A stretch of DNA of 64,000 bases, taken from Hydrocarboniphaga daqingensis (GTDB taxonomy: Bacteria; Pseudomonadota; Gammaproteobacteria; Nevskiales; Nevskiaceae). This document shows positions 1 through 64,000 of the stretch, piece after piece. The stretch spans positions 62,001-126,000 of the forward strand of contig NZ_FQWZ01000008.1 in NCBI RefSeq assembly GCF_900129825.1, written 5' to 3'. The position numbers were made by a program, and so were the translations under genes. How positions within the stretch are numbered: position 1 is the first letter of the stretch; each line of letters opens with the position of its first letter. The notes below the pieces were generated by a model. That model was not told where the DNA came from and made no database searches. It saw only the letters and a list, made by a program, of their open reading frames with translations.

Positions 1-1322
1 GTCCGAGCCTGCATCAGCGCCGCGTCTCCCCGTGACTCGACGTTGAGCCTCAACACCGGCTCGGTATTGGAGCCGCGCAGGTTGAACCGCCAGCGGCCGA
101 AGTCCAGCGAAATGCCGTCGGTCCGGTCGATCGCGTTGGCCTGGGGCGCGTAGGCCGCTTCGACGCGCGCGATCATCGCCTTGACGTCGGCGACCTTGCG
201 GTTGATCTCGCCGCTGGCCGGAAACGCCGCCATCCGCTCCTCGACCAGAGCCGACAATGGCTTGCCCGTTTCGCAGATCAGTGCCGCGACCAGCAGCCAC
301 GGAATGTTGCCGTTGTCGCAGTAAGCGAAGTCGCGGAAATAGTGGTGGGCACTCATCTCGCCGCCGTAGATCGCGTTTTCCAAGCGCATGCGCTCCTTGA
401 TGAACGCATGGCCGGTCTTGGACATCACCGGCTCGCCACCGACGGCCCGGACCATGTCCACCGTGTTCCAGCTCAGCCTCGGGTCGTGGATGATCTTGCC
501 GCCCGGTTGCTGGCGCAGCAGCGCGACCGCGAGCAGGCCGACGATGTAATAGCCCTCGATGAAGCGGCCGTGCTCGTCGAATAGAAAGCAGCGGTCGAAA
601 TCACCATCCCAGGCCACACCGAAGTCGGCGCCATGCGCTTTGACGGCATCGGCAGTCGGCGCGCGCATTTCGGGCAGCAGCGGGTTGGGGATGCCGTTCG
701 GAAAGTCCCCGTCCGGCGTGTGATGGACCTTGATGAACTCGAACGGCAGCTGGGGTTCGAGCGCATCGACCACCGCGCCGGCCACGCCGTTGCCGGCATT
801 GACGACGATCTTGAGCGGCTTGAGCTTGGCCACGTCCACATAGCCGAGCAGGTGCCGAACGTAAGCAGGGCGATAGTCGACCGGCGTCATCAGCGGCTCG
901 CCGACCGGGCAGCGTGCATCCGATGCGGCGACCTGGGCTTCGATTTCGCGAAGGCCGGTGTCGCCGGACACCGGGATCGCGCCACCCCGCACCAGCTTCA
1001 TGCCGTTGTAGTCCATCGGATTGTGGCTGGCGGTGACCTCGATGCCTCCGTCGACCCCCGGCTGCTGCGCGGCCCAATAGACCTCTTCGGTGCCGCACAA
1101 GCCCAGGTCCAGCACTTCGACACCGCGCGCATTGAAGCCGTGCGCCAGCGCCTTGAGCAACGGCAGTGACGAATGACGGATGTCGCGGCCCAGCGCGATG
1201 CGCTTGGGAGCGAAGCGCTCGGCGTAGGCGATGCCGAGACGATACGCAAGATCGGGGTTGAGTTCGTCCGGAACGCGGCCGCGGATGTCGTAGGCTTTGA
1301 AAGCGGGCAGATGCGAGGTCAT
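1..1322 (-). CDS. algC: Phosphomannomutase/phosphoglucomutase (C-terminus cut by window start)
   Basis: Interconverts mannose- or glucose-6-phosphate and the 1-phosphates in the cytosol, feeding LPS, exopolysaccharide and nucleotide-sugar synthesis. The protein reads [15 protein letters not shown] from an ATG at 1322 and shows the phosphoserine loop TASHNP (Ser about residue 99), the metal-binding DGDFDR motif mid-protein and a late GSNTEP phosphate-binding loop, in the order expected for the alpha-D-phosphohexomutase superfamily. About 440 codons are visible. AlgC-type enzymes are about 460 residues, so only some 20 C-terminal residues are missing. It is divergent from the carbonic anhydrase gene across about 120 bp with no clear promoter. 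Family assignment is secure; preference for mannose over glucose phosphate is inferred from likeness to AlgC. Confidence 0.93.
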
Positions 1323-1442
1323 GGTGATGGTGTGGATAGGTTCGGCGCCATGCTATGCGAGCGCGCTACGGCCGGGTACTGTCTCCAGCTTGCGACAGCC
1401 CCGCGCCCGCAGTGGCGCCGACCTCGGTACGGACCCCAATTG

Positions 1443-1961
1443 ATGATCTATCAACTCGATTCCTTGCAGCCGCAATGCCTCGGTGACAACTTCGTTGCCG
1501 ACAGCGCGCAACTGATCGGCAACGTCGTGCTCGAACGCGGCGCCAGTGTCTGGTTCAACGTGGTCATCCGGGCTGACAACGATGAGATTCGCATCGGCGA
1601 GAACAGCAACGTTCAAGACGGTGCGGTGCTGCATACCGATCCCGGTATCAAGCTGCACATCGGCCGCGACGTGACGGTCGGCCATCTGGCCATGCTGCAT
1701 GGTTGCAGCGTTGGCGATGGCTCGCTGATCGGTATGAAATCGGTGCTGCTCAACGGCGCCCGGATCGGGCGTAACTGTTTGGTCGGCGCCAACAGTCTGA
1801 TCACCGAGAACAAGCAGTTTCCCGACGGCGTGATGATTCTCGGCGCACCGGCGAAAGTCGTGCGCGAGCTGACGCCTCAGGAAATCATCGGGCTGCAGGC
1901 GCCGTCGAAGATCTACGTCGCCAACGCGCAGCGCTATCTGAAAGGGCTACGGCCGCTGTAG
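1443..1961 (+). CDS. Gamma-carbonic anhydrase family protein (YrdA-like)
   Basis: A 172-residue hexapeptide-repeat protein forming a left-handed beta helix (repeats such as IRIGENSNVQDGAVL and VGDGSLIGMKSVLL). Zinc-ligand histidines of the gamma-carbonic anhydrase type are visible in VLHTD, GHLAMLHG. The start is the ATG giving MIYQLDSLQPQ; in-frame codons farther upstream would read into the region next to the divergent phosphomannomutase gene and match nothing. The family includes Cam and the E. coli proteins YrdA and CaiE; many members have unproven enzymatic activity, so CO2 hydration is possible rather than shown. It is transcribed alone and converges on sixA. Confidence 0.9.
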   Translation: MIYQLDSLQPQCLGDNFVADSAQLIGNVVLERGASVWFNVVIRADNDEIRIGENSNVQDGAVLHTDPGIKLHIGRDVTVGHLAMLHGCSVGDGSLIGMKSVLLNGARIGRNCLVGANSLITENKQFPDGVMILGAPAKVVRELTPQEIIGLQAPSKIYVANAQRYLKGLRPL

Positions 1962-2021
1962 CCGACGTGGCCCCGAGTGGATGCCGGGCAAGCGCTCCGG
2001 CATGGCTGCCGGCGGAGTGTG

Positions 2022-2522
2022 CTACTGGCGTTCCTTGGGGAAGGTGTAGGCCAGCAGCCGGCCGCGGCCCGGTGCCAGATCTCGCCAGTGCATCAAGTCG
2101 AAGTCGATGCGCGCGATCGCGCAGGTCGGCATGTCGTCGAAGTCGCAGCGCGCCAACTGATGGCAGAAGTCGCTGATTCCGGGGTTGTGACCAAACAGCA
2201 CCGCGTTGGAATGCTGATCGTCCAAGCTGCGGACCACGGCCAGCAGTGCGTCTGCATCGGCGTCGTAGATGCGCTGATCGAACCGGATTGACGCGGGTGG
2301 CTGCCCGAGCGCCTCGGCAAAGATCCGCGCCGTGCTCGTGGTGCGTACCGCTGGGCTGGCGACCAACTGCACGTTGATCTCGCCGTCGAGCAAGTGCACC
2401 AGTCGCTGCGCCATCAGCGGCGCATCGCGACGCCCGCGGTCGTTCAAGGGGCGGTCGAAGTCGGACAGGGCTGCGTTGTCCCAAGATGATTTGGCGTGTC
2501 GTACCAGCGTCAGCGAGCGCAT
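2022..2522 (-). CDS. sixA: SixA-type histidine phosphatase
   Basis: A 166-residue single-domain member of the histidine phosphatase (phosphoglycerate mutase-like) superfamily. The N-terminus carries the catalytic RHAKSSW motif (family RHG variant), with a second catalytic histidine in FGHNPG near the C-terminal third. SixA proteins dephosphorylate phosphohistidine on HPt domains or on PTS-Ntr proteins. The ATG giving MRSLTLVRHAK places the catalytic Arg-His at residues 8-9, as is usual. It lies 8 bp downstream of rsmJ on the same strand and is probably co-transcribed with it. The partner phosphorelay cannot be read from this window. Confidence 0.88.
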   Translation of the reverse strand: MRSLTLVRHAKSSWDNAALSDFDRPLNDRGRRDAPLMAQRLVHLLDGEINVQLVASPAVRTTSTARIFAEALGQPPASIRFDQRIYDADADALLAVVRSLDDQHSNAVLFGHNPGISDFCHQLARCDFDDMPTCAIARIDFDLMHWRDLAPGRGRLLAYTFPKERQ

Positions 2523-2530
2523 GCAGCCTG

Positions 2531-3274
2531 TCACGAAGTCGGGTTCAGATAGATATCGTAACGCGCTTGCGTGCCGCTCAACTGATGCGCCGGCTTGAGT
2601 CCTCCCAGCCATCCGGCCTTGGCGTCGCGCTTGATCGCCACGCGCCGCGCGCCGCTGGCCAATGCAGCCTGCAGCAGTTGGTCGGCGTCGGCGTCTCCGC
2701 CGGTCAGTGCCCGCAGCATCTGCATCGCTTTCTGCGGCAGTGCGCGCTTGCCGTCGTCGGGGTACATCGGGTCCAGATGGACAGCGTCGATCGGTGGGTG
2801 GTCCGAATGCTGTCCGGCTTGTCGGAGCCATGGCAAGGCATCGGACTCCACGATACGGACGCGCTGCGCAGCTTGGCTGAGGTGCGGCAGCTGCAAGGCG
2901 CGCTCGCGGGCGTCGCGCAGCAGTGCTGCGATCATCGGTTGGCGTTCAACCAGCGTGACCGTCGCACCAAGTGCGGCGAGCGTAAATCCATCGCGACCCA
3001 GTCCCGCCGTCGCGTCGACGATCTGCAGGTCGGGCTTCTTGTGCAGTCCCAAGGCACGCGGCAGCAGTTGCTTACGTCCGGCTTGAATCCGGCGCCGTAT
3101 GTCGGCTGAGTCCCAATCCAGGCTCATCGGCTCCCAGTCGCTGCGGTGCAATGCACACAGCGACAGGCGCCCGTCGAGGGTCTGCAGTGCAAACGAAAAA
3201 CCCCGGGTGTCGCCACCCGAGGTCGTTGTCGCTGCAATGGCACTGGGGCCGGAGCGGCCCTGGCGATCAGGCAA
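2531..3274 (-). CDS. rsmJ: 16S rRNA (guanine1516-N2)-methyltransferase RsmJ, start uncertain
   Basis: SAM-dependent methyltransferase of the RsmJ family, which modifies G1516 of 16S rRNA. The SAM-binding segment VDATAGLGRDGF and the LDPMYPD catalytic-site motif are characteristic, and the C-terminus RYDIYLNP matches the family. The start is unclear. The frame opens at a TTG (3274) overlapping the SCP2 stop, and the stretch after it encodes low-complexity residues and contains a strong terminator hairpin (3196-3222). The first ATG after that hairpin (3127, MSLDW) would remove residues that align with the family's N-terminal strand, so a start between 3274 and 3151 seems likely. It is followed closely by sixA. 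Confidence 0.85.
   Translation of the reverse strand: MPDRQGRSGPSAIAATTTSGGDTRGFSFALQTLDGRLSLCALHRSDWEPMSLDWDSADIRRRIQAGRKQLLPRALGLHKKPDLQIVDATAGLGRDGFTLAALGATVTLVERQPMIAALLRDARERALQLPHLSQAAQRVRIVESDALPWLRQAGQHSDHPPIDAVHLDPMYPDDGKRALPQKAMQMLRALTGGDADADQLLQAALASGARRVAIKRDAKAGWLGGLKPAHQLSGTQARYDIYLNPTS
3196..3222 (-). terminator. Rho-independent terminator after the SCP2 gene
   Basis: On the minus strand a 9-bp stem CCTCGGGTG/CACCCGGGG (one G-U pair) with a GCGA loop is followed directly by five T. It lies 45 bp downstream of the SCP2 stop codon, inside the 5' part of the rsmJ reading frame. Confidence 0.85.
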
Positions 3275-3587
3275 GCTTGCCGGCGTCGAAGATCGTGGTC
3301 ATGCGCTGGGCCAGCATCAGGTCGCCGTCGACCGACAGCTTGCCCGTCATGAACGCGGTCATGCCATTGAGCTCACCGCTCATCAGCGCGACAAAATCGT
3401 CGTCTTCCATCGTGATGGTCACATCGGCGGCGGCGGCGTTGCCTTCGTGCGTCTCGCAGCTGCCGTTGGCGATCACCACGTACATCGGCGTGGAGATGTT
3501 GAACTGGATCGTGCAGTCGGTACCGGACGCCGCGTCGGCATCGAAGGCGGCGGGCATCTTTTTGATCAGGTCGGTTGCGGCGCTCAT
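3267..3587 (-). CDS. SCP2 sterol-binding domain protein
   Basis: A 106-residue protein consisting only of an SCP2-type lipid-binding domain: an amphipathic N-terminal helix (DLIKKMPAAF), then strands ending in the typical DVTITMEDDDFVALMSGEL and GKLSVDGDLMLAQRM segments. Bacterial SCP2 proteins bind hydrophobic ligands such as acyl chains or isoprenoids; some (UbiJ, UbiT) assist ubiquinone synthesis, but this small stand-alone form more resembles the generic family. The start ATG gives MSAATDLIKK. It is divergent from pepN and has its own terminator. The ligand is unknown. Confidence 0.88.
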   Translation of the reverse strand: MSAATDLIKKMPAAFDADAASGTDCTIQFNISTPMYVVIANGSCETHEGNAAAADVTITMEDDDFVALMSGELNGMTAFMTGKLSVDGDLMLAQRMTTIFDAGKLA

Positions 3588-3727
3588 GGTTCGTCTCAGG
3601 GTTGAAATTCAGGTCCGCCGGATACTACGGAGCGCGCCGGGCCGCGGCAACCGTCTGTTGGGATGACCCGCGGACGAGCCGTCGAGCGCAGACGATACAA
3701 TGGAGGCGATCTCCGACGAGCCCCAAG

Positions 3728-6325
3728 ATGAGCCACGCTGCCGAAGTGTTTCGCAAGGATTACCGTCTGCCCGCATTCCTGGTCGATCAAGTCGACTTGG
3801 CGTTCGATATCCGCGAGCGCACCACGGTTCAAGCGCGCTTGCAGCTGCGCCGCAATCCAGCCGTCGCGATCGCAGACGAGCCGCTGGTCCTCGATGGGCG
3901 TGGCTTCGACTTGCTCGAAGTGGCGGTCGACGACCGTCGACTCGGCGTGGGCGACTACCAGCGCACTGACGACCGGCTGCAGATCGCGGTCGTGCCGGAT
4001 CGGTTCACGCTGCGCATCGTCACGCAGCTCGACCCGGAACAGAACACCACGCTAGAAGGCCTGTATCGCTCGGGCTCGATGCTGTGCACGCAGTGCGAGG
4101 CTCGCGGGTTTTCGCGGATCACGTACTACCCGGACCGGCCCGACGTGCTGTCGCGCTTCAGCGTTCGTGTCGAGGCCGATGCACAACGCTTTCCGGTACT
4201 GCTGTCCAATGGCAACCCCGTCGAGTCTGGCGCTCTGCCGGACGGACGCCATTACACGGTCTGGGACGATCCGTTCCTGAAGCCCTGCTATTTGTTCGCG
4301 CTGGTCGCCGGTGATCTGGCCTGCATCGAGGATCACTACACCACGGCCTCGGGCCGCGACGTGGCGTTGCGCTTTTATGTCGATCACGGCAACGAGGCTC
4401 GGGTCCCGCATGCGATGGCCTCGCTGAAGCGCGCGATGCGCTGGGACGAGCAGGTGTACGGTCTGGAGTACGACCTCGACCTGTACATGGTCGTTGCCGC
4501 CCGCGACTTCAACATGGGCGCGATGGAGAACAAGGGGCTGAACCTGTTCAATGCGCGCTACGTGCTGGCATCGCCTCAGACCGCGACCGACGCCGACTAC
4601 GACGGCATCGAGTCCGTCATCGCTCACGAGTACTTCCACAACTGGACTGGAAACCGGGTCACGTGCCGCGACTGGTTCCAGTTGTCGCTGAAGGAGGGCC
4701 TGACGGTGTTCCGCGATCAGTGCTTCTCGCAGGACCTGAACGGTGAAGCGGTGCATCGTATCCAGAGCGTACGGCAGCTTCGCACGGTCCAGTTTCCGGA
4801 AGACGCCGGCCCGATGGCTCATCCGGTGCGCCCGGACTCCTACGTCGAGATCAACAACTTCTACACGGCGACCGTCTACGAGAAGGGCGCCGAGATCGTC
4901 CGCATGATTCAGACGCTGCTCGGCCGCGATACCTTCATCGCCGGCGTGCAGCGTTACTTGCGTGAACATGACGGTTCGGCTGCGACGATCGAAGACTTCC
5001 TGGCCGCGCACGAGGCCGAATCGGGACGCAACCTCGACGGCTTCCGGCGCTGGTATTCGCAGCCCGGAACGCCGCTGGTGACGATCACCGACGAGTACGA
5101 CGCGCGCAGCCGCGTGTATCGCCTGCGGCTCAAGCAGTCTCATGCTCCGTCGCCGAACGGCGCTCCCAAGCAGATGGTGCCGATCCCGATCCGGTTTGCG
5201 CTGCGCGACCACGATGGTCGTCGGATCAGCGTTTCGCCGCAGCCGCCGCTGCTGCCGGCGCCCGATCTGATTCTGCTTGAGGACGAGGAGGCTGTGCTGA
5301 ACGTGCCGGACATCGGCTCATCACCGAACCCGTCGTTCCTGCTGGGATTCTCGGCGCCGGTTCGCCTGCAGTTTGCGTACACATCCGACCAGTTGGTCAG
5401 CTTGCTGCTCGACGAGGAAGACGGCTTTGCGCGCTGGGAAGCGGCGCAGCGGCTGATGCTGAACGCATTCTTCGAACTGCAGGCATCGGGCCCTGGTGAC
5501 GACACCCGTGCCTTGCTCGACGCGCTGCAGCGGCTCGCAGCCCGGCCGGTCGAAGACCGCGCATTGCTGGCCGAACTGCTGCGCATGCCGTCGGAGAGCT
5601 ATCTGGCATCGCAAGTGCAGCCGCTGGACGCGGCGCGACTGACGTCGGCGCGTGACGCACTGCGGCTGCGGATCGCACAGGCACTGACCGGACCGCTGTC
5701 GGTCTGGAGTGCGGCTGCGCCTGAGGAACCGGGCGCCAGCAACGCGGCGCGGCGCGCGCTCGCCAATGTGTCGCTTTGGTATTTGATGTCGACACGCGTC
5801 AATCGGGTGCTCGACATCGGCCTGAAGCAGGCGGCATCGCCGAACATGACGGTTGCCTTCGGCGCTCTGACGGCGCTCAATGACATCGACTGTCCGCAGC
5901 GGGAAGCGGCGATGGACGCTTTTCTGCAACGCTTCCGACACGAGCCTTTGGTGCTCGACAAATGGTTTGCGCTGCAGGCCGGCTCGGCAATCGGGCAGGG
6001 AGTCGAGCGCGTCCGCTCCCTGCTGCAACATCCCGACTTCACGCCCAACCCGAACCGGCTACGGGCGGTCCTCGGTACGTTCTGGCGTGAGAATCTGCGC
6101 GCCTATCATCGTGCCGACGGTGCGGGATACCGCTTGCTGGGGGATCAGATCGCACACTTGGACCGCAGCAACCCGCAGATCGCGGCGCGGCTTTGTGACG
6201 GTCTGCTGGGCTGGAAAGACATCGTCCCGCCACAAAATCAGCTGTTGCGCGCCGTACTGGTGGATCTGTCGCAACAGCCGCTGTCAGCCGATGTGGGGGA
6301 GAAGATCGGCAAGGCCCTGCTGTAA
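3728..6325 (+). CDS. pepN: Aminopeptidase N (M1 family)
   Basis: Zinc metalloaminopeptidase that removes N-terminal residues from peptides in the cytosol. The 865-residue length matches E. coli PepN (870). The substrate-binding GAMEN motif is at about 264-268, and the zinc site HEYFH at 300-304 is followed by Glu about 323 in LSLKEGLT. The ATG giving MSHAAEVFRKDYR was chosen because homology begins there; upstream in-frame codons lie in the intergenic region. A TACAAT at 3696-3701 could be a -10 element, but no convincing -35 accompanies it. The next gene, phoB, follows after about 80 bp. Confidence 0.96.
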   Translation: MSHAAEVFRKDYRLPAFLVDQVDLAFDIRERTTVQARLQLRRNPAVAIADEPLVLDGRGFDLLEVAVDDRRLGVGDYQRTDDRLQIAVVPDRFTLRIVTQLDPEQNTTLEGLYRSGSMLCTQCEARGFSRITYYPDRPDVLSRFSVRVEADAQRFPVLLSNGNPVESGALPDGRHYTVWDDPFLKPCYLFALVAGDLACIEDHYTTASGRDVALRFYVDHGNEARVPHAMASLKRAMRWDEQVYGLEYDLDLYMVVAARDFNMGAMENKGLNLFNARYVLASPQTATDADYDGIESVIAHEYFHNWTGNRVTCRDWFQLSLKEGLTVFRDQCFSQDLNGEAVHRIQSVRQLRTVQFPEDAGPMAHPVRPDSYVEINNFYTATVYEKGAEIVRMIQTLLGRDTFIAGVQRYLREHDGSAATIEDFLAAHEAESGRNLDGFRRWYSQPGTPLVTITDEYDARSRVYRLRLKQSHAPSPNGAPKQMVPIPIRFALRDHDGRRISVSPQPPLLPAPDLILLEDEEAVLNVPDIGSSPNPSFLLGFSAPVRLQFAYTSDQLVSLLLDEEDGFARWEAAQRLMLNAFFELQASGPGDDTRALLDALQRLAARPVEDRALLAELLRMPSESYLASQVQPLDAARLTSARDALRLRIAQALTGPLSVWSAAAPEEPGASNAARRALANVSLWYLMSTRVNRVLDIGLKQAASPNMTVAFGALTALNDIDCPQREAAMDAFLQRFRHEPLVLDKWFALQAGSAIGQGVERVRSLLQHPDFTPNPNRLRAVLGTFWRENLRAYHRADGAGYRLLGDQIAHLDRSNPQIAARLCDGLLGWKDIVPPQNQLLRAVLVDLSQQPLSADVGEKIGKALL

Positions 6326-6350
6326 CCGCGAGGTCATATGACAGCGGCGC

Positions 6351-6368
6351 CTGTCAAAAAACCGTAAT
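6351..6368 (+). promoter_or_regulatory. Candidate Pho box upstream of phoB
   Basis: CTGTCAAAAAACCGTAAT resembles the PhoB site: an exact CTGTCA half-site, then an A-rich spacer and a weaker CCGTAA repeat exactly 11 bp later, the spacing of known Pho boxes. The first half-site is also one arm of a perfect inverted repeat TGACAG-N6-CTGTCA (6339-6356). The site is 39 bp before the phoB ATG. This fits autoregulation, which is established for phoB in other proteobacteria; the match itself is by eye. Confidence 0.55.
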
Positions 6369-6406
6369 GGCTTGCAATTAGCATCGGGCGACTTCTTAAA
6401 TAGTAC

Positions 6407-7105
6407 ATGAGCATGCCCAACAAGCAGATCCTCGTTGTAGAAGACGAGGCGCCGATCCGCGAAATGCTCAAGTTCGCGTTGGAACGCGCCGATTTTCGGG
6501 TGTCACTGGCGGGTAACGCTGCCGAAGGGCGCCTGCGTATTGCCGACCAGCAGCCTGACCTGATCTTGATGGACTGGATGATGCCCGGAGTTTCGGGCGT
6601 CGAATTTGCCCGCGAGCTGAAGAACGGCGCAACGACCCGCGATGTGCCGATCATCATGGTCACGGCCCGGGCCGAAGAAGAAGACAAGGTGCGCGGCTTG
6701 AACACCGGCTGTGACGACTATGTGTCCAAGCCATTCTCGTTCCCCGAGTTGATGGCCCGCATCAATGCGGTGCTGCGGCGCTCGACGCCGGGCGGTGAAG
6801 AGGAAACCTTGTCGGTCGCCGGCCTCGAAGTGAATGCCGCCAGCCAGCGCGTGACCGCGCGCGGCGAGCCGGTCAAGCTCGGCCCGACCGAGTATCGTCT
6901 GCTGCACTTTTTCTTGAGCCATCAGGACCGCGTCTACACCCGCGAACAGGTTCTTGACCGGGTCTGGGGCCAGAGCGTCTACGTCGAAGAGCGTACCGTC
7001 GACGTGCATATCCGCCGTCTGCGCAAGGCGCTGGAGCCGCATGGGTTCGATGGGATGATCCAGACCGTGCGGGGCACGGGCTACCGCTTTTCCGAGAAGG
7101 TTTGA
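6407..7105 (+). CDS. phoB: Phosphate regulon response regulator PhoB
   Basis: OmpR-family response regulator of 232 residues. The receiver domain (about 7-122) has acidic residues in VVEDE, the phospho-acceptor Asp56 in LILMDWMMPG and the Lys in SKPFSF. The winged-helix domain (about 135-230) ends in RTVDVHIRRLRKAL and VRGTGYRFS. Pairing with phoR six bases downstream identifies it as PhoB rather than another OmpR paralogue. It activates phosphate-starvation genes by binding Pho boxes; a candidate box lies just upstream. Two ATGs (6407, 6413) are possible starts, and neither has a strong ribosome-binding site. Confidence 0.95.
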   Translation: MSMPNKQILVVEDEAPIREMLKFALERADFRVSLAGNAAEGRLRIADQQPDLILMDWMMPGVSGVEFARELKNGATTRDVPIIMVTARAEEEDKVRGLNTGCDDYVSKPFSFPELMARINAVLRRSTPGGEEETLSVAGLEVNAASQRVTARGEPVKLGPTEYRLLHFFLSHQDRVYTREQVLDRVWGQSVYVEERTVDVHIRRLRKALEPHGFDGMIQTVRGTGYRFSEKV

Positions 7106-7111
7106 GGTCGG

Positions 7112-8536
7112 ATGGCGAACGAGCCGGCGACGCAGACGACGGCTCGGGCCGCCGCCGAGCCGCGTCCGGCGGACGTTTCCCGCAGCAGCAAGCGCCGGCC
7201 ATTCCGATCGGTGGTCTGGCGGCGCGAACTCACCAAGTTACTGATTCTGGTGGCCGTCGGAGCGCTGCTTGGCAGCTTCTTCGGCCGCAGCTTGCTTGGC
7301 TGCACGCTGGCATTGAGCGCTTACCTGGCCGTTCATTTGCGGTATCTGCGCAGCCTGCGGCAGTGGTTGGCCGCGCCCAAGCTCAATCCGCTACCCGAGC
7401 CGAGCGGCATTTGGGGTGAGGTGTTCGAAGCGCTGCTGGCCTTGGAGCGCCGTAACCGCAAGCGCAAGAAAAAACTGGCCGAGATCTTGGCGGAATTCCA
7501 AGCGTCGACCGCGGCTCTGCCCGACGGCGCGGTGGTGCTGGGCGAGCACGGCATCATCTTGTGGTTCAACCGGGCAGCGCAGGCGATGCTGGGCTTGCGG
7601 CCCAGTCACGACGTCGGCATCCGCGTCGCCAATCTGATCCGTCATCCGACCTTTACGCAGTACATCGCCAGCGAAACCTACGAGGGCGAAGCGGAAGTCC
7701 CGTCGCCGATCAACCGTGCGGTTTCGTTGGCGCTGCGGATCATCCCCTACGGCAATAACCAGAGACTGATGATCGTGCGCGACGTGTCCGAGATCCGCCG
7801 GCTGGAAACCGCGCGACGCGACTTTGTGTCCAACGCGTCGCACGAACTGCGCACGCCGCTGACCGTGTTGCGCGGTTATCTCGACATGCTCGACCCCGAA
7901 ACGCGGGAAGGCCGCGGCTTGGCCGCGTGGCGCATGCCGGTGTCGGAGATGCGCCAGCAAGCTGCCCGGATGGAGTCGCTGATCAACGACATGCTCAAGT
8001 TGGCGCGACTGGAGTCGGACGTCTACGAGCACAAGCAGGAGCTGCTCGATGCGTCGGCGCTGCTGCACCGCGCGGTCGAGGAAGGCCGTGCGATGTCGGC
8101 CGGGCAGCACCGCTTCGAAGCCAGCATTCAGCCCGGCTTGAAGCTGTACGGACGTGAAACCGAAGCGCTGAGCATCTTTTCGAACCTGATCACCAATGCC
8201 GTGCGCTATACGCCGGCCGGCGGCTCGATCCGGGTCAACTGGTGGGACGACGACGACGGCGCTCATCTGTCGGTGGCCGACAGCGGCATCGGCATCGCCG
8301 AGGACGACATCCCACGGCTGACTGAGCGCTTCTACCGCGTCGATGTCGGTCGTTCGCGTGCCAGCGGCGGCACCGGCTTGGGCTTGTCGATCGTCAAGCA
8401 CGCTCTGGAGCGGCACGAGGGCACGCTGCGGATCGAAAGCGAGCTGGGTGTCGGGACGACGTTCTTCTGCGACTTCCCGCCGCATCGCGCTCATCGTGAC
8501 GAATCAAGTCCGGCGCTTGGCGCACGCGCGTCATAG
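7112..8536 (+). CDS. phoR: Phosphate regulon sensor histidine kinase PhoR
   Basis: Inner-membrane histidine kinase of 474 residues. Two hydrophobic stretches near residues 42-76 anchor it without a real periplasmic domain, as in PhoR of E. coli. A PAS domain follows (about 130-225), then the H-box NASHELRTPLT (His244), N-box (NLITNAVRYTP), and G boxes (DSGIGIA, GGTGLGLSIVK). The N-terminal 30 residues are a Ser/Ala/Arg-rich cytosolic extension not typical of the family. It forms an operon with phoB. No pst or phoU gene is in this window. Confidence 0.94.
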   Translation: MANEPATQTTARAAAEPRPADVSRSSKRRPFRSVVWRRELTKLLILVAVGALLGSFFGRSLLGCTLALSAYLAVHLRYLRSLRQWLAAPKLNPLPEPSGIWGEVFEALLALERRNRKRKKKLAEILAEFQASTAALPDGAVVLGEHGIILWFNRAAQAMLGLRPSHDVGIRVANLIRHPTFTQYIASETYEGEAEVPSPINRAVSLALRIIPYGNNQRLMIVRDVSEIRRLETARRDFVSNASHELRTPLTVLRGYLDMLDPETREGRGLAAWRMPVSEMRQQAARMESLINDMLKLARLESDVYEHKQELLDASALLHRAVEEGRAMSAGQHRFEASIQPGLKLYGRETEALSIFSNLITNAVRYTPAGGSIRVNWWDDDDGAHLSVADSGIGIAEDDIPRLTERFYRVDVGRSRASGGTGLGLSIVKHALERHEGTLRIESELGVGTTFFCDFPPHRAHRDESSPALGARAS

Positions 8537-8642
8537 TCACGCGACGATCCGCAGCGGATTTCCTTAGACTGTCGATTCGCGGGTCTGCCGCGCGCCACAT
8601 CGGCGCCGGGACCTGTCGTTCCGATCCCGACATTCGAGAACC

Positions 8643-10238
8643 ATGCAAAGACGAGATTTTTTGCGCACGGCCGCCGCGCTGTCGGCCGCCGGCCTCGGCG
8701 CTCCCGCTGCTTTTCTGAGCTTGACGGCCGATGCGGCCGACCTGAAGCGGCTCGGTAAGGCGGAGACCTTCAGCTACGCCGCGCTCAAGGGACAGGCGCG
8801 TGCGTTATCCCAGCAGCCCTACAAGTCGCACGCTGGCGAGTTGCCCAAAGAGGTCGCCGCGCTGGACTGGGATCAATACCAGGCGCTGCAGTTCCGCAAT
8901 GACCATGCGCTGTGGGGCGAGGAGGCGCTGCGGTTCAAGGCCAAGTTCTTTCATCTCGGGCTGTTCTTCAAGAGCCCGGTCAAGATGTACGAAATCGAGA
9001 ACGGCCAAGCCACCGAGATCGCCTATGACCCGGCGATGTTCGATTACGGCAAGAGCGGCGTGAACGGCAAGAAGCTGCCCAAGGATCTCGGTTTTGCCGG
9101 CTTCCGGTTGAACTTCCACACCGACGACACCCGCGATGTCGCCGCGTTTCTGGGGGCCAGCTACTTCCGTGCGGTCGGTGGCGAATGGCAGTACGGTCTG
9201 TCGGCGCGCGGCCTGGCCATCGACTGTGGCGCTCCGACGCCCGAAGAGTTCCCGAACTTCACGTCGTACTGGCTCGAGCGCCCTGCCAAGGGCAGCAACA
9301 CGCTGACGATCTACGCGCTGCTCGATTCGCCGAGCACCACGGGCGCCTATCGCTTTCTGCTAACGCCGGGCGGCACGCTGGTGATGGACATCGACGCGGC
9401 CCTGTATCCGCGCAAGACCATCGACCGTCTCGGTATCGCGCCGTGCACCAGCATGTACCAGACCGGCGAGAACGACCGCCGCATGGCCAACGACTGGCGC
9501 CCCGAAATCCACGATTCCGACGGTCTGTGCATGAACACCGGCGCCGGCGAGTGGATCTGGCGCCCGATCGCCAATCCGCGCAACCTGCGATTCAACGCCT
9601 ACCAGGACGAGAATCCGCGCGGTTTCGGCCTGCTGCAGCGTGACCGCAACTTCGACCACTATCAGGACGACGGCGTGTTCTACGACCGGCGGCCGAGTCT
9701 TTGGGTCGAACCCAAGGCGGGCTGGGGCAAGGGCTCGGTGCAGCTGGTTGAAATCCCGACCAACGACGAAACCTTCGACAACATCGTCGCGTTCTGGAAC
9801 CCGGCCAAGAAGCCGCAACCGGGCGAGGAACTGCTGTTCGGCTATCGGCTGCATTGGGGTGCACGGATGCCGAGCAGCCCGCCGTCGGCGATCTGCGTTG
9901 CAACGCGGACGGGCCTGGGCGGTGTCGTCGGCCGCCCGCGCCAGTATTTCTCTTGGCGTTTCGCGGTCGATTTCGCCGGCGGCGACCTGCCGTTGATCAG
10001 CGGCAAGGCCAAGGTCGAAGCGGTCATCAGCGTGTCGCGCGGCAAGGTTGAGATCACGTCGGCGCGCCCGCTGGACGACATCCGTGGCTACCGCGCGATG
10101 TTCGACCTCGTACCGCCGGATGACAGCACCACGCCGATCGACATCCGCCTGTATTTGGCGGCCAATGGCCAGCCGATGACCGAAACCTGGCTCTACCAGT
10201 ACACGCCGCCGCCGAAGGAAGATCGCAAGCTGGTTTGA
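8643..10238 (+). CDS. opgD: Glucan biosynthesis protein D, Tat-exported
   Basis: Periplasmic protein of the OpgG/OpgD (MdoG) family that shapes osmoregulated periplasmic glucans; E. coli OpgD was recently shown to be a beta-1,2-glucanase. It starts with a twin-arginine signal (MQRRDFLRTAAALSAAG), which marks OpgD rather than the Sec-exported OpgG. Family segments LGFAGFR, FLGASYFRAV, YGLSARGLAID and QFNAYxDxNPRGFGLLQ-like blocks are all present, and the 531-residue length is close to E. coli OpgD (551). No opgH or opgG is nearby. A bidirectional terminator follows. Confidence 0.94.
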   Translation: MQRRDFLRTAAALSAAGLGAPAAFLSLTADAADLKRLGKAETFSYAALKGQARALSQQPYKSHAGELPKEVAALDWDQYQALQFRNDHALWGEEALRFKAKFFHLGLFFKSPVKMYEIENGQATEIAYDPAMFDYGKSGVNGKKLPKDLGFAGFRLNFHTDDTRDVAAFLGASYFRAVGGEWQYGLSARGLAIDCGAPTPEEFPNFTSYWLERPAKGSNTLTIYALLDSPSTTGAYRFLLTPGGTLVMDIDAALYPRKTIDRLGIAPCTSMYQTGENDRRMANDWRPEIHDSDGLCMNTGAGEWIWRPIANPRNLRFNAYQDENPRGFGLLQRDRNFDHYQDDGVFYDRRPSLWVEPKAGWGKGSVQLVEIPTNDETFDNIVAFWNPAKKPQPGEELLFGYRLHWGARMPSSPPSAICVATRTGLGGVVGRPRQYFSWRFAVDFAGGDLPLISGKAKVEAVISVSRGKVEITSARPLDDIRGYRAMFDLVPPDDSTTPIDIRLYLAANGQPMTETWLYQYTPPPKEDRKLV

Positions 10239-10251
10239 TCGGCGTTGTCGC

Positions 10252-10287
10252 CAACCAAAATGCCGCCCTAAGGCGGCATTTTGGTTG
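10252..10287. terminator. Bidirectional terminator between opgD and the Pro/Ala-rich protein gene
   Basis: A perfect 16-bp inverted repeat, arm CAACCAAAATGCCGCC, with a 4-base CTAA loop. Each strand ends its stem in a TTTT run (…GGCATTTTGG), so it can serve the two convergent genes on either side. Confidence 0.85.
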
Positions 10288-10311
10288 TGACGATCCTCGG
10301 TGCCGGCTCGG

Positions 10312-11430
10312 TCAGCGGATGTACACCGGCCCGTGCAATTCGGTGCCGAGCGTCTGTCCGGCCTCGTTGGCCAGCTGTGGCGACACGATCACCGTATAGC
10401 GTCCTGGTTTGAGATTCTTGAACAGCAGCATGCGGCGGTTGCTGTTAAGCACCCACTGTCCCGGCGGCGTGCTGCCGTTGCTCGCCAGCAGACGGATCGT
10501 GGCATCTCCTCGCAGATCGACATCGGCTGCCATCGGCGAATCAAACAGCAAGCCGACGATGCGCTCGTTGGCCGCCTGACCTGCATAGATCAAATTCAGA
10601 CGCCCGGCGCGACGCTGTTGTGGCCACCACTGCGTCAGGGCATCGGCTTGCGGCGCGACACGAGCAGCGGGCCGCGGCGCAGCTGCTGCCGGCTCGACAT
10701 CGGCGGTTTGCGGCGCCGTCGGCGCCGGAGCGGCTTCCGGCTCGCTGACTTCGGCCGGTTCGGCGACATCGGCCGGTGTAGCGCCAGCGCCGATGACGGG
10801 ATCAGGACGGGGACGGGGCAGCGCGGCGGATGCGACGCTCACAGCCTCGGTGGCCGCGGGCGCCGTTGCCGGCACGGATTCTGTTTCGATTGCATCGGCC
10901 GGCGCGGGCTCGGCTGCCGGTTCCGGTGCCGGCCCTGTGTCCTGCGCGCTGGCGGTATCGGTTTCGTCGGTGGGAGCCGTGTCAGCGGCGGGTGCCTCGC
11001 TGCTCGATGAAGCCGGTGCCAGCACCGGGTCGGGCTGGGGGCGCGGCAGGTTGGTCGGCACGTAGGCCGTCATCGCTGCAGGGGCCGGCGCGGGCGGCTC
11101 GGCCGGTGCGGGCGTTTCGGCAATGACCGGCGCATCGGCCGCTTCGCCGTTGCCGGCGCTCTCGGGTTCGTCGGTCGGCATCGGGAAGTCCGATGCTCCT
11201 TCGATCTCGACGCTGGAATCACCGGTGTCGGGCGCGGCGACGGCGGGCTTGGGCGGTGAGACCGAGTCCGGCGGTGTGGCGATGTCGCTGGCCACCATGC
11301 CAGCGTCGGCCGCAACAGCCGGCGCTTCGAGCGAGGCCGGCTCGCCGGACTTCATCTGCTGGAGCCCCCAATAGGAACCCGCTGCGATCACGGCCGCGAT
11401 ACCGGCGATCGCGACAACCTTGTTGCTCAT
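10312..11430 (-). CDS. Membrane-anchored Pro/Ala-rich protein with C-terminal Ig-like domain
   Basis: A 372-residue protein of unknown function. Residues about 4-22 form one membrane helix (VVAIAGIAAVIAAGSYWGL), probably leaving the rest in the periplasm. Residues 30-260 are a low-complexity Ala/Pro/Glu/Asp linker containing the motif LPRPxPDPV twice, at 128-136 and 204-212. The C-terminal about 105 residues are ordered and beta-rich; NERIVGLLFDSP, then GRYTVIVSPQLANEAGQTLG resembles the bacterial SbsA/Big_5 Ig-like fold. The layout suggests an envelope-spanning arm, as in TonB or FtsN-like proteins, but there is no SPOR or TonB domain. It is monocistronic and convergent with opgD. Confidence 0.75.
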   Translation of the reverse strand: MSNKVVAIAGIAAVIAAGSYWGLQQMKSGEPASLEAPAVAADAGMVASDIATPPDSVSPPKPAVAAPDTGDSSVEIEGASDFPMPTDEPESAGNGEAADAPVIAETPAPAEPPAPAPAAMTAYVPTNLPRPQPDPVLAPASSSSEAPAADTAPTDETDTASAQDTGPAPEPAAEPAPADAIETESVPATAPAATEAVSVASAALPRPRPDPVIGAGATPADVAEPAEVSEPEAAPAPTAPQTADVEPAAAAPRPAARVAPQADALTQWWPQQRRAGRLNLIYAGQAANERIVGLLFDSPMAADVDLRGDATIRLLASNGSTPPGQWVLNSNRRMLLFKNLKPGRYTVIVSPQLANEAGQTLGTELHGPVYIR

Positions 11431-11688
11431 TCCAGACTCCGCATCTTGTTGGATTAATCGGGGCCACGCGGGCCTGCCGCGAGCGAAACACTATTGGCCA
11501 GCGACGCGCGAGGCGTCAATTGCCATATGGACGAGGTCGGGTGATCCCGGCTTTGCATTTGCTCAAGCGCGGACAACGCTCTGGCCGCCGCGCCAGTGCG
11601 GCGACCGGAACCTCACAGCGATAATGGTCGTCTTGATGATTCGATTCCGCGTCATTTTCCTTTTCTCAACTGATCTTCTGGAGCTGTC

Positions 11689-13092
11689 ATGAGCGATCGT
11701 CTGCTGGATTTCACCCAATCGCCGCTGGGCAAGCAGATTGCCGGCTTCCTCGGCATGCCGACGCCGCCGAAGCTGCGCCGTGCCAAGGCCGGCTACGCCG
11801 CTCAGCCGTTGCAAGGCAAGACCGTGCTGCTCGGCGGCGGATCGGCCGCGCAGTTGTCGTCGGCGCTGGTGCAGGCGCTGAACCAGATGGGCGCGACGAT
11901 CACCGTCAGCTCCGAGCTGCCGGGCCTGGCGCCGGTCAAAAAGGCCGCGACGGACGCCAAAGTCCCGCTGAAGACCGAAACGGTCGGCGAGGGCGCGTAT
12001 GCCTACGTGTTCGATGCCAGCGGCATTGAAGGCACCGACGGCCTGCGTCAGTTGTACGACTTCCTGCAGCCGCGCATTTCCAAGCTGGCCGCTAACGGCC
12101 GCGTGCTGCTGCTGAGCCGCGCTGCCGCCGACGCCGGCTCGGTTGCCGGTTACACCGCCTCCATGGCGTTGCGCGGCTTCACCAAGTCGCTCGGCAAGGA
12201 AATCGGCAAGAAGGGGGCGACGGTCAACCTGATCGAGGTCGGCGCCGGTGCTGAGCCGACGATTGAAGGCGCGCTGCGTTTCCTGCTGACCGAGCACTCG
12301 GCGTATGTCGACGCGCAGTTCCTGGCGCTGACCAAGCCCGCCAAGGGCGCCGTGGTCGACCAGTTCGTGTCGCCGCTGTCTGGCAAGGTTGCTGTTGTCA
12401 CCGGTGCGGCGCGCGGTATCGGCGCGTCGATTGCCGAGACGTTGGCACGTGAAGGCGCGACCGTGATCGGCGTTGACCGTCCGGCTGAAGAGGGCGCGCT
12501 GGGCCTGACGATGTCGCGTATCGGCGGTCGTGGCCTGGCTCTCGACGTGACGGCGCCCGACGCTGGCGAGCGCCTCGCCACCGAGGTGGGCAAGATCGAC
12601 ATCGTCGTGCACAACGCGGGCGTCACCCGCGACAAGATGCTGCGCAACATGCCGACCCATTGGTGGGATCAGGTGCTCGAGATCAACCTCGGCGCGATCA
12701 TGCGGATCAACGAGCGCCTGTTCAAAGGTGCGCTCAACGAAGGCGCGCGCATCATCTGCATCTCGTCGATCGGCGGCATCTCCGGCAACGCGGGCCAGAC
12801 CAATTACGGCGCCACCAAGGCCGGCATCATCGGCTACGTCGAAGCGCTGGCACCGCAGATGGCCAAGAACGGCGGCGCGATCAACGCCGTGGCGCCGGGC
12901 TTCATCGAGACCCAGATGACCGCCGCGATGCCGGCCGTTCCGCGCGAAGTGGGCCGTCGTCTGGCCTCGCTGAACCAGGGCGGCCAGCCGGTTGACATCG
13001 CGGAAGCCGTCACGTTCTTTGCCAGCCCCTTGGCGGCCGGCGTGAATGGGCGCACGCTACGCGTCTGTGGACAGAATTTCATGGGTGCTTGA
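11689..13092 (+). CDS. High-molecular-weight 3-oxoacyl-ACP reductase (FabG4-type SDR)
   Basis: A 467-residue two-domain short-chain dehydrogenase. The N-terminal half (about 40-215) is a degenerate Rossmann-like domain with no proper cofactor loop. The C-terminal half is a classical SDR with TGAARGIG at 238-245, NAG at 309-311, and the catalytic Ser about 360, Tyr373 and Lys377 (YGATK). High-molecular-weight FabG proteins reduce 3-oxoacyl-CoA or -ACP with NADH and often work beside MaoC-type hydratases; a MaoC-like gene occurs at 42383, far away. The ribosome site GGAG sits 6 bases before the ATG. The stop codon overlaps the ribA start (TGATG). Confidence 0.9.
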
Positions 13093-13718
13093 TGGAACCC
13101 GTCGCCTCAGCGCGAACGACGAAACGCTTACCGCTGGTCAAGATTGCCGAGTCCAAGTTGCCGACGCCGTTTGCGGAATTCCGCATCACGGTGTTCCGGG
13201 CAGCCGACGACAAAGAGCATGTCATTGTCTCGCTCGGTGATCTCGCCAACGGCGAACCGCCACTGGTACGCGTCCACTCGGAATGTCTGACCGGCGACGC
13301 GCTGTTCTCGCTGCGCTGCGACTGCGGCTTCCAGCTGCAGTCGGCCTTGGCCACGATTGCTGAGGCGGGCCGCGGCGCCGTGCTGTATCTGCGACAGGAA
13401 GGGCGCGGCATCGGTCTTGGCAACAAGATCCGCGCCTACGCGCTACAGGATCACGGCCGCGATACGGTGGAAGCCAATCATCAGCTTGGTTTTCCGGCTG
13501 ATGCACGCGAATACGGCTTGGCCGTCGATCTTCTGCACTTCCTCGGCGTGCAGAAGATCAAGCTGATGACCAATAACCCGCTGAAGGTCGATGCCCTGGT
13601 TACGCATGGCATCGAGGTCACCGAGCGCGTGCCGGTGCAGTCCGGGCTCAATCCGCACAACGAAAGCTATCTGCGGACCAAGGCCGACAAAATGGGGCAT
13701 TGGCTGACGCTGCCGTGA
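13092..13718 (+). CDS. ribA: GTP cyclohydrolase II
   Basis: First enzyme of riboflavin synthesis, opening GTP to 2,5-diamino-6-ribosylamino-pyrimidinone phosphate, formate and pyrophosphate. The 208-residue protein carries the zinc-binding motif with Cys65, Cys76 and Cys78 ([17 protein letters not shown]) and the catalytic [13 protein letters not shown] segment. It is a stand-alone RibA, not fused to RibB. The ATG at 13092 overlaps the fabG stop by one base; a TTG immediately before it is an unneeded alternative. No FMN riboswitch can sit here because the upstream DNA is coding. Its end overlaps the ABC1-family gene. Confidence 0.95.
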
Positions 13719-15886
13719 CCGACGAGTTGCCTCCGCCGGGCGGCTCGCCGCCCGCTCGTCGCGGCGGCCTGCTGCGCGAACTGGGCTCGTTGACCGTCTC
13801 GACGTACCGGCTCACGCAGAGTCTGAGTCCTCTGCTCAAGCAACTCGGCACTGATCGCGATACCACGCGCGAGGAGTTGTCGGCGTCGATCGACGTGATC
13901 TTCGATGCGCTGTATCGCCATCCGTTGCTGCGCTCGACGGAGAAAATCACGTCCTACCTGCGGCAGCGACGGCTGATTCCAAACGAGGAATCGACCGAGG
14001 AGCTGATCCGCTTCGTCGTGGCGCAGGGCGTCGCGCGCAGCCCGGTCCAGGTGCCGGACACGATCGTCAATGAGTTCTGGCGATTCTTCGACGAACTGTT
14101 CCAGAGCCCGGAGCTCAAGGGCTTGGGCGAGTTGTCGCTCGACATGATCCGGCTGGTGGTGCGGACCTACGAGCCGCTGCTGGTCGAGATCGTCAACGTC
14201 CTGAAGGCGGGGCGGCGCTACAACGAATTTCAGGTGCGCGAGCTGATGCTGCGTGCCGCTACGGTCCGCAGCGACGTGGCCATCGTCAAGCGCCAGATCC
14301 GTGCGCTGCGCTACATCAAGCCGTTCTTCAGCACCGACGCCAAAGACTTCAAGGCCCAGGCCCAGATCATCGCCAGTATGGTCCGGGAGTTTGGGCCGTT
14401 CTTCGTCAAGATGGCGCAAGTCGCTGCGGCCAACGCCGACTTTCTTCCCGAGGAAATTGCGCGCGAGCTGGCCGTGTTCCACGAAGATGTCCCGCCGATG
14501 AGCGAGGACGAGGTCGTCGCCGCCTTCATGGAGTGTTACGGCCGTCCGCCGTACGAGCTGTACATGGACTTCGACGCATCCCGGCCGATCAAATCCGGAT
14601 CGATCGGCAGCGTCTACGTGGCCAAGAAGCCGTTCCTCGATAACGGGCTCGAAGTCCTGCGGCCGGTGGTCATCAAGGTGGGGCGCCACAACATCGATCG
14701 AGAGTTCGCGATCGGCAAGATGGTGCTGGGCCTGGCGATCATGTCGAGCCAGTACTGGGCGCCGCACAGCAAACTCACGCCGTTTCTGCGCGCGATGCAG
14801 GAGCAGGTCGACGAGTTCGTCGCCGGCTTCATGGAAGAGCTGGACTTCGAGCAAGAAGCGCAGAATCACGCCCGCTTCTACGACCGCAGCTTGCGCAGCG
14901 GCTTGTGGAAGGTGCCGGAGCTTTACGGCCATACCCATCGCATCATCGAGATGGAGTATCTGTCCGATGCCACTGGCCTGACGCGCGCGCTGCGCCGCAT
15001 GAACCGCCGTGATCGTCGTCGCTTCCAGATGCGTCTGGCCGAGCGGCTGCTGTATGCGGTGCTGTATCACGGGCTGATCTACGGCGAAATTCACGGCGAT
15101 CTGCATCCGGGCAATGTCATGGTCGGATCGGACGGCGCGCTGCACCTGATCGACTGGGGCAATGTCGTCAAGCTCGACGGCAAGGTGGGCGCGGTCTGGG
15201 ACTATCTGGCCGCCGCCGTGCTCGCCGATACCGAACTGCTGACCGACACGCTGATCGAAATGTCGACGCACCCCGAAGCCAACCGTGAGCGCCGCGGCGA
15301 GATTCGCGCCGCGCTTGACGAGACGCTGTCGCGCAAGGGCGTCACCCCACTAACGCGCCGCAACTTTATCGTCGAGCTTCAGCGAGGCGGACTCGACGGC
15401 TTGTACCGCCGCGGCCAGACCGTGCTGCACTTGATGGCCAACACCCAGCAGGCGGGCCTGGTCTTGCGCCGCGACTATCTGCATTTGTCGCGCGCCCTGT
15501 TCGCGGCGGCCGGCAGCATCGGCAGCCTGTACGAAAACGATCCCAAGAAGCTGCTGGCCCGCGATATGGCGATGTCGTTGGCGCGGCTACCGCTGCGCGC
15601 CAGCCAGGACTGGCTGCGGCACGAGGCGCGCGGCATCGCGGCGACGCTGGCGGGCCGGATCCCGATGCCACGCCGGCTGCGCGCGCGGCTTGAACAACCT
15701 CCCGTTGTGCCTCGCCCGGAGCCGGTGACGCCGCGCGTGCTGTTCCCGCTGCCGACCCGGCCGGGTGACGCTGCGGGCCGCGCCATGCCGGGCGAACATG
15801 ACATCTCGCGGCGCGCTGCAGCGACGTCGCAGCCCCCATCCAAAAAGCCGCGCCGGCCGCGGCCTAGTCGAGGCGAAGCATCCTGA
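13715..15886 (+). CDS. ABC1/UbiB-family atypical kinase with altered signature motifs
   Basis: A 723-residue protein of the AarF/ABC1/UbiB family. The kinase-like core shows the family's N-terminal region, but KxGQ reads KMAQ (in [10 protein letters not shown]), the Ala-rich nucleotide loop reads [11 protein letters not shown], and the metal-binding DFG is DWG (LIDWGN). The catalytic HGDLHPGN is intact. UbiB-type members often carry C-terminal membrane helices, but this one ends in a basic, Pro/Arg-rich tail after about residue 630. UbiB proteins support ubiquinone synthesis; PyrD next door needs ubiquinone. The GTG at 13715 overlaps the ribA stop (GTGA); a TTG at 13700 is an alternative start. 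The role is uncertain. Confidence 0.82.
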
Positions 15887-16905
15887 TGAGCGGTTTGTAT
15901 ACGTTGGCGCGAACGGCGCTGTTTTCGATCGACGCCGAGCGCGCCCACGATCTGACGTTGGAATTGTTCCGTCGTGCGCCTCAACTGGCGACCGCGCCGT
16001 TCGCGCGAGCGGCCGTCGATGACCCGGTCGAATTACTCGGCCTCGAATTTCGCAATCGAGTCGGTCTTGCAGCCGGGCTCGATAAAAACGGTGCGTGCCT
16101 GCGCGCCTGGGACCGCCTGGGCTTCGGCTTCGTCGAAGTCGGTACGGTGACGCCGCGACCCCAGCCTGGCAATCCGAAACCCCGCATGTTCCGGCTTCCG
16201 GAACATCAGGCACTGATCAACCGGCTCGGCTTCAACAACCTCGGCGTCGACGCTTTGCTGCGCAACGTCGACGAAGCGGACTTTGGTGGTGTGCTCGGCA
16301 TCAACATCGGCAAGAACGCGACCACGCCGATCGAGAATGCGGTCGATGACTACCGTTTATGCCTGCAGAAGGTCTACGCCGCTGCCGACTACGTGACGGT
16401 CAACATCTCATCGCCCAACACCAAGAATCTGCGTGACTTGCAGGATGAGTCGCGGCTGCATGCCTTGCTGTCGGATCTGGTCGCCACGGCAGCCGGGTTG
16501 GCGCAGCGCCATGGCAAGCGCGTGCCGTTGCTGGTCAAGATCGCGCCCGATGTCAGCATCGAGCAACTCGACGGAGTCGTGACCGCCGCGCGCGAGGCGG
16601 GCGTCGATGGGCTGATTGCGACCAACACCACGATTGACCGTGCTGCGGTGCAGGGCAGCGAACATGCGTCCGAGGCGGGAGGCCTGTCCGGTGCGCCGTT
16701 GCGGACCGCATCGACGGAAACGCTCAGGAGGCTGCGTCATCGCGTTGGTTCCGACTTCGTACTGGTTGGTGTCGGTGGCGTGATGTCAGGTGCCGACGCG
16801 AGAGCCAAGCGCGAGGCGGGGGCCGATCTGGTGCAGCTCTACACCGGTTTCATTTATCGGGGTCCGTCCTTGATCGCGGAAGCGGCGCGCGCACTCAAGA
16901 GCTGA
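15886..16905 (+). CDS. pyrD: Dihydroorotate dehydrogenase (quinone), class 2
   Basis: FMN enzyme that oxidises dihydroorotate to orotate in pyrimidine synthesis and passes electrons to ubiquinone at the inner membrane. The N-terminal helices ([18 protein letters not shown]) form the quinone-binding extension that defines class 2. FMN site residues appear in AAGLDKNG, and the catalytic serine lies in [14 protein letters not shown] (about 175). The 339-residue length is normal for the class. The start ATG overlaps the last base of the upstream stop codon, so translation is likely coupled to the ABC1-family gene. Confidence 0.96.
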
Positions 16906-17045
16906 TCCAGGTATCGGATTGAAGGGTGCTACGGCCCGCCTTACAGTGGGCCCGTGTCTTGCAGGGGCGATCGGCGGGATTCGCGGTCGTATGGGAACAA
17001 ACATTAGAAGGCCGCGATTCAGTGGCCGCAAAAAGGGATTGACCA

Positions 17046-18314
17046 ATGAACAAGCTTGCAATCGGAATGCTGCTGTCCTGCGTGTCCGGGCTTTTATCGC
17101 CGTTGGCATGGGCTGATGAACCGGCAGCGTCAAAACCGTCGGTCAGTGCAATGGGGCTGTTTGAATTGCCGGACAACGCGCGCGATTCCGATGACGGCGT
17201 GGGCGGCAGCCTGAGTTTTTACTTGCCGCTGACCAGCCGCACCGGCGAAGGCCTCGAGTTTGATTTCTACGGCGTCAAGCGCGATGCAGACGCTGGCAGT
17301 AGCGATTCGCAGCTGGGCTTGTTCGTCAATTACACCAAGAGCTTTGGTGTCTATGGCTGGGATGGCGAAGCGGGCTTCGAGCAGTATTTGCCGCCGTTTT
17401 CGCCCTATGTTCTCGCGGGCGTGGGCGTGGTTCGCGACGTCGTTGCGACCGGTGACCACTACGCTCCGGGCTTGAACCTGGGGGCCGGCATTGCATTCCC
17501 GATTGGCGCTAGCGGCATGGCCCTGCGCACCGAAACCCGCGTCGTCGGGCAGGTCAACGACGAGTCCGTGCCGGGCGAGGACTACTTGGTCGACGTGCAG
17601 TTCCGCGTCGGCTTGTCGATTCCGCTCGGTGAGGCCGCGGCATCGTCGGGCGATCCGGCGCCGGCCGAGGAGTGCGGTGTCGCCGTGGTCGATCCGATCA
17701 CCGGTCGCAAAGACTGCTCGGTCGACTCGGATCGCGACGGCATTGACGACAATGCGGATCTGTGTCCCGGCACGCCGTCCGGCACACCGGTTGATCTCAA
17801 TGGCTGCACCGCAACGCCGAACCCGGACGCCGACGGCGATGGCGTACCCGATGAGGCCGACACCTGCCCCGACACCCAGTCCGGCGTCACCGTCGACATG
17901 AGCGGCTGCGTGCTCCCGCAAGGCGAAGGCGCAACGCCGCCGCCGGCCGACGCCAAGCGCGTCGTGCTGAGCAATGTGCGCTTCGAGATGAACTCTGCTG
18001 ACCTGACGGCGCAAGCCAAGGACGTCCTTGATCAAGCGGCTCAGGGCTTGTCCGCGGAAACGGAGATCGTGGTCGAGGTGGCCGGCCACACCGACGGCGC
18101 AGGCCGCGGCAACTACAACCTGATGCTGTCGTTGCTGCGCGCTGAAAACGTTCGCCAGTACCTGATCAGCAAGGGCATCAGTCGCTATCGCTTGTTTGTC
18201 GAGGGCTACGGCGAAACCCGCCCGGTTGGTCCGAACGATACGGCCGAAGGGCGCGCTGCCAATCGCCGCGTTGACCTGGACAAGCTCGACGTCAAGGTCA
18301 TCGAGAGCAAGTAA
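17046..18314 (+). CDS. OmpA-family outer membrane protein with thrombospondin type 3 repeats
   Basis: A 422-residue envelope protein. Residues 1-23 are a Sec signal peptide (cleavage likely after AWA). Residues about 30-200 form a predicted small beta barrel with alternating strands ending in VQFRVGLSIPL. Residues about 215-295 hold two calcium-binding thrombospondin type 3 repeats (DSDRDGIDD and DADGDGVPDEADTCPD). The C-terminal OmpA domain (about 305-415) binds peptidoglycan: GHTDGAGRGNYNLMLSLLRAENV-like core and GRAANRRVDL. This arrangement resembles OprF of pseudomonads. It probably links the outer membrane to the cell wall. A GC-rich hairpin follows the stop. Confidence 0.92.
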   Translation: MNKLAIGMLLSCVSGLLSPLAWADEPAASKPSVSAMGLFELPDNARDSDDGVGGSLSFYLPLTSRTGEGLEFDFYGVKRDADAGSSDSQLGLFVNYTKSFGVYGWDGEAGFEQYLPPFSPYVLAGVGVVRDVVATGDHYAPGLNLGAGIAFPIGASGMALRTETRVVGQVNDESVPGEDYLVDVQFRVGLSIPLGEAAASSGDPAPAEECGVAVVDPITGRKDCSVDSDRDGIDDNADLCPGTPSGTPVDLNGCTATPNPDADGDGVPDEADTCPDTQSGVTVDMSGCVLPQGEGATPPPADAKRVVLSNVRFEMNSADLTAQAKDVLDQAAQGLSAETEIVVEVAGHTDGAGRGNYNLMLSLLRAENVRQYLISKGISRYRLFVEGYGETRPVGPNDTAEGRAANRRVDLDKLDVKVIESK

Positions 18315-18321
18315 GGCCACG

Positions 18322-18354
18322 GTACCGGCCGCGGCTTGGTGTCGCGGCCGGTAC
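18322..18354 (+). terminator. Hairpin after the OmpA-family gene
   Basis: Perfect 12-bp inverted repeat GTACCGGCCGCG/CGCGGCCGGTAC with a 9-base loop, 8 bases after the stop codon. There is no T run on either side, so it may stabilise the mRNA end or act as a weak terminator between convergent genes. Confidence 0.5.
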
Positions 18355-18367
18355 TGTTGATGCCGTC

Positions 18368-18955
18368 TTATCTCAGATGGCGGCCCGGCTGGCGCGACTG
18401 ACGCGCCGATACGTCCGACATGCTTTCGCGCCGCACCAACAAGTGCGCGCGAAAGCTGTCGTCGGTGGCGGTATAGGCCTGGTTTCCAAGCCGCACCGTC
18501 CCACCCTGACCGTTGTAGTCGGGTAGATAGAGGTAGTAAGCGTCTTCGATCTGGTCATCGCCCAGCCAGGCCGAGCGGTTCGCGTTTGACACGAAGTACA
18601 GATAACTACCGCGTTCGAAGCTGACCGCCATCCAGTTGGAGCCGCTGGCCAGTACCACACCGGGCGTGCCGCCATCGATGACGATCTGTTCGATGTCGCG
18701 GGCCGAACGGCTGACCAGACGACCATCGCGGACCCCCGTTTCGCCGCCACTGCGGCTGCGCACCAGCCGGATCGTGTCTGAAACGTAGTACTGCAGTTGC
18801 CGTTTGTGCTCGCCGCTCAAACGGTATTCGGCCGACAGCCCGTCGGTGAATGGCAGTCGCTCCGCATACCGTTGACCGGCGCAGCCTGCCAGCAAGCCCA
18901 TGCCAGGCAGCAGCAGCGGGATCAGCCAATGTCGGGTGTGGCGAAGGACGCGCAT
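18368..18955 (-). CDS. Putative lipoprotein of unknown function
   Basis: A 195-residue protein with a lipoprotein signal peptide: basic start MRVLRHTRH, hydrophobic core and lipobox LLAGC with Cys25 as the lipidation site. The mature part is mixed alpha/beta, with segments VVLASGSNWMAVSFERGSYLYF and YLYLPDYNGQGGTVRLGNQAYTA, and ends in a basic tail. I do not recognise the family. The start at 18955 was chosen because it gives the normal signal-peptide length; a farther upstream ATG would overlap the divergent DUF1289 gene. It is convergent with the OmpA gene. Confidence 0.72.
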   Translation of the reverse strand: MRVLRHTRHWLIPLLLPGMGLLAGCAGQRYAERLPFTDGLSAEYRLSGEHKRQLQYYVSDTIRLVRSRSGGETGVRDGRLVSRSARDIEQIVIDGGTPGVVLASGSNWMAVSFERGSYLYFVSNANRSAWLGDDQIEDAYYLYLPDYNGQGGTVRLGNQAYTATDDSFRAHLLVRRESMSDVSARQSRQPGRHLR

Positions 18956-19030
18956 GGGACGTGGTGTTGGATCAAACAAGGCGCGAGTGTAGCGGCAGGC
19001 CACGGTCGCGTTCCCGTGTTTAAATGCACT

Positions 19031-19255
19031 ATGCACTTCCCATCATTGGCTCCCGAACCGGCTCCGGCATCGCCCTGCATTGGCGTCTGCCTGTTGAACG
19101 AGGCCGAAATCTGTACTGGTTGCGGTCGCTCGATCGGCGAAATCGTGGAATGGTCGGCCGCTGCACCGCAGCGCCAGCAGCAGATCTGCGCCGCCGCTGC
19201 GCAGCGCCTGTCTATAATCGAGTCAATCCCCGCGCCCGGAGTGGTATCGCGATGA
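19031..19255 (+). CDS. DUF1289 small cysteine protein
   Basis: A 74-residue protein of the DUF1289 family (YdhL-like). The signature is SPCIGVCLLNEAEICTGCGRS, with four cysteines that could hold a metal or Fe-S centre, followed by the family's EIVEWSAAAP segment. Function is unknown in the family. The ATG giving MHFPSLAPEP was chosen because homology begins shortly after it. Its stop overlaps the start of the next gene (ATGA at 19252-19255), so the two are translationally coupled. Confidence 0.85.
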   Translation: MHFPSLAPEPAPASPCIGVCLLNEAEICTGCGRSIGEIVEWSAAAPQRQQQICAAAAQRLSIIESIPAPGVVSR

Positions 19256-19656
19256 GCCGCCTGTTGAGCAGCCTTGGTTTGCTGTCTTATGTGTTGCTGG
19301 CGGCGCTGGCGCTGTTGTGGTGGGCGCCCAACTTCTTCGCGGTCAACCTTCATCGGTGGCCGGATCTGGACTATCGCTACGTCGCCGCCACCGGCGTGCC
19401 GTATGCGCTGCTGTTGATTTCGGTCGCCGCGCGTCAGTCGTTGATGCCGCGATTCTCGGTGCAGCTGGTGTTCCAGGTGGTGCTGGCCGGCCTGGCACTG
19501 TTCCTCGGCATCATCGCCTTTGACTACCTGCCGCAAGCCGTCTTCTTCTGCGCAATGCACTTGCTGCTGTGCGCGGCCTCGCTGCTATGGAATCTGGTTC
19601 AGTACCGCCGCGAATTGATGGCTTGGAACAAGCGTCAGGCTGCGCTACGGGCCTGA
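19252..19656 (+). CDS. Small integral membrane protein
   Basis: A 134-residue hydrophobic protein with about four predicted membrane helices (residues about 6-27, 46-62, 66-92 and 95-117) and a short basic cytosolic C-terminus (QYRRELMAWNKRQAALRA). No recognised motif or cofactor site is visible, so function is unknown. The ATG overlaps the DUF1289 stop by four bases; this coupling is the main support for the start. It converges on the PLD-like gene. Confidence 0.75.
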   Translation: MSRLLSSLGLLSYVLLAALALLWWAPNFFAVNLHRWPDLDYRYVAATGVPYALLLISVAARQSLMPRFSVQLVFQVVLAGLALFLGIIAFDYLPQAVFFCAMHLLLCAASLLWNLVQYRRELMAWNKRQAALRA

Positions 19657-19664
19657 GTCACCGG

Positions 19665-21568
<1,904 letters not shown>

Positions 21569-21635
21569 CTAGCCGACGCGGTCCGCGATCAGGCTGCGGC
21601 AGCGCCAATTCACGCTGTAGGAGCAAGGATTGATC

Positions 21636-23081
21636 ATGGCCAGCAAGCAGCAGTCACCGGCGGTATCGGGCGGGGCAGGCGCATTCCGCACCGAGCACGA
21701 CAGCATGGGTCCGCTGCAGGTGCCGGCCGATGCGCTCTGGGGGGCACAGACGCAGCGGGCGATCGACAACTTCCCGGTGTCAGGACTGGTGCTGCCGCGC
21801 GGCATCGTCCGCGCGCTGGGCTTGATCAAGGCCACGGCGGCCGAGGTCAACCTAGGACTCAAGCTGCTCGACGCGCCGCGCGCCGGCGCGATCGTGACCG
21901 CCGCGTTGGCGGTTGCCGACGGTGATCACGATGCGCAGTTCCCGATCGACGTCTTCCAGACCGGCTCGGGTACGTCGAGCAACATGAACGCCAACGAGGT
22001 GATCGCGCACCTGGCGTCGCGCGCGCTGGGTACCGACGTGCACCCAAACGATCACGTCAACATGGGCCAGAGCTCCAACGACGTGTTTCCGACCGCGATC
22101 CACGTCGCCGCGAGTCTGGCCATCGTCGAGCAGTTGCTGCCGTCGCTGCGGCAGCTGAGCAAAACGATCCGGCGCAAGGGACGGCAACTCAAAGACATCA
22201 CCAAGACCGGGCGCACGCATCTGATGGATGCGATGCCGCTGCGCTTCGATCAGGAGTTGTCCGGCTGGGCACAGCAGATCGACAACGGCATCGCCCGCGT
22301 CGAGTCGGCTCTGCCGCGATTGCAGGCGCTGGCGCAAGGCGGGACGGCGGTCGGTACCGGCATCAACGCCGAGCCGCGCTTTGGCAAGCGCTTCGCCAAG
22401 GCGCTGGCGCGGCGTACCGGTATCGCATTCACCCCGTCACCGAATTACTTTGAAAGCCTGTCCTCGCAGGATGCGGCCGTCGAGGTCAGCGGCCAGCTCA
22501 AGACCGTGGCCGTATCGCTGATGAAGATCGCCAACGACCTGCGCTGGATGAACTCCGGACCGCTCGCCGGCCTGGGCGAGATCGAGCTACCGGCGCTCCA
22601 GCCGGGTTCTTCGATCATGCCGGGCAAGGTCAACCCGGTCATCGCCGAAGCGGTGGCGATGGTCTGCGCCAAAGTCATCGGCAACGATGCCGCGATCACG
22701 ATCGCCGGCCAGTCGGGCAACTTCCAGCTCAACGTGATGCTGCCGTTGGTAGCGCACGATCTGCTGCAGTCGATCGGGCTGCTGTCCAGTGCATCGCGAC
22801 TGCTGGCCGACCGCGCAATCGCAGGGTTCACGGTGCGCCGCGATCGGGTCGAGGCGGTGCTCGCGCAGAACCCGATTCTCATTACGGCCGCCAATCGAGT
22901 GATCGGCTATGAAGCCGGTGCCGCGATCGCCAAGCAGGCCTATCAGGAGCGCCGGCCGGTACTGGATGTCGCGTTGGAGCGCACTGGGCTCGACCTCGCC
23001 ACGTTGCGCCGGCTGCTCGACCCGGCCACGCTGACCGAAGGCGGCATTCCGGACCCACAGCGGCGAGGCGGCGGCGGCTGA
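21636..23081 (+). CDS. fumC: Fumarate hydratase class II
   Basis: Iron-independent fumarase that hydrates fumarate to malate. The 481-residue protein has the superfamily signature GSSIMPGKVNP, the segment QTGSGTSSNMNANEV that forms part of the active site, and TGRTHLMDAMP, where most FumC proteins read THLQDATP. The Met changes are seen here but do not remove the catalytic His. Aspartase was considered; the THLxD form and the substrate loop favour fumarase. The ATG at 21636 has an AAGGA site six bases upstream; a TTG two codons earlier is less likely. An unrelated class I fumarase lies 1.6 kb downstream. Confidence 0.9.
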   Translation: MASKQQSPAVSGGAGAFRTEHDSMGPLQVPADALWGAQTQRAIDNFPVSGLVLPRGIVRALGLIKATAAEVNLGLKLLDAPRAGAIVTAALAVADGDHDAQFPIDVFQTGSGTSSNMNANEVIAHLASRALGTDVHPNDHVNMGQSSNDVFPTAIHVAASLAIVEQLLPSLRQLSKTIRRKGRQLKDITKTGRTHLMDAMPLRFDQELSGWAQQIDNGIARVESALPRLQALAQGGTAVGTGINAEPRFGKRFAKALARRTGIAFTPSPNYFESLSSQDAAVEVSGQLKTVAVSLMKIANDLRWMNSGPLAGLGEIELPALQPGSSIMPGKVNPVIAEAVAMVCAKVIGNDAAITIAGQSGNFQLNVMLPLVAHDLLQSIGLLSSASRLLADRAIAGFTVRRDRVEAVLAQNPILITAANRVIGYEAGAAIAKQAYQERRPVLDVALERTGLDLATLRRLLDPATLTEGGIPDPQRRGGGG

Positions 23082-23202
23082 GCCGGCGTGCGCCGCTGAT
23101 CGGCGGCATTCTCGGTTTGATCGGTTGTCGCTAACGCTGGAGGCGAGGGTGACGTTACCTTCAGCCTCGTACAATCGTGCAGCACGTTCGGGGGACGGAT
23201 TC

Positions 23203-24510
23203 ATGCTTGGACTTGGGAAGAAGGTCAGTCGGGAGGCCGAGGCGGCACCCAGCGCCAGCGCGGCGTTCTTGCAGGTGGTCACGCCGACGCTGTTGCAGGC
23301 CGATGCCGACGTTCGGGCGTTGATTGACCGGCAGTTGCCGGCGCCCAACCAGTGCCAGATCGTGGCCGGCAGCGCGGCGTTGCGTATCGAATCGCCGTTT
23401 GTTCTGAGTCTGTTCGTCGACCCGTCTTCGCTCGATCCGATCGCCGACGCCGTGCTGCGTCGCCGCCAGGCCGGGCACGCCACCACGCTGATCGTGGCCA
23501 TCAATCCCACGCAACTCGCTGCGCTTGGCCGCTGGCTCGAAGCGCGCGCCAACGCCTCGACCCTGGTCGGTACCCGCTTGATCCTGGCGCCGACCGTCGA
23601 CGGCGTCGTCCGCCAACTGGCGGACCGGCTGGCCCAGGTCACCGAGGACAACGTGATCCGCATGCCGGTCTCGCCGGAGATCGAGAACACCGACTACAAG
23701 AACTTTTTCGTGTTCAGCCCGCAGCTGCATCGGCTGGCCGCGCGCATCCGCGGCTTCACGCAGAACGGCATCAGCCGCGCCTATCTGCTGGGTGGACCGG
23801 GTTCGGGCAAGACCTCGTTCGCGTTCTATTTCTGGCTGATGCGCAACAAGGGTCGGTTCGTATCGGTGAACCTGGCCGCCGAGTCGACCGGCGACAAGGC
23901 CGCGATCAAGTCGCTGCTGTGCGGCCACGTGTCGGGCGCGTTCCCGGGCGCCGGCGCGCGCACCGGTGCGTTTCTCCATGCCCGTGACGGGGTCTGCTTC
24001 ATCGACGAAAGCCATGGCGTCACCGGCCCCGTGATGGAGGTCTTGATGGAGGCGCTGGACAACGGCCAGTACCTGCCGTTTGGCGCATCGGCCAAGCAAC
24101 CCATTCAGTGCGCGATTGTGTTTGCCAGCAACCGCAGCTGGGAGCATCTGCAGAGCGCGGTGAATCTGGACGAGTTCACCCGTATGGGCGCGGCAATCCT
24201 CGAAGTGCCCGAGCTGCACAAGCGCGAAGAAGACATGATCGCCGTCGTCGCCACGACGCTGGCGCGTTTGGGTCAGCGCTGCTCCACGTGGACGGCGCCG
24301 CTGGGTCTGTCGGAAGCCGGCTGGAAGGCGATCCGCGAATGCCGCTGGCACGGCAACGTGCGCGCGCTGGTACGCGTGCTGGAAGCCGCGTTCGTCGATA
24401 CGGCTTCGGCCGGCGGCGGCGAGCTGATCCAGGCCGACGAGATCGAGCACGGCATCGCACTGTGGGAGCCCAAGGCGCATCACAGCCACCAGATCTACGC
24501 GGCTGCCTGA
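23203..24510 (+). CDS. Orphan AAA+ ATPase of the sigma-54 activator type with GAFPGA loop
   Basis: A 435-residue protein. Residues 20-150 form an unrecognised alpha/beta domain. The AAA+ module has Walker A GGPGSGKTS (197-205), then GAFPGA at 245-250 where sigma-54 activators have GAFTGA, a Walker B-like FIDES (266-270), and RWHGNVRAL (from 381) matching the activators' PGNVREL. There is no Fis-type DNA-binding helix at the C-terminus, which ends in HHSHQIYAAA. The loop Thr that contacts sigma-54 is Pro here, so sigma-54 activation is doubtful; a MoxR/RavA-like remodelling role is possible. A strong ribosome site (GGGGGACGGA) sets the start. It sits between two fumarases. Confidence 0.8.
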   Translation: MLGLGKKVSREAEAAPSASAAFLQVVTPTLLQADADVRALIDRQLPAPNQCQIVAGSAALRIESPFVLSLFVDPSSLDPIADAVLRRRQAGHATTLIVAINPTQLAALGRWLEARANASTLVGTRLILAPTVDGVVRQLADRLAQVTEDNVIRMPVSPEIENTDYKNFFVFSPQLHRLAARIRGFTQNGISRAYLLGGPGSGKTSFAFYFWLMRNKGRFVSVNLAAESTGDKAAIKSLLCGHVSGAFPGAGARTGAFLHARDGVCFIDESHGVTGPVMEVLMEALDNGQYLPFGASAKQPIQCAIVFASNRSWEHLQSAVNLDEFTRMGAAILEVPELHKREEDMIAVVATTLARLGQRCSTWTAPLGLSEAGWKAIRECRWHGNVRALVRVLEAAFVDTASAGGGELIQADEIEHGIALWEPKAHHSHQIYAAA

Positions 24511-24530
24511 GCCTGGCCGCAACGCACCAG

Positions 24531-24554
24531 ACCCGGCCGATGGCCGGGTTTTTT
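24531..24554 (+). terminator. Rho-independent terminator after the AAA+ gene
   Basis: An 8-bp stem ACCCGGCC/GGCCGGGT with a 3-base GAT loop, running into six T. It lies 20 bases after the stop and separates the ATPase from the class I fumarase. Confidence 0.88.
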
Positions 24555-24644
24555 GTGCATGCGGGTCATGGCCGACGGCGGACGGACCGCGCTGAAGTCC
24601 GGTAGCATTTGCGCCGCCTTCACATGCCCTGATCCCAGCCCATC

Positions 24645-26165
24645 ATGACCACGATCCGCCAGGAAGACTTCATCACGTCGATCGCCGACGCCTTCCAGTA
24701 CATCAGCTACTACCATCCGCTCGACTACATCCAGGCGCTCGGTCAGGCGTACGAACGCGAGCAGAACCCGGCGGCCAAGGATGCGATCGCGCAGATCCTG
24801 ACCAACTCGCGGATGAGCGCCGAAGGTAAGCGGCCAATCTGCCAGGACACCGGCATCGCCACCGTGTTTCTGAAGATCGGCATGGACGTGCGCTGGGACG
24901 CCAAGATGAGCGTCACCGACATGGTCAACGCCGGCGTCAAGCGCGCCTACGACCACCCGGACAACAAGCTGCGCGCCTCGGTGCTGGCCGACCCGGCCGG
25001 CAAGCGCACCAACACCAAGGACAACACGCCGGCGGTGATCCACTACGAGATTGTCGAAGGCCACCACGTCGAAGTGATCTGCGCGGCCAAGGGCGGCGGA
25101 TCCGAAGCCAAATCCAAGCTGGCGATGCTCAATCCCAGCGATTCCATCGTTGACTGGATTCTGAAGACGATCCCGACGATGGGCGCCGGCTGGTGCCCGC
25201 CCGGCATCTTGGGTGTCGGCATCGGCGGCACGCCCGAAAAGGCGATGCTGCTGGCCAAGGAATCCCTGATGGCGCCGGTCGATATCCACGAACTGATCGC
25301 ACGCGGCCCGAAAACGCGCGCCGAAGAACTGCGTCTGGAGTTGTACGAAAAGGTCAATGCGCTGGGCATCGGCGCGCAGGGCCTCGGCGGCCTGACCACC
25401 GTGGTCGACGTCAAGGTGCTCGACTACCCGACGCACGCGGCCAACCTGCCGGTGGCGATCATCCCGAACTGCGCGGCGACGCGGCACGTGCACTTTCACC
25501 TCGATGGCTCCGGCCCGGCGGTGCTGCCGACGCCCAAGCTCGAAGACTGGCCCCAGGTCACCTGGAAGGCCAATCTTGAAACCTCCAAGCGCGTCAACCT
25601 CGACACGCTGACGCAAGAAGAAGTCGCCAGCTGGAAGCCGGGTCAGACGCTGCTGCTCAACGGCAAGATGCTGACCGGCCGTGACGCGGCCCACAAGCGC
25701 ATCGCCGACATGCTCGCCAAGGGCGAAAAGCTGCCGGTCGATTTCAAGAATCGCGCGATCTACTACGTCGGCCCGGTCGATCCGGTGCGCGACGAGGTCG
25801 TCGGTCCGGCCGGCCCGACCACGGCCACGCGCATGGACAAGTTCACCGAGATGATGCTGGCGCAGACCGGGCTGATCACGATGATCGGCAAGTCCGAGCG
25901 CGGCCCCGGTGCGATCGAATCGATCAAGAAGCACAAGAGCGCCTACCTGATGGCGGTCGGTGGCGCGGCGTATCTGGTCGCCAAGGCGATCCGCAGCGCC
26001 AAGGTCGTCGGCTTTGAAGACCTGGGCATGGAAGCGATCTACGAGTTCGAAGTGCAGGACATGCCGGTCACCGTCGCCGTCGACGCCAAGGGCGAGTCGG
26101 TGCATGAAACCGGACCGAAGATCTGGCAGGCCAAGATTGGCAAGATTCCGGTCGCGGTGGCCTGA
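24645..26165 (+). CDS. Fumarate hydratase class I (iron-sulfur)
   Basis: A 506-residue 4Fe-4S fumarase. Cluster cysteines are expected in ICQDTG, WCPPG and PNCAATRH, all present. The N-terminal alpha domain and C-terminal beta domain (KNRAIYYVGPVDPVR onward) are fused in one chain, as in E. coli FumA/FumB. Being cluster-dependent it should be oxygen- and iron-sensitive, unlike FumC encoded upstream. Start ATG gives MTTIRQEDF. The stop overlaps the dsbB start by one base (TGATG), so the two are likely co-transcribed, which is an unusual pairing. Confidence 0.95.
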   Translation: MTTIRQEDFITSIADAFQYISYYHPLDYIQALGQAYEREQNPAAKDAIAQILTNSRMSAEGKRPICQDTGIATVFLKIGMDVRWDAKMSVTDMVNAGVKRAYDHPDNKLRASVLADPAGKRTNTKDNTPAVIHYEIVEGHHVEVICAAKGGGSEAKSKLAMLNPSDSIVDWILKTIPTMGAGWCPPGILGVGIGGTPEKAMLLAKESLMAPVDIHELIARGPKTRAEELRLELYEKVNALGIGAQGLGGLTTVVDVKVLDYPTHAANLPVAIIPNCAATRHVHFHLDGSGPAVLPTPKLEDWPQVTWKANLETSKRVNLDTLTQEEVASWKPGQTLLLNGKMLTGRDAAHKRIADMLAKGEKLPVDFKNRAIYYVGPVDPVRDEVVGPAGPTTATRMDKFTEMMLAQTGLITMIGKSERGPGAIESIKKHKSAYLMAVGGAAYLVAKAIRSAKVVGFEDLGMEAIYEFEVQDMPVTVAVDAKGESVHETGPKIWQAKIGKIPVAVA

Positions 26166-26677
26166 TGGCTTCGTATCGCACGCTGAATCTGCTCGGCTTT
26201 GCCGGCTGCATCGGCGGCTTGCTGTTCGCGATTCTGTTCCTGCAGCAGGCGCTGGGCTATGAGCCGTGCCCGATGTGCATCTTCCAGCGCGTGGCGATGC
26301 TGGCGACCGGCTTGCTGTTTCTGCTCGCCGCTTTGCATGCGCCGCACGGCGGCGGGCGCTGGGTCTATGCGCTGCTGACGCTGCTGGCGGCCGGCGCTGG
26401 CGCCGGCATCGCCGGCCGTCACGTCTGGCTGCAGTCTCTGCCGGCCGATCAGGTTCCGGCCTGCGGCCCGACGCTCGACTATCTGATGGACATGTTCCCG
26501 CTGCGCGAGGTGGTGACGATCATCCTCAAGGGTGACGGCAACTGCGCGCGCATCGACGCCCAATGGCTCGGCGTGTCTTTGCCCGGCTGGACGCTGGTCG
26601 CATTCGTCGTGCTGGCCGTCTGGGCGCTGGCAACGCCGCTGCTGGCGCGGCGTTTGCGGGCGACGACGCTGCAATGA
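26165..26677 (+). CDS. dsbB: Disulfide bond formation protein DsbB
   Basis: Inner-membrane quinone reductase that re-oxidises DsbA. The 170-residue protein has four membrane helices, the first periplasmic loop pair Cys35-Pro-Met-Cys38 (CPMC) and the second pair Cys100 and Cys127 in the long periplasmic loop, matching E. coli Cys41/44 and Cys104/130. The Arg near the quinone site (FQRVAML) is present. Its start overlaps the fumarase stop. It may supply oxidising power for envelope proteins here, including the Ccm apocytochromes. Confidence 0.95.
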
Positions 26678-26703
26678 CTTCAAGCCAACCCGAGACTGCT
26701 GCA

Positions 26704-27186
26704 ATGAGCTACGCCACGACTGATCTTTCCGACGCCCACCCTGATGCGCCCGTCTGCGCGCCGATCTTTCGCGACTTCGGCGGCAAGCTCGCGTTTCACG
26801 GGCCGATCAAGACCTTGAAGGTGTTCGAAGACAACGCCAGCGTCCGCGCCACGCTGGAAACGCCGGGCGAGGGCCGTGTACTGGTCGTCGACGGAGGCGG
26901 TTCGGATCGGTGTGCGCTGGTCGGCGGCAACCTCGGCGTACTGGCCGTCAAAAATGGCTGGTCCGGCATCGTCGTCTACGGCTACATCCGCGACTCCGCC
27001 GAAATCGCCACGCAGGCCGTCGGCGTCAAGGCGCTGGGCCTGCATCCGCGCAAGAGCGAGAAGGGCCTGCACAGTGCGGTCGCCGACAAGGTGGTCACGT
27101 TTGCCGGCGTCCACTTCCATCCCGGCCATTGGCTCTACGCCGACCGCGACGGCATCGTCGTGTCCGACAAGCCGCTGCACGCCTAG
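26704..27186 (+). CDS. rraA: Ribonuclease E activity regulator RraA family
   Basis: A 160-residue protein of the RraA family, which in E. coli binds RNase E and dampens RNA decay; relatives elsewhere are aldolases or dimethylmenaquinone methyltransferase-like. Family segments are [34 protein letters not shown] and [13 protein letters not shown]. The length equals E. coli RraA (161). The ATG at 26704 aligns with the family start. An ATG at 26674 overlapping the dsbB stop would add ten residues and cannot be excluded. Confidence 0.9.
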
Positions 27187-27228
27187 CGCGGGCCGCCGCT
27201 CGCGGGCAATGCCCGCCGAGGGTTGATC

Positions 27229-28596
27229 ATGGCATTGCACGACTTGAGCAGCGGCCCGGTTCGCGGGCACCTGCTGCGCATGAGCGCCTTCATGCTGGTG
27301 ACGATGGTCGTGCAGACCGTCTACGGCCTGATCGACTTGTTCTGGGTCGGTCGCCTCGGCCGTGACGCGGTCGCTGCCGTCAGCCTGGGCAGCAACCTGA
27401 TGATGGCGACGATGGCGGTGTCGCAAGTGTTGGCCGTCGGCGCCACCGCGCTGGCGTCCCAGGCGATGGGCCGCAAGGACATGCCGGCCGTCGCGCAGTT
27501 GTTCAATCAAGCGCTGCTGATTGCGGCGATAGCGGGGCTGGGTATCGGCGGCCTGTTTTTCAGCTTACGCCACGGCTATGCCTCCGCACTGTCGCGCGAC
27601 CCCGCGACGATCGCGCTGACCGCCGAATTTCTGTCCTGGTTCGCTCCGGCTATGGCGTTGCAGATTCCGGTGATGGTGCTGACATCCGCGCTGCGCGGCG
27701 TCGGCAACATGCGCATCGCGACGTTCACGCAACTGGGCACCGTGCTGCTCAATATCGTGCTCGCGCCGCTGTTGATCTTCGGCTGGGGAACGGGCCGGCC
27801 GCTGGGTGTCGGCGGCGCGGCGCTGGCGACGTTGCTGGCCATGCTGATCGGGTCGGGCGCCATGCTGTGGCATGTCGTGCGCAGCCCGGTTTATCTCGCG
27901 CGCGGCGCGGGGGCCTGGAAGCCGCAACCGTTGCTGTGGCGCCGAATGGCCGGGATCGGCCTGCCGTCGGGGCTGGAAATGGCGCTGATGACGGCCTACA
28001 TGGCCGCGGTGATGGGCCTTTTGCAGCGCTTCGGTTCGGCAGGACAGGCCGGCTTCGGCATCGGCATGCGGGTTCTGCAGGCCGGGATGATGCCGTCGAT
28101 GGCGCTGTGCTTTGCCGCCGGCGCCATCGTCGGGCAAAACCTCGGCGCGCAACGTCCGGACCGCGTCCGCGAAACCTTCTGGCTGTGCTTGCGCTACGCG
28201 ATCACTACGGCGGCGGTATTCGTCGTGCTGTTCCATATCGCGCCGCATTGGCTGATCGAGCCGTTCTCGGCAGACCCGGCGGTCATTGTCGCCGGCTCGG
28301 ACTTTCTGCGGTTGATCTCCTGGAACCTGATCGGCTCGGCCGTGGTGTTTGCCTGCTTCGGCATGTTCAGTGGGTTGGGCGACACGCGTCCGTCGCTGAT
28401 CAGCTCCGCGGTGCGCATCGGACTGATCCTGTTGCCGGCGACGTGGCTGGCCCAGCGCGACGGGTTTGCGCCTCTGTGGATCTGGTATCTGTCGGTCGCC
28501 GCCACCGCCGTTCAAGCGGCTCTGAACCTGTGGTTTCTGCGAGGCCGCTTGCGGCATCTCAGGTCGGACAGCGGCCCAGCGGTGGCGGCGGCCTGA
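27229..28596 (+). CDS. MATE-family multidrug efflux transporter
   Basis: A 455-residue membrane protein with about 12 predicted helices in two related halves, of the NorM/DinF superfamily that expels cationic drugs in exchange for Na+ or H+. Typical features are VQTVYGLIDLFWVGRLG in helices 1-2, the Pro-rich helix 5 region, GLPSGLEMALM at the start of the second half and GQNLGAQRPDRV in the loop after helix 8. The substrate cannot be told. GAGG seven bases before the ATG sets the start; a GCGGGC-AAT-GCCCGC hairpin (27202-27216) lies just upstream and might affect expression. Confidence 0.92.
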   Translation: MALHDLSSGPVRGHLLRMSAFMLVTMVVQTVYGLIDLFWVGRLGRDAVAAVSLGSNLMMATMAVSQVLAVGATALASQAMGRKDMPAVAQLFNQALLIAAIAGLGIGGLFFSLRHGYASALSRDPATIALTAEFLSWFAPAMALQIPVMVLTSALRGVGNMRIATFTQLGTVLLNIVLAPLLIFGWGTGRPLGVGGAALATLLAMLIGSGAMLWHVVRSPVYLARGAGAWKPQPLLWRRMAGIGLPSGLEMALMTAYMAAVMGLLQRFGSAGQAGFGIGMRVLQAGMMPSMALCFAAGAIVGQNLGAQRPDRVRETFWLCLRYAITTAAVFVVLFHIAPHWLIEPFSADPAVIVAGSDFLRLISWNLIGSAVVFACFGMFSGLGDTRPSLISSAVRIGLILLPATWLAQRDGFAPLWIWYLSVAATAVQAALNLWFLRGRLRHLRSDSGPAVAAA

Positions 28597-29011
28597 GCCC
28601 GCTGCGACCGTACCGTTCGCAATGCTGCCGGTATGCGTCGTCTGCCATATTTTATAAGTATCGAACCTGATAGCGGCGACAATGCTGCGTTGCAAAAGTC
28701 ACAAACGCTCCGCTATGATTCGCGCCCTCAAACGACCCTTGGGTCGGCGCCACTCCGGCAAACGGATGGCATGGTCTGGAGCTTTCATGATGGCGGTGGC
28801 GGTGCTGCAAGCGTCGGATGGTCTCGCTCCGATGCCCGGTTCCCTGATCCTGACGACTGCGACGTCGAGCTTGCTCCGTCGCGTCGAGCGGATCGTCGTC
28901 ATCTCCGGTGCGCCGACGGCGCGCTGCTCGTATCCCGGCACCGTAACCCGCGCGCCGGCGCTGTAACTGTTTTGATCCCAAACTGTTTGTATTGACCCAC
29001 AGGAAGCTGAC
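28597..29011 (+). other. Non-coding leader region upstream of aceA
   Basis: 415 bases with no convincing gene. It holds a promoter-like pair at 28690-28719, an AT-rich patch (ATTTTATAAGTATC about 28649-28662), a repeated AATGCTGC (28621 and 28681), a direct repeat AACTGTTT at 28965-28972 and 28981-28988, and the aceA ribosome site AGGAAG. One weak open frame (28682-28966) overlaps the promoter and has no support. Confidence 0.6.
28690..28719 (+). promoter_or_regulatory. Candidate sigma-70 promoter for aceA
   Basis: TTGCAA at 28690-28695, an 18-base spacer and TATGAT at 28714-28719. If used, the transcript would begin near 28726 and have a leader of roughly 285 bases before the aceA ATG. Confidence 0.55.
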
Positions 29012-30319
29012 ATGACCCGCGAAGAGCAAATCAAGGCCCTCGAACTCGATTGGGCGACCAACCCCCGCTGGAAGGGTGTGAAGCGCACCTACACGGCCGC
29101 CGACGTCGTTCGTCTGCGCGGCAGCCAGCAGATCGAATACACGCTGGCCAAGCAGGGCGCCGAGAAGCTCTGGGCCAAGGTCAACGGCGGCGCCAAGAAG
29201 GGCTACGTCAACGCTTTCGGTGCGATCACCGCCGGTCAGGCGATGCAGCAGGCCAAGGCCGGCCTCGAAGCCGTGTACCTGTCCGGCTGGCAGGTTGCGG
29301 CCGACGGCAACACCAGCGAAACCATGTACCCGGACCAGTCGCTGTACGCGTACGACTCCGTGCCGACGATGGTTCGCCGCATCAACAACACCTTCAAGCG
29401 CGCTGACGAAATCCAGTGGAGCCGCGGCATCGAGCCGGGCCACAAGGATTACGTCGACTACTTCCTGCCGATCGTGGCCGATGCCGAAGCCGGCTTCGGT
29501 GGCGTGCTGAACGCGTTCGAGCTGATGAAGAACATGATCGCCTCCGGCGCCGCCGGCGTGCACTTCGAAGACCAGCTCGCTGCGGTCAAGAAGTGCGGCC
29601 ACATGGGCGGCAAGGTGCTGGTGCCGACGCAGGAAGCCATCGAGAAGCTGGTCGCCGCGCGTTTTGCTTCCGACGTGATGGGCGTGCCGACGATCGTGCT
29701 GGCTCGTACCGACGCCGAAGCTGCCAACCTGCTGACCTCGGACCACGATCCGAACGACAAGCCGTTCCTGACTGGCGAGCGCACCCCGGAAGGCTTCTAC
29801 CGCGTCAAGAACGGTCTGGAGCAGGCGATCAGCCGCGGCGTCGCCTACGCGCCGTACGCCGACCTGGTGTGGTGCGAAACCGGCGTGCCGGATATCGGCT
29901 TCGCCCGTGAGTTCGCTCAGGCCGTGCTGAAGGACAACCCCGGCCAGCTGCTGAGCTACAACTGCTCGCCGTCGTTCAACTGGAAGAAGAACCTCAACGA
30001 CAGCCAGATCGCTTCCTTCCAGGAAGAGCTGAGCGCGCTGGGTTACAAGTACCAGTTCATCACGCTGGCCGGCATCCACATCAACTGGTTCAACACCTTC
30101 CAGTTCGCCCACGCCTACGCTCGCGGCGAAGGCATGAAGCACTACACGCAGATGGTGCAGGAGCCGGAATTCGCGGCTCGCGAGAAGGGCTACACCTTCG
30201 TGTCGCACCAGCAGGAAGTCGGCGCTGGCTACTTCGACGACGTGACCACCGTGATCCAGGGCGGCGCCTCCAGCGTCAAGGCTCTGACGGGCTCGACGGA
30301 AGAAGAGCAGTTCCACTAA
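29012..30319 (+). CDS. aceA: Isocitrate lyase
   Basis: Cytosolic enzyme of the glyoxylate shunt, splitting isocitrate to glyoxylate and succinate, needed for growth on acetate or fatty acids. The 435-residue protein matches the short bacterial form. It has the catalytic loop [11 protein letters not shown] with Cys195, substrate and metal residues in [10 protein letters not shown] and [10 protein letters not shown], and [10 protein letters not shown] near the C-terminal part. The ribosome site AGGAAG precedes the ATG. Malate synthase (aceB/glcB) and the kinase aceK are not in this window. Confidence 0.97.
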
Positions 30320-30380
30320 GCCTCATGGTCGTCGGGCGTCGCTGAATCATGGCGCCGCCCGTCGACTGGCCGTAGCATGA

Positions 30381-30405
30381 ACCCCCGCCTCGGCGGGGGT
30401 TTTTT
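30381..30405 (+). terminator. Rho-independent terminator after aceA
   Basis: A GC stem CCCCCG/CGGGGG (up to 8 bp if the loop closes to two bases), followed by six T. It ends the aceA transcript about 65 bases after the stop. Confidence 0.88.
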
Positions 30406-30483
30406 GTGAGCGGGACCGTCGTTCGGGGTGGGCGATGGTCGGGTATCTGCCGTGCGGATGTTGCAGCCTAGGGAGGGATGGCG

Positions 30484-31506
30484 ATGCGGATTCTGAAGAC
30501 GCTGTTGGTGCTGTTGGCGGTGCTGGCAACCGTATTTCTCGGTGTGGGCTTGGCGCTGCCGGACCGCGCCCGTGTTGAGCGCAGCGTTCTAATCGATGCC
30601 AGCCCCGCCACCGTCTACACCGTGCTCAACGGATTCCGGCAGTTCAACCGCTGGTCGCCATGGGCCGATATCGATCCGCAGACGGTCTACACCTACAGCG
30701 GTCCGCCGACCGGTGTCGGCGCGCGGCAACGCTGGACCAGCCAGAACCCGGCAGCCGGCTCCGGTAGCCAGGAAATACTCGAGGCGACGCCGTATGCGGC
30801 GGTCAAGGTTCGGCTGCAGTTCGACGGCATGGACGTCGACAATCTGCTGACGTATTCGCTGTCGGCCGACGGCAGCGGCACACGGCTGGTTTGGACTTAC
30901 GAATCCGACTTCAATGGCAACGTGCTGAATCGCTACTTCGGCTTGCTGCTGGACAAAATGATCGGTCCCGATTTCGACAAAGGCCTCGCACGGCTCAAGC
31001 CGCTTGCGGAGAGCTTGCCGCGGACGGACTTCACCGCGGTTCAACCGGAGGTGGTCGAGGTCGACAGCCTGCCGATCGCCTATGTCGCCGGCGAGGCGCC
31101 CTATGATGGTGCCGCGCCGCTCGTGCAGGACGCGCACGCCCGCATAGCGGCTTTCATTGCCGGCGCTGGCCGTCGAGCCAGCGGCGAGCCGCTGCTGATC
31201 ACCGAGTCGCTCGATGCTTCGACGCGACTGTGGAAGTTCATCGCCGCGATCCCGCTCGACGCGGCCTGCACGCCGCCCGATGAAGCGAGCGCAGTGCGCT
31301 GCGGCAAAACCTATGCGGGCTGGGCGATCCGTGGCCGTCACGTTGGTGCTGATGCTGCGATAGAGAGTAGTGTTGCGGCGCTGACCGCATTCAAGCTGAC
31401 TGCGGGGCTGGAGGACAATGGAGCGCGCTGGCAGCAGCGGCTATCCGATCCAGGTGTCACCACGTCCGAAACATCGCTTGCGCAGCTGGTCCAGCCGGTC
31501 AAGTAG
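30484..31506 (+). CDS. SRPBCC-domain protein with C-terminal GyrI-like domain, membrane anchored
   Basis: A 340-residue protein. Residues about 3-25 form a signal anchor or uncleaved membrane helix. Residues about 30-175 are a START/SRPBCC (polyketide cyclase-like) domain: RSVLIDASPATVYTVLNGFRQF-like opening and RLVWTYESDF. Residues about 190-335 resemble a GyrI/SOUL-type effector-binding domain (AYVAGEAPYDG, AGWAIRGRHV). Such domains bind small hydrophobic ligands; none can be named. Start: the site GGGAGGG at 30471-30477 abuts an ATG at 30478, so the ATG two codons later is better spaced. It lies just before gacA. Confidence 0.78.
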   Translation: MRILKTLLVLLAVLATVFLGVGLALPDRARVERSVLIDASPATVYTVLNGFRQFNRWSPWADIDPQTVYTYSGPPTGVGARQRWTSQNPAAGSGSQEILEATPYAAVKVRLQFDGMDVDNLLTYSLSADGSGTRLVWTYESDFNGNVLNRYFGLLLDKMIGPDFDKGLARLKPLAESLPRTDFTAVQPEVVEVDSLPIAYVAGEAPYDGAAPLVQDAHARIAAFIAGAGRRASGEPLLITESLDASTRLWKFIAAIPLDAACTPPDEASAVRCGKTYAGWAIRGRHVGADAAIESSVAALTAFKLTAGLEDNGARWQQRLSDPGVTTSETSLAQLVQPVK

Positions 31507-31540
31507 AGCCGGCGCAACTCAACAAACAGGGTCGAATTAG

Positions 31541-32197
31541 ATGATCAAGATCATGCTGGTGGACGACCATCGTCTGGTCCGCGCAGGTTTGCGCCGAGTG
31601 CTGCAGGAAGTGGCCGATATGTCGGTGGTCGCCGAGGCCAGCAATGGAGAGGATGCGCTGGAGTTGGCGCGTCAGACCAATCCCGACGTGGTGCTGATGG
31701 ATATCAACATGCCGGGCATCGGTGGATTGGAGTGCACGCGGCGGCTGTTGCAGCGGTCGCCGTCGACCAAGGTCATCGCGGTCTCGATGCATTTGGAAGA
31801 GCCGTACCCGAGCCGCTTTCTGGCCGGCGGCGCGGCTGGCTATCTGAGCAAGGACTCGGCTGCCGACGAAGTCGTATCCGCAATCCGCCGCGTCTACGCC
31901 GGCGGACACTACGTCGCCGCTGACGTCGCCGGCAATCTGGCCGCCAGCTTGGTTCGCGGCGCCAGCAACAGTCCGTTCGAGCAGCTGTCGCAGCGGGAAA
32001 CCCAGGTGATGCTGATGGTCACCAAGGGCTACGGCACGCAAGAGATCTCCGACCGGCTGCACTTGTCGCCCAAGACCGTCAGCACCTACCGCTATCGGCT
32101 GTTCGAAAAGCTCAACGTCACCAACGATGTCGAGCTGACACGTATGGCGATGCGCTATGGTTTGCTGGAGGACAAAGCCGAGCCCGCAGCGCGCTGA
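31541..32197 (+). CDS. gacA: Response regulator GacA/UvrY (LuxR family)
   Basis: A 218-residue two-domain regulator. The receiver domain has DD at 8-9, phospho-acceptor Asp54 (VLMDINMPG) and Lys in YLSKDS. The C-terminal LuxR-type helix-turn-helix reads LSQRETQVMLMVTKGYGTQEI and LSPKTVSTYRYRLFEKL. The following uvrC and pgsA reproduce the gacA/uvrY-uvrC-pgsA order of gammaproteobacteria, which supports the name. GacA with sensor GacS/BarA activates small RNAs that sequester CsrA/RsmA; none of these partners is in this window. Confidence 0.92.
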   Translation: MIKIMLVDDHRLVRAGLRRVLQEVADMSVVAEASNGEDALELARQTNPDVVLMDINMPGIGGLECTRRLLQRSPSTKVIAVSMHLEEPYPSRFLAGGAAGYLSKDSAADEVVSAIRRVYAGGHYVAADVAGNLAASLVRGASNSPFEQLSQRETQVMLMVTKGYGTQEISDRLHLSPKTVSTYRYRLFEKLNVTNDVELTRMAMRYGLLEDKAEPAAR

Positions 32198-32346
32198 TAA
32201 CGCTCACCGACTCGCGCTGGGAAAGTCTGGCGCGCATCGCCGAGTGAGCGTCTGCAGCATGGCGACGAACGCGTGACCTTCTGAGCGTCGCGCCGCATTC
32301 GATCGCTGATCAAGAGCGCAACTCAAGCGCGTTAAACTAACGGCCT

Positions 32347-34167
32347 ATGGCAGCCAACAGCGAGAGCTTCGATTCCCGCGCCTTTCTGTCGCAGCTGACG
32401 ACGCATCCGGGCGTTTACCGCATGTACGGCGGCGCCGACGAGCTGCTTTACGTCGGCAAGGCGCGCAATCTCAAGAAGCGGGTCGGGCAGTACTTTCTGC
32501 GGGCGTCAGGCGATCCGCGCATCGAGTCGATGGTGTCGCAGATCCGCCGTATCGATATCACCGTCACGCGTACCGAAGACGAAGCGCTGATCCTTGAGAA
32601 CAACCTGATCAAGGAGTTCGGGCCGCGCTATAACGTGATGTATCGCGACGACAAGAGCTACCCGTACGTTCGTTTCTCGTCGCACGCCTATCCGCGCATC
32701 AGCTACTACCGTGGAGCCAAGTCGCCAGGCGATCGGTACTTCGGGCCCTTTCCGAGTGCATCGGCCGTCCGAGAAACTCTGTACACGCTGCAGAAGTTGT
32801 TTCGCTTGCGGCCATGTCGCGACAGTTTTTTTGCGCACCGCGAGCGGCCCTGCCTGCAGCACCAGATCAAGCGTTGCTCGGCGCCCTGCGTCGGCTTGAT
32901 CGACGCTGCCGATTATTCGCGCGACCTGGCCAAGGCGGCGCGACTGCTCGAGGGGCGTGGCGACGAGTTGGCGCGTGAGTTGTCGACCGAGATGGAGCAA
33001 GCGGCCGAGGAACTGCAGTTCGAGCGCGCTGCGCGGCTGCGCGACCAGATCGCGGCACTCAAGCGGGTTCGCGAAAACCGCGTGATCAGCGGCGGTGCCG
33101 AGGCGTTGGACTTGATCGCCGTGGCGCCGCATGCGTCCAGCAGTTGCGTGGTCGTGATGAGCGTCCGTGACGGCGTCAACCTCGGGCATCGCAGCCATTT
33201 TCCGAAACATCCGCCACATACCGACGTTGCCGAGCTGCTCGATAGCTTTGTCAGCCAGCACTACAGCCAGCAGCCGTGCCCGCCGGAGATTCTGATCAGC
33301 CACGAGGTCGAAGACCTCGACTGGCTCGAAGCCGCGCTCAGCCAGCACGCGGGTCGCCGCGTCAGTCTCAAGCAGCCACAGCGCGGACCCAAGCAGAAGC
33401 TGATGGAGATGGCGCTGAACACGGCGGCGCAAGCACTATCGACCCGGTTGGTCGAAGCGGCGAGCATGGACTCGCGTCTGCTCGAACTGCAGCGCGCGCT
33501 CGACTTGGATCATCCGCCGCGTCGCATGGAATGCTTCGATATCAGCCACACGCGCGGTGAGAAGGCGGTGGCGTCCTGCGTCGTGTTCGGTGAGGACGGT
33601 CCGCTGAAGACGCATTACCGGAAGTTCAATATCGACGGCATCACGCCGGGCGACGATTACGCTGCGATCAAGCAGGCGGTGGCGCGACGCTTCGCCCGCG
33701 TTAAGTCGGGCGAAGTGCAACGTCCCGACGTCCTGTTCATCGACGGAGGCAAAGGGCAGCTCGGCTCGGCGCTCGAAGCGCTCGATGAATTGGGTGTCGA
33801 CGATCTGCGTGTCGTGGCGATCGCAAAGGGACCGACGCGCAAGCCCGGACTCGAAGAACTGATCCTGCCCGAGATGGAGTTTCCGCTGCGGCTCGCGGCC
33901 GATTCGCCGGCGCTCCATCTGATTCAGCGCATCCGCGACGAAGCGCATCGTTTTGCGATCACCGGCCATCGCGGCCGTCGCGACAAGGCGCGCGTGACGT
34001 CGGATCTTGAAACCATCGACGGGCTGGGGCCGGCGCGACGTCGCGCGCTGCTGAAGGCTTTCGGTGGGACCGCGCAGCTGCGGCGTGCAACGATCGAGCA
34101 GCTGACCCAGGTCGAAGGTGTCAGCCAGACGCTGGCCGAGCGCATCTACGCGCACTATCGCAACTGA
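32347..34167 (+). CDS. uvrC: Excinuclease ABC subunit C
   Basis: Dual-incision nuclease of nucleotide excision repair. The 606-residue protein has an N-terminal GIY-YIG domain (PGVYRMYGGADELLYVGKA), a cysteine-containing segment (CLQHQIKRCSAPC), a UVR motif that binds UvrB (EELQFERAARLRDQIAAL), the RNase H-like C-terminal nuclease (CFDISHTRGEKAV, VLFIDGGKGQL) and a tandem helix-hairpin-helix end (IDGLGPARRRALL). The 149-base gap after gacA contains an imperfect inverted repeat (arms ACGCTCA/TGAGCGT, 32200-32206 and 32245-32251). Confidence 0.97.
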   Translation: MAANSESFDSRAFLSQLTTHPGVYRMYGGADELLYVGKARNLKKRVGQYFLRASGDPRIESMVSQIRRIDITVTRTEDEALILENNLIKEFGPRYNVMYRDDKSYPYVRFSSHAYPRISYYRGAKSPGDRYFGPFPSASAVRETLYTLQKLFRLRPCRDSFFAHRERPCLQHQIKRCSAPCVGLIDAADYSRDLAKAARLLEGRGDELARELSTEMEQAAEELQFERAARLRDQIAALKRVRENRVISGGAEALDLIAVAPHASSSCVVVMSVRDGVNLGHRSHFPKHPPHTDVAELLDSFVSQHYSQQPCPPEILISHEVEDLDWLEAALSQHAGRRVSLKQPQRGPKQKLMEMALNTAAQALSTRLVEAASMDSRLLELQRALDLDHPPRRMECFDISHTRGEKAVASCVVFGEDGPLKTHYRKFNIDGITPGDDYAAIKQAVARRFARVKSGEVQRPDVLFIDGGKGQLGSALEALDELGVDDLRVVAIAKGPTRKPGLEELILPEMEFPLRLAADSPALHLIQRIRDEAHRFAITGHRGRRDKARVTSDLETIDGLGPARRRALLKAFGGTAQLRRATIEQLTQVEGVSQTLAERIYAHYRN

Positions 34168-34239
34168 CGGCAACCGGCCTGTGCGGCGCGCGACCTGAAC
34201 CGGGCTGCGCCGACGCGGGAAAACGTCGATACTCGGCGC

Positions 34240-34809
34240 ATGCGAATGAATCTACCCAATGTTCTGACTCTGCTCCGGGTTGCGGTGATCCCCGTCGTGC
34301 TGGGTCTGTTCTATCTGCCGTACCCGTATGCACGTCAGGTGGCGTTCTGCCTGTACGCCGCTGCTTGCGTGACCGATTGGGTCGACGGCTACCTGGCGCG
34401 GCTGTGGGGGCAGACGTCGAAGTTCGGCGCGTTTCTGGACCCGGTTGCCGACAAGCTGTTGGTGGCGGTGTCGCTGGTGATGATTCTCGAAGCAAGGCCG
34501 GGTGGGATTCTGGCAATGCTCGTGGCGATCATCATCGGTCGCGAGATCACGATATCGGCGCTTCGCGAGTGGATGGCAGAGCTGGGTCAGCGTACCAGCG
34601 TCGCTGTTGGCTGGGTCGGCAAACTCAAAACGATATTCCAGATGGTCGCCATCGGCTGCATGCTGTGGGAAATCCCGCTGCTCGGCATTCCGATCTACGA
34701 GATCGGCTTCGTGCTATTGTTCGCCGCCGCCGCGCTGACGGTGTGGTCGATGTTGCTTTATCTGCGCGCCGCTTGGCCTTTCATGAAGGAAGATCATCCG
34801 GTTCGCTGA
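34240..34809 (+). CDS. pgsA: CDP-diacylglycerol-glycerol-3-phosphate 3-phosphatidyltransferase
   Basis: Inner-membrane enzyme making phosphatidylglycerol phosphate, the first committed step to PG and cardiolipin. The 189-residue protein shows the CDP-alcohol phosphotransferase motif D-x2-DG-x2-AR-x8-G-x3-D-x3-D in TDWVDGYLAR and FGAFLDPVADK, and about five or six membrane helices. Start ATG gives MRMNLPNVLT; the second ATG two codons on is equally plausible. It completes the gacA-uvrC-pgsA-tRNA order. Confidence 0.95.
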   Translation: MRMNLPNVLTLLRVAVIPVVLGLFYLPYPYARQVAFCLYAAACVTDWVDGYLARLWGQTSKFGAFLDPVADKLLVAVSLVMILEARPGGILAMLVAIIIGREITISALREWMAELGQRTSVAVGWVGKLKTIFQMVAIGCMLWEIPLLGIPIYEIGFVLLFAAAALTVWSMLLYLRAAWPFMKEDHPVR

Positions 34810-34847
34810 TCGCTTCAACGGTTCGTAAAAAAAGCGTTCGCAAGGTG

Positions 34848-34875
34848 TTGACAGCCTGCTCGCAAACGCTAAAAT
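34848..34875 (+). promoter_or_regulatory. Sigma-70 promoter for the tRNA-Gly gene
   Basis: Consensus TTGACA at 34848-34853, a 16-base spacer and TAAAAT at 34870-34875, followed by GCGCGCC, a GC-rich discriminator typical of stable-RNA promoters. The tRNA begins 13 bases downstream. Confidence 0.8.
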
Positions 34876-34887
34876 GCGCGCCTCTTC

Positions 34888-34963
34888 GCGGGAATAGCTC
34901 AGTTGGTAGAGCGCGACCTTGCCAAGGTCGAGGTCGCGGGTTCGAATCCCGTTTCCCGCTCCA
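34888..34963 (+). tRNA. tRNA-Gly (GCC)
   Basis: A 76-base cloverleaf with CCA encoded. Acceptor GCGGGAA pairs with TTCCCGC, the anticodon loop TTGCCAA gives anticodon GCC, and the T loop is TTCGAAT. It is first in a Gly-Cys-Leu tRNA cluster after pgsA. Confidence 0.97.
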
Positions 34964-34970
34964 GGCTTCC

Positions 34971-35000
34971 AAAAAACCCCGAGCTGCACCGGGGTTTTTT
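34971..35000 (+). terminator. Terminator between tRNA-Gly and tRNA-Cys
   Basis: CCCCG/CGGGG stem extended by A6/T6 pairing, with an 8-base loop and a six-T run. It lies 8 bases after the tRNA-Gly CCA. It suggests that tRNA-Gly may be transcribed separately or that only part of the transcript continues to tRNA-Cys. Confidence 0.75.
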
Positions 35001-35040
35001 ACTTTCTACGCACCACGGCGTGAGTAGAATCTTCAACCAG

Positions 35041-35114
35041 GGCTGCGTGGCAGAACGGTCATGCAGAGGACTGCAAATCCTCGTACGTCGGTTCGACTCC
35101 GGCCGCAGCCTCCA
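35041..35114 (+). tRNA. tRNA-Cys (GCA)
   Basis: A 74-base cloverleaf with CCA encoded. Acceptor GGCTGCG pairs with CGCAGCC; the anticodon arm GGACTGCAAATCC gives GCA; the T loop is TTCGACT. Confidence 0.97.
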
Positions 35115-35202
35115 TCTTGATTGTCCGGGCCCATCGCGGCCTGTCGCTTCCACTCTTGTTGGCCTCCGGCGCCGATTCACAGTGGTAGCATCGCGTCCGT
35201 TC

Positions 35203-35288
35203 GCGACCGTGGCGGAATTGGTAGACGCATGAGACTTAAAATCTCCCGCCTTCTGGGCGTGCCGGTTCGATTCCGGCCGGTCGCACCA
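35203..35288 (+). tRNA. tRNA-Leu (TAA)
   Basis: An 86-base class II tRNA with a long variable arm and encoded CCA. Acceptor GCGACCG pairs with CGGTCGC, the anticodon loop CTTAAAA gives TAA, and the D loop carries GGTAGA as in other tRNA-Leu. Confidence 0.97.
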
Positions 35289-35362
35289 CTTGATTTGTCG
35301 ACGTCGGCGCCGCACTCCCGATAGCGCGCCGTTCTCCTGTCCTTGCGCCGGTCTCTGACACC

Positions 35363-35947
35363 TTGAATCCCTTGCTTCGAGTAGACGGACTCAGCGTCGG
35401 TCGCGGCGACCGCGTGCTGCTAACCGACTTCGCGTTGAGCCTCGATGCCGGCGTGCTGCTGCATCTGCGCGGCCGAAACGGTGCCGGCAAGACCTCGCTG
35501 CTTGAAGTGCTCGCAGGCCTCAGGGCGCCGCTGCGAGGGCAGGTGGTTCGCCCCGAAGCCGGTCTGCATTGGCTCGGGCATAAAAACGGGCTCAATGGAG
35601 ACTTGAGCCTGATCGAGAATCTTCAGTACTGGTGTGCATTGCAGCAGTGCAGTGCGGCGCCGATCGTGACCTCGCTCGAGCGTTTGGGCTTGGCGCGGCT
35701 GCGCTACCGGGCCGCGCGAACCTTGTCGGCTGGACAGAAGAGGCGAGCGGCTCTGGCGCGCCTGCTGGTCGCGCCACGTCCGCTATGGTTGCTGGACGAG
35801 CCGCTGGCCGCACTCGACGTGGCGGGCCTGGACGATGTGGGCTGCATGTTCGACCAGCATCTGCAGCAAGGCGGAGCGGTGATCGTCACCAGCCACCAGC
35901 CTTTGCCGCTGGCCGACGGACGCATGCGCACGATGGAGCTGAGCTGA
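35363..35947 (+). CDS. ccmA: Heme exporter ATP-binding protein CcmA
   Basis: ATPase of the CcmABCD complex that releases holo-CcmE during cytochrome c maturation. The 194-residue protein has Walker A GRNGAGKTS, an ABC signature reading LSAGQKRR, Walker B LWLLDEP and the switch His in VTSHQP. No ATG precedes the conserved region; the TTG at 35363 gives MNPLLRVDGLSVGRG, and a second TTG three codons on is possible. It overlaps ccmB by one base (TGATG) and opens the ccmABCDEFGHI operon. Confidence 0.95.
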   Translation: MNPLLRVDGLSVGRGDRVLLTDFALSLDAGVLLHLRGRNGAGKTSLLEVLAGLRAPLRGQVVRPEAGLHWLGHKNGLNGDLSLIENLQYWCALQQCSAAPIVTSLERLGLARLRYRAARTLSAGQKRRAALARLLVAPRPLWLLDEPLAALDVAGLDDVGCMFDQHLQQGGAVIVTSHQPLPLADGRMRTMELS

Positions 35948-36615
35948 TGTTCGCGGTATTCGCAGCGGCGTTGCGTCGCGAGCTGAGGCTGGCAGCGCGC
36001 CACAAGGGTGACTGGCTGCTGCCGCCGCTGTTTTATCTGATCGTGGTCACGCTGTTCGCACTCGGCGGGAAGCCCAACGACCCGCAGTTGTCGGCCTTCG
36101 CCCCGGCGGTGTTGTGGGTCGGTGTGCTGCTGTCGGCGCTGCTGAACCTCGACCGGCTGTTCCGGGCGGACTTCGACGATGGCACGCTCGAGCAATGTTT
36201 TCTCGGCGCGCAGGGCGCGATGCCCGTGGTGTACGCCAAGCTGATCGGTCACTGGCTGCTGGGCGGCTTACCGTTATCGCTGATTGCCGCGCCGCTGGCG
36301 CTGCAGTTGGACGTGCCTGCGACGGTGCTGCCGACCTTGTTGGCGGGTTTGCTGCTGGGGACGCCGATGCTCAGCTTGATTGGTGGCTTTGCTGCGGCCC
36401 TGACCGTCGGCTTGCCGCGCGCGGCCGTGTTGTTGCCAGTGCTGGTGCTGCCGCTGATCGGTCCGGTGGTGATCTTCGGGGCCGGTGCTGCGCGTGCCGC
36501 CGCCGCCGGTCTGTCGGCGGCCGGTCCGTTATACTTGCTCGCATCGCTGCTGGTCGCCGGGCTCTGTCTGCTGCCGCTGGCCGCCACCGTCGCCCTGCGC
36601 AACAGCTTCGACTGA
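35947..36615 (+). CDS. ccmB: Heme exporter membrane protein CcmB
   Basis: Six-helix inner-membrane subunit of the CcmABCD complex, 222 residues, close to the family length. The N-terminal cytosolic segment FAAALRRELRLAARHKGDWLLPPLFYLIVVTLFALG and the FDDGTLEQ motif are typical. The ATG overlaps the ccmA stop by one base. The reading frame extends upstream inside ccmA, but that part is a shadow. Confidence 0.95.
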   Translation: MFAVFAAALRRELRLAARHKGDWLLPPLFYLIVVTLFALGGKPNDPQLSAFAPAVLWVGVLLSALLNLDRLFRADFDDGTLEQCFLGAQGAMPVVYAKLIGHWLLGGLPLSLIAAPLALQLDVPATVLPTLLAGLLLGTPMLSLIGGFAAALTVGLPRAAVLLPVLVLPLIGPVVIFGAGAARAAAAGLSAAGPLYLLASLLVAGLCLLPLAATVALRNSFD

Positions 36616-36634
36616 TCCCACCGAATACGACCCC

Positions 36635-37390
36635 ATGTGGACCTGGTTTCACCGGCTGGCATCGCCTCCGACGTTCTATCGTCTAGCGGACCGCTATTCG
36701 CCGTGGCTCGCCGTGTTGTCGTTGTTGCTGATCGGCTATGGCCTGGTCGGCGGACTGTGGCTGGCACCGCCTGATTACCAGCAAGGCGATGCGTTCCGCA
36801 TCATCTACGTCCACGTGCCGGCCGCTTGGCTGTCACTGTCGGGTTATGTGGCAATGGCTGCCGCCGCTGCGGTGGCCATCATCTGGCGGATCAAGCTCGC
36901 CGAGTGCGTCGTCGTGGCGATCGCGCCGGTGGGCGCTAGCTTCACGGCGCTGGCGCTGATAACCGGCATGCTGTGGGGCAAGCCGATGTGGGGCAAATAC
37001 TGGGTGTGGGACGCGCGCCTCACCTCCGAGTTGGTGCTGCTGTTCCTGTACTTGGGGGTGCTCGGGCTCAACCGGGCATTCGAAGACCCGCGCGCCGGTG
37101 CCCGAGCCTGCGGACTGCTGGCCTTGGTCGGCGTGGTCAACGTGCCGATCGTCCATTACTCGGTCGAATGGTGGAACAGCCTCCACCAGGGCTCGACGGT
37201 GTCGCGGATCGGTAAGCCGGCGATCGCAGCGTCGATGCTGTGGCCGCTGTTGTCGATGACGTTCGGCTGCATGGCGTTCTTCGGCTGGGCCGTGCTGCGC
37301 CGCGTACAGAACGACGTGCTGCTGCGCGAGCGGCGCAGTACCTGGGTCGCCGCTCTGCTGGGTGAACGCAAGGCCGCCGGCCATGTCTGA
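36635..37390 (+). CDS. ccmC: Heme-delivery protein CcmC
   Basis: Inner-membrane protein that loads heme onto CcmE. The 251-residue protein has six helices and the periplasmic tryptophan-rich WWD-type domain (GKYWVWDARLTSELVL), with flanking heme-ligand histidines in IYVHVPAAW and IVHYSVEWWNSLHQ. The ATG giving MWTWFHRLASP lies 20 bases after ccmB. Its 3' end overlaps ccmD by eight bases. Confidence 0.96.
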   Translation: MWTWFHRLASPPTFYRLADRYSPWLAVLSLLLIGYGLVGGLWLAPPDYQQGDAFRIIYVHVPAAWLSLSGYVAMAAAAAVAIIWRIKLAECVVVAIAPVGASFTALALITGMLWGKPMWGKYWVWDARLTSELVLLFLYLGVLGLNRAFEDPRAGARACGLLALVGVVNVPIVHYSVEWWNSLHQGSTVSRIGKPAIAASMLWPLLSMTFGCMAFFGWAVLRRVQNDVLLRERRSTWVAALLGERKAAGHV

Positions 37391-37547
37391 GTTCTTCGCA
37401 ATGGGGGGCTACGCCGCCTACGTTTGGTCGAGCTTCGGCGTGTTTGCCGCCGTGGTCGTCTGGAACGTGATCACGCCGCGCGTCGAACGCACGGCGGTGC
37501 TGCGCAAGCTCATCGAAGACGAACCGCAATCGGGAGATCGCGAGTGA
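37383..37547 (+). CDS. ccmD: Heme exporter small subunit CcmD
   Basis: A 54-residue single-helix membrane protein that stabilises the CcmABC-CcmE complex. Sequence EFFAMGGYAAYVWSSFG, a hydrophobic helix and a basic segment (RVERTAVLRKL) fit the family well. It overlaps ccmC upstream and ccmE downstream (GTGA), so its place in the operon is the main support besides the pattern. Confidence 0.92.
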   Translation: MSEFFAMGGYAAYVWSSFGVFAAVVVWNVITPRVERTAVLRKLIEDEPQSGDRE

Positions 37548-38038
37548 CCAAGCGTCAGAGTCGGATGGTCTGGGTCGGAGTGCTGTTGGGCGGCGTCGCC
37601 TTGGCGGCGGTGCTTGGCTTCAAGGCGCTGCGCGAGAACATGATGTACTTCTACACGCCGACCGACCTGGCGGCGAACGATGCACCGCGCAATGCACGCG
37701 TGAGACTCGGCGGCCTGGTCGAGCGCGGCAGTCTGGTGCGCGGCGAAGGTCTGCTGGTGACGTTCACGCTGGCTGATTGCGCCCAGAAGGTGTCAGTGCG
37801 CTACGAGGGCATACTGCCGGACCTGTTCCGCGAGGGGCAGGGCATTGTCGCGACCGGCGCGCTGGGTGACGACGGCGCCTTCACCGCCGACGAAGTGCTG
37901 GCCAAGCACGACGAAAACTACATGCCGCCTGAGCTGGCCGAAGGCCTCAAGAGCGCTGACGGCCGCCATAACTGCGCGCCGTTCAAGTCGGTCAACGGCA
38001 ACCTGGCCAGCGCCGACGCGCCGGCGCTGGCGCGCTGA
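37544..38038 (+). CDS. ccmE: Periplasmic heme chaperone CcmE
   Basis: Membrane-anchored chaperone that binds heme covalently and passes it to CcmF. It is 164 residues long, with one N-terminal helix (about 9-27), an OB-fold, and the heme-binding His122 in LAKHDENYMPPE. It starts at GTG overlapping the ccmD stop by three bases; that start gives the normal length. Confidence 0.96.
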   Translation: MTKRQSRMVWVGVLLGGVALAAVLGFKALRENMMYFYTPTDLAANDAPRNARVRLGGLVERGSLVRGEGLLVTFTLADCAQKVSVRYEGILPDLFREGQGIVATGALGDDGAFTADEVLAKHDENYMPPELAEGLKSADGRHNCAPFKSVNGNLASADAPALAR

Positions 38039-38041
38039 GCC

Positions 38042-40015
38042 ATGGCCGAAATCGGGCATTACGCGCTGATTCTGGCACTGGCCGTGGCGATCGCCCAAGG
38101 CGTGCTGCCGGTGCTCGGCTACTGGCGAGGTGACCAGCGCCTGCTGGGCATCGGCGTCAGTGGCGCACAGACGCAGTTCGCGCTGGTGGTGCTGGCCTAT
38201 GCCGCGTTGTCGCTGGCGTTTGTCGACAACGACTTCTCACTGACCTACGTTGCCAGCAACTCGCACAGCCAGTTGCCGCTGATCTACCGGTTATCGGCCG
38301 TCTGGGGCGCCCACGAAGGCTCGCTGCTGATGTGGTTGCTGATGCTGACCGGCTGGGGCTTTGCAGTGTCGCTGTCGAGCCGCCGTCTGCCGCCGGATAT
38401 TGCCGCGCTGGTGCTGGCGACGATGGGCGCGATCAGCGTCGGCTTTCTGCTGTTCATGCTGGCCACCAGCAATCCGTTCGAACGCCAGTTTCCAGTGCCG
38501 GCTGAAGGTCGCGATCTGAATCCGCTGCTGCAGGACCCTGGGCTGATCATCCACCCGCCGATGCTCTACATGGGCTACGTCGGGTTTTCGGTCGCATTTT
38601 CGTTCGCGATGGCGGCGCTGATCACCGGCAAGCTCGATCTGGCATGGGCACGTTGGACGCGTCCGTGGACCACGACGGCCTGGCTGTTCCTGACGATGGG
38701 TATCACGCTCGGCTCGTGGTGGGCGTACAACGAGCTCGGCTGGGGCGGCTGGTGGTTCTGGGATCCGGTCGAGAACGCTTCGTTCATGCCCTGGTTGGTC
38801 GGTACCGCGCTGATTCACTCGCTCGCGGTCACTGAAAAGCGCGGCGTGCTGAAGAGCTGGACCGTGCTGCTGGCGATCCTGGCATTCGCCCTGTCGTTGC
38901 TGGGTACGTTCCTGGTACGTTCGGGCGTGTTGGTGTCAGTGCACGCGTTTGCGACCGATCCGGCGCGTGGCGTGTTCATCCTGGCATTCCTGACGATCGT
39001 GCTCGGCGCGGCCTTGCTGCTGTACGCGTGGCGGGCGCCGCGGCTGGTATCGGACGGTGCCGTGCAGCTGGTGTCGCGTGAAGGCCTGCTGTTGCTCAAC
39101 AACGTGTTTCTGGTAGCGGCCGCCGCGGCGGTACTGATCGGCACGCTCTACCCGCTGGTGATCGATGCGCTCGGTCTAGGCAAGATTTCGGTCGGCCCGC
39201 CGTACTTCAATGCGATCTTCCTTCCCCTGATGGTGCCGCTGGCGGTGCTGGTCGGCCTGTCGGCCCGGATCGGCTGGAAGCGCGCCAAGCTCGGCGAAGC
39301 CTTGTGGAGCTTGCGCTGGGTCGCGCTGACCACGCTGATCGCGGCCGTGCTGCTGCCGTATGTGCTGGAGCGTTCGTTCGCGTGGTTGGCGATCGCTGGG
39401 ACGGCGCTGTCGGTCTGGCTGATGATCGGTGCGCTGCTCGATGTGACGCATCGGGTTCGCTCACGCCGCGATCGCTGGCAGGGTCTGCGCTCGATCCCAG
39501 CGGCCACGTGGGGCATGACGCTTGCGCATTTCGGCCTGGGTGTCTGGACGCTGGGCGTCACATACGCTGGCCTGTTCAGCGTTGAAAAAGATGTGCGCCT
39601 GGGTCCTGGCCAGTCGGCCGAAATCGGTGCCTATACGTTTACGTTCCAGGGCACCGAACATCGCGAAGGTGCCAACTACCAGTCCGACCTCGGCACCGTT
39701 TTCGTCGAGCGTAGTGGCCAGCCGATCGCGACGCTGAACCCTGAAAAGCGGCTGTATCCGTCCCAGCGCAGCGTCATGACCGAGTCGGCCGTCGACCACA
39801 ATCCGCGACGCGATCTGTATGTCGCACTCGGCGAGCCGATCGGCGATGCCGACTGGGCACTGCGGCTTTACTACAAGCCGTTCATGCGAATGGTCTGGTT
39901 CGGCGGCGTGCTGATGTTCTTCGGCGGCATTCTCGCCGCCAGCGATCGGCGCTACCGCCTTGAGCGCAGTGCGCTCAACGCGCCCGTCACGTCGGCGCAG
40001 ACGGCTGCGACCTGA
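38042..40015 (+). CDS. ccmF: Cytochrome c heme lyase subunit CcmF
   Basis: Large membrane subunit of the heme ligation complex, 657 residues with about 15 helices. The WWD domain reads GWGGWWFWDPVENASFMPWL, and the typical NSHSQLPLIYRLSAVWGAHEGS and LGTFLVRSGVLVSVHAF blocks are present with their conserved histidines. It starts three bases after the ccmE stop. With CcmH and CcmI it attaches heme to CxxCH apocytochromes in the periplasm. Confidence 0.97.
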   Translation: MAEIGHYALILALAVAIAQGVLPVLGYWRGDQRLLGIGVSGAQTQFALVVLAYAALSLAFVDNDFSLTYVASNSHSQLPLIYRLSAVWGAHEGSLLMWLLMLTGWGFAVSLSSRRLPPDIAALVLATMGAISVGFLLFMLATSNPFERQFPVPAEGRDLNPLLQDPGLIIHPPMLYMGYVGFSVAFSFAMAALITGKLDLAWARWTRPWTTTAWLFLTMGITLGSWWAYNELGWGGWWFWDPVENASFMPWLVGTALIHSLAVTEKRGVLKSWTVLLAILAFALSLLGTFLVRSGVLVSVHAFATDPARGVFILAFLTIVLGAALLLYAWRAPRLVSDGAVQLVSREGLLLLNNVFLVAAAAAVLIGTLYPLVIDALGLGKISVGPPYFNAIFLPLMVPLAVLVGLSARIGWKRAKLGEALWSLRWVALTTLIAAVLLPYVLERSFAWLAIAGTALSVWLMIGALLDVTHRVRSRRDRWQGLRSIPAATWGMTLAHFGLGVWTLGVTYAGLFSVEKDVRLGPGQSAEIGAYTFTFQGTEHREGANYQSDLGTVFVERSGQPIATLNPEKRLYPSQRSVMTESAVDHNPRRDLYVALGEPIGDADWALRLYYKPFMRMVWFGGVLMFFGGILAASDRRYRLERSALNAPVTSAQTAAT

Positions 40016-40016
40016 C

Positions 40017-40544
40017 ATGCTGCGCTTTGCGATCCCGGTGGTCGTGCTGCTGGGTCTGTTGGCCCTGCTCGGCATCGGCCTGCGGCTGGACCCGCGAGAA
40101 GTGCCGAGCCCCTTGATCGGCAAAATGGCGCCGGCTTTCGATCTACCCAACCTCGACGGCAGCGCGCGGATCACCCCGCTGGACCTCCAAGGGCGTCCGG
40201 TGCTGGTCAACTTCTTCGCCAGCTGGTGCGCCGGCTGCCAGGTCGAGCATCCGGTGTTGATGAAGCTGGCCCGTGAATACGGCGTCGAGATCGTCGGCAT
40301 CGACTACAAAGACACGCGCGAAGCGGCCGAGCAGTGGCTGGCGCGGCATGGCAACCCGTATCGCATCATCGTGGCGGATGCGTTGGGCCAGGCGGGCCTC
40401 GACTGGGGTGTCTACGGCGTACCGGAGACCTTCGTGCTCAGTGCCGACGGCCGTGTGGTGTACAAGCAGATCGGCCCGATGACTGACGCGGCTTGGCGCG
40501 ACAAGATCGCGCCCTTGCTCGCCCAAGGCAGTGCGTCGCGATGA
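40017..40544 (+). CDS. ccmG: Thiol:disulfide interchange protein CcmG/DsbE
   Basis: Membrane-anchored thioredoxin-like protein that reduces apocytochrome c cysteines. The 175-residue chain has one N-terminal helix, the family's acidic segment LPNLDGSA, the active site WCAGC and the cis-proline loop GVPETF. Known CcmG proteins often read WCPTC or WCPSC, so Ala-Gly between the cysteines is a variation. The ATG is in the two-base gap after the ccmF stop, and the 3' end overlaps ccmH. Confidence 0.93.
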   Translation: MLRFAIPVVVLLGLLALLGIGLRLDPREVPSPLIGKMAPAFDLPNLDGSARITPLDLQGRPVLVNFFASWCAGCQVEHPVLMKLAREYGVEIVGIDYKDTREAAEQWLARHGNPYRIIVADALGQAGLDWGVYGVPETFVLSADGRVVYKQIGPMTDAAWRDKIAPLLAQGSASR

Positions 40545-41047
40545 TCCGTCTGTTGCGTGGGGTTCACGTTCTGTCGTTGTGGCTGCTGCTTGCCGCTGCG
40601 ATCGTGCCGACTTTTGTGTCGGCGCAGCCAGCGGCGCCGACGCCAACACCGCCCGCGCCGCTGGCCGGTGAACAGCAGCAGCGCTACGACACGATGATCA
40701 ACCAGCTGCGCTGCTTGGTCTGCCAGAACCAGACGATTGCCGATTCGTCTGCACCGCTGGCACTGGACCTGCGCGACCAGGTTCACCGGCAGATCGCCGA
40801 CGGCCGCAGTGATGACGAGATTCGCGACTACCTGACGCATCGCTACGGTGACTTCGTGCTGTACAAGCCGCGTCTTGCGGCGCGCACGCTGGCCTTGTGG
40901 ATCGGCCCTTTCGCGTTGCTCGCGATCGCCTTGATCGCCGCCGTGCTGTTCATGCGGCGCTCGTCGGCGCGCCAGCCGGCGACACCGGGCGTCGCCGATG
41001 CCGAGCGCATCCGGCGCTTGTTGCAGGAACAAGAGGGTTCTGACTGA
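40541..41047 (+). CDS. ccmH: Cytochrome c maturation protein CcmH
   Basis: Thiol oxidoreductase subunit of the heme lyase. The 168-residue protein has a signal peptide cleaved near VSA, the active site LRCLVCQNQ with its two cysteines, a three-helix bundle and one C-terminal membrane helix (about 122-142). It lacks the TPR domain, which is encoded separately by ccmI. ATG overlaps the ccmG stop by four bases. Confidence 0.95.
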   Translation: MIRLLRGVHVLSLWLLLAAAIVPTFVSAQPAAPTPTPPAPLAGEQQQRYDTMINQLRCLVCQNQTIADSSAPLALDLRDQVHRQIADGRSDDEIRDYLTHRYGDFVLYKPRLAARTLALWIGPFALLAIALIAAVLFMRRSSARQPATPGVADAERIRRLLQEQEGSD

Positions 41048-42297
41048 TGTCGGGCACAGCTGTGCTGATCGCGGTTATGTTGGTGATCACCGTACTGGCC
41101 GCGTTGAATCTGGCGCGTCCTCTGTGGACGCGTCGCGACCCGCAAGCCGCGCAGCGGCGCGCCAGCAATATCGCGGCATACCGTCAGCGGCTGATCGAGA
41201 TCGATCAGGAGTTGGCGGCGGGCCTGATTCCGGCTGATCAGGCGCAGGCCGTTCGCGACGAAGCCGGCGCACGCCTGCTCGACGACGTCGATCATCGCGA
41301 TCTACCCGCGTCGCCGGTCGGTAATCGGCCCGTGCCGCCGCGACGTCGAGCGGCGGTGCTACTGCTGCTGGTGGTGGCCGTGTTTTCAGCGGGCTACTAC
41401 TACTCGCAAGGCACTTGGCAGCAGCAGCGCTTGGTCGCCGGTGAGGTGCAGCCACCGCCGGTGACCGCCGAAGACGTCGAACAGATGCTGGCCACGCTGC
41501 GTGCGCGCCTCGACTCGGCGCCCGATGATGCTGAAGGTTGGGCGATGCTGGGTCGTGCCTACTTCATGACGCGCCGCTACCCCGAATCAGCGCAGGCCTA
41601 CGCGCAGGTCAACCGCATCACGCAATCACGCAATCCCGACGCACTGACCGGCGAGGCCGAGGCGCTGGCGATGGCGGGCAATCGCGAACTGTCCGGCAGG
41701 CCGCGTGAGCTGTTCGAGCAAGCGCTCGCGTTGGAGCCGCAGCAGCCCAAGGCGCTGTGGTACGGCGGATTGGCTGCCGCCCAGGCCGGCGACACGGCGC
41801 TGGCGCGACAGCGCTGGACGGCACTGCTGCAGCAGCCGCTGCCGGACGAATTGCGAACGGTGCTGACCGAACAGTTGGCGGCGATCGACGGCAGCGCGCC
41901 GGCCTTGACCGCTGCGCCAGCGATATCGCCACCGTCAGCCACACCGCCCGCCGTGCGCCTGCGGGTACAGTTGCTGCTTGCGCAAGGGATGCTCGCTCAG
42001 GTTCCGGCCGATGCGGTGCTTATGGTGTTTGCCCGTGCCGAACAAGGGCCGCCGATGCCGGTGGCGGTCTATCGCGGTGCCGCGACGCCGCTGCCGAGCG
42101 AAGTGATTCTCGACGACAGCATGGCGGTGATGCCGACGATGAAGCTGTCGCAGTTCGATCGGTGGATCGTGACGGCGCGCATCGGGCGCACGGGGCAGGC
42201 CAAGGCCGAAAGCGGTGACCTGCAGGGTAGTGTCGTGGTGGGTCGAGACCAGGCGGGCGAGCCGCTGACGTTGACGATCGACCAGCGCATCCCCTGA
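41047..42297 (+). CDS. ccmI: Cytochrome c maturation protein CcmI with TPR domain
   Basis: Apocytochrome c chaperone of 416 residues. It has two N-terminal membrane helices (about 5-20 and 99-117) flanking a cytosolic loop with a leucine-zipper-like helix (YRQRLIEIDQELAAGLI), and a periplasmic TPR region (about 140-280: DAEGWAMLGRAYFMTRRYPESAQAY). The C-terminal about 110 residues form a beta-rich domain also found in CcmI of pseudomonads. The start overlaps the ccmH stop by one base. This closes the ccm operon. Confidence 0.93.
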   Translation: MSGTAVLIAVMLVITVLAALNLARPLWTRRDPQAAQRRASNIAAYRQRLIEIDQELAAGLIPADQAQAVRDEAGARLLDDVDHRDLPASPVGNRPVPPRRRAAVLLLLVVAVFSAGYYYSQGTWQQQRLVAGEVQPPPVTAEDVEQMLATLRARLDSAPDDAEGWAMLGRAYFMTRRYPESAQAYAQVNRITQSRNPDALTGEAEALAMAGNRELSGRPRELFEQALALEPQQPKALWYGGLAAAQAGDTALARQRWTALLQQPLPDELRTVLTEQLAAIDGSAPALTAAPAISPPSATPPAVRLRVQLLLAQGMLAQVPADAVLMVFARAEQGPPMPVAVYRGAATPLPSEVILDDSMAVMPTMKLSQFDRWIVTARIGRTGQAKAESGDLQGSVVVGRDQAGEPLTLTIDQRIP

Positions 42298-42382
42298 GTC
42301 GCGGGCCGCGGCACGCTCTTGCCGCAGCCACTTAAAAACTTACGCCTTCATATTGCGCCCGCCGGCGCACAGGACCCGTCGC

Positions 42383-43234
42383 ATGACCCAGACACTGCCC
42401 AAACTGCCCGATGCCCGCCCGCTGCTGCTCAAGGCGCTGAAGACGATCAGCCGAAAGGCCGACGCCTCGGCCAAGATTCCGCCGCTGTCGGTCAAGGTGT
42501 CTGGCGTCCGCGCCGATGCCAAGCTGGTGGACCGCTACCGTGACGTTTGCGGCTTTGCCCCGTCGGACGTGATGCCGATTACTTACCCGCAGGTGCTGGT
42601 GACGTCCTTGCACCTGTGGCTGATGACCCAGCCTGAGTTTCCGTTCGCACTGCTGGGTCTGGTGCACCTTCGCAACAAGATCGAGCAGGCCCACGGCCTG
42701 CCGGTCGACGGTGTCTACGACGTGGTCGCCAGTGTCGGGCCAGCACGTCGTATTCCCAATGGCATCATCTTTGACCTGATCACCGAGTTCACGGACGCCT
42801 CTGGTGAGGTGGTCTACAAGTCCGTGACCACGCCGCTGGTGCGACTCAAGACCGACATGCCGAAGGGCAAGATGCCCGAGCCGGTGCTATCTGGCCTCGC
42901 CGACTACAAGTCGGTCAGTGCGCCCGCCGACACCGGCCGGCGCTACGCGCAGGTGTCGCAGGATTACAACCCGATCCACTTGTATCCGATCACGGCGCGC
43001 CTGTTCGGCTTCAAGCAGGCGATCGCGCACGGCATGTGGACCGTGGCGCGCTGCGCGGCACTGCTTGAGGGTGACCTCGGCGGCGCGCCCAAGGAACTCC
43101 AGGTGCAGTACCGCGCGCCGGTGATGCTGCCGACCAAGGCGGTGGTCAAGCGCTCGGTGACGACCAAGGGCCATGAGTTCCTGATGCTGGCTGCCAACAA
43201 GGACCGCACCTACCTCAGCGGCCTGATCCGCTGA
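42383..43234 (+). CDS. MaoC-like acyl-CoA dehydratase
   Basis: A 283-residue hot-dog-fold protein. The N-terminal half is a degenerate hot-dog domain; the C-terminal half has the (R)-specific enoyl-CoA hydratase 2 motif YAQVSQDYNPIHLYPITARLFGF, with the catalytic Asp and His of DYNPIH, followed by AIAHGMWT. It likely hydrates or dehydrates 3-hydroxyacyl-CoA or -ACP chains. High-molecular-weight FabG proteins are frequent partners of such hydratases; one is encoded at 11689 in this window. ATG giving MTQTLPKLP was chosen as the first methionine after the ccm operon. Confidence 0.88.
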   Translation: MTQTLPKLPDARPLLLKALKTISRKADASAKIPPLSVKVSGVRADAKLVDRYRDVCGFAPSDVMPITYPQVLVTSLHLWLMTQPEFPFALLGLVHLRNKIEQAHGLPVDGVYDVVASVGPARRIPNGIIFDLITEFTDASGEVVYKSVTTPLVRLKTDMPKGKMPEPVLSGLADYKSVSAPADTGRRYAQVSQDYNPIHLYPITARLFGFKQAIAHGMWTVARCAALLEGDLGGAPKELQVQYRAPVMLPTKAVVKRSVTTKGHEFLMLAANKDRTYLSGLIR

Positions 43235-43385
43235 GCCTGCCGAATCGCGAATTCCGAATGAGGCGATAGCCTCAAAACGCATGCATTTGTAGTCCCGAGC
43301 GCCTAGACTATCGCGCGCTGCGGGACTCACCGGGCATGGTCATTGCCTACCGGGTCGGTCCCATCGACCAACCTAGGAGTGATGC

Positions 43386-44300
43386 ATGCGTATTCGTAAG
43401 GCGGTGTTTCCTGTTGCCGGTCTTGGCACGCGGTTTTTGCCCGCCACCAAGGCCAGCGCCAAAGAAATGCTGCCGGTCGTCGACAAGCCCCTGATCCAGT
43501 ACGCGGTTCAGGAAGCGATCAGCGCAGGCGCCGAAGAGCTGATCTTCATCACCGGCCGGTCGAAGAATTCCATCATGGATCACTTCGACAAGGCCTATGA
43601 GCTCGAAGCCGAGCTCAGCCAGCGCGGCAAAGAAAAGCTGCTGCAGATCATTCAAGAGATCCTGCCGCCGGGCATCACCTGCATCTTCATTCGCCAGGCC
43701 GAAGCGCTCGGCCTTGGCCACGCGGTGTTGTGCGCCTGGCCGGCGGTTGGCGACGAAGACTTCTCGGTGATCCTGGCCGACGACTTGATCGACGGCAAAC
43801 TGCGTCCTTGCCTGGCGCAGATGCAGCGCGTTTATCAGGAGTACGGCACCAGCGTGATTGCCACGCAGCGCGTGCCCAAGGAAGACGTGTCGAGCTACGG
43901 CATCGTCGAGACGCAGCCGGTCGGCCCGGGCCTGGGCGAAATCCGCCGCATCGTCGAAAAGCCCAAGCCCTCGGAAGCCACGTCCAACCTCGCCGTCGTC
44001 GGCCGCTACATCCTGACGCCGCGCATCTTCAAGCTGCTTGAGCGCACGCCCCGCGGCGCCGGTGGCGAGATTCAGCTGACCGATGCGATCAGCATGATGA
44101 TCCAGGAGCAGACGGTACTGGCCTACGAATTCGAAGGCACGCGGTATGACTGCGGCTCCAAGATCGGCTACCTGAAGGCGAACGTCGAGTACGGCTTGAA
44201 GCACCCTGAACTGGCCGACGAATTCCGTGACTACCTGACGGCGCTGCAGATCGATCTGAAGAGCGCCGAAAAGTCCGACAAGGCGCCCTCCAAGAAATAA
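43386..44300 (+). CDS. galU: UTP-glucose-1-phosphate uridylyltransferase
   Basis: Makes UDP-glucose for LPS, glucans and galactose metabolism. The 304-residue protein has the nucleotide-binding signature GLGTRFLPATKASAKEMLPV and the catalytic-region motifs ALGLGHAVLCA and LADDLIDG. The last about 15 residues are a Lys/Ser-rich tail. A good ribosome site (TAGGAG) precedes the ATG. It would take glucose-1-phosphate from the phosphomannomutase/phosphoglucomutase at the window start or from glgP. Confidence 0.96.
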   Translation: MRIRKAVFPVAGLGTRFLPATKASAKEMLPVVDKPLIQYAVQEAISAGAEELIFITGRSKNSIMDHFDKAYELEAELSQRGKEKLLQIIQEILPPGITCIFIRQAEALGLGHAVLCAWPAVGDEDFSVILADDLIDGKLRPCLAQMQRVYQEYGTSVIATQRVPKEDVSSYGIVETQPVGPGLGEIRRIVEKPKPSEATSNLAVVGRYILTPRIFKLLERTPRGAGGEIQLTDAISMMIQEQTVLAYEFEGTRYDCGSKIGYLKANVEYGLKHPELADEFRDYLTALQIDLKSAEKSDKAPSKK

Positions 44301-44317
44301 GCCTCAACCTCCCGTGC

Positions 44318-44336
44318 GGGGCGGCTCTGCCGCCCC
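44318..44336 (+). terminator. Hairpin between galU and sucA
   Basis: A 7-bp GC stem GGGGCGG/CCGCCCC with a CTCTG loop, 17 bases after the galU stop. No T run follows, so termination is only possible. Confidence 0.45.
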
Positions 44337-44425
44337 TGTCTCTGCCGCGATCCCTCAGGCGGCTCACTCGTCCCGCACGGTGTGTTCCTCCAGCCTCAAT
44401 GCAGAGCATCGCGGCAGTTATAACA

Positions 44426-47308
44426 ATGAGCGGTAACAAATATCAGAGCTTGATCGAGTCCAGCTCGATCCAGGGTGCCAACGCCAACTACGTTGAAGCC
44501 TATTACGAGCAGTTCCTCGAAGACCCCGAGTCGGTCGACCCGTCGTGGCGAGCGTACTTCCGGCTGATTCAGGACCAGAACGCGCCCCGCGAGATTGCGC
44601 ACAGTGATGTGCTGGCCCGCTTCGAGAAGCTGGCGCGCGAGAAGAAACCGGGCATGGTCGTCAGCAGTGCCTCGGCGGCCCAGAGCAGCTTCGATGCACG
44701 CGCTGCCGAAAAGCAGGCTGCGGTGCTACGGCTGGTCAACTATTACCGGGTGCGCGGCCATCAGGCGGCGCGTCTTGACCCGCTGAATATCTCCCCCCAA
44801 GTCATCGTCCCCGATCTCGATCCGGCATTTCACGGACTCGGTGCCGACGACATGGACACCGTGTTCAACACCGGGTCCCTGATGCACGGTGGCCCCGACC
44901 GCCTACCGCTGCGCGAGATCATCCGTATCATCAAGAACGTGTACACGGACACCATCGGTGCCGAGTACATGTACATCACCGAAACGGCGCAGAAGCGCTG
45001 GATTCAGAAGCGGCTCGAAGGGCAGGCATTCAAGCCCAAGATCGCCGTCGAAGCCAAGCGCGACGTGCTCAAGCAGCTGGTCGCGGCCGAAGGTATCGAG
45101 CGCTACCTGCACAATAAGTACGTCGGCCAGAAGCGCTTCTCGCTCGAAGGCGGCGATGCGCTGATTCCGGCGATGGACGAGGTGCTGCGTGGCGCCGCCG
45201 TGCGTGATGTCGAGGAAGTCGTGATCGGCATGGCCCATCGCGGCCGACTCAACATGCTGGTCAACGTCCTGGGCAAGTCGCCCAAGGACTTGTTCGCCGA
45301 GTTTGAAGGCAAGTACAGCGCTGAAAGCCTGTCGCGCGCTGGCGACGTCAAGTACCACATGGGCTTTTCGACCGACGTTGAAGTCGCCGGCAAGCGGCTG
45401 CACATGGTGCTGGCGTTCAATCCGTCGCACTTGGAAATCGTCAACCCGGTCGTCGAAGGCTCGGTCAAGGCGCGGCAGACGCGCCGCAATGACGAGCGCG
45501 GCGATCGCGTGGTGCCGGTGCTGATCCACGGCGACGCGGCGTTTGCCGGCCAGGGCGTCGTCATGGAAACGATGCAGCTGTCGCACGCCAAGGGCTACGG
45601 CACGGGTGGCACGCTGCACATCATCGTCAACAACCAGATTGGCTTCACGACGCCCAATCCGATCGAAGCCTTGCCGGGCCACGATTCGCGCACCAGCCGT
45701 TACTGCACCGACTTGGCCAAGATGGTCGAAGCGCCGGTGTTCCACGTCAACGGCGATGACCCCGAAGCGGTGGTGTTCGTCACGCGCTTGGCGATGGACT
45801 TCCGCAACGAATTCCACAAGGACGTCATCGTCGACATCTGCTGCTACCGGCGTCTGGGCCACAACGAGGCCGACGAGCCGAGCGTGACCAGCCCGCAGAT
45901 GTACGAAGCGGTCAAGAAGCAGCCGACGACGATGGCGCTGTACGCCCGCAAGCTCGAAGAAGAAGGTGCGATCGCCAAGGGCGAGATCGACACGCTGGTT
46001 CGCGCCTATCGCGAAGGCTTGGACAACGGCGTCAACATCGCGCGTACGACGCTGGGCTTGGTCGGCAACAAGTACACGGTCAACTGGGCCAGCTACACGC
46101 AAGGGCAGTGGGATTCGCCGGCCGAAACTGCCGTAAGCGTCGACACGATCCGCGCTGCACATGCGCGCATCGCCAAGCTGCCCGATGGCTTCACGCTGCA
46201 CCCGCGCGTCAAGAAGATCTACGAGGACCGCGCCAAGATGGCGGCGGGCGAGTTGGCAATGGACTGGGGCTTTGCCGAGACCATGGCCTACGCAACGCTG
46301 GTCAACGAAGGTTTCTCGGTGCGACTGTCGGGCCAGGACGTGCGGCGCGGTACGTTCTTCCACCGCCACGCAACCGTGCACGATTCGGTCACCGGCGACA
46401 GCTACACCGCGTTGCGCCACCTCGATCCCGACAAGAACCGCTTCGTCGCCACCGACACGCTGCTGTCGGAAGAGGGTGTGCTCGGCTTCGAGTACGGCTA
46501 TTCGACGACCGATCCGGACTGCCTGGTGATCTGGGAAGCGCAGTTCGGCGACTTCGCCAACGGTGCTCAGGTTGTGTTCGACCAGTTCATCGCCTCAGGT
46601 CAAGCCAAGTGGGGACGCGCCTGCGGCTTGGCCGTGTTCCTGCCGCATGGTTATGAAGGGCAGGGGCCGGAGCATTCGTCCGGACGTCTGGAGCGCTGGC
46701 TGCAGTTGTGCGCCGGCAATAACCAGCAGGTCTGCGTGCCGTCGACGCCGGCACAGATGTTCCACATGCTGCGCCGCCAGATGAAGCGCGGCCTGCGTCT
46801 GCCACTGATCGTGATGACGCCCAAGTCGCTGCTGCGCCACCCGCTGTCGGTGTCGACGCTCGACGATCTGACCCAGGGCCGCTTCCAGCCGATCATCGCC
46901 GACACCGAGGTCGATGCCAGCAAGGTGACCCGCATCGTGCTGTGCTCGGGCAAGGTCTACTTCGACCTGTATCAGGCGCGGCTCAAGGAGCAGCTCGACA
47001 ATGTTGCGCTGGTGCGCATCGAGCAGCTGTATCCATTCCCGCGCGCCGATTACGAGCAGGTGCTCGCCGCTTATCCGAACGCCAAGGAAGTGGTCTGGTG
47101 CCAGGAAGAGCCCGAGAACCAGGGCGCGTGGTACCAGATCAAGCACCGGCTCAGCGCCTATCTCAAGCCGGAGCATGCACTGCTGTACGCAACCCGCCCG
47201 GGTATGTCGACGACCGCCGTCGGCTATCTGAAGGTGCACAACCAGGAGCAGGACGCGGTGATCCGCGGAGGTCTGACCGGCGGCAAGCCGGCCGGCCACA
47301 ACGCCTGA
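44426..47308 (+). CDS. sucA: 2-oxoglutarate dehydrogenase E1 component
   Basis: Thiamine diphosphate enzyme of the TCA cycle that decarboxylates 2-oxoglutarate and transfers succinyl to E2. The 960-residue protein has the N-terminal E2-binding segment ([26 protein letters not shown]), HRGRLNML, and the ThDP signature GDxxFAGQG-like block ([19 protein letters not shown]) with [10 protein letters not shown]. The ATG at 44426 aligns with the family start; an in-frame ATG nine codons upstream is a less likely alternative. It forms a unit with sucB, while lpd is 8 kb downstream. Confidence 0.97.
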
Positions 47309-47369
47309 GTCGCCGCCGCCCCATACTGCAGAAAGACCAGCAGACCGAACACAAGGACAAGCACGTCAC

Positions 47370-48602
47370 ATGAGCATCGAGATCAAAGTACCGACCCTGC
47401 CGGAATCAGTGTCGTCCGCCACCATCGCCACCTGGCACCTGAAGGCCGGCGAGCCGGTGAAGCGCGAGCAGAACCTCGTCGATCTGGAAACGGACAAGGT
47501 GATGCTGGAAGTGCCGTCGACCGTCGACGGCATTCTCAAGGAGATCCGCATCCAGCCGGGCGCGACGGTCAACGCCGGCGACGTGATCGGCATCATCGAA
47601 GAAGGTGCCACGGCCGCCAGCCCGCCGGCCGCCGAACCGCCGGTGATGACCAAGGGTGATGCCAAGGCCGCCTCGGCAACGTCGACCACCACGCCGGCGC
47701 CGTCGGCAGCCGATGACGGTCAGAGCCCGGCCGTGCGCAAGCTGCTCAGCGAGATGGGTCTGACGGCATCGGCGATCCCGGCCAGCGGCAAGGGTGGTCG
47801 GCTGACGATCGAAGACGTCAAAGCTTATGCGTCCAAGCCGGCGCCGGCAGCCACGCCTGCGGTCAAGGCCGAAGCGCCCGTGGCGCGCGCTCCGGCCGGT
47901 GCGCGCGAAGAGCAGCGCGTGCCGATGACCCGCATCCGCGCCCGCATCGCCGAGCGCCTCAAGGAATCGCAGAACACGGCGGCGATGCTGACCACGTTCA
48001 ATGAGGTCGACTTGAAGGCGGTCAACGATCTGCGCGCCAAGTTCAAGGACAGCTTCGAGAAGACCCACGGCACCAAGCTCGGCTTCATGTCGTTCTTCGT
48101 CAAGGCCTCGATCGAAGCGCTGAAGAAGTATCCGCTGGTCAATGCCTCGATCGATGGCAACGACATCGTCTATCACGGTTACTACGATATCGGCGTTGCG
48201 GTCAGCAGCGACCGCGGTCTGGTCGTGCCGATCGTCCGTGATGCGGACACGCTGAGCTTCGCCGAGATCGAAAAAACCATCGCGGGCCTGGGCGCCAAGG
48301 CCAAGGCCAACAAGCTGACGATGGAAGACCTGACCGGTGGTACGTTCTCGATCACCAATGGCGGCATCTTCGGCTCGATGATGTCGACGCCGATCCTGAA
48401 TCCGCCGCAGGCCGCGATCCTGGGTATGCATGGCATCTTCGACCGTCCGGTCGTCGTCAACGGCGAGATCGTGATTCGCCCGATGATGTACCTGGCGCTG
48501 ACCTACGATCACCGCATCATCGACGGCCGTGATGCCGTGCTGTTCCTGCGGACGATCAAGGAAGGTCTGGAAGATCCGAGCCGTCTGCTGCTGCAGATCT
48601 GA
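47370..48602 (+). CDS. sucB: Dihydrolipoyllysine succinyltransferase (E2o)
   Basis: Core of the 2-oxoglutarate dehydrogenase complex, 410 residues. One lipoyl domain with Lys43 in LETDKVML, an Ala/Pro-rich linker, a peripheral subunit-binding domain ([18 protein letters not shown]) and the catalytic domain with His381 and Asp385 in [12 protein letters not shown]. The presence of a single lipoyl domain and position after sucA indicate E2o rather than pyruvate dehydrogenase E2. A bidirectional terminator follows. Confidence 0.97.
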
Positions 48603-48618
48603 TCGATCCGCGTTATAC

Positions 48619-48645
48619 AAAAAGCCCGCTTTCAGCGGGCTTTTT
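48619..48645. terminator. Bidirectional terminator between sucB and zwf
   Basis: Inverted repeat AAAAAGCCCGCT/AGCGGGCTTTTT with a 3-base loop; a T run follows the stem on both strands. It ends sucAB from the left and zwf from the right. Confidence 0.88.
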
Positions 48646-48682
48646 GTTGTGCGTCGGTCCTTGGTTCAACGGGGCTTTGCCA

Positions 48683-50176
<1,494 letters not shown>

Positions 50177-50191
50177 GATGCCTCCGCGCAC

Positions 50192-50205
50192 TGAAATCGT
50201 TTTCA
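50192..50205. promoter_or_regulatory. LacI-type operator-like palindrome between zwf and edd
   Basis: TGAAATCGTTTTCA is a near-perfect palindrome (TGAAA-N4-TTTCA) with the central CG typical of LacI-family operators such as that of Cra/FruR. It lies 16 bases upstream of the zwf start codon and 137 bases before edd, in the divergent promoter region. The regulator is not in the window. Confidence 0.5.
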
Positions 50206-50342
50206 ATGCGGTCAGTTTTGCATAGAATCCCATCACGATGCGATAGCGCCGTGAACCGTAGGCCTCAGCCGGCGGTCCGCTCTCCACCGGGCGCGCATGC
50301 GTGCCCGACCCACCAATCCGGTCTACCGGACAGGGAACCGCG

Positions 50343-52205
50343 ATGCCCAACGTCGAACTGCACCCCGTCATTGCCGCCGTCACTGAGCGCATCCGCAAAC
50401 GAAGCGCACCGCTGCGCGCCGCGTACCTCGAGCGGATGCGCGCCGCGCGCCACGCCGGCACGGTGCGGTCGCGGCTGTCCTGTACCAACCTGGCGCATGC
50501 GTTTGCCGCCTTCGACGCCGACGACAAGCAAGTGCTGCGGCAAGCGCGCTGGCCGAGCATCGCCATCGTCTCGGCATACAACGACATGCTGTCGGCGCAC
50601 CAGCCGCTGCAGCACTTCCCCGAGATCATCAAGCAGGCCGCGCGTAAGGCGGGAGCGGTCGCCCAGTTTGCCGGTGGCGTACCGGCGATGTGCGATGGCG
50701 TCACGCAAGGCGAGGCGGGCATGGAGTTGTCGCTGTTCTCGCGTGATGTGATCGCGATGTCGACGGCGGTGGCGCTGTCGCACAACACCTTCGACGCGGT
50801 GTTGTGTCTGGGCGTCTGCGACAAGATCGTGCCGGGCCTGCTGATGGGCGCGCTGCACTTCGGGCATCTGCCGGTGATCTTCGTGCCGGCCGGGCCGATG
50901 ACCTCGGGCATCTCCAACGATGCCAAGGCCAAGACCCGCCAGCTGTACGCCGAAGGCAAGGTCGGCCGCGATGAGTTGCTCGAATCCGAGGCGCAGTCGT
51001 ATCACGGGCCCGGCACCTGCACGTTCTACGGCACCGCCAACAGCAACCAGATGCTGATGGAGATCATGGGCCTGCACCTGCCGGGCAGCGCCTTTATCAA
51101 CCCGTACACGCCGCTGCGCGACGCATTGACCGCAGCCGCGGCCGAGCGCATCGCCGGGCTGACCGCGCTGGGCACCGACTACCGGCCGCTGTGCGACATC
51201 GTCGACGAGCGCGCGATCGTCAACGGCATCATCGGCCTGCACGCGACGGGCGGCTCGACCAATCACACGATCCACATGGTCGCCATCGCCCGCGCGGCCG
51301 GCATTTTGATCAACTGGGACGACTTCGCCGATCTGTCGGCCGTGATTCCGTTGATGGCCAAGGTTTATCCCAATGGCAAGGCCGACGTGAATCACTTTCA
51401 CGCGGCAGGTGGCGTCGGCTACCTGATCGCCAATCTGCTCGAACACGGCCTGCTGCACGGCGACGTGCAGACCGTCACCGGTCACGGCCTGGCTCACTAT
51501 GCCCGTGAGCCATATTTGGAGAATGGAGCGCTGCAATGGCGCGCGGCGCCCGCTGCAAGCCTCGATGCCACCGTGCTGCGCCCGGCCGACGATGCGTTCA
51601 GCGCCGACGGTGGCTTGCGCTTGCTGACCGGCAATCTCGGGCGTTCCGTGATCAAGGTGTCGGCGGTCAAACCCGAGCACCGGATCGTCGAAGCGCCGGC
51701 CATCGTGTTCGACAGCCAAGAGGCGGTTCAAGCCGCGTTCAAACGCGGTGAACTCAAGCGCGACTTCGTCGCCGTGGTGCGCTTCCAAGGGCCGCGCGCC
51801 AACGGCATGCCCGAGTTGCACAAGCTGACCCCACCGCTGGGCATCTTGCAGGACGAGGGCTTCAAGGTCGCGCTGGTCACCGACGGTCGCATGTCGGGTG
51901 CCTCGGGCAAGGTGCCTGCGGCGATTCACGTGACGCCGGAATGCCTCGCCGGCGGGCCGCTGGCGCGGGTCCGCGACGGCGACATCATTCGGCTGGACGC
52001 GGATGCTGGTGAACTGTTCGTGAGGGTCGATGAGGCCCAATGGCAAGCGCGCGAGCCGGCCACGGCCGACGTCAGCGGCAACGATCACGGCAGCGGTCGC
52101 GAACTGTTTTTCAATGCGCGAGCCCATGCGGCCGGGGCAGAGCAGGGTGCCCAGATTTATGCGCCGTACGAGCTTGGCGCGCTGCCGTCGCCGGTCACGG
52201 CCTGA
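50343..52205 (+). CDS. edd: Phosphogluconate dehydratase
   Basis: Iron-sulfur dehydratase of the Entner-Doudoroff pathway, converting 6-phosphogluconate to KDPG. The 620-residue protein belongs to the IlvD/Edd family, and cluster cysteines occur in [30 protein letters not shown] and [14 protein letters not shown]. The length and the [11 protein letters not shown] form favour Edd over dihydroxyacid dehydratase. ATG gives [10 protein letters not shown] with AGGGA upstream. It is followed 25 bases later by eda. Confidence 0.96.
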
Positions 52206-52230
52206 ACCCATCGCTGCCCATCACATCACC

Positions 52231-52860
52231 ATGAACATCCACGACATCCTCGCGTTGGGCCCGGTCGTTCCGGTCATCGTCATTCAGCGGATCGAGCACG
52301 CGGTGCCGCTGGCACGCGCCTTGGTAGCCGGCGGCGTGCGCGTGTTGGAAGTCACGCTGCGCACGCCGGTTGCGCTCGATGCAATACGGCGTATTGCCGA
52401 CCAGGTGCCCGATGCCGTGGTCGGTGTCGGTACGATCACGCGCGTTCAAGATGTTCACGATTCGATCGCCGCTGGTGCGCGTTTCGGCGTCAGCCCAGGA
52501 ATGACGGCACCGCTGATCGACGCGATCCACGCCGCGTCGTTTCCGTTTCTGCCCGGGTCGATGACGCCGTCGGAAGTGATGCTGCGACGCGACGCCGGAT
52601 TTACTGCGATGAAGTTGTTCCCAGCGCAGCAGGCGGGCGGCATCGGCATGCTCAAGGCGCTCGGTGCGGTGTTCCCCGATGTGCGCTTCTGCCCGACCGG
52701 TGGTGTCGATGTGCTGAGCGCGCCGCAGTATCTGGCGCTACCCAACGTGGCCTGCGTCGGCGGTTCGTGGATCGCACCGACGGCGCTGGTCGACCAGCAG
52801 CGATGGGACGACATCACCGAACTTGCCCGTCAGGCCACGGCCCTGGCACCTACAACGTAG
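52231..52860 (+). CDS. eda: KDPG aldolase
   Basis: Cleaves 2-keto-3-deoxy-6-phosphogluconate to pyruvate and glyceraldehyde-3-phosphate. The 209-residue class I aldolase has the Schiff-base Lys128 in MKLFPAQ, catalytic Glu40 in VLEVTLRTP, and the phosphate-binding PTGGVD. It forms an edd-eda operon and converges on glgP. Genes for 6-phosphogluconolactonase and glucokinase, often clustered here in related bacteria, are absent from the window. Confidence 0.96.
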   Translation: MNIHDILALGPVVPVIVIQRIEHAVPLARALVAGGVRVLEVTLRTPVALDAIRRIADQVPDAVVGVGTITRVQDVHDSIAAGARFGVSPGMTAPLIDAIHAASFPFLPGSMTPSEVMLRRDAGFTAMKLFPAQQAGGIGMLKALGAVFPDVRFCPTGGVDVLSAPQYLALPNVACVGGSWIAPTALVDQQRWDDITELARQATALAPTT

Positions 52861-52901
52861 GCCGCGCTGCGCAGCGAGACCCACAATGAGCTGCGCGCTT
52901 A

Positions 52902-55436
<2,535 letters not shown>

Positions 55437-55556
55437 TACTGGCTCCGGTGTTGGTTCTCGTTTGATATCCAGACCTCGCAAGTTTCATGCGGATGTCGAA
55501 TACGCCCCAGGGCCTGCCCAAGCGCTACAATACGCGCAGCCATACGAGAGGGAAAA

Positions 55557-56999
55557 ATGAGCGAAACCTATGACGTCATCGTGATCGGCGGCGGCCCGGC
55601 CGGTTATCCCGCTGCGATCCGCGCTGCCCAGCTTGGCTTCAAGACCGTCTGCATCGATGCCTGGCTCAACATGGACAACACGCCGGCATTCGGCGGCACC
55701 TGCTTGAATGCGGGCTGCATCCCGTCCAAGGCGCTGCTGGAGTCGTCGGAGCTGGTGCATCGCGCCCAGCACGAGTTCGACAAGCATGGCATCAGCACCG
55801 GCCCGGTCAGCTTCGACCTCGCCAAGATGCAGGCGCGCAAGACCAAGGTGTCGCGCGATCTCACCGGCGGCATCAAGGCGCTGTTCCAGGCGAACAAGGT
55901 CACGGGCCTGTTCGGCTACGGCCGCCTGCTCGGCGACGGCAAGGTCGAATACAAGGACCACGACGGCAAGACCTCGGAGCTGGTCGGCAAACACATCGTG
56001 ATCGCGACCGGTTCGGCGCCGGTCAATCTGAAGATCGCGCCGTTCGACGGCGACAAGATTATCGACAGCTGGGGCGCGCTCGACATGACCGAAGTGCCCA
56101 AGCGCCTCGGCGTCATCGGCGCCGGCGTCATCGGCACCGAGCTGGGCAGCGTGTGGAACCGCCTGGGCGCCAAGACCGTCGTCATCGAAGCCATGCCGAC
56201 CTTCCTGCCGATGGTCGACCAGGCCATCGCCAAGGAAACGCTGAAGCACCTGACCAAGCAGGGTCTCGATATCCGGCTGGGTGCCAAGGTGCTCGGTGCC
56301 AAGACCGGTGCCGATGGCGTCACGGTCGAGTACGAGCAGAACGGCGAAACCAAGTCCGAAGTGTTCGACAAGCTGATCGTCGCGGTCGGCCGCCGTCCTT
56401 ACACTGACGGCGTCGGTGCCAAGGAATTGGGCGTGGCGATTGACGAGCGTGGCTTCGTCAAGGTTGACGCGCACTACAAGACCAACGTGCCGGGCATCTA
56501 CGCCGTTGGCGACGTGATCGGCAATCCGATGCTGGCGCACAAGGCGATCGAAGAAGGCGTGGCGCTGGCCGAGCAGCTGGCCGGTCACCACACGCAGCTG
56601 AACTACAATGCGATCCCGTCGGTGATCTACACCTCGCCGGAAGTGGCGTGGGTCGGTTTGTCGGAAGAGCAGGCCAAGGCGGCGGGTTATGAGGTCAAGA
56701 CCGGCACCGCGTCGTTCGTGCCGTCGGGGCGCGCCAAGGCGATGGAGATGAATGTCGGCCTGTGCAAGGTGATCGCCGACGTCAAGACCGATCGCATCCT
56801 GGGCGTTCACATGGTCGGCCCGCACACCTCGGAGATGATCGCCGAGTCGGTGCTGGCGCTCGAGTATTCCGCCACTTGCGAAGACATCGCGCTGACGATG
56901 CACAGCCATCCGTCGTTGTCGGAAACCTTCCACGACGCCGTGCTGCTCGTCGACGGTCGCGCGGTTCATGCCGTCAACAAGCCGGCTCGCAAGGCCTGA
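55557..56999 (+). CDS. lpd: Dihydrolipoyl dehydrogenase (E3)
   Basis: FAD enzyme that re-oxidises lipoyl groups of the 2-oxoacid dehydrogenase complexes. The 480-residue protein has the FAD loop IGGGPAGYPAA, the redox disulfide GGTCLNAGCIPSK, the NAD loop GAGVIGTELGS and the C-terminal active-site His in HSHPSLSE, where most relatives read HAHPTLSE. The ATG follows AGAGGGAAAA. A TACAAT at 55526-55531 could be its -10 element. It lies about 8 kb from sucAB, separated by zwf, edd, eda and glgP. Confidence 0.96.
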   Translation: MSETYDVIVIGGGPAGYPAAIRAAQLGFKTVCIDAWLNMDNTPAFGGTCLNAGCIPSKALLESSELVHRAQHEFDKHGISTGPVSFDLAKMQARKTKVSRDLTGGIKALFQANKVTGLFGYGRLLGDGKVEYKDHDGKTSELVGKHIVIATGSAPVNLKIAPFDGDKIIDSWGALDMTEVPKRLGVIGAGVIGTELGSVWNRLGAKTVVIEAMPTFLPMVDQAIAKETLKHLTKQGLDIRLGAKVLGAKTGADGVTVEYEQNGETKSEVFDKLIVAVGRRPYTDGVGAKELGVAIDERGFVKVDAHYKTNVPGIYAVGDVIGNPMLAHKAIEEGVALAEQLAGHHTQLNYNAIPSVIYTSPEVAWVGLSEEQAKAAGYEVKTGTASFVPSGRAKAMEMNVGLCKVIADVKTDRILGVHMVGPHTSEMIAESVLALEYSATCEDIALTMHSHPSLSETFHDAVLLVDGRAVHAVNKPARKA

Positions 57000-57025
57000 T
57001 CCAGATTCAATCAATGAGGGTATCG

Positions 57026-57607
57026 ATGACCAAGTTCCAAGGACTGGTTGCTGCACTGCTGTTGTCTGCCAGCGCGTTGCCGGCGCAAGCCGAAACGCTG
57101 GACCTCAACATCAACGACGACGCCGTGCGCGGTGTGTTCAGTGGCCCGCTGTCGCATTTGTTCGGCGACGCCGACGGCGAGTATCAGCTCGGGGCGCTGT
57201 ATAGCGACGACAAGAATGCCGAGTTGCTTAATCTGCACACCGGCGTGTTGCTGACCGGCGATGCGGGTGCCGACGATGCCAAGCTGACCGCTGGCGTCGG
57301 TTTGCGTGGCCAGTATACCGAAACCGAGTTCGACGAAGGCGGCGGTTTGGCCATCGGCGGCCAGTTCGATTTGCGCTTCGTTGGCTTCGAACGGCTGGGC
57401 CTGCAGGGCTATGCCTGGTATCAGCCCAAGGTGCTGGGTCTGGGCGACATCGAAGACCAGCTCGAATTCGCGCTGACGGCGGATTACCAGATCCTGCGCA
57501 ACGCTTCGGCTTATGTCGGCTATCGCCGCTTCCGGCTGGATCCGGATGACGGCAAGGCTTACACCGCCGACAGCGGCGCGATCTTCGGTCTGCGTCTGAC
57601 GTTCTGA
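57026..57607 (+). CDS. YfaZ-family outer membrane protein
   Basis: A 193-residue protein with a signal peptide (cleavage after AQA, about residue 22) and a beta-strand-rich mature part, ending in LRLTF with a C-terminal Phe as in outer membrane barrels. The segments GVLLTGDAGAD and YVGYRRFRLD fit the YfaZ family. Function is unknown. GAGGG five bases before 57026 decides the start over the ATG at 57014. It may be read with lpd, 26 bases upstream. Confidence 0.8.
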   Translation: MTKFQGLVAALLLSASALPAQAETLDLNINDDAVRGVFSGPLSHLFGDADGEYQLGALYSDDKNAELLNLHTGVLLTGDAGADDAKLTAGVGLRGQYTETEFDEGGGLAIGGQFDLRFVGFERLGLQGYAWYQPKVLGLGDIEDQLEFALTADYQILRNASAYVGYRRFRLDPDDGKAYTADSGAIFGLRLTF

Positions 57608-57643
57608 TCGCCGCTTTCACCCGCACACTAGAAGGAAGTCGGT

Positions 57644-58363
57644 ATGGGTCGTGGTCCGAGTATCGAAGGCCGCAAGAACGCGGCAGACGCGCAAAAAGCC
57701 AAGGTCTTCACCAAGCTGATCCGCGAGATCGCACTGGCAGTTCGCGCTGCCGGCCCCGACCCGGCCGGCAACCCGCGGCTGCGTCTGGCCGTGTCCCGCG
57801 CGCTCGACGTCAACATGACCAAGGACCGCATCGAGGCTGCGATCAAGCGGGCCAGCGGTGAGGGCGCCGAGGCGGCGCAGGAAGTTCGCTACGAGGGCTA
57901 TGGTCCCGGCGGCATCGCGATCCTCGTTGATTGCGTCACTGACAACCCGACCCGTACCGTCGCCGACGTGCGCCATGCGTTTTCCAAGCATGGCGGCAAT
58001 ATGGGCACCAGCGGATCGGTGGCGTTCCAGTTCGCCGAGGTCGGCCAGCTTTGGTTCGACATCAGCACCGATGCGGCACTGGAGGAAAAAATTATCGAGG
58101 CGGCGCTCGATGCGGGTGCCGACGACGTGCAGGCCGATGCCGGTTGGTGCGAAGTGCTGACCAGCCCGGAAGCATTCGAGTCGGTCAAGAAGACGCTGAC
58201 GGCGGCCGGCCTTGAGCCCGCCCAATCGCGCGTGCTGTTCCGTCCTTCAAACCGAGTCGCCGTGGCGGGCGACATTGCCGAGGCTCTGCAGAAGCTGCTC
58301 GACAAAATGGAAGAGCTCGACGACGTTCAAGAGGTCTACCACAACGCCGATCTGCCGGACTGA
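57644..58363 (+). CDS. yebC: YebC/PmpR-family regulatory protein
   Basis: A 239-residue protein of the YebC/TACO1 family: [29 protein letters not shown]-like start, ending in [11 protein letters not shown]. The family was long called a DNA-binding regulator; recent work links YebC proteins to translation at proline-rich stretches. The ribosome site AAGGAAG precedes the ATG. The following ruvC-ruvA-ruvB order is the standard gammaproteobacterial arrangement. Confidence 0.95.
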
Positions 58364-58369
58364 TCGGCT

Positions 58370-58891
58370 TTGGGGGCCCCGGTCCGCATTCTCGGTATCG
58401 ACCCCGGCTCGCGTCATACCGGCTGGGGCGTCATCGATTCAAGCGGCCACAAGAGCCAGTACGTTGCCCATGGTTGCTTGAGCGTCGGCGACGGTGAACT
58501 CCCGGCGCGATTGCTGCAGATCCTTCAAGGGCTGGCCGCCGTGATTGCCGAGTTCGGGCCGCAGGAGATCGCGCTCGAAGAAACCTTCGTCAACCGCGCC
58601 AACCCTCAAAGCGCGCTGGTGCTAGGCCAAGCGCGCGGGGCGGCGATCTGCGCCGTCGCCGGTGCCGGCTTGCCGTTGGCCGAGTACGCCGCGGCGCAGG
58701 TCAAGATGGCCATCGTCGGCAATGGGCGCGCTGACAAGGCGCAGGTCCAGCATATGGTCAAGGTGCTGTTGAACCTGCAAGCCAAGCTCGGCGCCGATGC
58801 ATCCGATGCGCTTGCCGTGGCGCTGACCCACGCCCATGTCCGCGGTACGCGGATTCGTGCCGGCATGGCCTTGAGCAAGAGTTGGGGTTGA
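58370..58891 (+). CDS. ruvC: Holliday junction resolvase RuvC
   Basis: Endonuclease that resolves Holliday junctions. The 173-residue protein has all four catalytic acids: Asp11 (GIDPGSRHTG), Glu70 (LEETFV), Asp143 and Asp146 (DASDALAVALTH). The start is the TTG at 58370, six bases after yebC; no ATG or GTG comes before the conserved Asp. It is 48 bases upstream of ruvA. Confidence 0.96.
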   Translation: MGAPVRILGIDPGSRHTGWGVIDSSGHKSQYVAHGCLSVGDGELPARLLQILQGLAAVIAEFGPQEIALEETFVNRANPQSALVLGQARGAAICAVAGAGLPLAEYAAAQVKMAIVGNGRADKAQVQHMVKVLLNLQAKLGADASDALAVALTHAHVRGTRIRAGMALSKSWG

Positions 58892-58939
58892 TCGCGCCTT
58901 GCCTTCCGTGGCCCGTGGCACAAGCCTCATACTGCACCC

Positions 58940-59533
58940 ATGATCGGAAGACTCAGCGGCAAACTCATCGCCAAGCAGCCACCGCTGCTGCTGGTCGACG
59001 TCGGCGGCGTCGGTTACGAGCTCGAAGCGCCGATGTCGACGTTCTACAAGCTGCCGCCTCTGGGTGACATGGTCACGCTGCACACGCATCTGACGATCCG
59101 CGAGGATGCGCATCTGCTGTACGGCTTCGCGTCCACGATCGAAAAGAGCCTGTTTCGCGAGCTGATCAAGGTTTCGGGCGTCGGGCCCAAGCTGGCACTG
59201 GCGCTGCTGTCGGGCACCAGCGTCGACGATTTCTGGGCCACGGTTCGTGCCGGCGACGTCGTCCGGCTGACGAAGATTCCGGGCGTCGGCAAGAAGACCG
59301 CCGAGCGCCTGATCGTCGAGATGCGCGACAAGGCCGGAGCGGGCGGGGATGTCGTCGCACTGCCAGGCGCCGGGCCTGCCGTTGGTGCCTCGCCGCTGCA
59401 GGAGGCGCGCACCGCGCTCGCTGCGCTGGGCTACAAGCCTGTGGAAATTCAGCGATTCACCGAGGCGGTGCACAAGGACGGCATGACCACCGAGCAGATC
59501 ATTCAGGAGGCACTGCGTCGTGCCGTCCGCTGA
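58940..59533 (+). CDS. ruvA: Holliday junction DNA helicase subunit RuvA
   Basis: Tetrameric junction-binding protein of 197 residues: N-terminal OB domain ([15 protein letters not shown]), two helix-hairpin-helix motifs ([14 protein letters not shown] and [13 protein letters not shown]), then a flexible linker and domain III that binds RuvB. The ATG giving MIGRLSG is the universal family start. Its 3' end overlaps ruvB by 14 bases. Confidence 0.97.
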
Positions 59534-60578
59534 TACCAGGACCGTCTCCGCTCGTGTTGGCGGCACCGACGAAGAGCGCATCGAGCGCGCGATACGTCCG
59601 AGCCGGCTCGCCGACTACGTTGGCCAGCCCGCTGTCCGCGAGCAGATGGGTATTGCGATCGAAGCGGCGCGGCGCCGCAACGAAGCGCTCGATCACGTCC
59701 TGATCTTTGGCCCTCCGGGCTTGGGCAAGACCACGCTGGCGCACATCCTGGCCGAGGAAATGGGTGTCAACCTGCGGCAGACCTCGGGGCCCGTGCTGGA
59801 GCGGGCCGGCGATCTGGCCGCGCTGCTGACCAATCTGGAGCCACGCGATCTGCTGTTTGTCGACGAGATCCACCGGCTATCGCCGGTCGTCGAAGAAGTG
59901 CTGTATCCGGCGATGGAGGACTACCAGCTCGACATCATGATCGGCGAGGGGCCGGCCGCGCGGTCGATCCGGCTCGACCTGCCGCCGTTCACGCTGGTCG
60001 GTGCCACGACTCGCGCTGGCGCGCTGACCTCGCCGCTGCGCGATCGCTTCGGCATCGTCCAGCGGCTGGAGTTTTATTCGATCCCGGATCTGGTCAGCAT
60101 CGTCGAGCGCTCGTCGAGCATCCTGCGCACGCCGATCGATCCGCAAGGCGCCCAGGAAATCGCCCAGCGATCACGCGGCACGCCGCGTATCGCCAACCGC
60201 CTGCTGCGCCGTGTCCGTGACTATGCCGAGGTGCGCGGGCAGGGTGTGATTACGCAGCAGATGGCCTGCGAGGCGATGAAACTGCTCGACGTCGATACCA
60301 ACGGCTTCGACATTATGGATCGCAAGCTGCTGATGGCCTTGATCGAACGTTTCGACGGCGGGCCCGCCGGCATCGACAACCTGGCGGCCGCGATCGGCGA
60401 GGCGCGCGACACGATCGAGGACGTAATCGAGCCGTACTTGATCCAGCAGGGCTACCTGATGCGCACCCCGCGTGGCCGTATCGCAGGGCGGATGGCCTAT
60501 CAGCATTACGGGCTCAAGCCGCCACGCGAGCTCGAAGCGCGCATCGCACCGGACCTGTTCGGGAGCGGCAACCCATGA
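59520..60578 (+). CDS. ruvB: Holliday junction DNA helicase subunit RuvB
   Basis: AAA+ motor of branch migration, 352 residues. Walker [10 protein letters not shown], Walker B FVDEIH, sensor 1 GATTRAG and the arginine finger in LRDRFGI are visible, and the C-terminal winged helix includes [14 protein letters not shown]. The GTG start lies inside ruvA, with AGGAGG nine bases upstream (59505-59510). The stop overlaps ybgC by four bases. Confidence 0.97.
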
Positions 60579-60988
60579 CGATGGCGGCCGATGGCGCCCC
60601 GACGCACGTGATGCCGCTGCGCGTCTACTGGGAAGACACCGATGCCTCCGGCGTGGTCTATCACGCTAATTACCTGCGCTGGTTCGAGCGCGCCCGAACC
60701 GAATGGCTGCGCGCGCTGGGGTACAGCCAGGAGCGGCTGATGTCCGAGGTCGGCATCGCGTTCACGGTGGCCAGCATTGAGATCCAGTATCGGCGCCCGG
60801 CACGTCTCGACGACCTGCTCGACGTCGTGACCCGGATCAGCGAGATCCGCAATGTGAGCCTCAGTTTCACCCAGTCGCTGCAGCGTCCGGATGCTCCGGG
60901 ACAGATCTTGACCCAAGCCCAGGTGCGGGTCGCCTGCGTCGACGCCAAAACCTTCGTTCCGCGGCGAATTCCGAACCTCGGCTGGTGA
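60575..60988 (+). CDS. ybgC: Tol-Pal system acyl-CoA thioesterase YbgC
   Basis: A 137-residue hot-dog thioesterase at the head of the tol-pal cluster. It has the 4-hydroxybenzoyl-CoA thioesterase-type motif [23 protein letters not shown], with the catalytic Asp. YbgC acts on acyl-CoA or acyl-ACP and interacts with phospholipid synthesis in E. coli. ATG overlaps the ruvB stop, so ruv and tol genes may share transcripts, although a separate promoter is likely before tolQ. Confidence 0.93.
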
Positions 60989-61036
60989 CGGCTCCGATTC
61001 ACACGCGATTCATCACAGAAACCCCAGTGTTCCGCC

Positions 61037-61042
61037 TATAAT
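61037..61042 (+). promoter_or_regulatory. Candidate -10 element upstream of tolQ
   Basis: A perfect TATAAT in the 128-base gap between ybgC and tolQ; the -35 position (about 61013-61019, TCACAGA) is poor. Just after it a perfect inverted repeat CGGCCGC/GCGGCCG (61044-61050 and 61059-61065) would sit at the very 5' end of the mRNA. Confidence 0.5.
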
Positions 61043-61116
61043 TCGGCCGCTTTTGCGCGCGGCCGCCCAAGGCCGCGCCGGGCCATCAAATCCATCACCT
61101 GAAGGTAAATCCGGGA

Positions 61117-61797
61117 ATGAATGCCAATCTGTCGCTGGCGCAGCTGATTCTGCAGGCGAGTGTTCCGGTCCAGTTCATCATGGCGTTGCTGATCCTGGCA
61201 TCGGTTTCATCCTGGGCCGTGATCTTTGCCAAGCGCAGCTTGCTGTCGCGCACGCGCAAGCAGGCTGAAGCGTTCGAGAACCGGTTCTGGTCGGGCGGCA
61301 CGCTGGTCGACCTGTACGAGAGCACGCGTCGCAGCAAGGAAGACGAGGGCCTGGTGCCGATCTTCGTTGCCGGCTTCGAGGAGTACAGCCGTCAGCAGCA
61401 GGGTGGGCGCATCGACCCCGAAGATGTGATCGCCGCGGTGCAGCGGCAGATGCGTGTCGCCCATGTCCGCGAAATCGAAAAGCTCGAAGGCGGTTTGTCG
61501 ATGCTGGCCACGGTAGGCTCGGTGAGCCCCTACGTCGGCCTGCTCGGCACGGTGTGGGGCATCATGAGTGCGTTCATTGCCATCGGCAGCGCCAAGAACG
61601 CATCGCTGGCGATGGTGGCTCCTGGTATTGCCGAAGCGCTGATCGCAACTGCGATCGGTCTGTTCGCGGCAATCCCGGCCGTTGTCGCGTACAACTTTTT
61701 CACGCGCTCGGTCGAGAGCCTGGAAAACCGCTACGCCACGTTCACTGACGAGATGATCGGCATCATCGAGCGCGCGCTGCGCAGCGCAAAGGCCTGA
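61117..61797 (+). CDS. tolQ: Tol-Pal system protein TolQ
   Basis: Inner-membrane proton-channel subunit of the MotA/TolQ/ExbB family, 226 residues with three membrane helices (about 13-37, 133-157, 165-190). The segment SPYVGLLGTVWGIMSAF and PGIAEALIATAIGLFAAIPAVVAYN are the family's signature helices. With TolR it energises TolA for outer membrane constriction during division. Confidence 0.97.
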   Translation: MNANLSLAQLILQASVPVQFIMALLILASVSSWAVIFAKRSLLSRTRKQAEAFENRFWSGGTLVDLYESTRRSKEDEGLVPIFVAGFEEYSRQQQGGRIDPEDVIAAVQRQMRVAHVREIEKLEGGLSMLATVGSVSPYVGLLGTVWGIMSAFIAIGSAKNASLAMVAPGIAEALIATAIGLFAAIPAVVAYNFFTRSVESLENRYATFTDEMIGIIERALRSAKA

Positions 61798-61798
61798 C

Positions 61799-62251
61799 AT
61801 GGGCGCTTCGGTAAGTCCACGCGGTGGCAAGCGCCGGCTCAATGCCGAGATGAATGTCGTCCCGTATATCGACGTGATGCTGGTGTTGCTGATCATCTTC
61901 ATGGTGACGGCGCCGCTGCTGACGCAAGGGATCGAGGTGCAGTTGCCCGAGACCGACGGCGAGAACATGACCCAGGGCGACGAGCCGATCACGCTGTCGA
62001 TCAATCGGGACGGTCAGTTGTTCTTGAACATCGGCGACAAGCGCAGCGAGCCCTTGACCGACGATGAAGTGATCCAGCGGGCCGGCGCGATCGTGCGCAA
62101 CAAGCCGCAGGAGATGTTCCTCGTCGAAGGTGATGCCAAGGTGCCTTACGAAGCGGTGGCGCGTGGCATGGCGCTGCTGCAGTCCGCTGGCGTGCAGAAG
62201 ATTGGTTTCGTCACCACGCCCCCGAGCCCCGCTCAGCAGAAGAAGCGCTAA
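61799..62251 (+). CDS. tolR: Tol-Pal system protein TolR
   Basis: A 150-residue ExbD/TolR-family protein with one membrane helix bearing the proton-path Asp in NVVPYIDVMLVLLIIFMV and a periplasmic domain. The basic N-terminus (RGGKRRLNAEMN) fits the cytosolic side. The start is one base after the tolQ stop. Confidence 0.96.
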   Translation: MGASVSPRGGKRRLNAEMNVVPYIDVMLVLLIIFMVTAPLLTQGIEVQLPETDGENMTQGDEPITLSINRDGQLFLNIGDKRSEPLTDDEVIQRAGAIVRNKPQEMFLVEGDAKVPYEAVARGMALLQSAGVQKIGFVTTPPSPAQQKKR

Positions 62252-62257
62252 ACGCGC

Positions 62258-63223
62258 ATGCCAGCGACCTCCCGCCACTTTGCGTTCGCGCTGGCCGCGC
62301 ACGTCGTCCTGTTCTTTTTCATGATCGTGGGCGTCCAGTGCACCACGCCGATGCCGCCACCGACGCCGATCGCGGCGGTCATGGTCAACCCGTCGGCGCC
62401 GCGTGCCCAGCCGACCCCGGCGCCGGCCGTGGTTGACGAGCAGAAGCGGCAAGATGATCTCGACGAGATCAAGGCCGAGCAGGCGCAGAAGCGCGAGGAC
62501 GAGACTCGCAAAGTCGAGCAGAAGCGTCAGGAAGAAGCGCGCAAGGCCGAGCAGCGCCGCGAGGAACAGAAAAAGCAGCAGCTCGAGGAACAGCAGAAAG
62601 CCGACGACGCCAAGAAGGCGGCCGACGCCGAGAAGAAAAAGCAGGCCGACCTGGCACTCCGCAAGGCAGCCGAAGAAGAGGCCAAGCAGAAAGCGGATGC
62701 CGAGGCCAAGGCAAAGGCCGAAGCCGATGCCAAGGCAGCGGCTGTCGAAGCTGAGCGTAAACGCGCCGAAGAACAGGAGCGCGCCAAGGCTGAGCAGGAA
62801 GCCAAGCGCAAGCAGGAAGAAGCGCGCAAGGCGGCAGAAGAAAAGAAGCGTCGCGAGGAAGCCCAGCGTCGAGCGCAGGAAGACCTCGCGCGTCAGGCGA
62901 TGGCCGAAGAAGCGGCTCGGATCGAAGGCGAGCGCATCGCCGGCGTGCAGGCCACATGGGCGCAGCAACTGGCGGCTTACATGCGCCCTTACTGGACGCG
63001 CCCTGAAGGCTTGCCGGACAACATCCGCTGTCAGGTGGAAATCACCTTGTTAACCAGCGGCGCCGTCGCCGACGTCCGGGTGCTGCGCAGTTCCGGCAAC
63101 CCGGTGTTTGACGAGTCGGTGCTGCGCGCGGTGCGCAAGGCCAGTCCGCTACCGCTTCCGAGTGATCCGAAGGCCTTCGTCCGCATTCTGCAACCGACGT
63201 ACAGCCCCGCCAGTCTTCAGTGA
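62258..63223 (+). CDS. tolA: Tol-Pal system protein TolA
   Basis: A 321-residue envelope-spanning protein: one N-terminal membrane helix (about 8-26, with the family's in-helix His), a Pro-rich stretch, then a very long charged Lys/Glu/Ala helix (about 60-230) that crosses the periplasm, and a C-terminal globular domain (about 235-321) with one disulfide-possible Cys (NIRCQVEI). It contacts TolB/Pal. The low-complexity helix is normal for TolA. Confidence 0.95.
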   Translation: MPATSRHFAFALAAHVVLFFFMIVGVQCTTPMPPPTPIAAVMVNPSAPRAQPTPAPAVVDEQKRQDDLDEIKAEQAQKREDETRKVEQKRQEEARKAEQRREEQKKQQLEEQQKADDAKKAADAEKKKQADLALRKAAEEEAKQKADAEAKAKAEADAKAAAVEAERKRAEEQERAKAEQEAKRKQEEARKAAEEKKRREEAQRRAQEDLARQAMAEEAARIEGERIAGVQATWAQQLAAYMRPYWTRPEGLPDNIRCQVEITLLTSGAVADVRVLRSSGNPVFDESVLRAVRKASPLPLPSDPKAFVRILQPTYSPASLQ

Positions 63224-63240
63224 GAAAGCCCGAGAAAGCC

Positions 63241-64000
63241 ATGATGCTCATTCAACGTGTTCTGTTGGCCGTACTGCTGATCGTGCCGATCGCTGCCCAA
63301 GCGCAGCTCCAATTCGACGTGCAGAGCAACCAGACCGGAGCGGTGCCGATCGCCATCGCACCGTTCTCGAGCAATGACGGCCTTCCCACCGATGTCGCCA
63401 GCGTCATCGATGCCGACTTGGTCCGCAGCGGCCTGTTCACGACGCTGCCGCGCGGTGACATGCTCGAGCGACCCGATGACCCCAGTCGCGTCGATTTCCG
63501 CAATTGGCGTGCGGTCGGCATGGATCATCTGGTCGTCGGCCGCCTCAGCCGGGATGCCGGCACCGATCGCGTCGCAGCCCGCTTTTACTTGCTCGACGTG
63601 TTGCGCGGGCAGCAGTTGATTGCCTATGACATGCCGGCAGTGGCGCCTGACCAACTGCGTTATGTCGCGCATCAGATCGCCGATTTGATCTTCGAGCGGC
63701 TGACCGGTATTCCGGGCGTGTTCAACACCAAGATCGCGTATGTAACGTCGTCCGGTATGGGGCCGACGCGCACTTATCAGCTGATCGTCGCCGACGCCGA
63801 TGGATATAACCCGCGGACGATCGCGAGCTCGAAGGACACGCTAATGTCGCCGTCGTGGTCCCCGGACCGCCGCAAGCTGGCTTATGTCGGCTATGAGCGC
63901 GGCCGGTCGGGTATCTACGTGCACGAGATCGCCACGGGCCAGGTCAAGAAGATCCTGTCCGAAAAGGGCATCAACGGCTCACCGGCCTGGTCGCCCGATG
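63241..64000 (+). CDS. tolB: Tol-Pal system protein TolB (cut by window end)
   Basis: Periplasmic beta-propeller protein that binds Pal and TolA. The visible 253 residues comprise a signal peptide (cleavage near AQA), the N-terminal domain (VPIAIAPFSSND, GMDHLVVGRL) and the first propeller blades with WSPDRRKLAYVGYERG repeats; the rest lies beyond the window. Two adjacent ATGs (63241, 63244) could both be the start. tolB normally precedes pal, which is not seen. Confidence 0.95.
   Translation, partial: MMLIQRVLLAVLLIVPIAAQAQLQFDVQSNQTGAVPIAIAPFSSNDGLPTDVASVIDADLVRSGLFTTLPRGDMLERPDDPSRVDFRNWRAVGMDHLVVGRLSRDAGTDRVAARFYLLDVLRGQQLIAYDMPAVAPDQLRYVAHQIADLIFERLTGIPGVFNTKIAYVTSSGMGPTRTYQLIVADADGYNPRTIASSKDTLMSPSWSPDRRKLAYVGYERGRSGIYVHEIATGQVKKILSEKGINGSPAWSPD

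Follow-up and report, generated by a model that had tools for sequence, protein, structure and literature searches.

What does a protein built from a membrane helix, a long Ala/Pro-rich linker and a small folded tip do in the bacterial envelope, and which of its parts are the working ones? The question is raised by a gene in the window, i.e., the whole 64,000-nucleotide stretch of Hydrocarboniphaga daqingensis DNA that was analyzed (contig NZ_FQWZ01000008.1, positions 62,001 to 126,000 of the forward strand). The first-pass annotation had proposed that two nearly identical LPRP(Q/R)PDPV motifs in the linker bind a partner. The open reading frame of 372 residues on the minus strand is confirmed, as are both motif copies. 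The answer that we favor, with a probability of roughly 0.4, is an envelope adaptor anchored in the inner membrane, in which the tip and, in many members of the family, a juxtamembrane VF motif would dock partners, the best candidate being an OmpA-family protein encoded nearby. The gene comprises the following features.

10312..11430, minus strand: whole gene; the predicted product, of 372 residues and without cysteine, is anchored in the inner membrane and carries a linker and an MG-type tip (open reading frame with ATG start; relatives across the order)
11350..11424, minus strand: predicted transmembrane helix, residues 3–27 (AlphaFold2 helix; the 19-mer of top hydrophobicity lies directly after MSNK)
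11269..11301, minus strand: juxtamembrane site, residues 44–54 (GMVASDIATPP), where the family motif x-D-x-V-F-(A/G/S) is present in degenerate form (alignment)
10645..11349, minus strand: Ala/Pro-rich linker, residues 28–262, predicted to be disordered (composition; low pLDDT without predicted structure)
11023..11049, minus strand: LPRPQPDPV, residues 128–136, copy 1 of the repeat (sequence)
10795..10821, minus strand: LPRPRPDPV, residues 204–212, copy 2, which aligns with the single copy of L113 (sequence, alignment)
10621..10629, minus strand: WWP, residues 268–270, directly before the beta sandwich (alignment; WW in 60 of 61 copies)
10315..10644, minus strand: C-terminal domain, residues 263–372, a MG0/bMG1-like beta sandwich (profile, Pfam and structure matches)

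The full-length AlphaFold2 model, which was built with 14 family sequences, contains a helix at residues 3–27 and strands from residue 280 to residue 371. Residues 31–270 show block means of pLDDT of 34–55 and lack predicted structure except for a three-residue helix at 266–268, and the linker (235 residues) is 47% Ala and Pro (64 Ala and 47 Pro). Structure prediction of the C-terminal region yielded a beta-sandwich tip; the layout originally read from the sequence, consisting of a membrane helix, a disordered Pro/Ala linker and an Ig-like folded tip, is thus supported by AlphaFold2 and by the fold matches of the tip. The N-terminal helix is predicted to anchor the protein in the inner membrane. 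We infer that the remainder lies on the periplasmic side, where the disordered arm of variable length would allow the beta-sandwich tip to move.

Across the fetched stretches, ribA and/or pyrD accompany 43 of 61 family copies, which are termed main-locus copies here, the other 18 being off-locus copies. The estimated length of the linker ranges from 67 to 292 residues among the main-locus relatives and is not conserved. The proposed reach of the protein across the periplasm is possible with such arms, yet it is not demanded by them, and a fixed ruler between two membranes is disfavored because of this variation. In many Nevskia relatives (L115–L125), the Ala/Pro-rich arm carries modules of the LSEEEARKIAExV type (EARKIA-type), often repeated, which are probably helical. 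As for O-glycosylation of the linker by a PglL-type ligase, a Wzy_C_2 match was obtained only below threshold (20.1 bits versus a cut-off of 28.5).

Against chance, the LPRPxPDPV repeat stands out only slightly. When the residues of the linker were shuffled 2000 times, 46 of the shuffles contained a gapless pair of 9-mers with 8 matches, and 241 of 2000 first-order Markov sequences contained one with 8 or more; the repeat, of a quality that randomized linkers reach in 2–12% of cases, is mildly unusual at best. A back-translated DNA pattern of LPRPxPDP finds these two sites only in the whole genome, with none for the reversed control. Since the two copies use different synonymous codons at 6 of their 8 shared residues, an origin of the pair in a recent duplication of DNA is rejected; the same divergence leaves room for a lineage-specific motif.

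Conservation was assessed in 57 family proteins, obtained from 61 unique rows by removing four macroglobulin fragments, one longer frame having been dropped beforehand; this set holds the copies fetched by then, a part of the copies of the order, and includes one fragment with an incomplete linker (L019). LPRPxPD or PRPxPD is present in two of the 57, namely twice in the window protein and once in the protein of Hydrocarboniphaga RYN_594, whose imperfect copy (LPRPTPDRV) aligns with copy 2 of the window protein. It is absent from Hydrocarboniphaga effusa and from the other relatives in the set. A conserved partner-binding motif is rejected on this distribution, and the outcome is largely the one that the first-pass annotation had named as pointing to chance duplication within a low-complexity linker. 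The repeat is real; because it is not kept in relatives, it is probably not a working part of the arm, and it may be described as a lineage-specific arm feature rather than a core element. That the pair nevertheless serves as a bivalent partner-binding motif, acquired in this lineage only, would agree with residues kept despite six synonymous codon differences, with the one related copy in RYN_594 and with the uniqueness of the two sites in the genome; set against its occurrence in two of 57 proteins, its absence from H. effusa and the ease with which shuffled linkers yield repeats of equal quality, this seems quite improbable. An eye-catching repeat within a low-complexity linker is not necessarily the part that is conserved. 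Separately, a linker patch, VEIEGASDFPMPTDE (window 11167–11211, minus strand, residues 74–88), is common to the RYN_594 protein, where it reads VEIEGASNFPMPPDD, and it is better kept between these two proteins than LPRPxPDPV.

Two other short elements are kept more widely. WW occurs in all 30 aligned C-terminal domains, in all 57 proteins of the motif set and in every copy of the neighborhood set except L130. It lies ahead of the segment that can be aligned to macroglobulins: matches to PDB sequences begin at profile position 10 or 25, and structural alignments begin at residue 15 of the model, in which WW occupies residues 9–10. The tip, together with this WW lead-in, may dock on a periplasmic or outer-membrane partner.

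The second element lies close to the membrane. In 25 of 42 main-locus proteins, versus 0.27 expected when each linker is shuffled, the 55 residues that follow the helix contain the pattern (V/I/L)F(A/G/S)(A/S/G/N), a contrast that is descriptive because the pattern was picked after viewing some of the sequences and because the sequences are related and non-independent; one further main-locus row was excluded by the hydrophobicity threshold. The motif is missing in the remaining 17 main-locus proteins and in all 18 off-locus proteins. The window protein lacks the F of the motif and does not fit the pattern; its site aligns with VFAGDVAS and VFASDIAS of two congeners. In the many members that possess it, juxtamembrane VF(A/G/S) might engage a partner close to the inner membrane. 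This motif and the WW that precedes the tip would offer two short targets to test.

A motif placed between a membrane helix and a Pro-rich arm recalls TonB and TolA, in which case a juxtamembrane peptide would be gripped by an ExbD/TolR-type protein and the tip would act on the outer membrane. The order of parts is indeed the same, from the helix through the short juxtamembrane motif of many members and the Pro-rich arm to a small C-terminal domain. PMC10907165 describes a conserved juxtamembrane D-box just before the Pro-rich arm of TonB, and it is this D-box that makes the analogy worth a test. Moreover, a TonB_2-domain gene (L039:5808-6458) lies two genes away from off-locus copy L039, beyond and adjoining its OmpA neighbor. 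However, SHLS, given as the motif of the TonB/TolA transmembrane helix (PMC10907165), is missing from the window helix, the only His of the protein being residue 366; the tip is assigned to the MG-type beta sandwich fold (Z 13.7) rather than to a TonB/TolA-type C-terminal domain; no ExbBD/TolQR genes occur among the annotated neighbors in the window, where some of the neighbors are annotated; and the family is confined to one order among the genomes searched. A transducer of this kind is therefore considered very improbable.

On the predicted model, the small tip is akin in fold to the MG domain with which bacterial macroglobulins begin. Built from 14 sequences (pLDDT 85.5), the domain model finds its best structural match in residues 63–162 of the E. 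coli macroglobulin (5a42/4zjg) with a Z of 13.7, and the N-terminal MG domains of the E. coli and Salmonella proteins together give Z values of 13.2–13.7 and rmsd values of 2.2–2.3 Å over 97 residues at 19–22% identity. The next matches are SbsC (Z 9.9), SbsB (8.9), TssM (8.6), CopC (7.5) and LdtMt2 (7.2). Foldseek likewise ranks a macroglobulin N-terminal MG domain first (E 2.7e-5). In a comparison of the family profile with PDB sequences, the N-terminal fragment of the E. coli macroglobulin matches at 1.4e-5, and WD-40 and designed repeat proteins appear in the list from 1.4e-4. At E up to 0.1, the Pfam model bMG1 (PF17970) matches 27 of the 30 members, the best at 1.1e-7, and Big_5 matches 20 of the 30; in the underlying alignment, the L008 row lacks a few residues at either end. 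The window domain itself scores 19.9 bits with bMG1, under the curated cut-off of 26.4, and has no NCBIfam match at E up to 0.1.

The weaker fold matches suggest two other roles. CopC proteins carry copper-binding histidines, and the tip resembles the Ig-like sandwich of CopC/PcoC with a Z of about 7; unlike in these proteins, none of the columns that are invariant, or nearly so, in the 30 domains is His, and CopC-like copper binding is rejected on this ground. The tip might instead bind peptidoglycan directly, making the protein a cell-wall-binding tether that needs no protein partner. The architecture would suit such a task, as the arm could reach the wall, and Ig-like domains of LdtMt2 are among the weaker matches (Z 6.2–7.2). 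These matches are no better than those of CopC (Z 6.4–7.5) and lie below those of S-layer domains, and the families listed for the 30 domains include no peptidoglycan-binding one, so that direct wall binding is judged possible, though unlikely, next to a tip that docks a protein partner.

The resemblance to bacterial alpha-2-macroglobulin (E. coli YfhM/ECAM and Salmonella SaA2M; the domain is called MG0 in the title of 4zjg and bMG1 in Pfam, PF17970) includes the fold of the tip, at 19% identity over the 97 residues of the best match, and the inner-membrane anchoring on the periplasmic side, which is predicted here. Alpha-2-macroglobulin carries a lipid-anchoring cysteine after its signal peptide, whereas the window protein has a transmembrane helix and no cysteine. 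The latter also differs in its long disordered arm, in the WW just before the aligning part and in having a single MG domain in place of an array with bait region and thioester domain: the bait-region and thioester models are unmatched, and bMG1, below its cut-off, is the sole macroglobulin model that is matched. In PMC4498604, two N-terminal MG domains are described as anchoring bacterial macroglobulins to the inner membrane.

The family is spread over a single order. By protein search, 42 of 61 genomes (counting that of the window) contain a match, and a profile of 30 C-terminal domains extended the family to 63 of 85 genomes of the order; one group, f6, has no copy in any of its 17 genomes by the profile search. 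Among 274 genomes sampled from the class, eight match the profile, two of which are from the order; the remaining six are located in open frames of 1500–1733 codons and are read as macroglobulins because of the frame length and the domain. A scan of named genomes with a single protein returned zero matches, and one with five domains returned 13 loci, of which two belong to Hydrocarboniphaga, eight to Nevskia and three to less precisely named MAGs. The closest relatives are those of Hydrocarboniphaga RYN_594 (61% over the domain) and H. effusa AP103 (57%). In the domain tree, 17 of the 18 off-locus copies form one clade with moderate support (81/96), and L139, on a long branch, falls outside it. 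This seems to be an envelope gene that one order has retained by vertical descent, its detached MG domain being unusual. A narrow search, limited to open-licence papers, found no description of the family.

Given the N-terminal MG fold in common, the protein could belong to the alpha-2-macroglobulin (A2M) system, for example as a docking subunit. Over the 85 genomes the two co-occur (both in 40, family only in 23, A2M only in 2, neither in 20; Fisher p 1e-5), an order-wide association that arises because one group, f6 (17 genomes), has neither. Outside f6 (68 genomes), the link is not significant (40, 23, 2 and 3; p 0.36). An A2M match is missing in 23 of the 63 family-bearing genomes, on which ground an obligate A2M accessory is rejected, and the A2M gene of the window's genome is on another contig. 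Membership of this system is accordingly regarded as highly doubtful, and we return to an adaptor with a different partner, for which the gene neighborhood provides a candidate.

10253..10286, strand not assigned: perfect inverted repeat with 15 bp arms and a 4-base loop, terminator-like (read from the sequence; not listed by the terminator scan)
11689..13092, plus strand: long-form FabG-type SDR, 467 residues, the divergent neighbor (Pfam; conserved neighbor)
13089..13718, plus strand: ribA, GTP cyclohydrolase II (Pfam; conserved neighbor)
13700..15886, plus strand: ABC1 atypical-kinase-domain protein (Pfam; conserved neighbor)
15886..16905, plus strand: pyrD, dihydroorotate dehydrogenase (Pfam; conserved neighbor)
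17046..18314, plus strand: OmpA-family protein with a TSP3 repeat match, a possible partner (Pfam)

The tether gene diverges from the stretch of FabG, ribA, ABC1 kinase, pyrD and OmpA and lies tail to tail with an MdoG-family gene, the inverted repeat sitting between the two convergent ends. The neighborhood counts rest on homology-based rows, gene picking being crude and partly returning shadow frames on the wrong strand. An OmpA-domain gene lies within the fetched stretch of 35 of the 43 main-locus copies and was not found in that of the other eight, at least two of which are on short contigs. Four of the 18 off-locus copies (L039, L065, L131 and L139) directly adjoin an OmpA-domain gene, with frames 76, 158 and 120 bp apart in three cases and overlapping in one, and these are possible tether-OmpA pairs. 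For the other 14, an OmpA-domain gene is absent from the fetched stretch; several off-locus copies are near contig ends, where missing neighbors can be an artefact.

The OmpA tree, for which the L139 domain row was left out, 17 of 20 fetched control regions were used and MAIN_L071 is an unreliable long branch, places three of the four off-locus-adjacent OmpA proteins in one supported subclade (100/95), apart from the main-locus OmpA; seven control OmpA genes taken away from family copies also fall into this subclade. A search for pyrD in ten genomes that lack a family match succeeded in nine. An OmpA gene adjoins pyrD in two of these (G015, and G344, whose contig stops at pyrD); in the other seven, including the six f6 genomes checked, the pyrD stretch yielded none. 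OmpA-domain matches number 13 to 28 per genome in eight genomes, some genes having several. The association of the family with an OmpA-family gene is suggestive; such genes are numerous, and the copies are related by descent.

The best candidate for the partner of the adaptor would be this OmpA-family protein, a choice guided by gene neighborhood only. A more far-reaching version can be formulated, in which the order of Nevskia and Hydrocarboniphaga would possess an undescribed envelope bridge: a detached macroglobulin-type MG domain, anchored in the inner membrane through a disordered arm, would dock on an OmpA outer-membrane partner, and additional tether-OmpA pairs would have arisen in certain genera by gene duplication. 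We consider the whole of this picture distinctly unlikely. If true, it would show the N-terminal MG domain of macroglobulins in use by itself as a mobile periplasmic tip, and it would give a testable role, envelope tethering, to a conserved, syntenic family of unknown function.

Several smaller observations accompany the locus and its relatives. A minus-strand frame of 222 residues at 18368–19036 of the window is matched in 5 of 40 neighbor loci and has no Pfam match at E up to 1e-5. In G015, one of the genomes without a family match, a short frame (L155:5096-5524) at the syntenic place encodes a helix and a juxtamembrane part with no tip, and OmpA is kept. The start of L139 resembles a cleaved signal peptide more than an anchor. 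Finally, by eye, many off-locus copies carry a stretch of the LESG..K.K type before the helix, a feature not seen in main-locus copies.

Follow-up and report, generated by a model that had tools for sequence, protein, structure and literature searches.

A gene that lies between two fumarase genes in the window (the 64,000-nucleotide stretch of Hydrocarboniphaga daqingensis DNA that was analysed) encodes a AAA+ protein of the type that activates sigma-54. We assign a probability of about 0.5 to the view that this ATPase descends from sigma-54 activators, no longer has either their DNA-binding domain or their sigma-54 contact residue, and now serves the Tad (Flp) pilus in an accessory or regulatory capacity. 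The view rests on the retained ATPase motifs, the loss of the loop threonine and of the helix-turn-helix (HTH) domain throughout the orthologues, the adjacency of the gene to Tad in three families and the co-occurrence of the two. With moderate confidence, the gene is functionally reassigned from the fumarases to Tad.

The protein (Table 1) matches the Pfam domain PF00158 (Sigma54_activat) over residues 174–319 with an E value of 2e-17, above the curated cut-off, and shows a weak match to AAA_lid_14, below its cut-off; the Pfam scan detected no HTH domain in its 435 residues. The initial annotation had recognized a sigma-54-activator-type module with Walker A, GAFPGA, FIDES and WHGNVRAL motifs, which is borne out by the open reading frame, the Pfam match and 39 distinct orthologues, and had noted that a Fis-like C-terminus is missing, which agrees with the absence of a Pfam HTH and with the presence of only ∼30 residues beyond the lid (final letters WEPKAHHSHQIYAAA). 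The closest curated models, RtcR, NorR, NifA and PspF, all score far under their cut-offs: the full-length RtcR equivalog model, for example, gives 87.8 bits where 650 are required, and its AAA part alone is matched. Sequence matches in the PDB are to NifA, NtrC1 and PspF, and alignment with these structures places R327 at the second arginine of the FRxDLYYR finger region and N321 at the first. Residues required for hydrolysis (Walker A and B, the switch Asn, the sensors and the finger) are kept in all intact copies, except that Asn stands in for one of the two finger arginines.

Table 1. Coordinates of the AAA+ protein gene, its motifs and its surroundings in the window.
Feature	Positions	Strand	Basis and remarks
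fumC, flanking, forming no functional unit with the ATPase gene	21630..23081	+	Neighbourhood comparison
AAA+ protein gene	23203..24510	+	435 aa, ATG start; translation, PF00158 match, orthologues
Predicted N-terminal domain, receiver-like alpha/beta, degenerate phosphoacceptor site	23260..23640	+	Residues ∼20–146; AlphaFold2 prediction, Leu70 invariant
Walker A, GGPGSGKT	23791..23814	+	Residues 197–204; GG[PS]G[SA]GKT in 39/39 orthologues
Altered sigma-54 contact loop, GAFPGA	23935..23952	+	Residues 245–250; Pro in 36/39 orthologues, Ala in 3/39
Walker B, VCFIDESH	23992..24015	+	Residues 264–271; D268 and E269 invariant
Sensor II region, WHGNVRAL	24346..24369	+	Residues 382–389; R387 invariant
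Conserved C-terminal tail, LWEPxxHHSHxIY	24460..24507	+	Replaces DNA-binding domain; W421, E422, P423, H426, S428 and H429 invariant
Intrinsic terminator, after the ATPase gene and ahead of fumA	24530..24555	+	Hairpin followed by U run
Class I fumarase gene (fumA), flanking, separate	24645..26165	+	Neighbourhood comparison

Orthologues were found in 52 of the 85 genomes of the order and, at E ≤ 1e-23, in none of the other genomes of the class-level (369) and phylum-level (399) samples. Pairwise identities range from 50% to 81% (21 aligned orthologues). Intact copies among the 39 distinct orthologues retain Walker A, the DE pair of Walker B, the Asn223 switch, the Asn310 sensor, R327 and R387, and terminate in a tail of the LWEPxxHHSHxIY type; as they are retained by 39 distinct orthologues, the features of the protein are not due to chance. 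Conservation of the loop region SLLCGHVxGAFxGA is strong outside the altered position; the variants are GAFPGA (35 orthologues), GSFPGA (one) and GAFAGS or GAFAGA (three). None of the 39 has Thr or Ser at that position, and none ends in an HTH tail or carries another DNA-binding domain. The AAA core is only ∼30% identical to those of other activators of the same genomes; in one member of family f6 (G054), the nearest other match is an ordinary activator, probably of the PAS type, with Walker motifs, a GAFSGA loop and an intact C-terminal extension. Judged by its sequences, the family appears confined to one order and derived from sigma-54 activators; it belongs to a known AAA+ class rather than to a new one.

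The N-terminal residues had been described as matching no domain, which holds for profiles (neither Pfam nor receiver and TadZ_N profiles gave a match, and hhalign against TadZ_N returned a probability of 0.7%) but not for structure, as residues 20–145 are predicted to form a receiver-like domain. AlphaFold2, run with 12 sequences, gave this domain a mean pLDDT of 85.7 and the element order b1 a1 b2 b3 a3 b4 a4 b5 a5, that of a receiver without helix 2. When FVLS-L70-FVDP is aligned by eye with FVIS-D57-WNMP, which we take to be the CheY stretch that contains the phosphoacceptor Asp57, the invariant Leu70 falls at the phospho-Asp position, so the domain differs from a two-component receiver in both this residue and the lack of a profile match. 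Foldseek with the N-terminal model alone returned mixed Rossmann-like matches, including CheY (target TM 0.60), that are not specific. With the full model, the top matches were the receiver-AAA structures of NtrC1, LuxO and NtrX, although the AAA part of that model is poor (pLDDT ∼40) and was not used further. Since no profile supports homology, we call the domain receiver-like tentatively and on structural grounds. In having a receiver-like domain at the N-terminus and an ATPase after it, the protein recalls TadZ/CpaE of the Tad pilus system, but the ATPase there is MinD-like and here AAA+, and the N-terminal profiles do not match.

As the initial annotation stated, the gene sits between fumC and a class I fumarase gene; the metabolic or Fe-S link to the fumarases that was suggested from this position did not survive. 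The order purB-fumC-ATPase-fumA-dsbB-rraA is shared by Hydrocarboniphaga, Solimonas, Sinimarinibacterium, Stagnimonas and some others, and this synteny is what would favour a remodeller tied to the fumarases or their Fe-S cluster. However, the ATPase gene has a terminator of its own, with a fold of -21.6 kcal/mol (z -2.8) and a GC stem of seven pairs followed by six U; a consensus terminator scanner did not detect it, probably because the stem takes up part of the T run. The gene is likely a transcription unit of its own. In H. effusa (L032, 7755-8000), the interval between purB and the ATPase gene lacks fumC while the remaining synteny is intact, and the ATPase gene is parted from fumA by unrelated opposite-strand genes in Stagnimonas and in several species of Solimonas (among these genes are what appear by eye to be a phosphoesterase-like and a cytochrome c peroxidase-like gene). 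The fumC/AAA/fumA linkage therefore holds in part of the family only: in at least seven other genera or families the gene lies elsewhere, with no fumarase homologue nearby in g2, g5, g6, g8 and g12, in most of the inspected members of g3, and in families f2 and f6. Clustering of the neighbours over ∼34 loci recovered chiefly genus-level synteny blocks and no conserved neighbour other than Tad. The terminator and the variable genomic context led us to reject a fumarase or Fe-S partner, a role that we consider highly improbable; given this terminator and the differing neighbours in other genera and families, the fumarase neighbourhood is best read as reflecting shared descent, not function.

Adjacency to Tad was seen in three families (f2, genus g2 of f1, and f6), in three differing arrangements. 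The gene of the f2 genome (G037) is located ∼1.4 kb upstream of a Flp-TadE-RcpC-secretin locus, with two intervening genes on the opposite strand that, by eye, we take to be lpxH-like and cyclophilin genes. In two g2 genomes (G004 and G015) it is divergent from a PAP2-Flp-TadV-TadE locus, from which an apaH-like gene separates it in G015, and in one f6 genome (G449) it converges on the TadG-like end of a Tad locus across a gap of 24 bp. The chance of three such adjacencies in nine independent contexts is ∼5e-5, a rough figure that assumes random placement. Most genomes do not have the gene near Tad. In the genome from which the window comes, a PAS-GGDEF-EAL protein is encoded after the Tad locus, beside a DUF3613 protein (L070:3896-7051).

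Analysis of the distribution of Tad, with either RcpC or TadZ_N taken as a marker of its presence, covered the 52 genomes with the gene and the 33 without it, some of which are incomplete assemblies, so that absence of the gene from them is uncertain. RcpC alone was found in 50 of the 52 gene-bearing genomes and 18 of the 33 others; adding TadZ_N brought in G003 and raised the latter count to 19 (50/52 versus 19/33, Fisher p 1.4e-5, a value that ignores shared ancestry). The association also appeared within f1 (45/45 with the gene versus 10/13 without, p 0.009) and within f6 (4/6 versus 0/11, p 0.006), again with shared ancestry ignored, and there was none with two control systems, flagella (FliF, p 0.20) and T6SS (TssC, p 0.31). 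Thus, the gene is both linked to Tad loci and found with them across genomes. Only two gene-bearing genomes depart from this pattern, the closely related f6 members G053 and G058, both of which lack Flp and RcpC: G058, which has no TadZ either, carries a disrupted copy of the gene (a TAG stop, shifts and a missing tail), and G053 has an apparently intact gene and no Tad markers. Conversely, the gene is absent from ten Tad-bearing f1 genomes and from all nine sampled genomes of f3–f5, each of which has a Tad marker; Tad therefore does not require it. A broken copy (frameshift and TAG) is also present in G016 (L063, 5828-7079), which has kept RcpC. The interval between this copy and dsbB is too small for a class I fumarase gene.

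The protein resembles bEBPs (RtcR, NorR, NifA and PspF being the best models) in the class of its AAA+ core, its Walker A and B motifs, switch Asn and sensor II, in having one finger-region Arg and in the presence of an N-terminal domain ahead of the core. It departs from them in having GAFPGA or GAFAGA for GAFTGA, Asn321 for the first Arg of FRxDLYYR, and the LWEPxxHHSH tail instead of the HTH domain that is usual, if not universal, in bEBPs. In PspF, the loop Thr contacts sigma-54 (PMC2941729), and in Bradyrhizobium NifA a Thr-to-Pro change in the loop inactivated the protein (as stated in PMC4641369). DVU2960 of Desulfovibrio vulgaris also has a GAFPGA loop, did not bind candidate promoter DNA and has an unclear sigma-54 function (PMC4641369); it lies in another operon, has a DNA-binding region, judging by its inclusion in the DNA-binding-domain tree of that paper, and is likened to our protein by loop and AAA+ class only. 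The suggestion of the initial annotation that the protein may have left transcription is reasonable as far as ordinary sigma-54 activation is concerned, since no orthologue has the loop Thr or Ser or a DNA-binding domain, and we read the protein as having given up the usual way of activating sigma-54. The activators FlgR and CtcC likewise have no DNA-binding domain, yet both retain GAFTGA and are able to activate sigma-54 promoters. By analogy with FlgR, the protein might still function as a sigma-54 co-activator, acting from solution, perhaps on Tad promoters or on others, in spite of the Pro or Ala in its loop. The strong conservation of the remainder of the loop region and the presence of rpoN in all 85 genomes, in up to three copies, speak for such a co-activator, but we regard it as unlikely, given the missing Thr, the fate of the NifA mutant and a simple -24/-12 scan that revealed nothing convincing upstream of ten Flp genes. 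Genomes with a single rpoN carry the ATPase gene too, which also speaks against the co-activator, rules out dependence on extra rpoN copies and, as rpoN is found in every genome, means that no special sigma-54 explains the gene. Many genomes of the order have two or three rpoN genes, with three in G000.

Another candidate role, which we find quite unlikely, is that of a negative regulator that poisons true sigma-54 activators by forming heterohexamers with them. It would suit a protein that has kept its oligomerization and ATPase residues and lost its sigma-54 contact and DNA-binding parts, and potential partners exist in several genomes, where PilR-like activators with GSFTGA or GSFSGA loops are encoded ∼20 kb from Tad RcpC genes (L087–L091, in G014, G026, G038, G045 and G048). 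However, mixed rings are uncertain because the AAA cores are only ∼30% identical, and evidence for a shared regulon is lacking. It is also conceivable, if improbable, that the protein is a regulator with an unrelated, Tad-independent role and that its correlation with Tad is a by-product of phylogeny. The predominance of unlinked genes, the retention of the gene in G053 and the lack of a phylogenetic correction in the co-occurrence p-values are all compatible with such a role, but it leaves the three separate Tad adjacencies to chance and does not account well for an association that appears in f1 and f6 separately and in neither control system.

For the Tad accessory ATPase that we favour, we infer the ATPase activity as well as the target and the direction of the effect. 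The AAA+ protein would form ATP-driven rings, and its receiver-like N-terminal domain would gate the ATPase through protein contact, not phosphorylation. On the most economical reading, the target would be a protein other than sigma-54. The conserved loop and the LWEPxxHHSH tail would make the contact, and the protein that they bind may be related to Tad, whether as one of its regulators or as a part of the pilus machine. A bolder version, in which the ATPase has moved from transcription to the pilus and uses ATP to remodel the Tad machinery, or the hub of its assembly, directly, appears doubtful. The sigma-54 activators, an AAA+ class that has been studied in depth, are usually taken to act on sigma-54 alone. 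If our reading is true, this family would show where the class can go, with DNA binding and sigma-54 contact lost and an ATPase that is kept and follows a pilus, and it would add an unrecognized ATPase to the biology of the Tad pilus.
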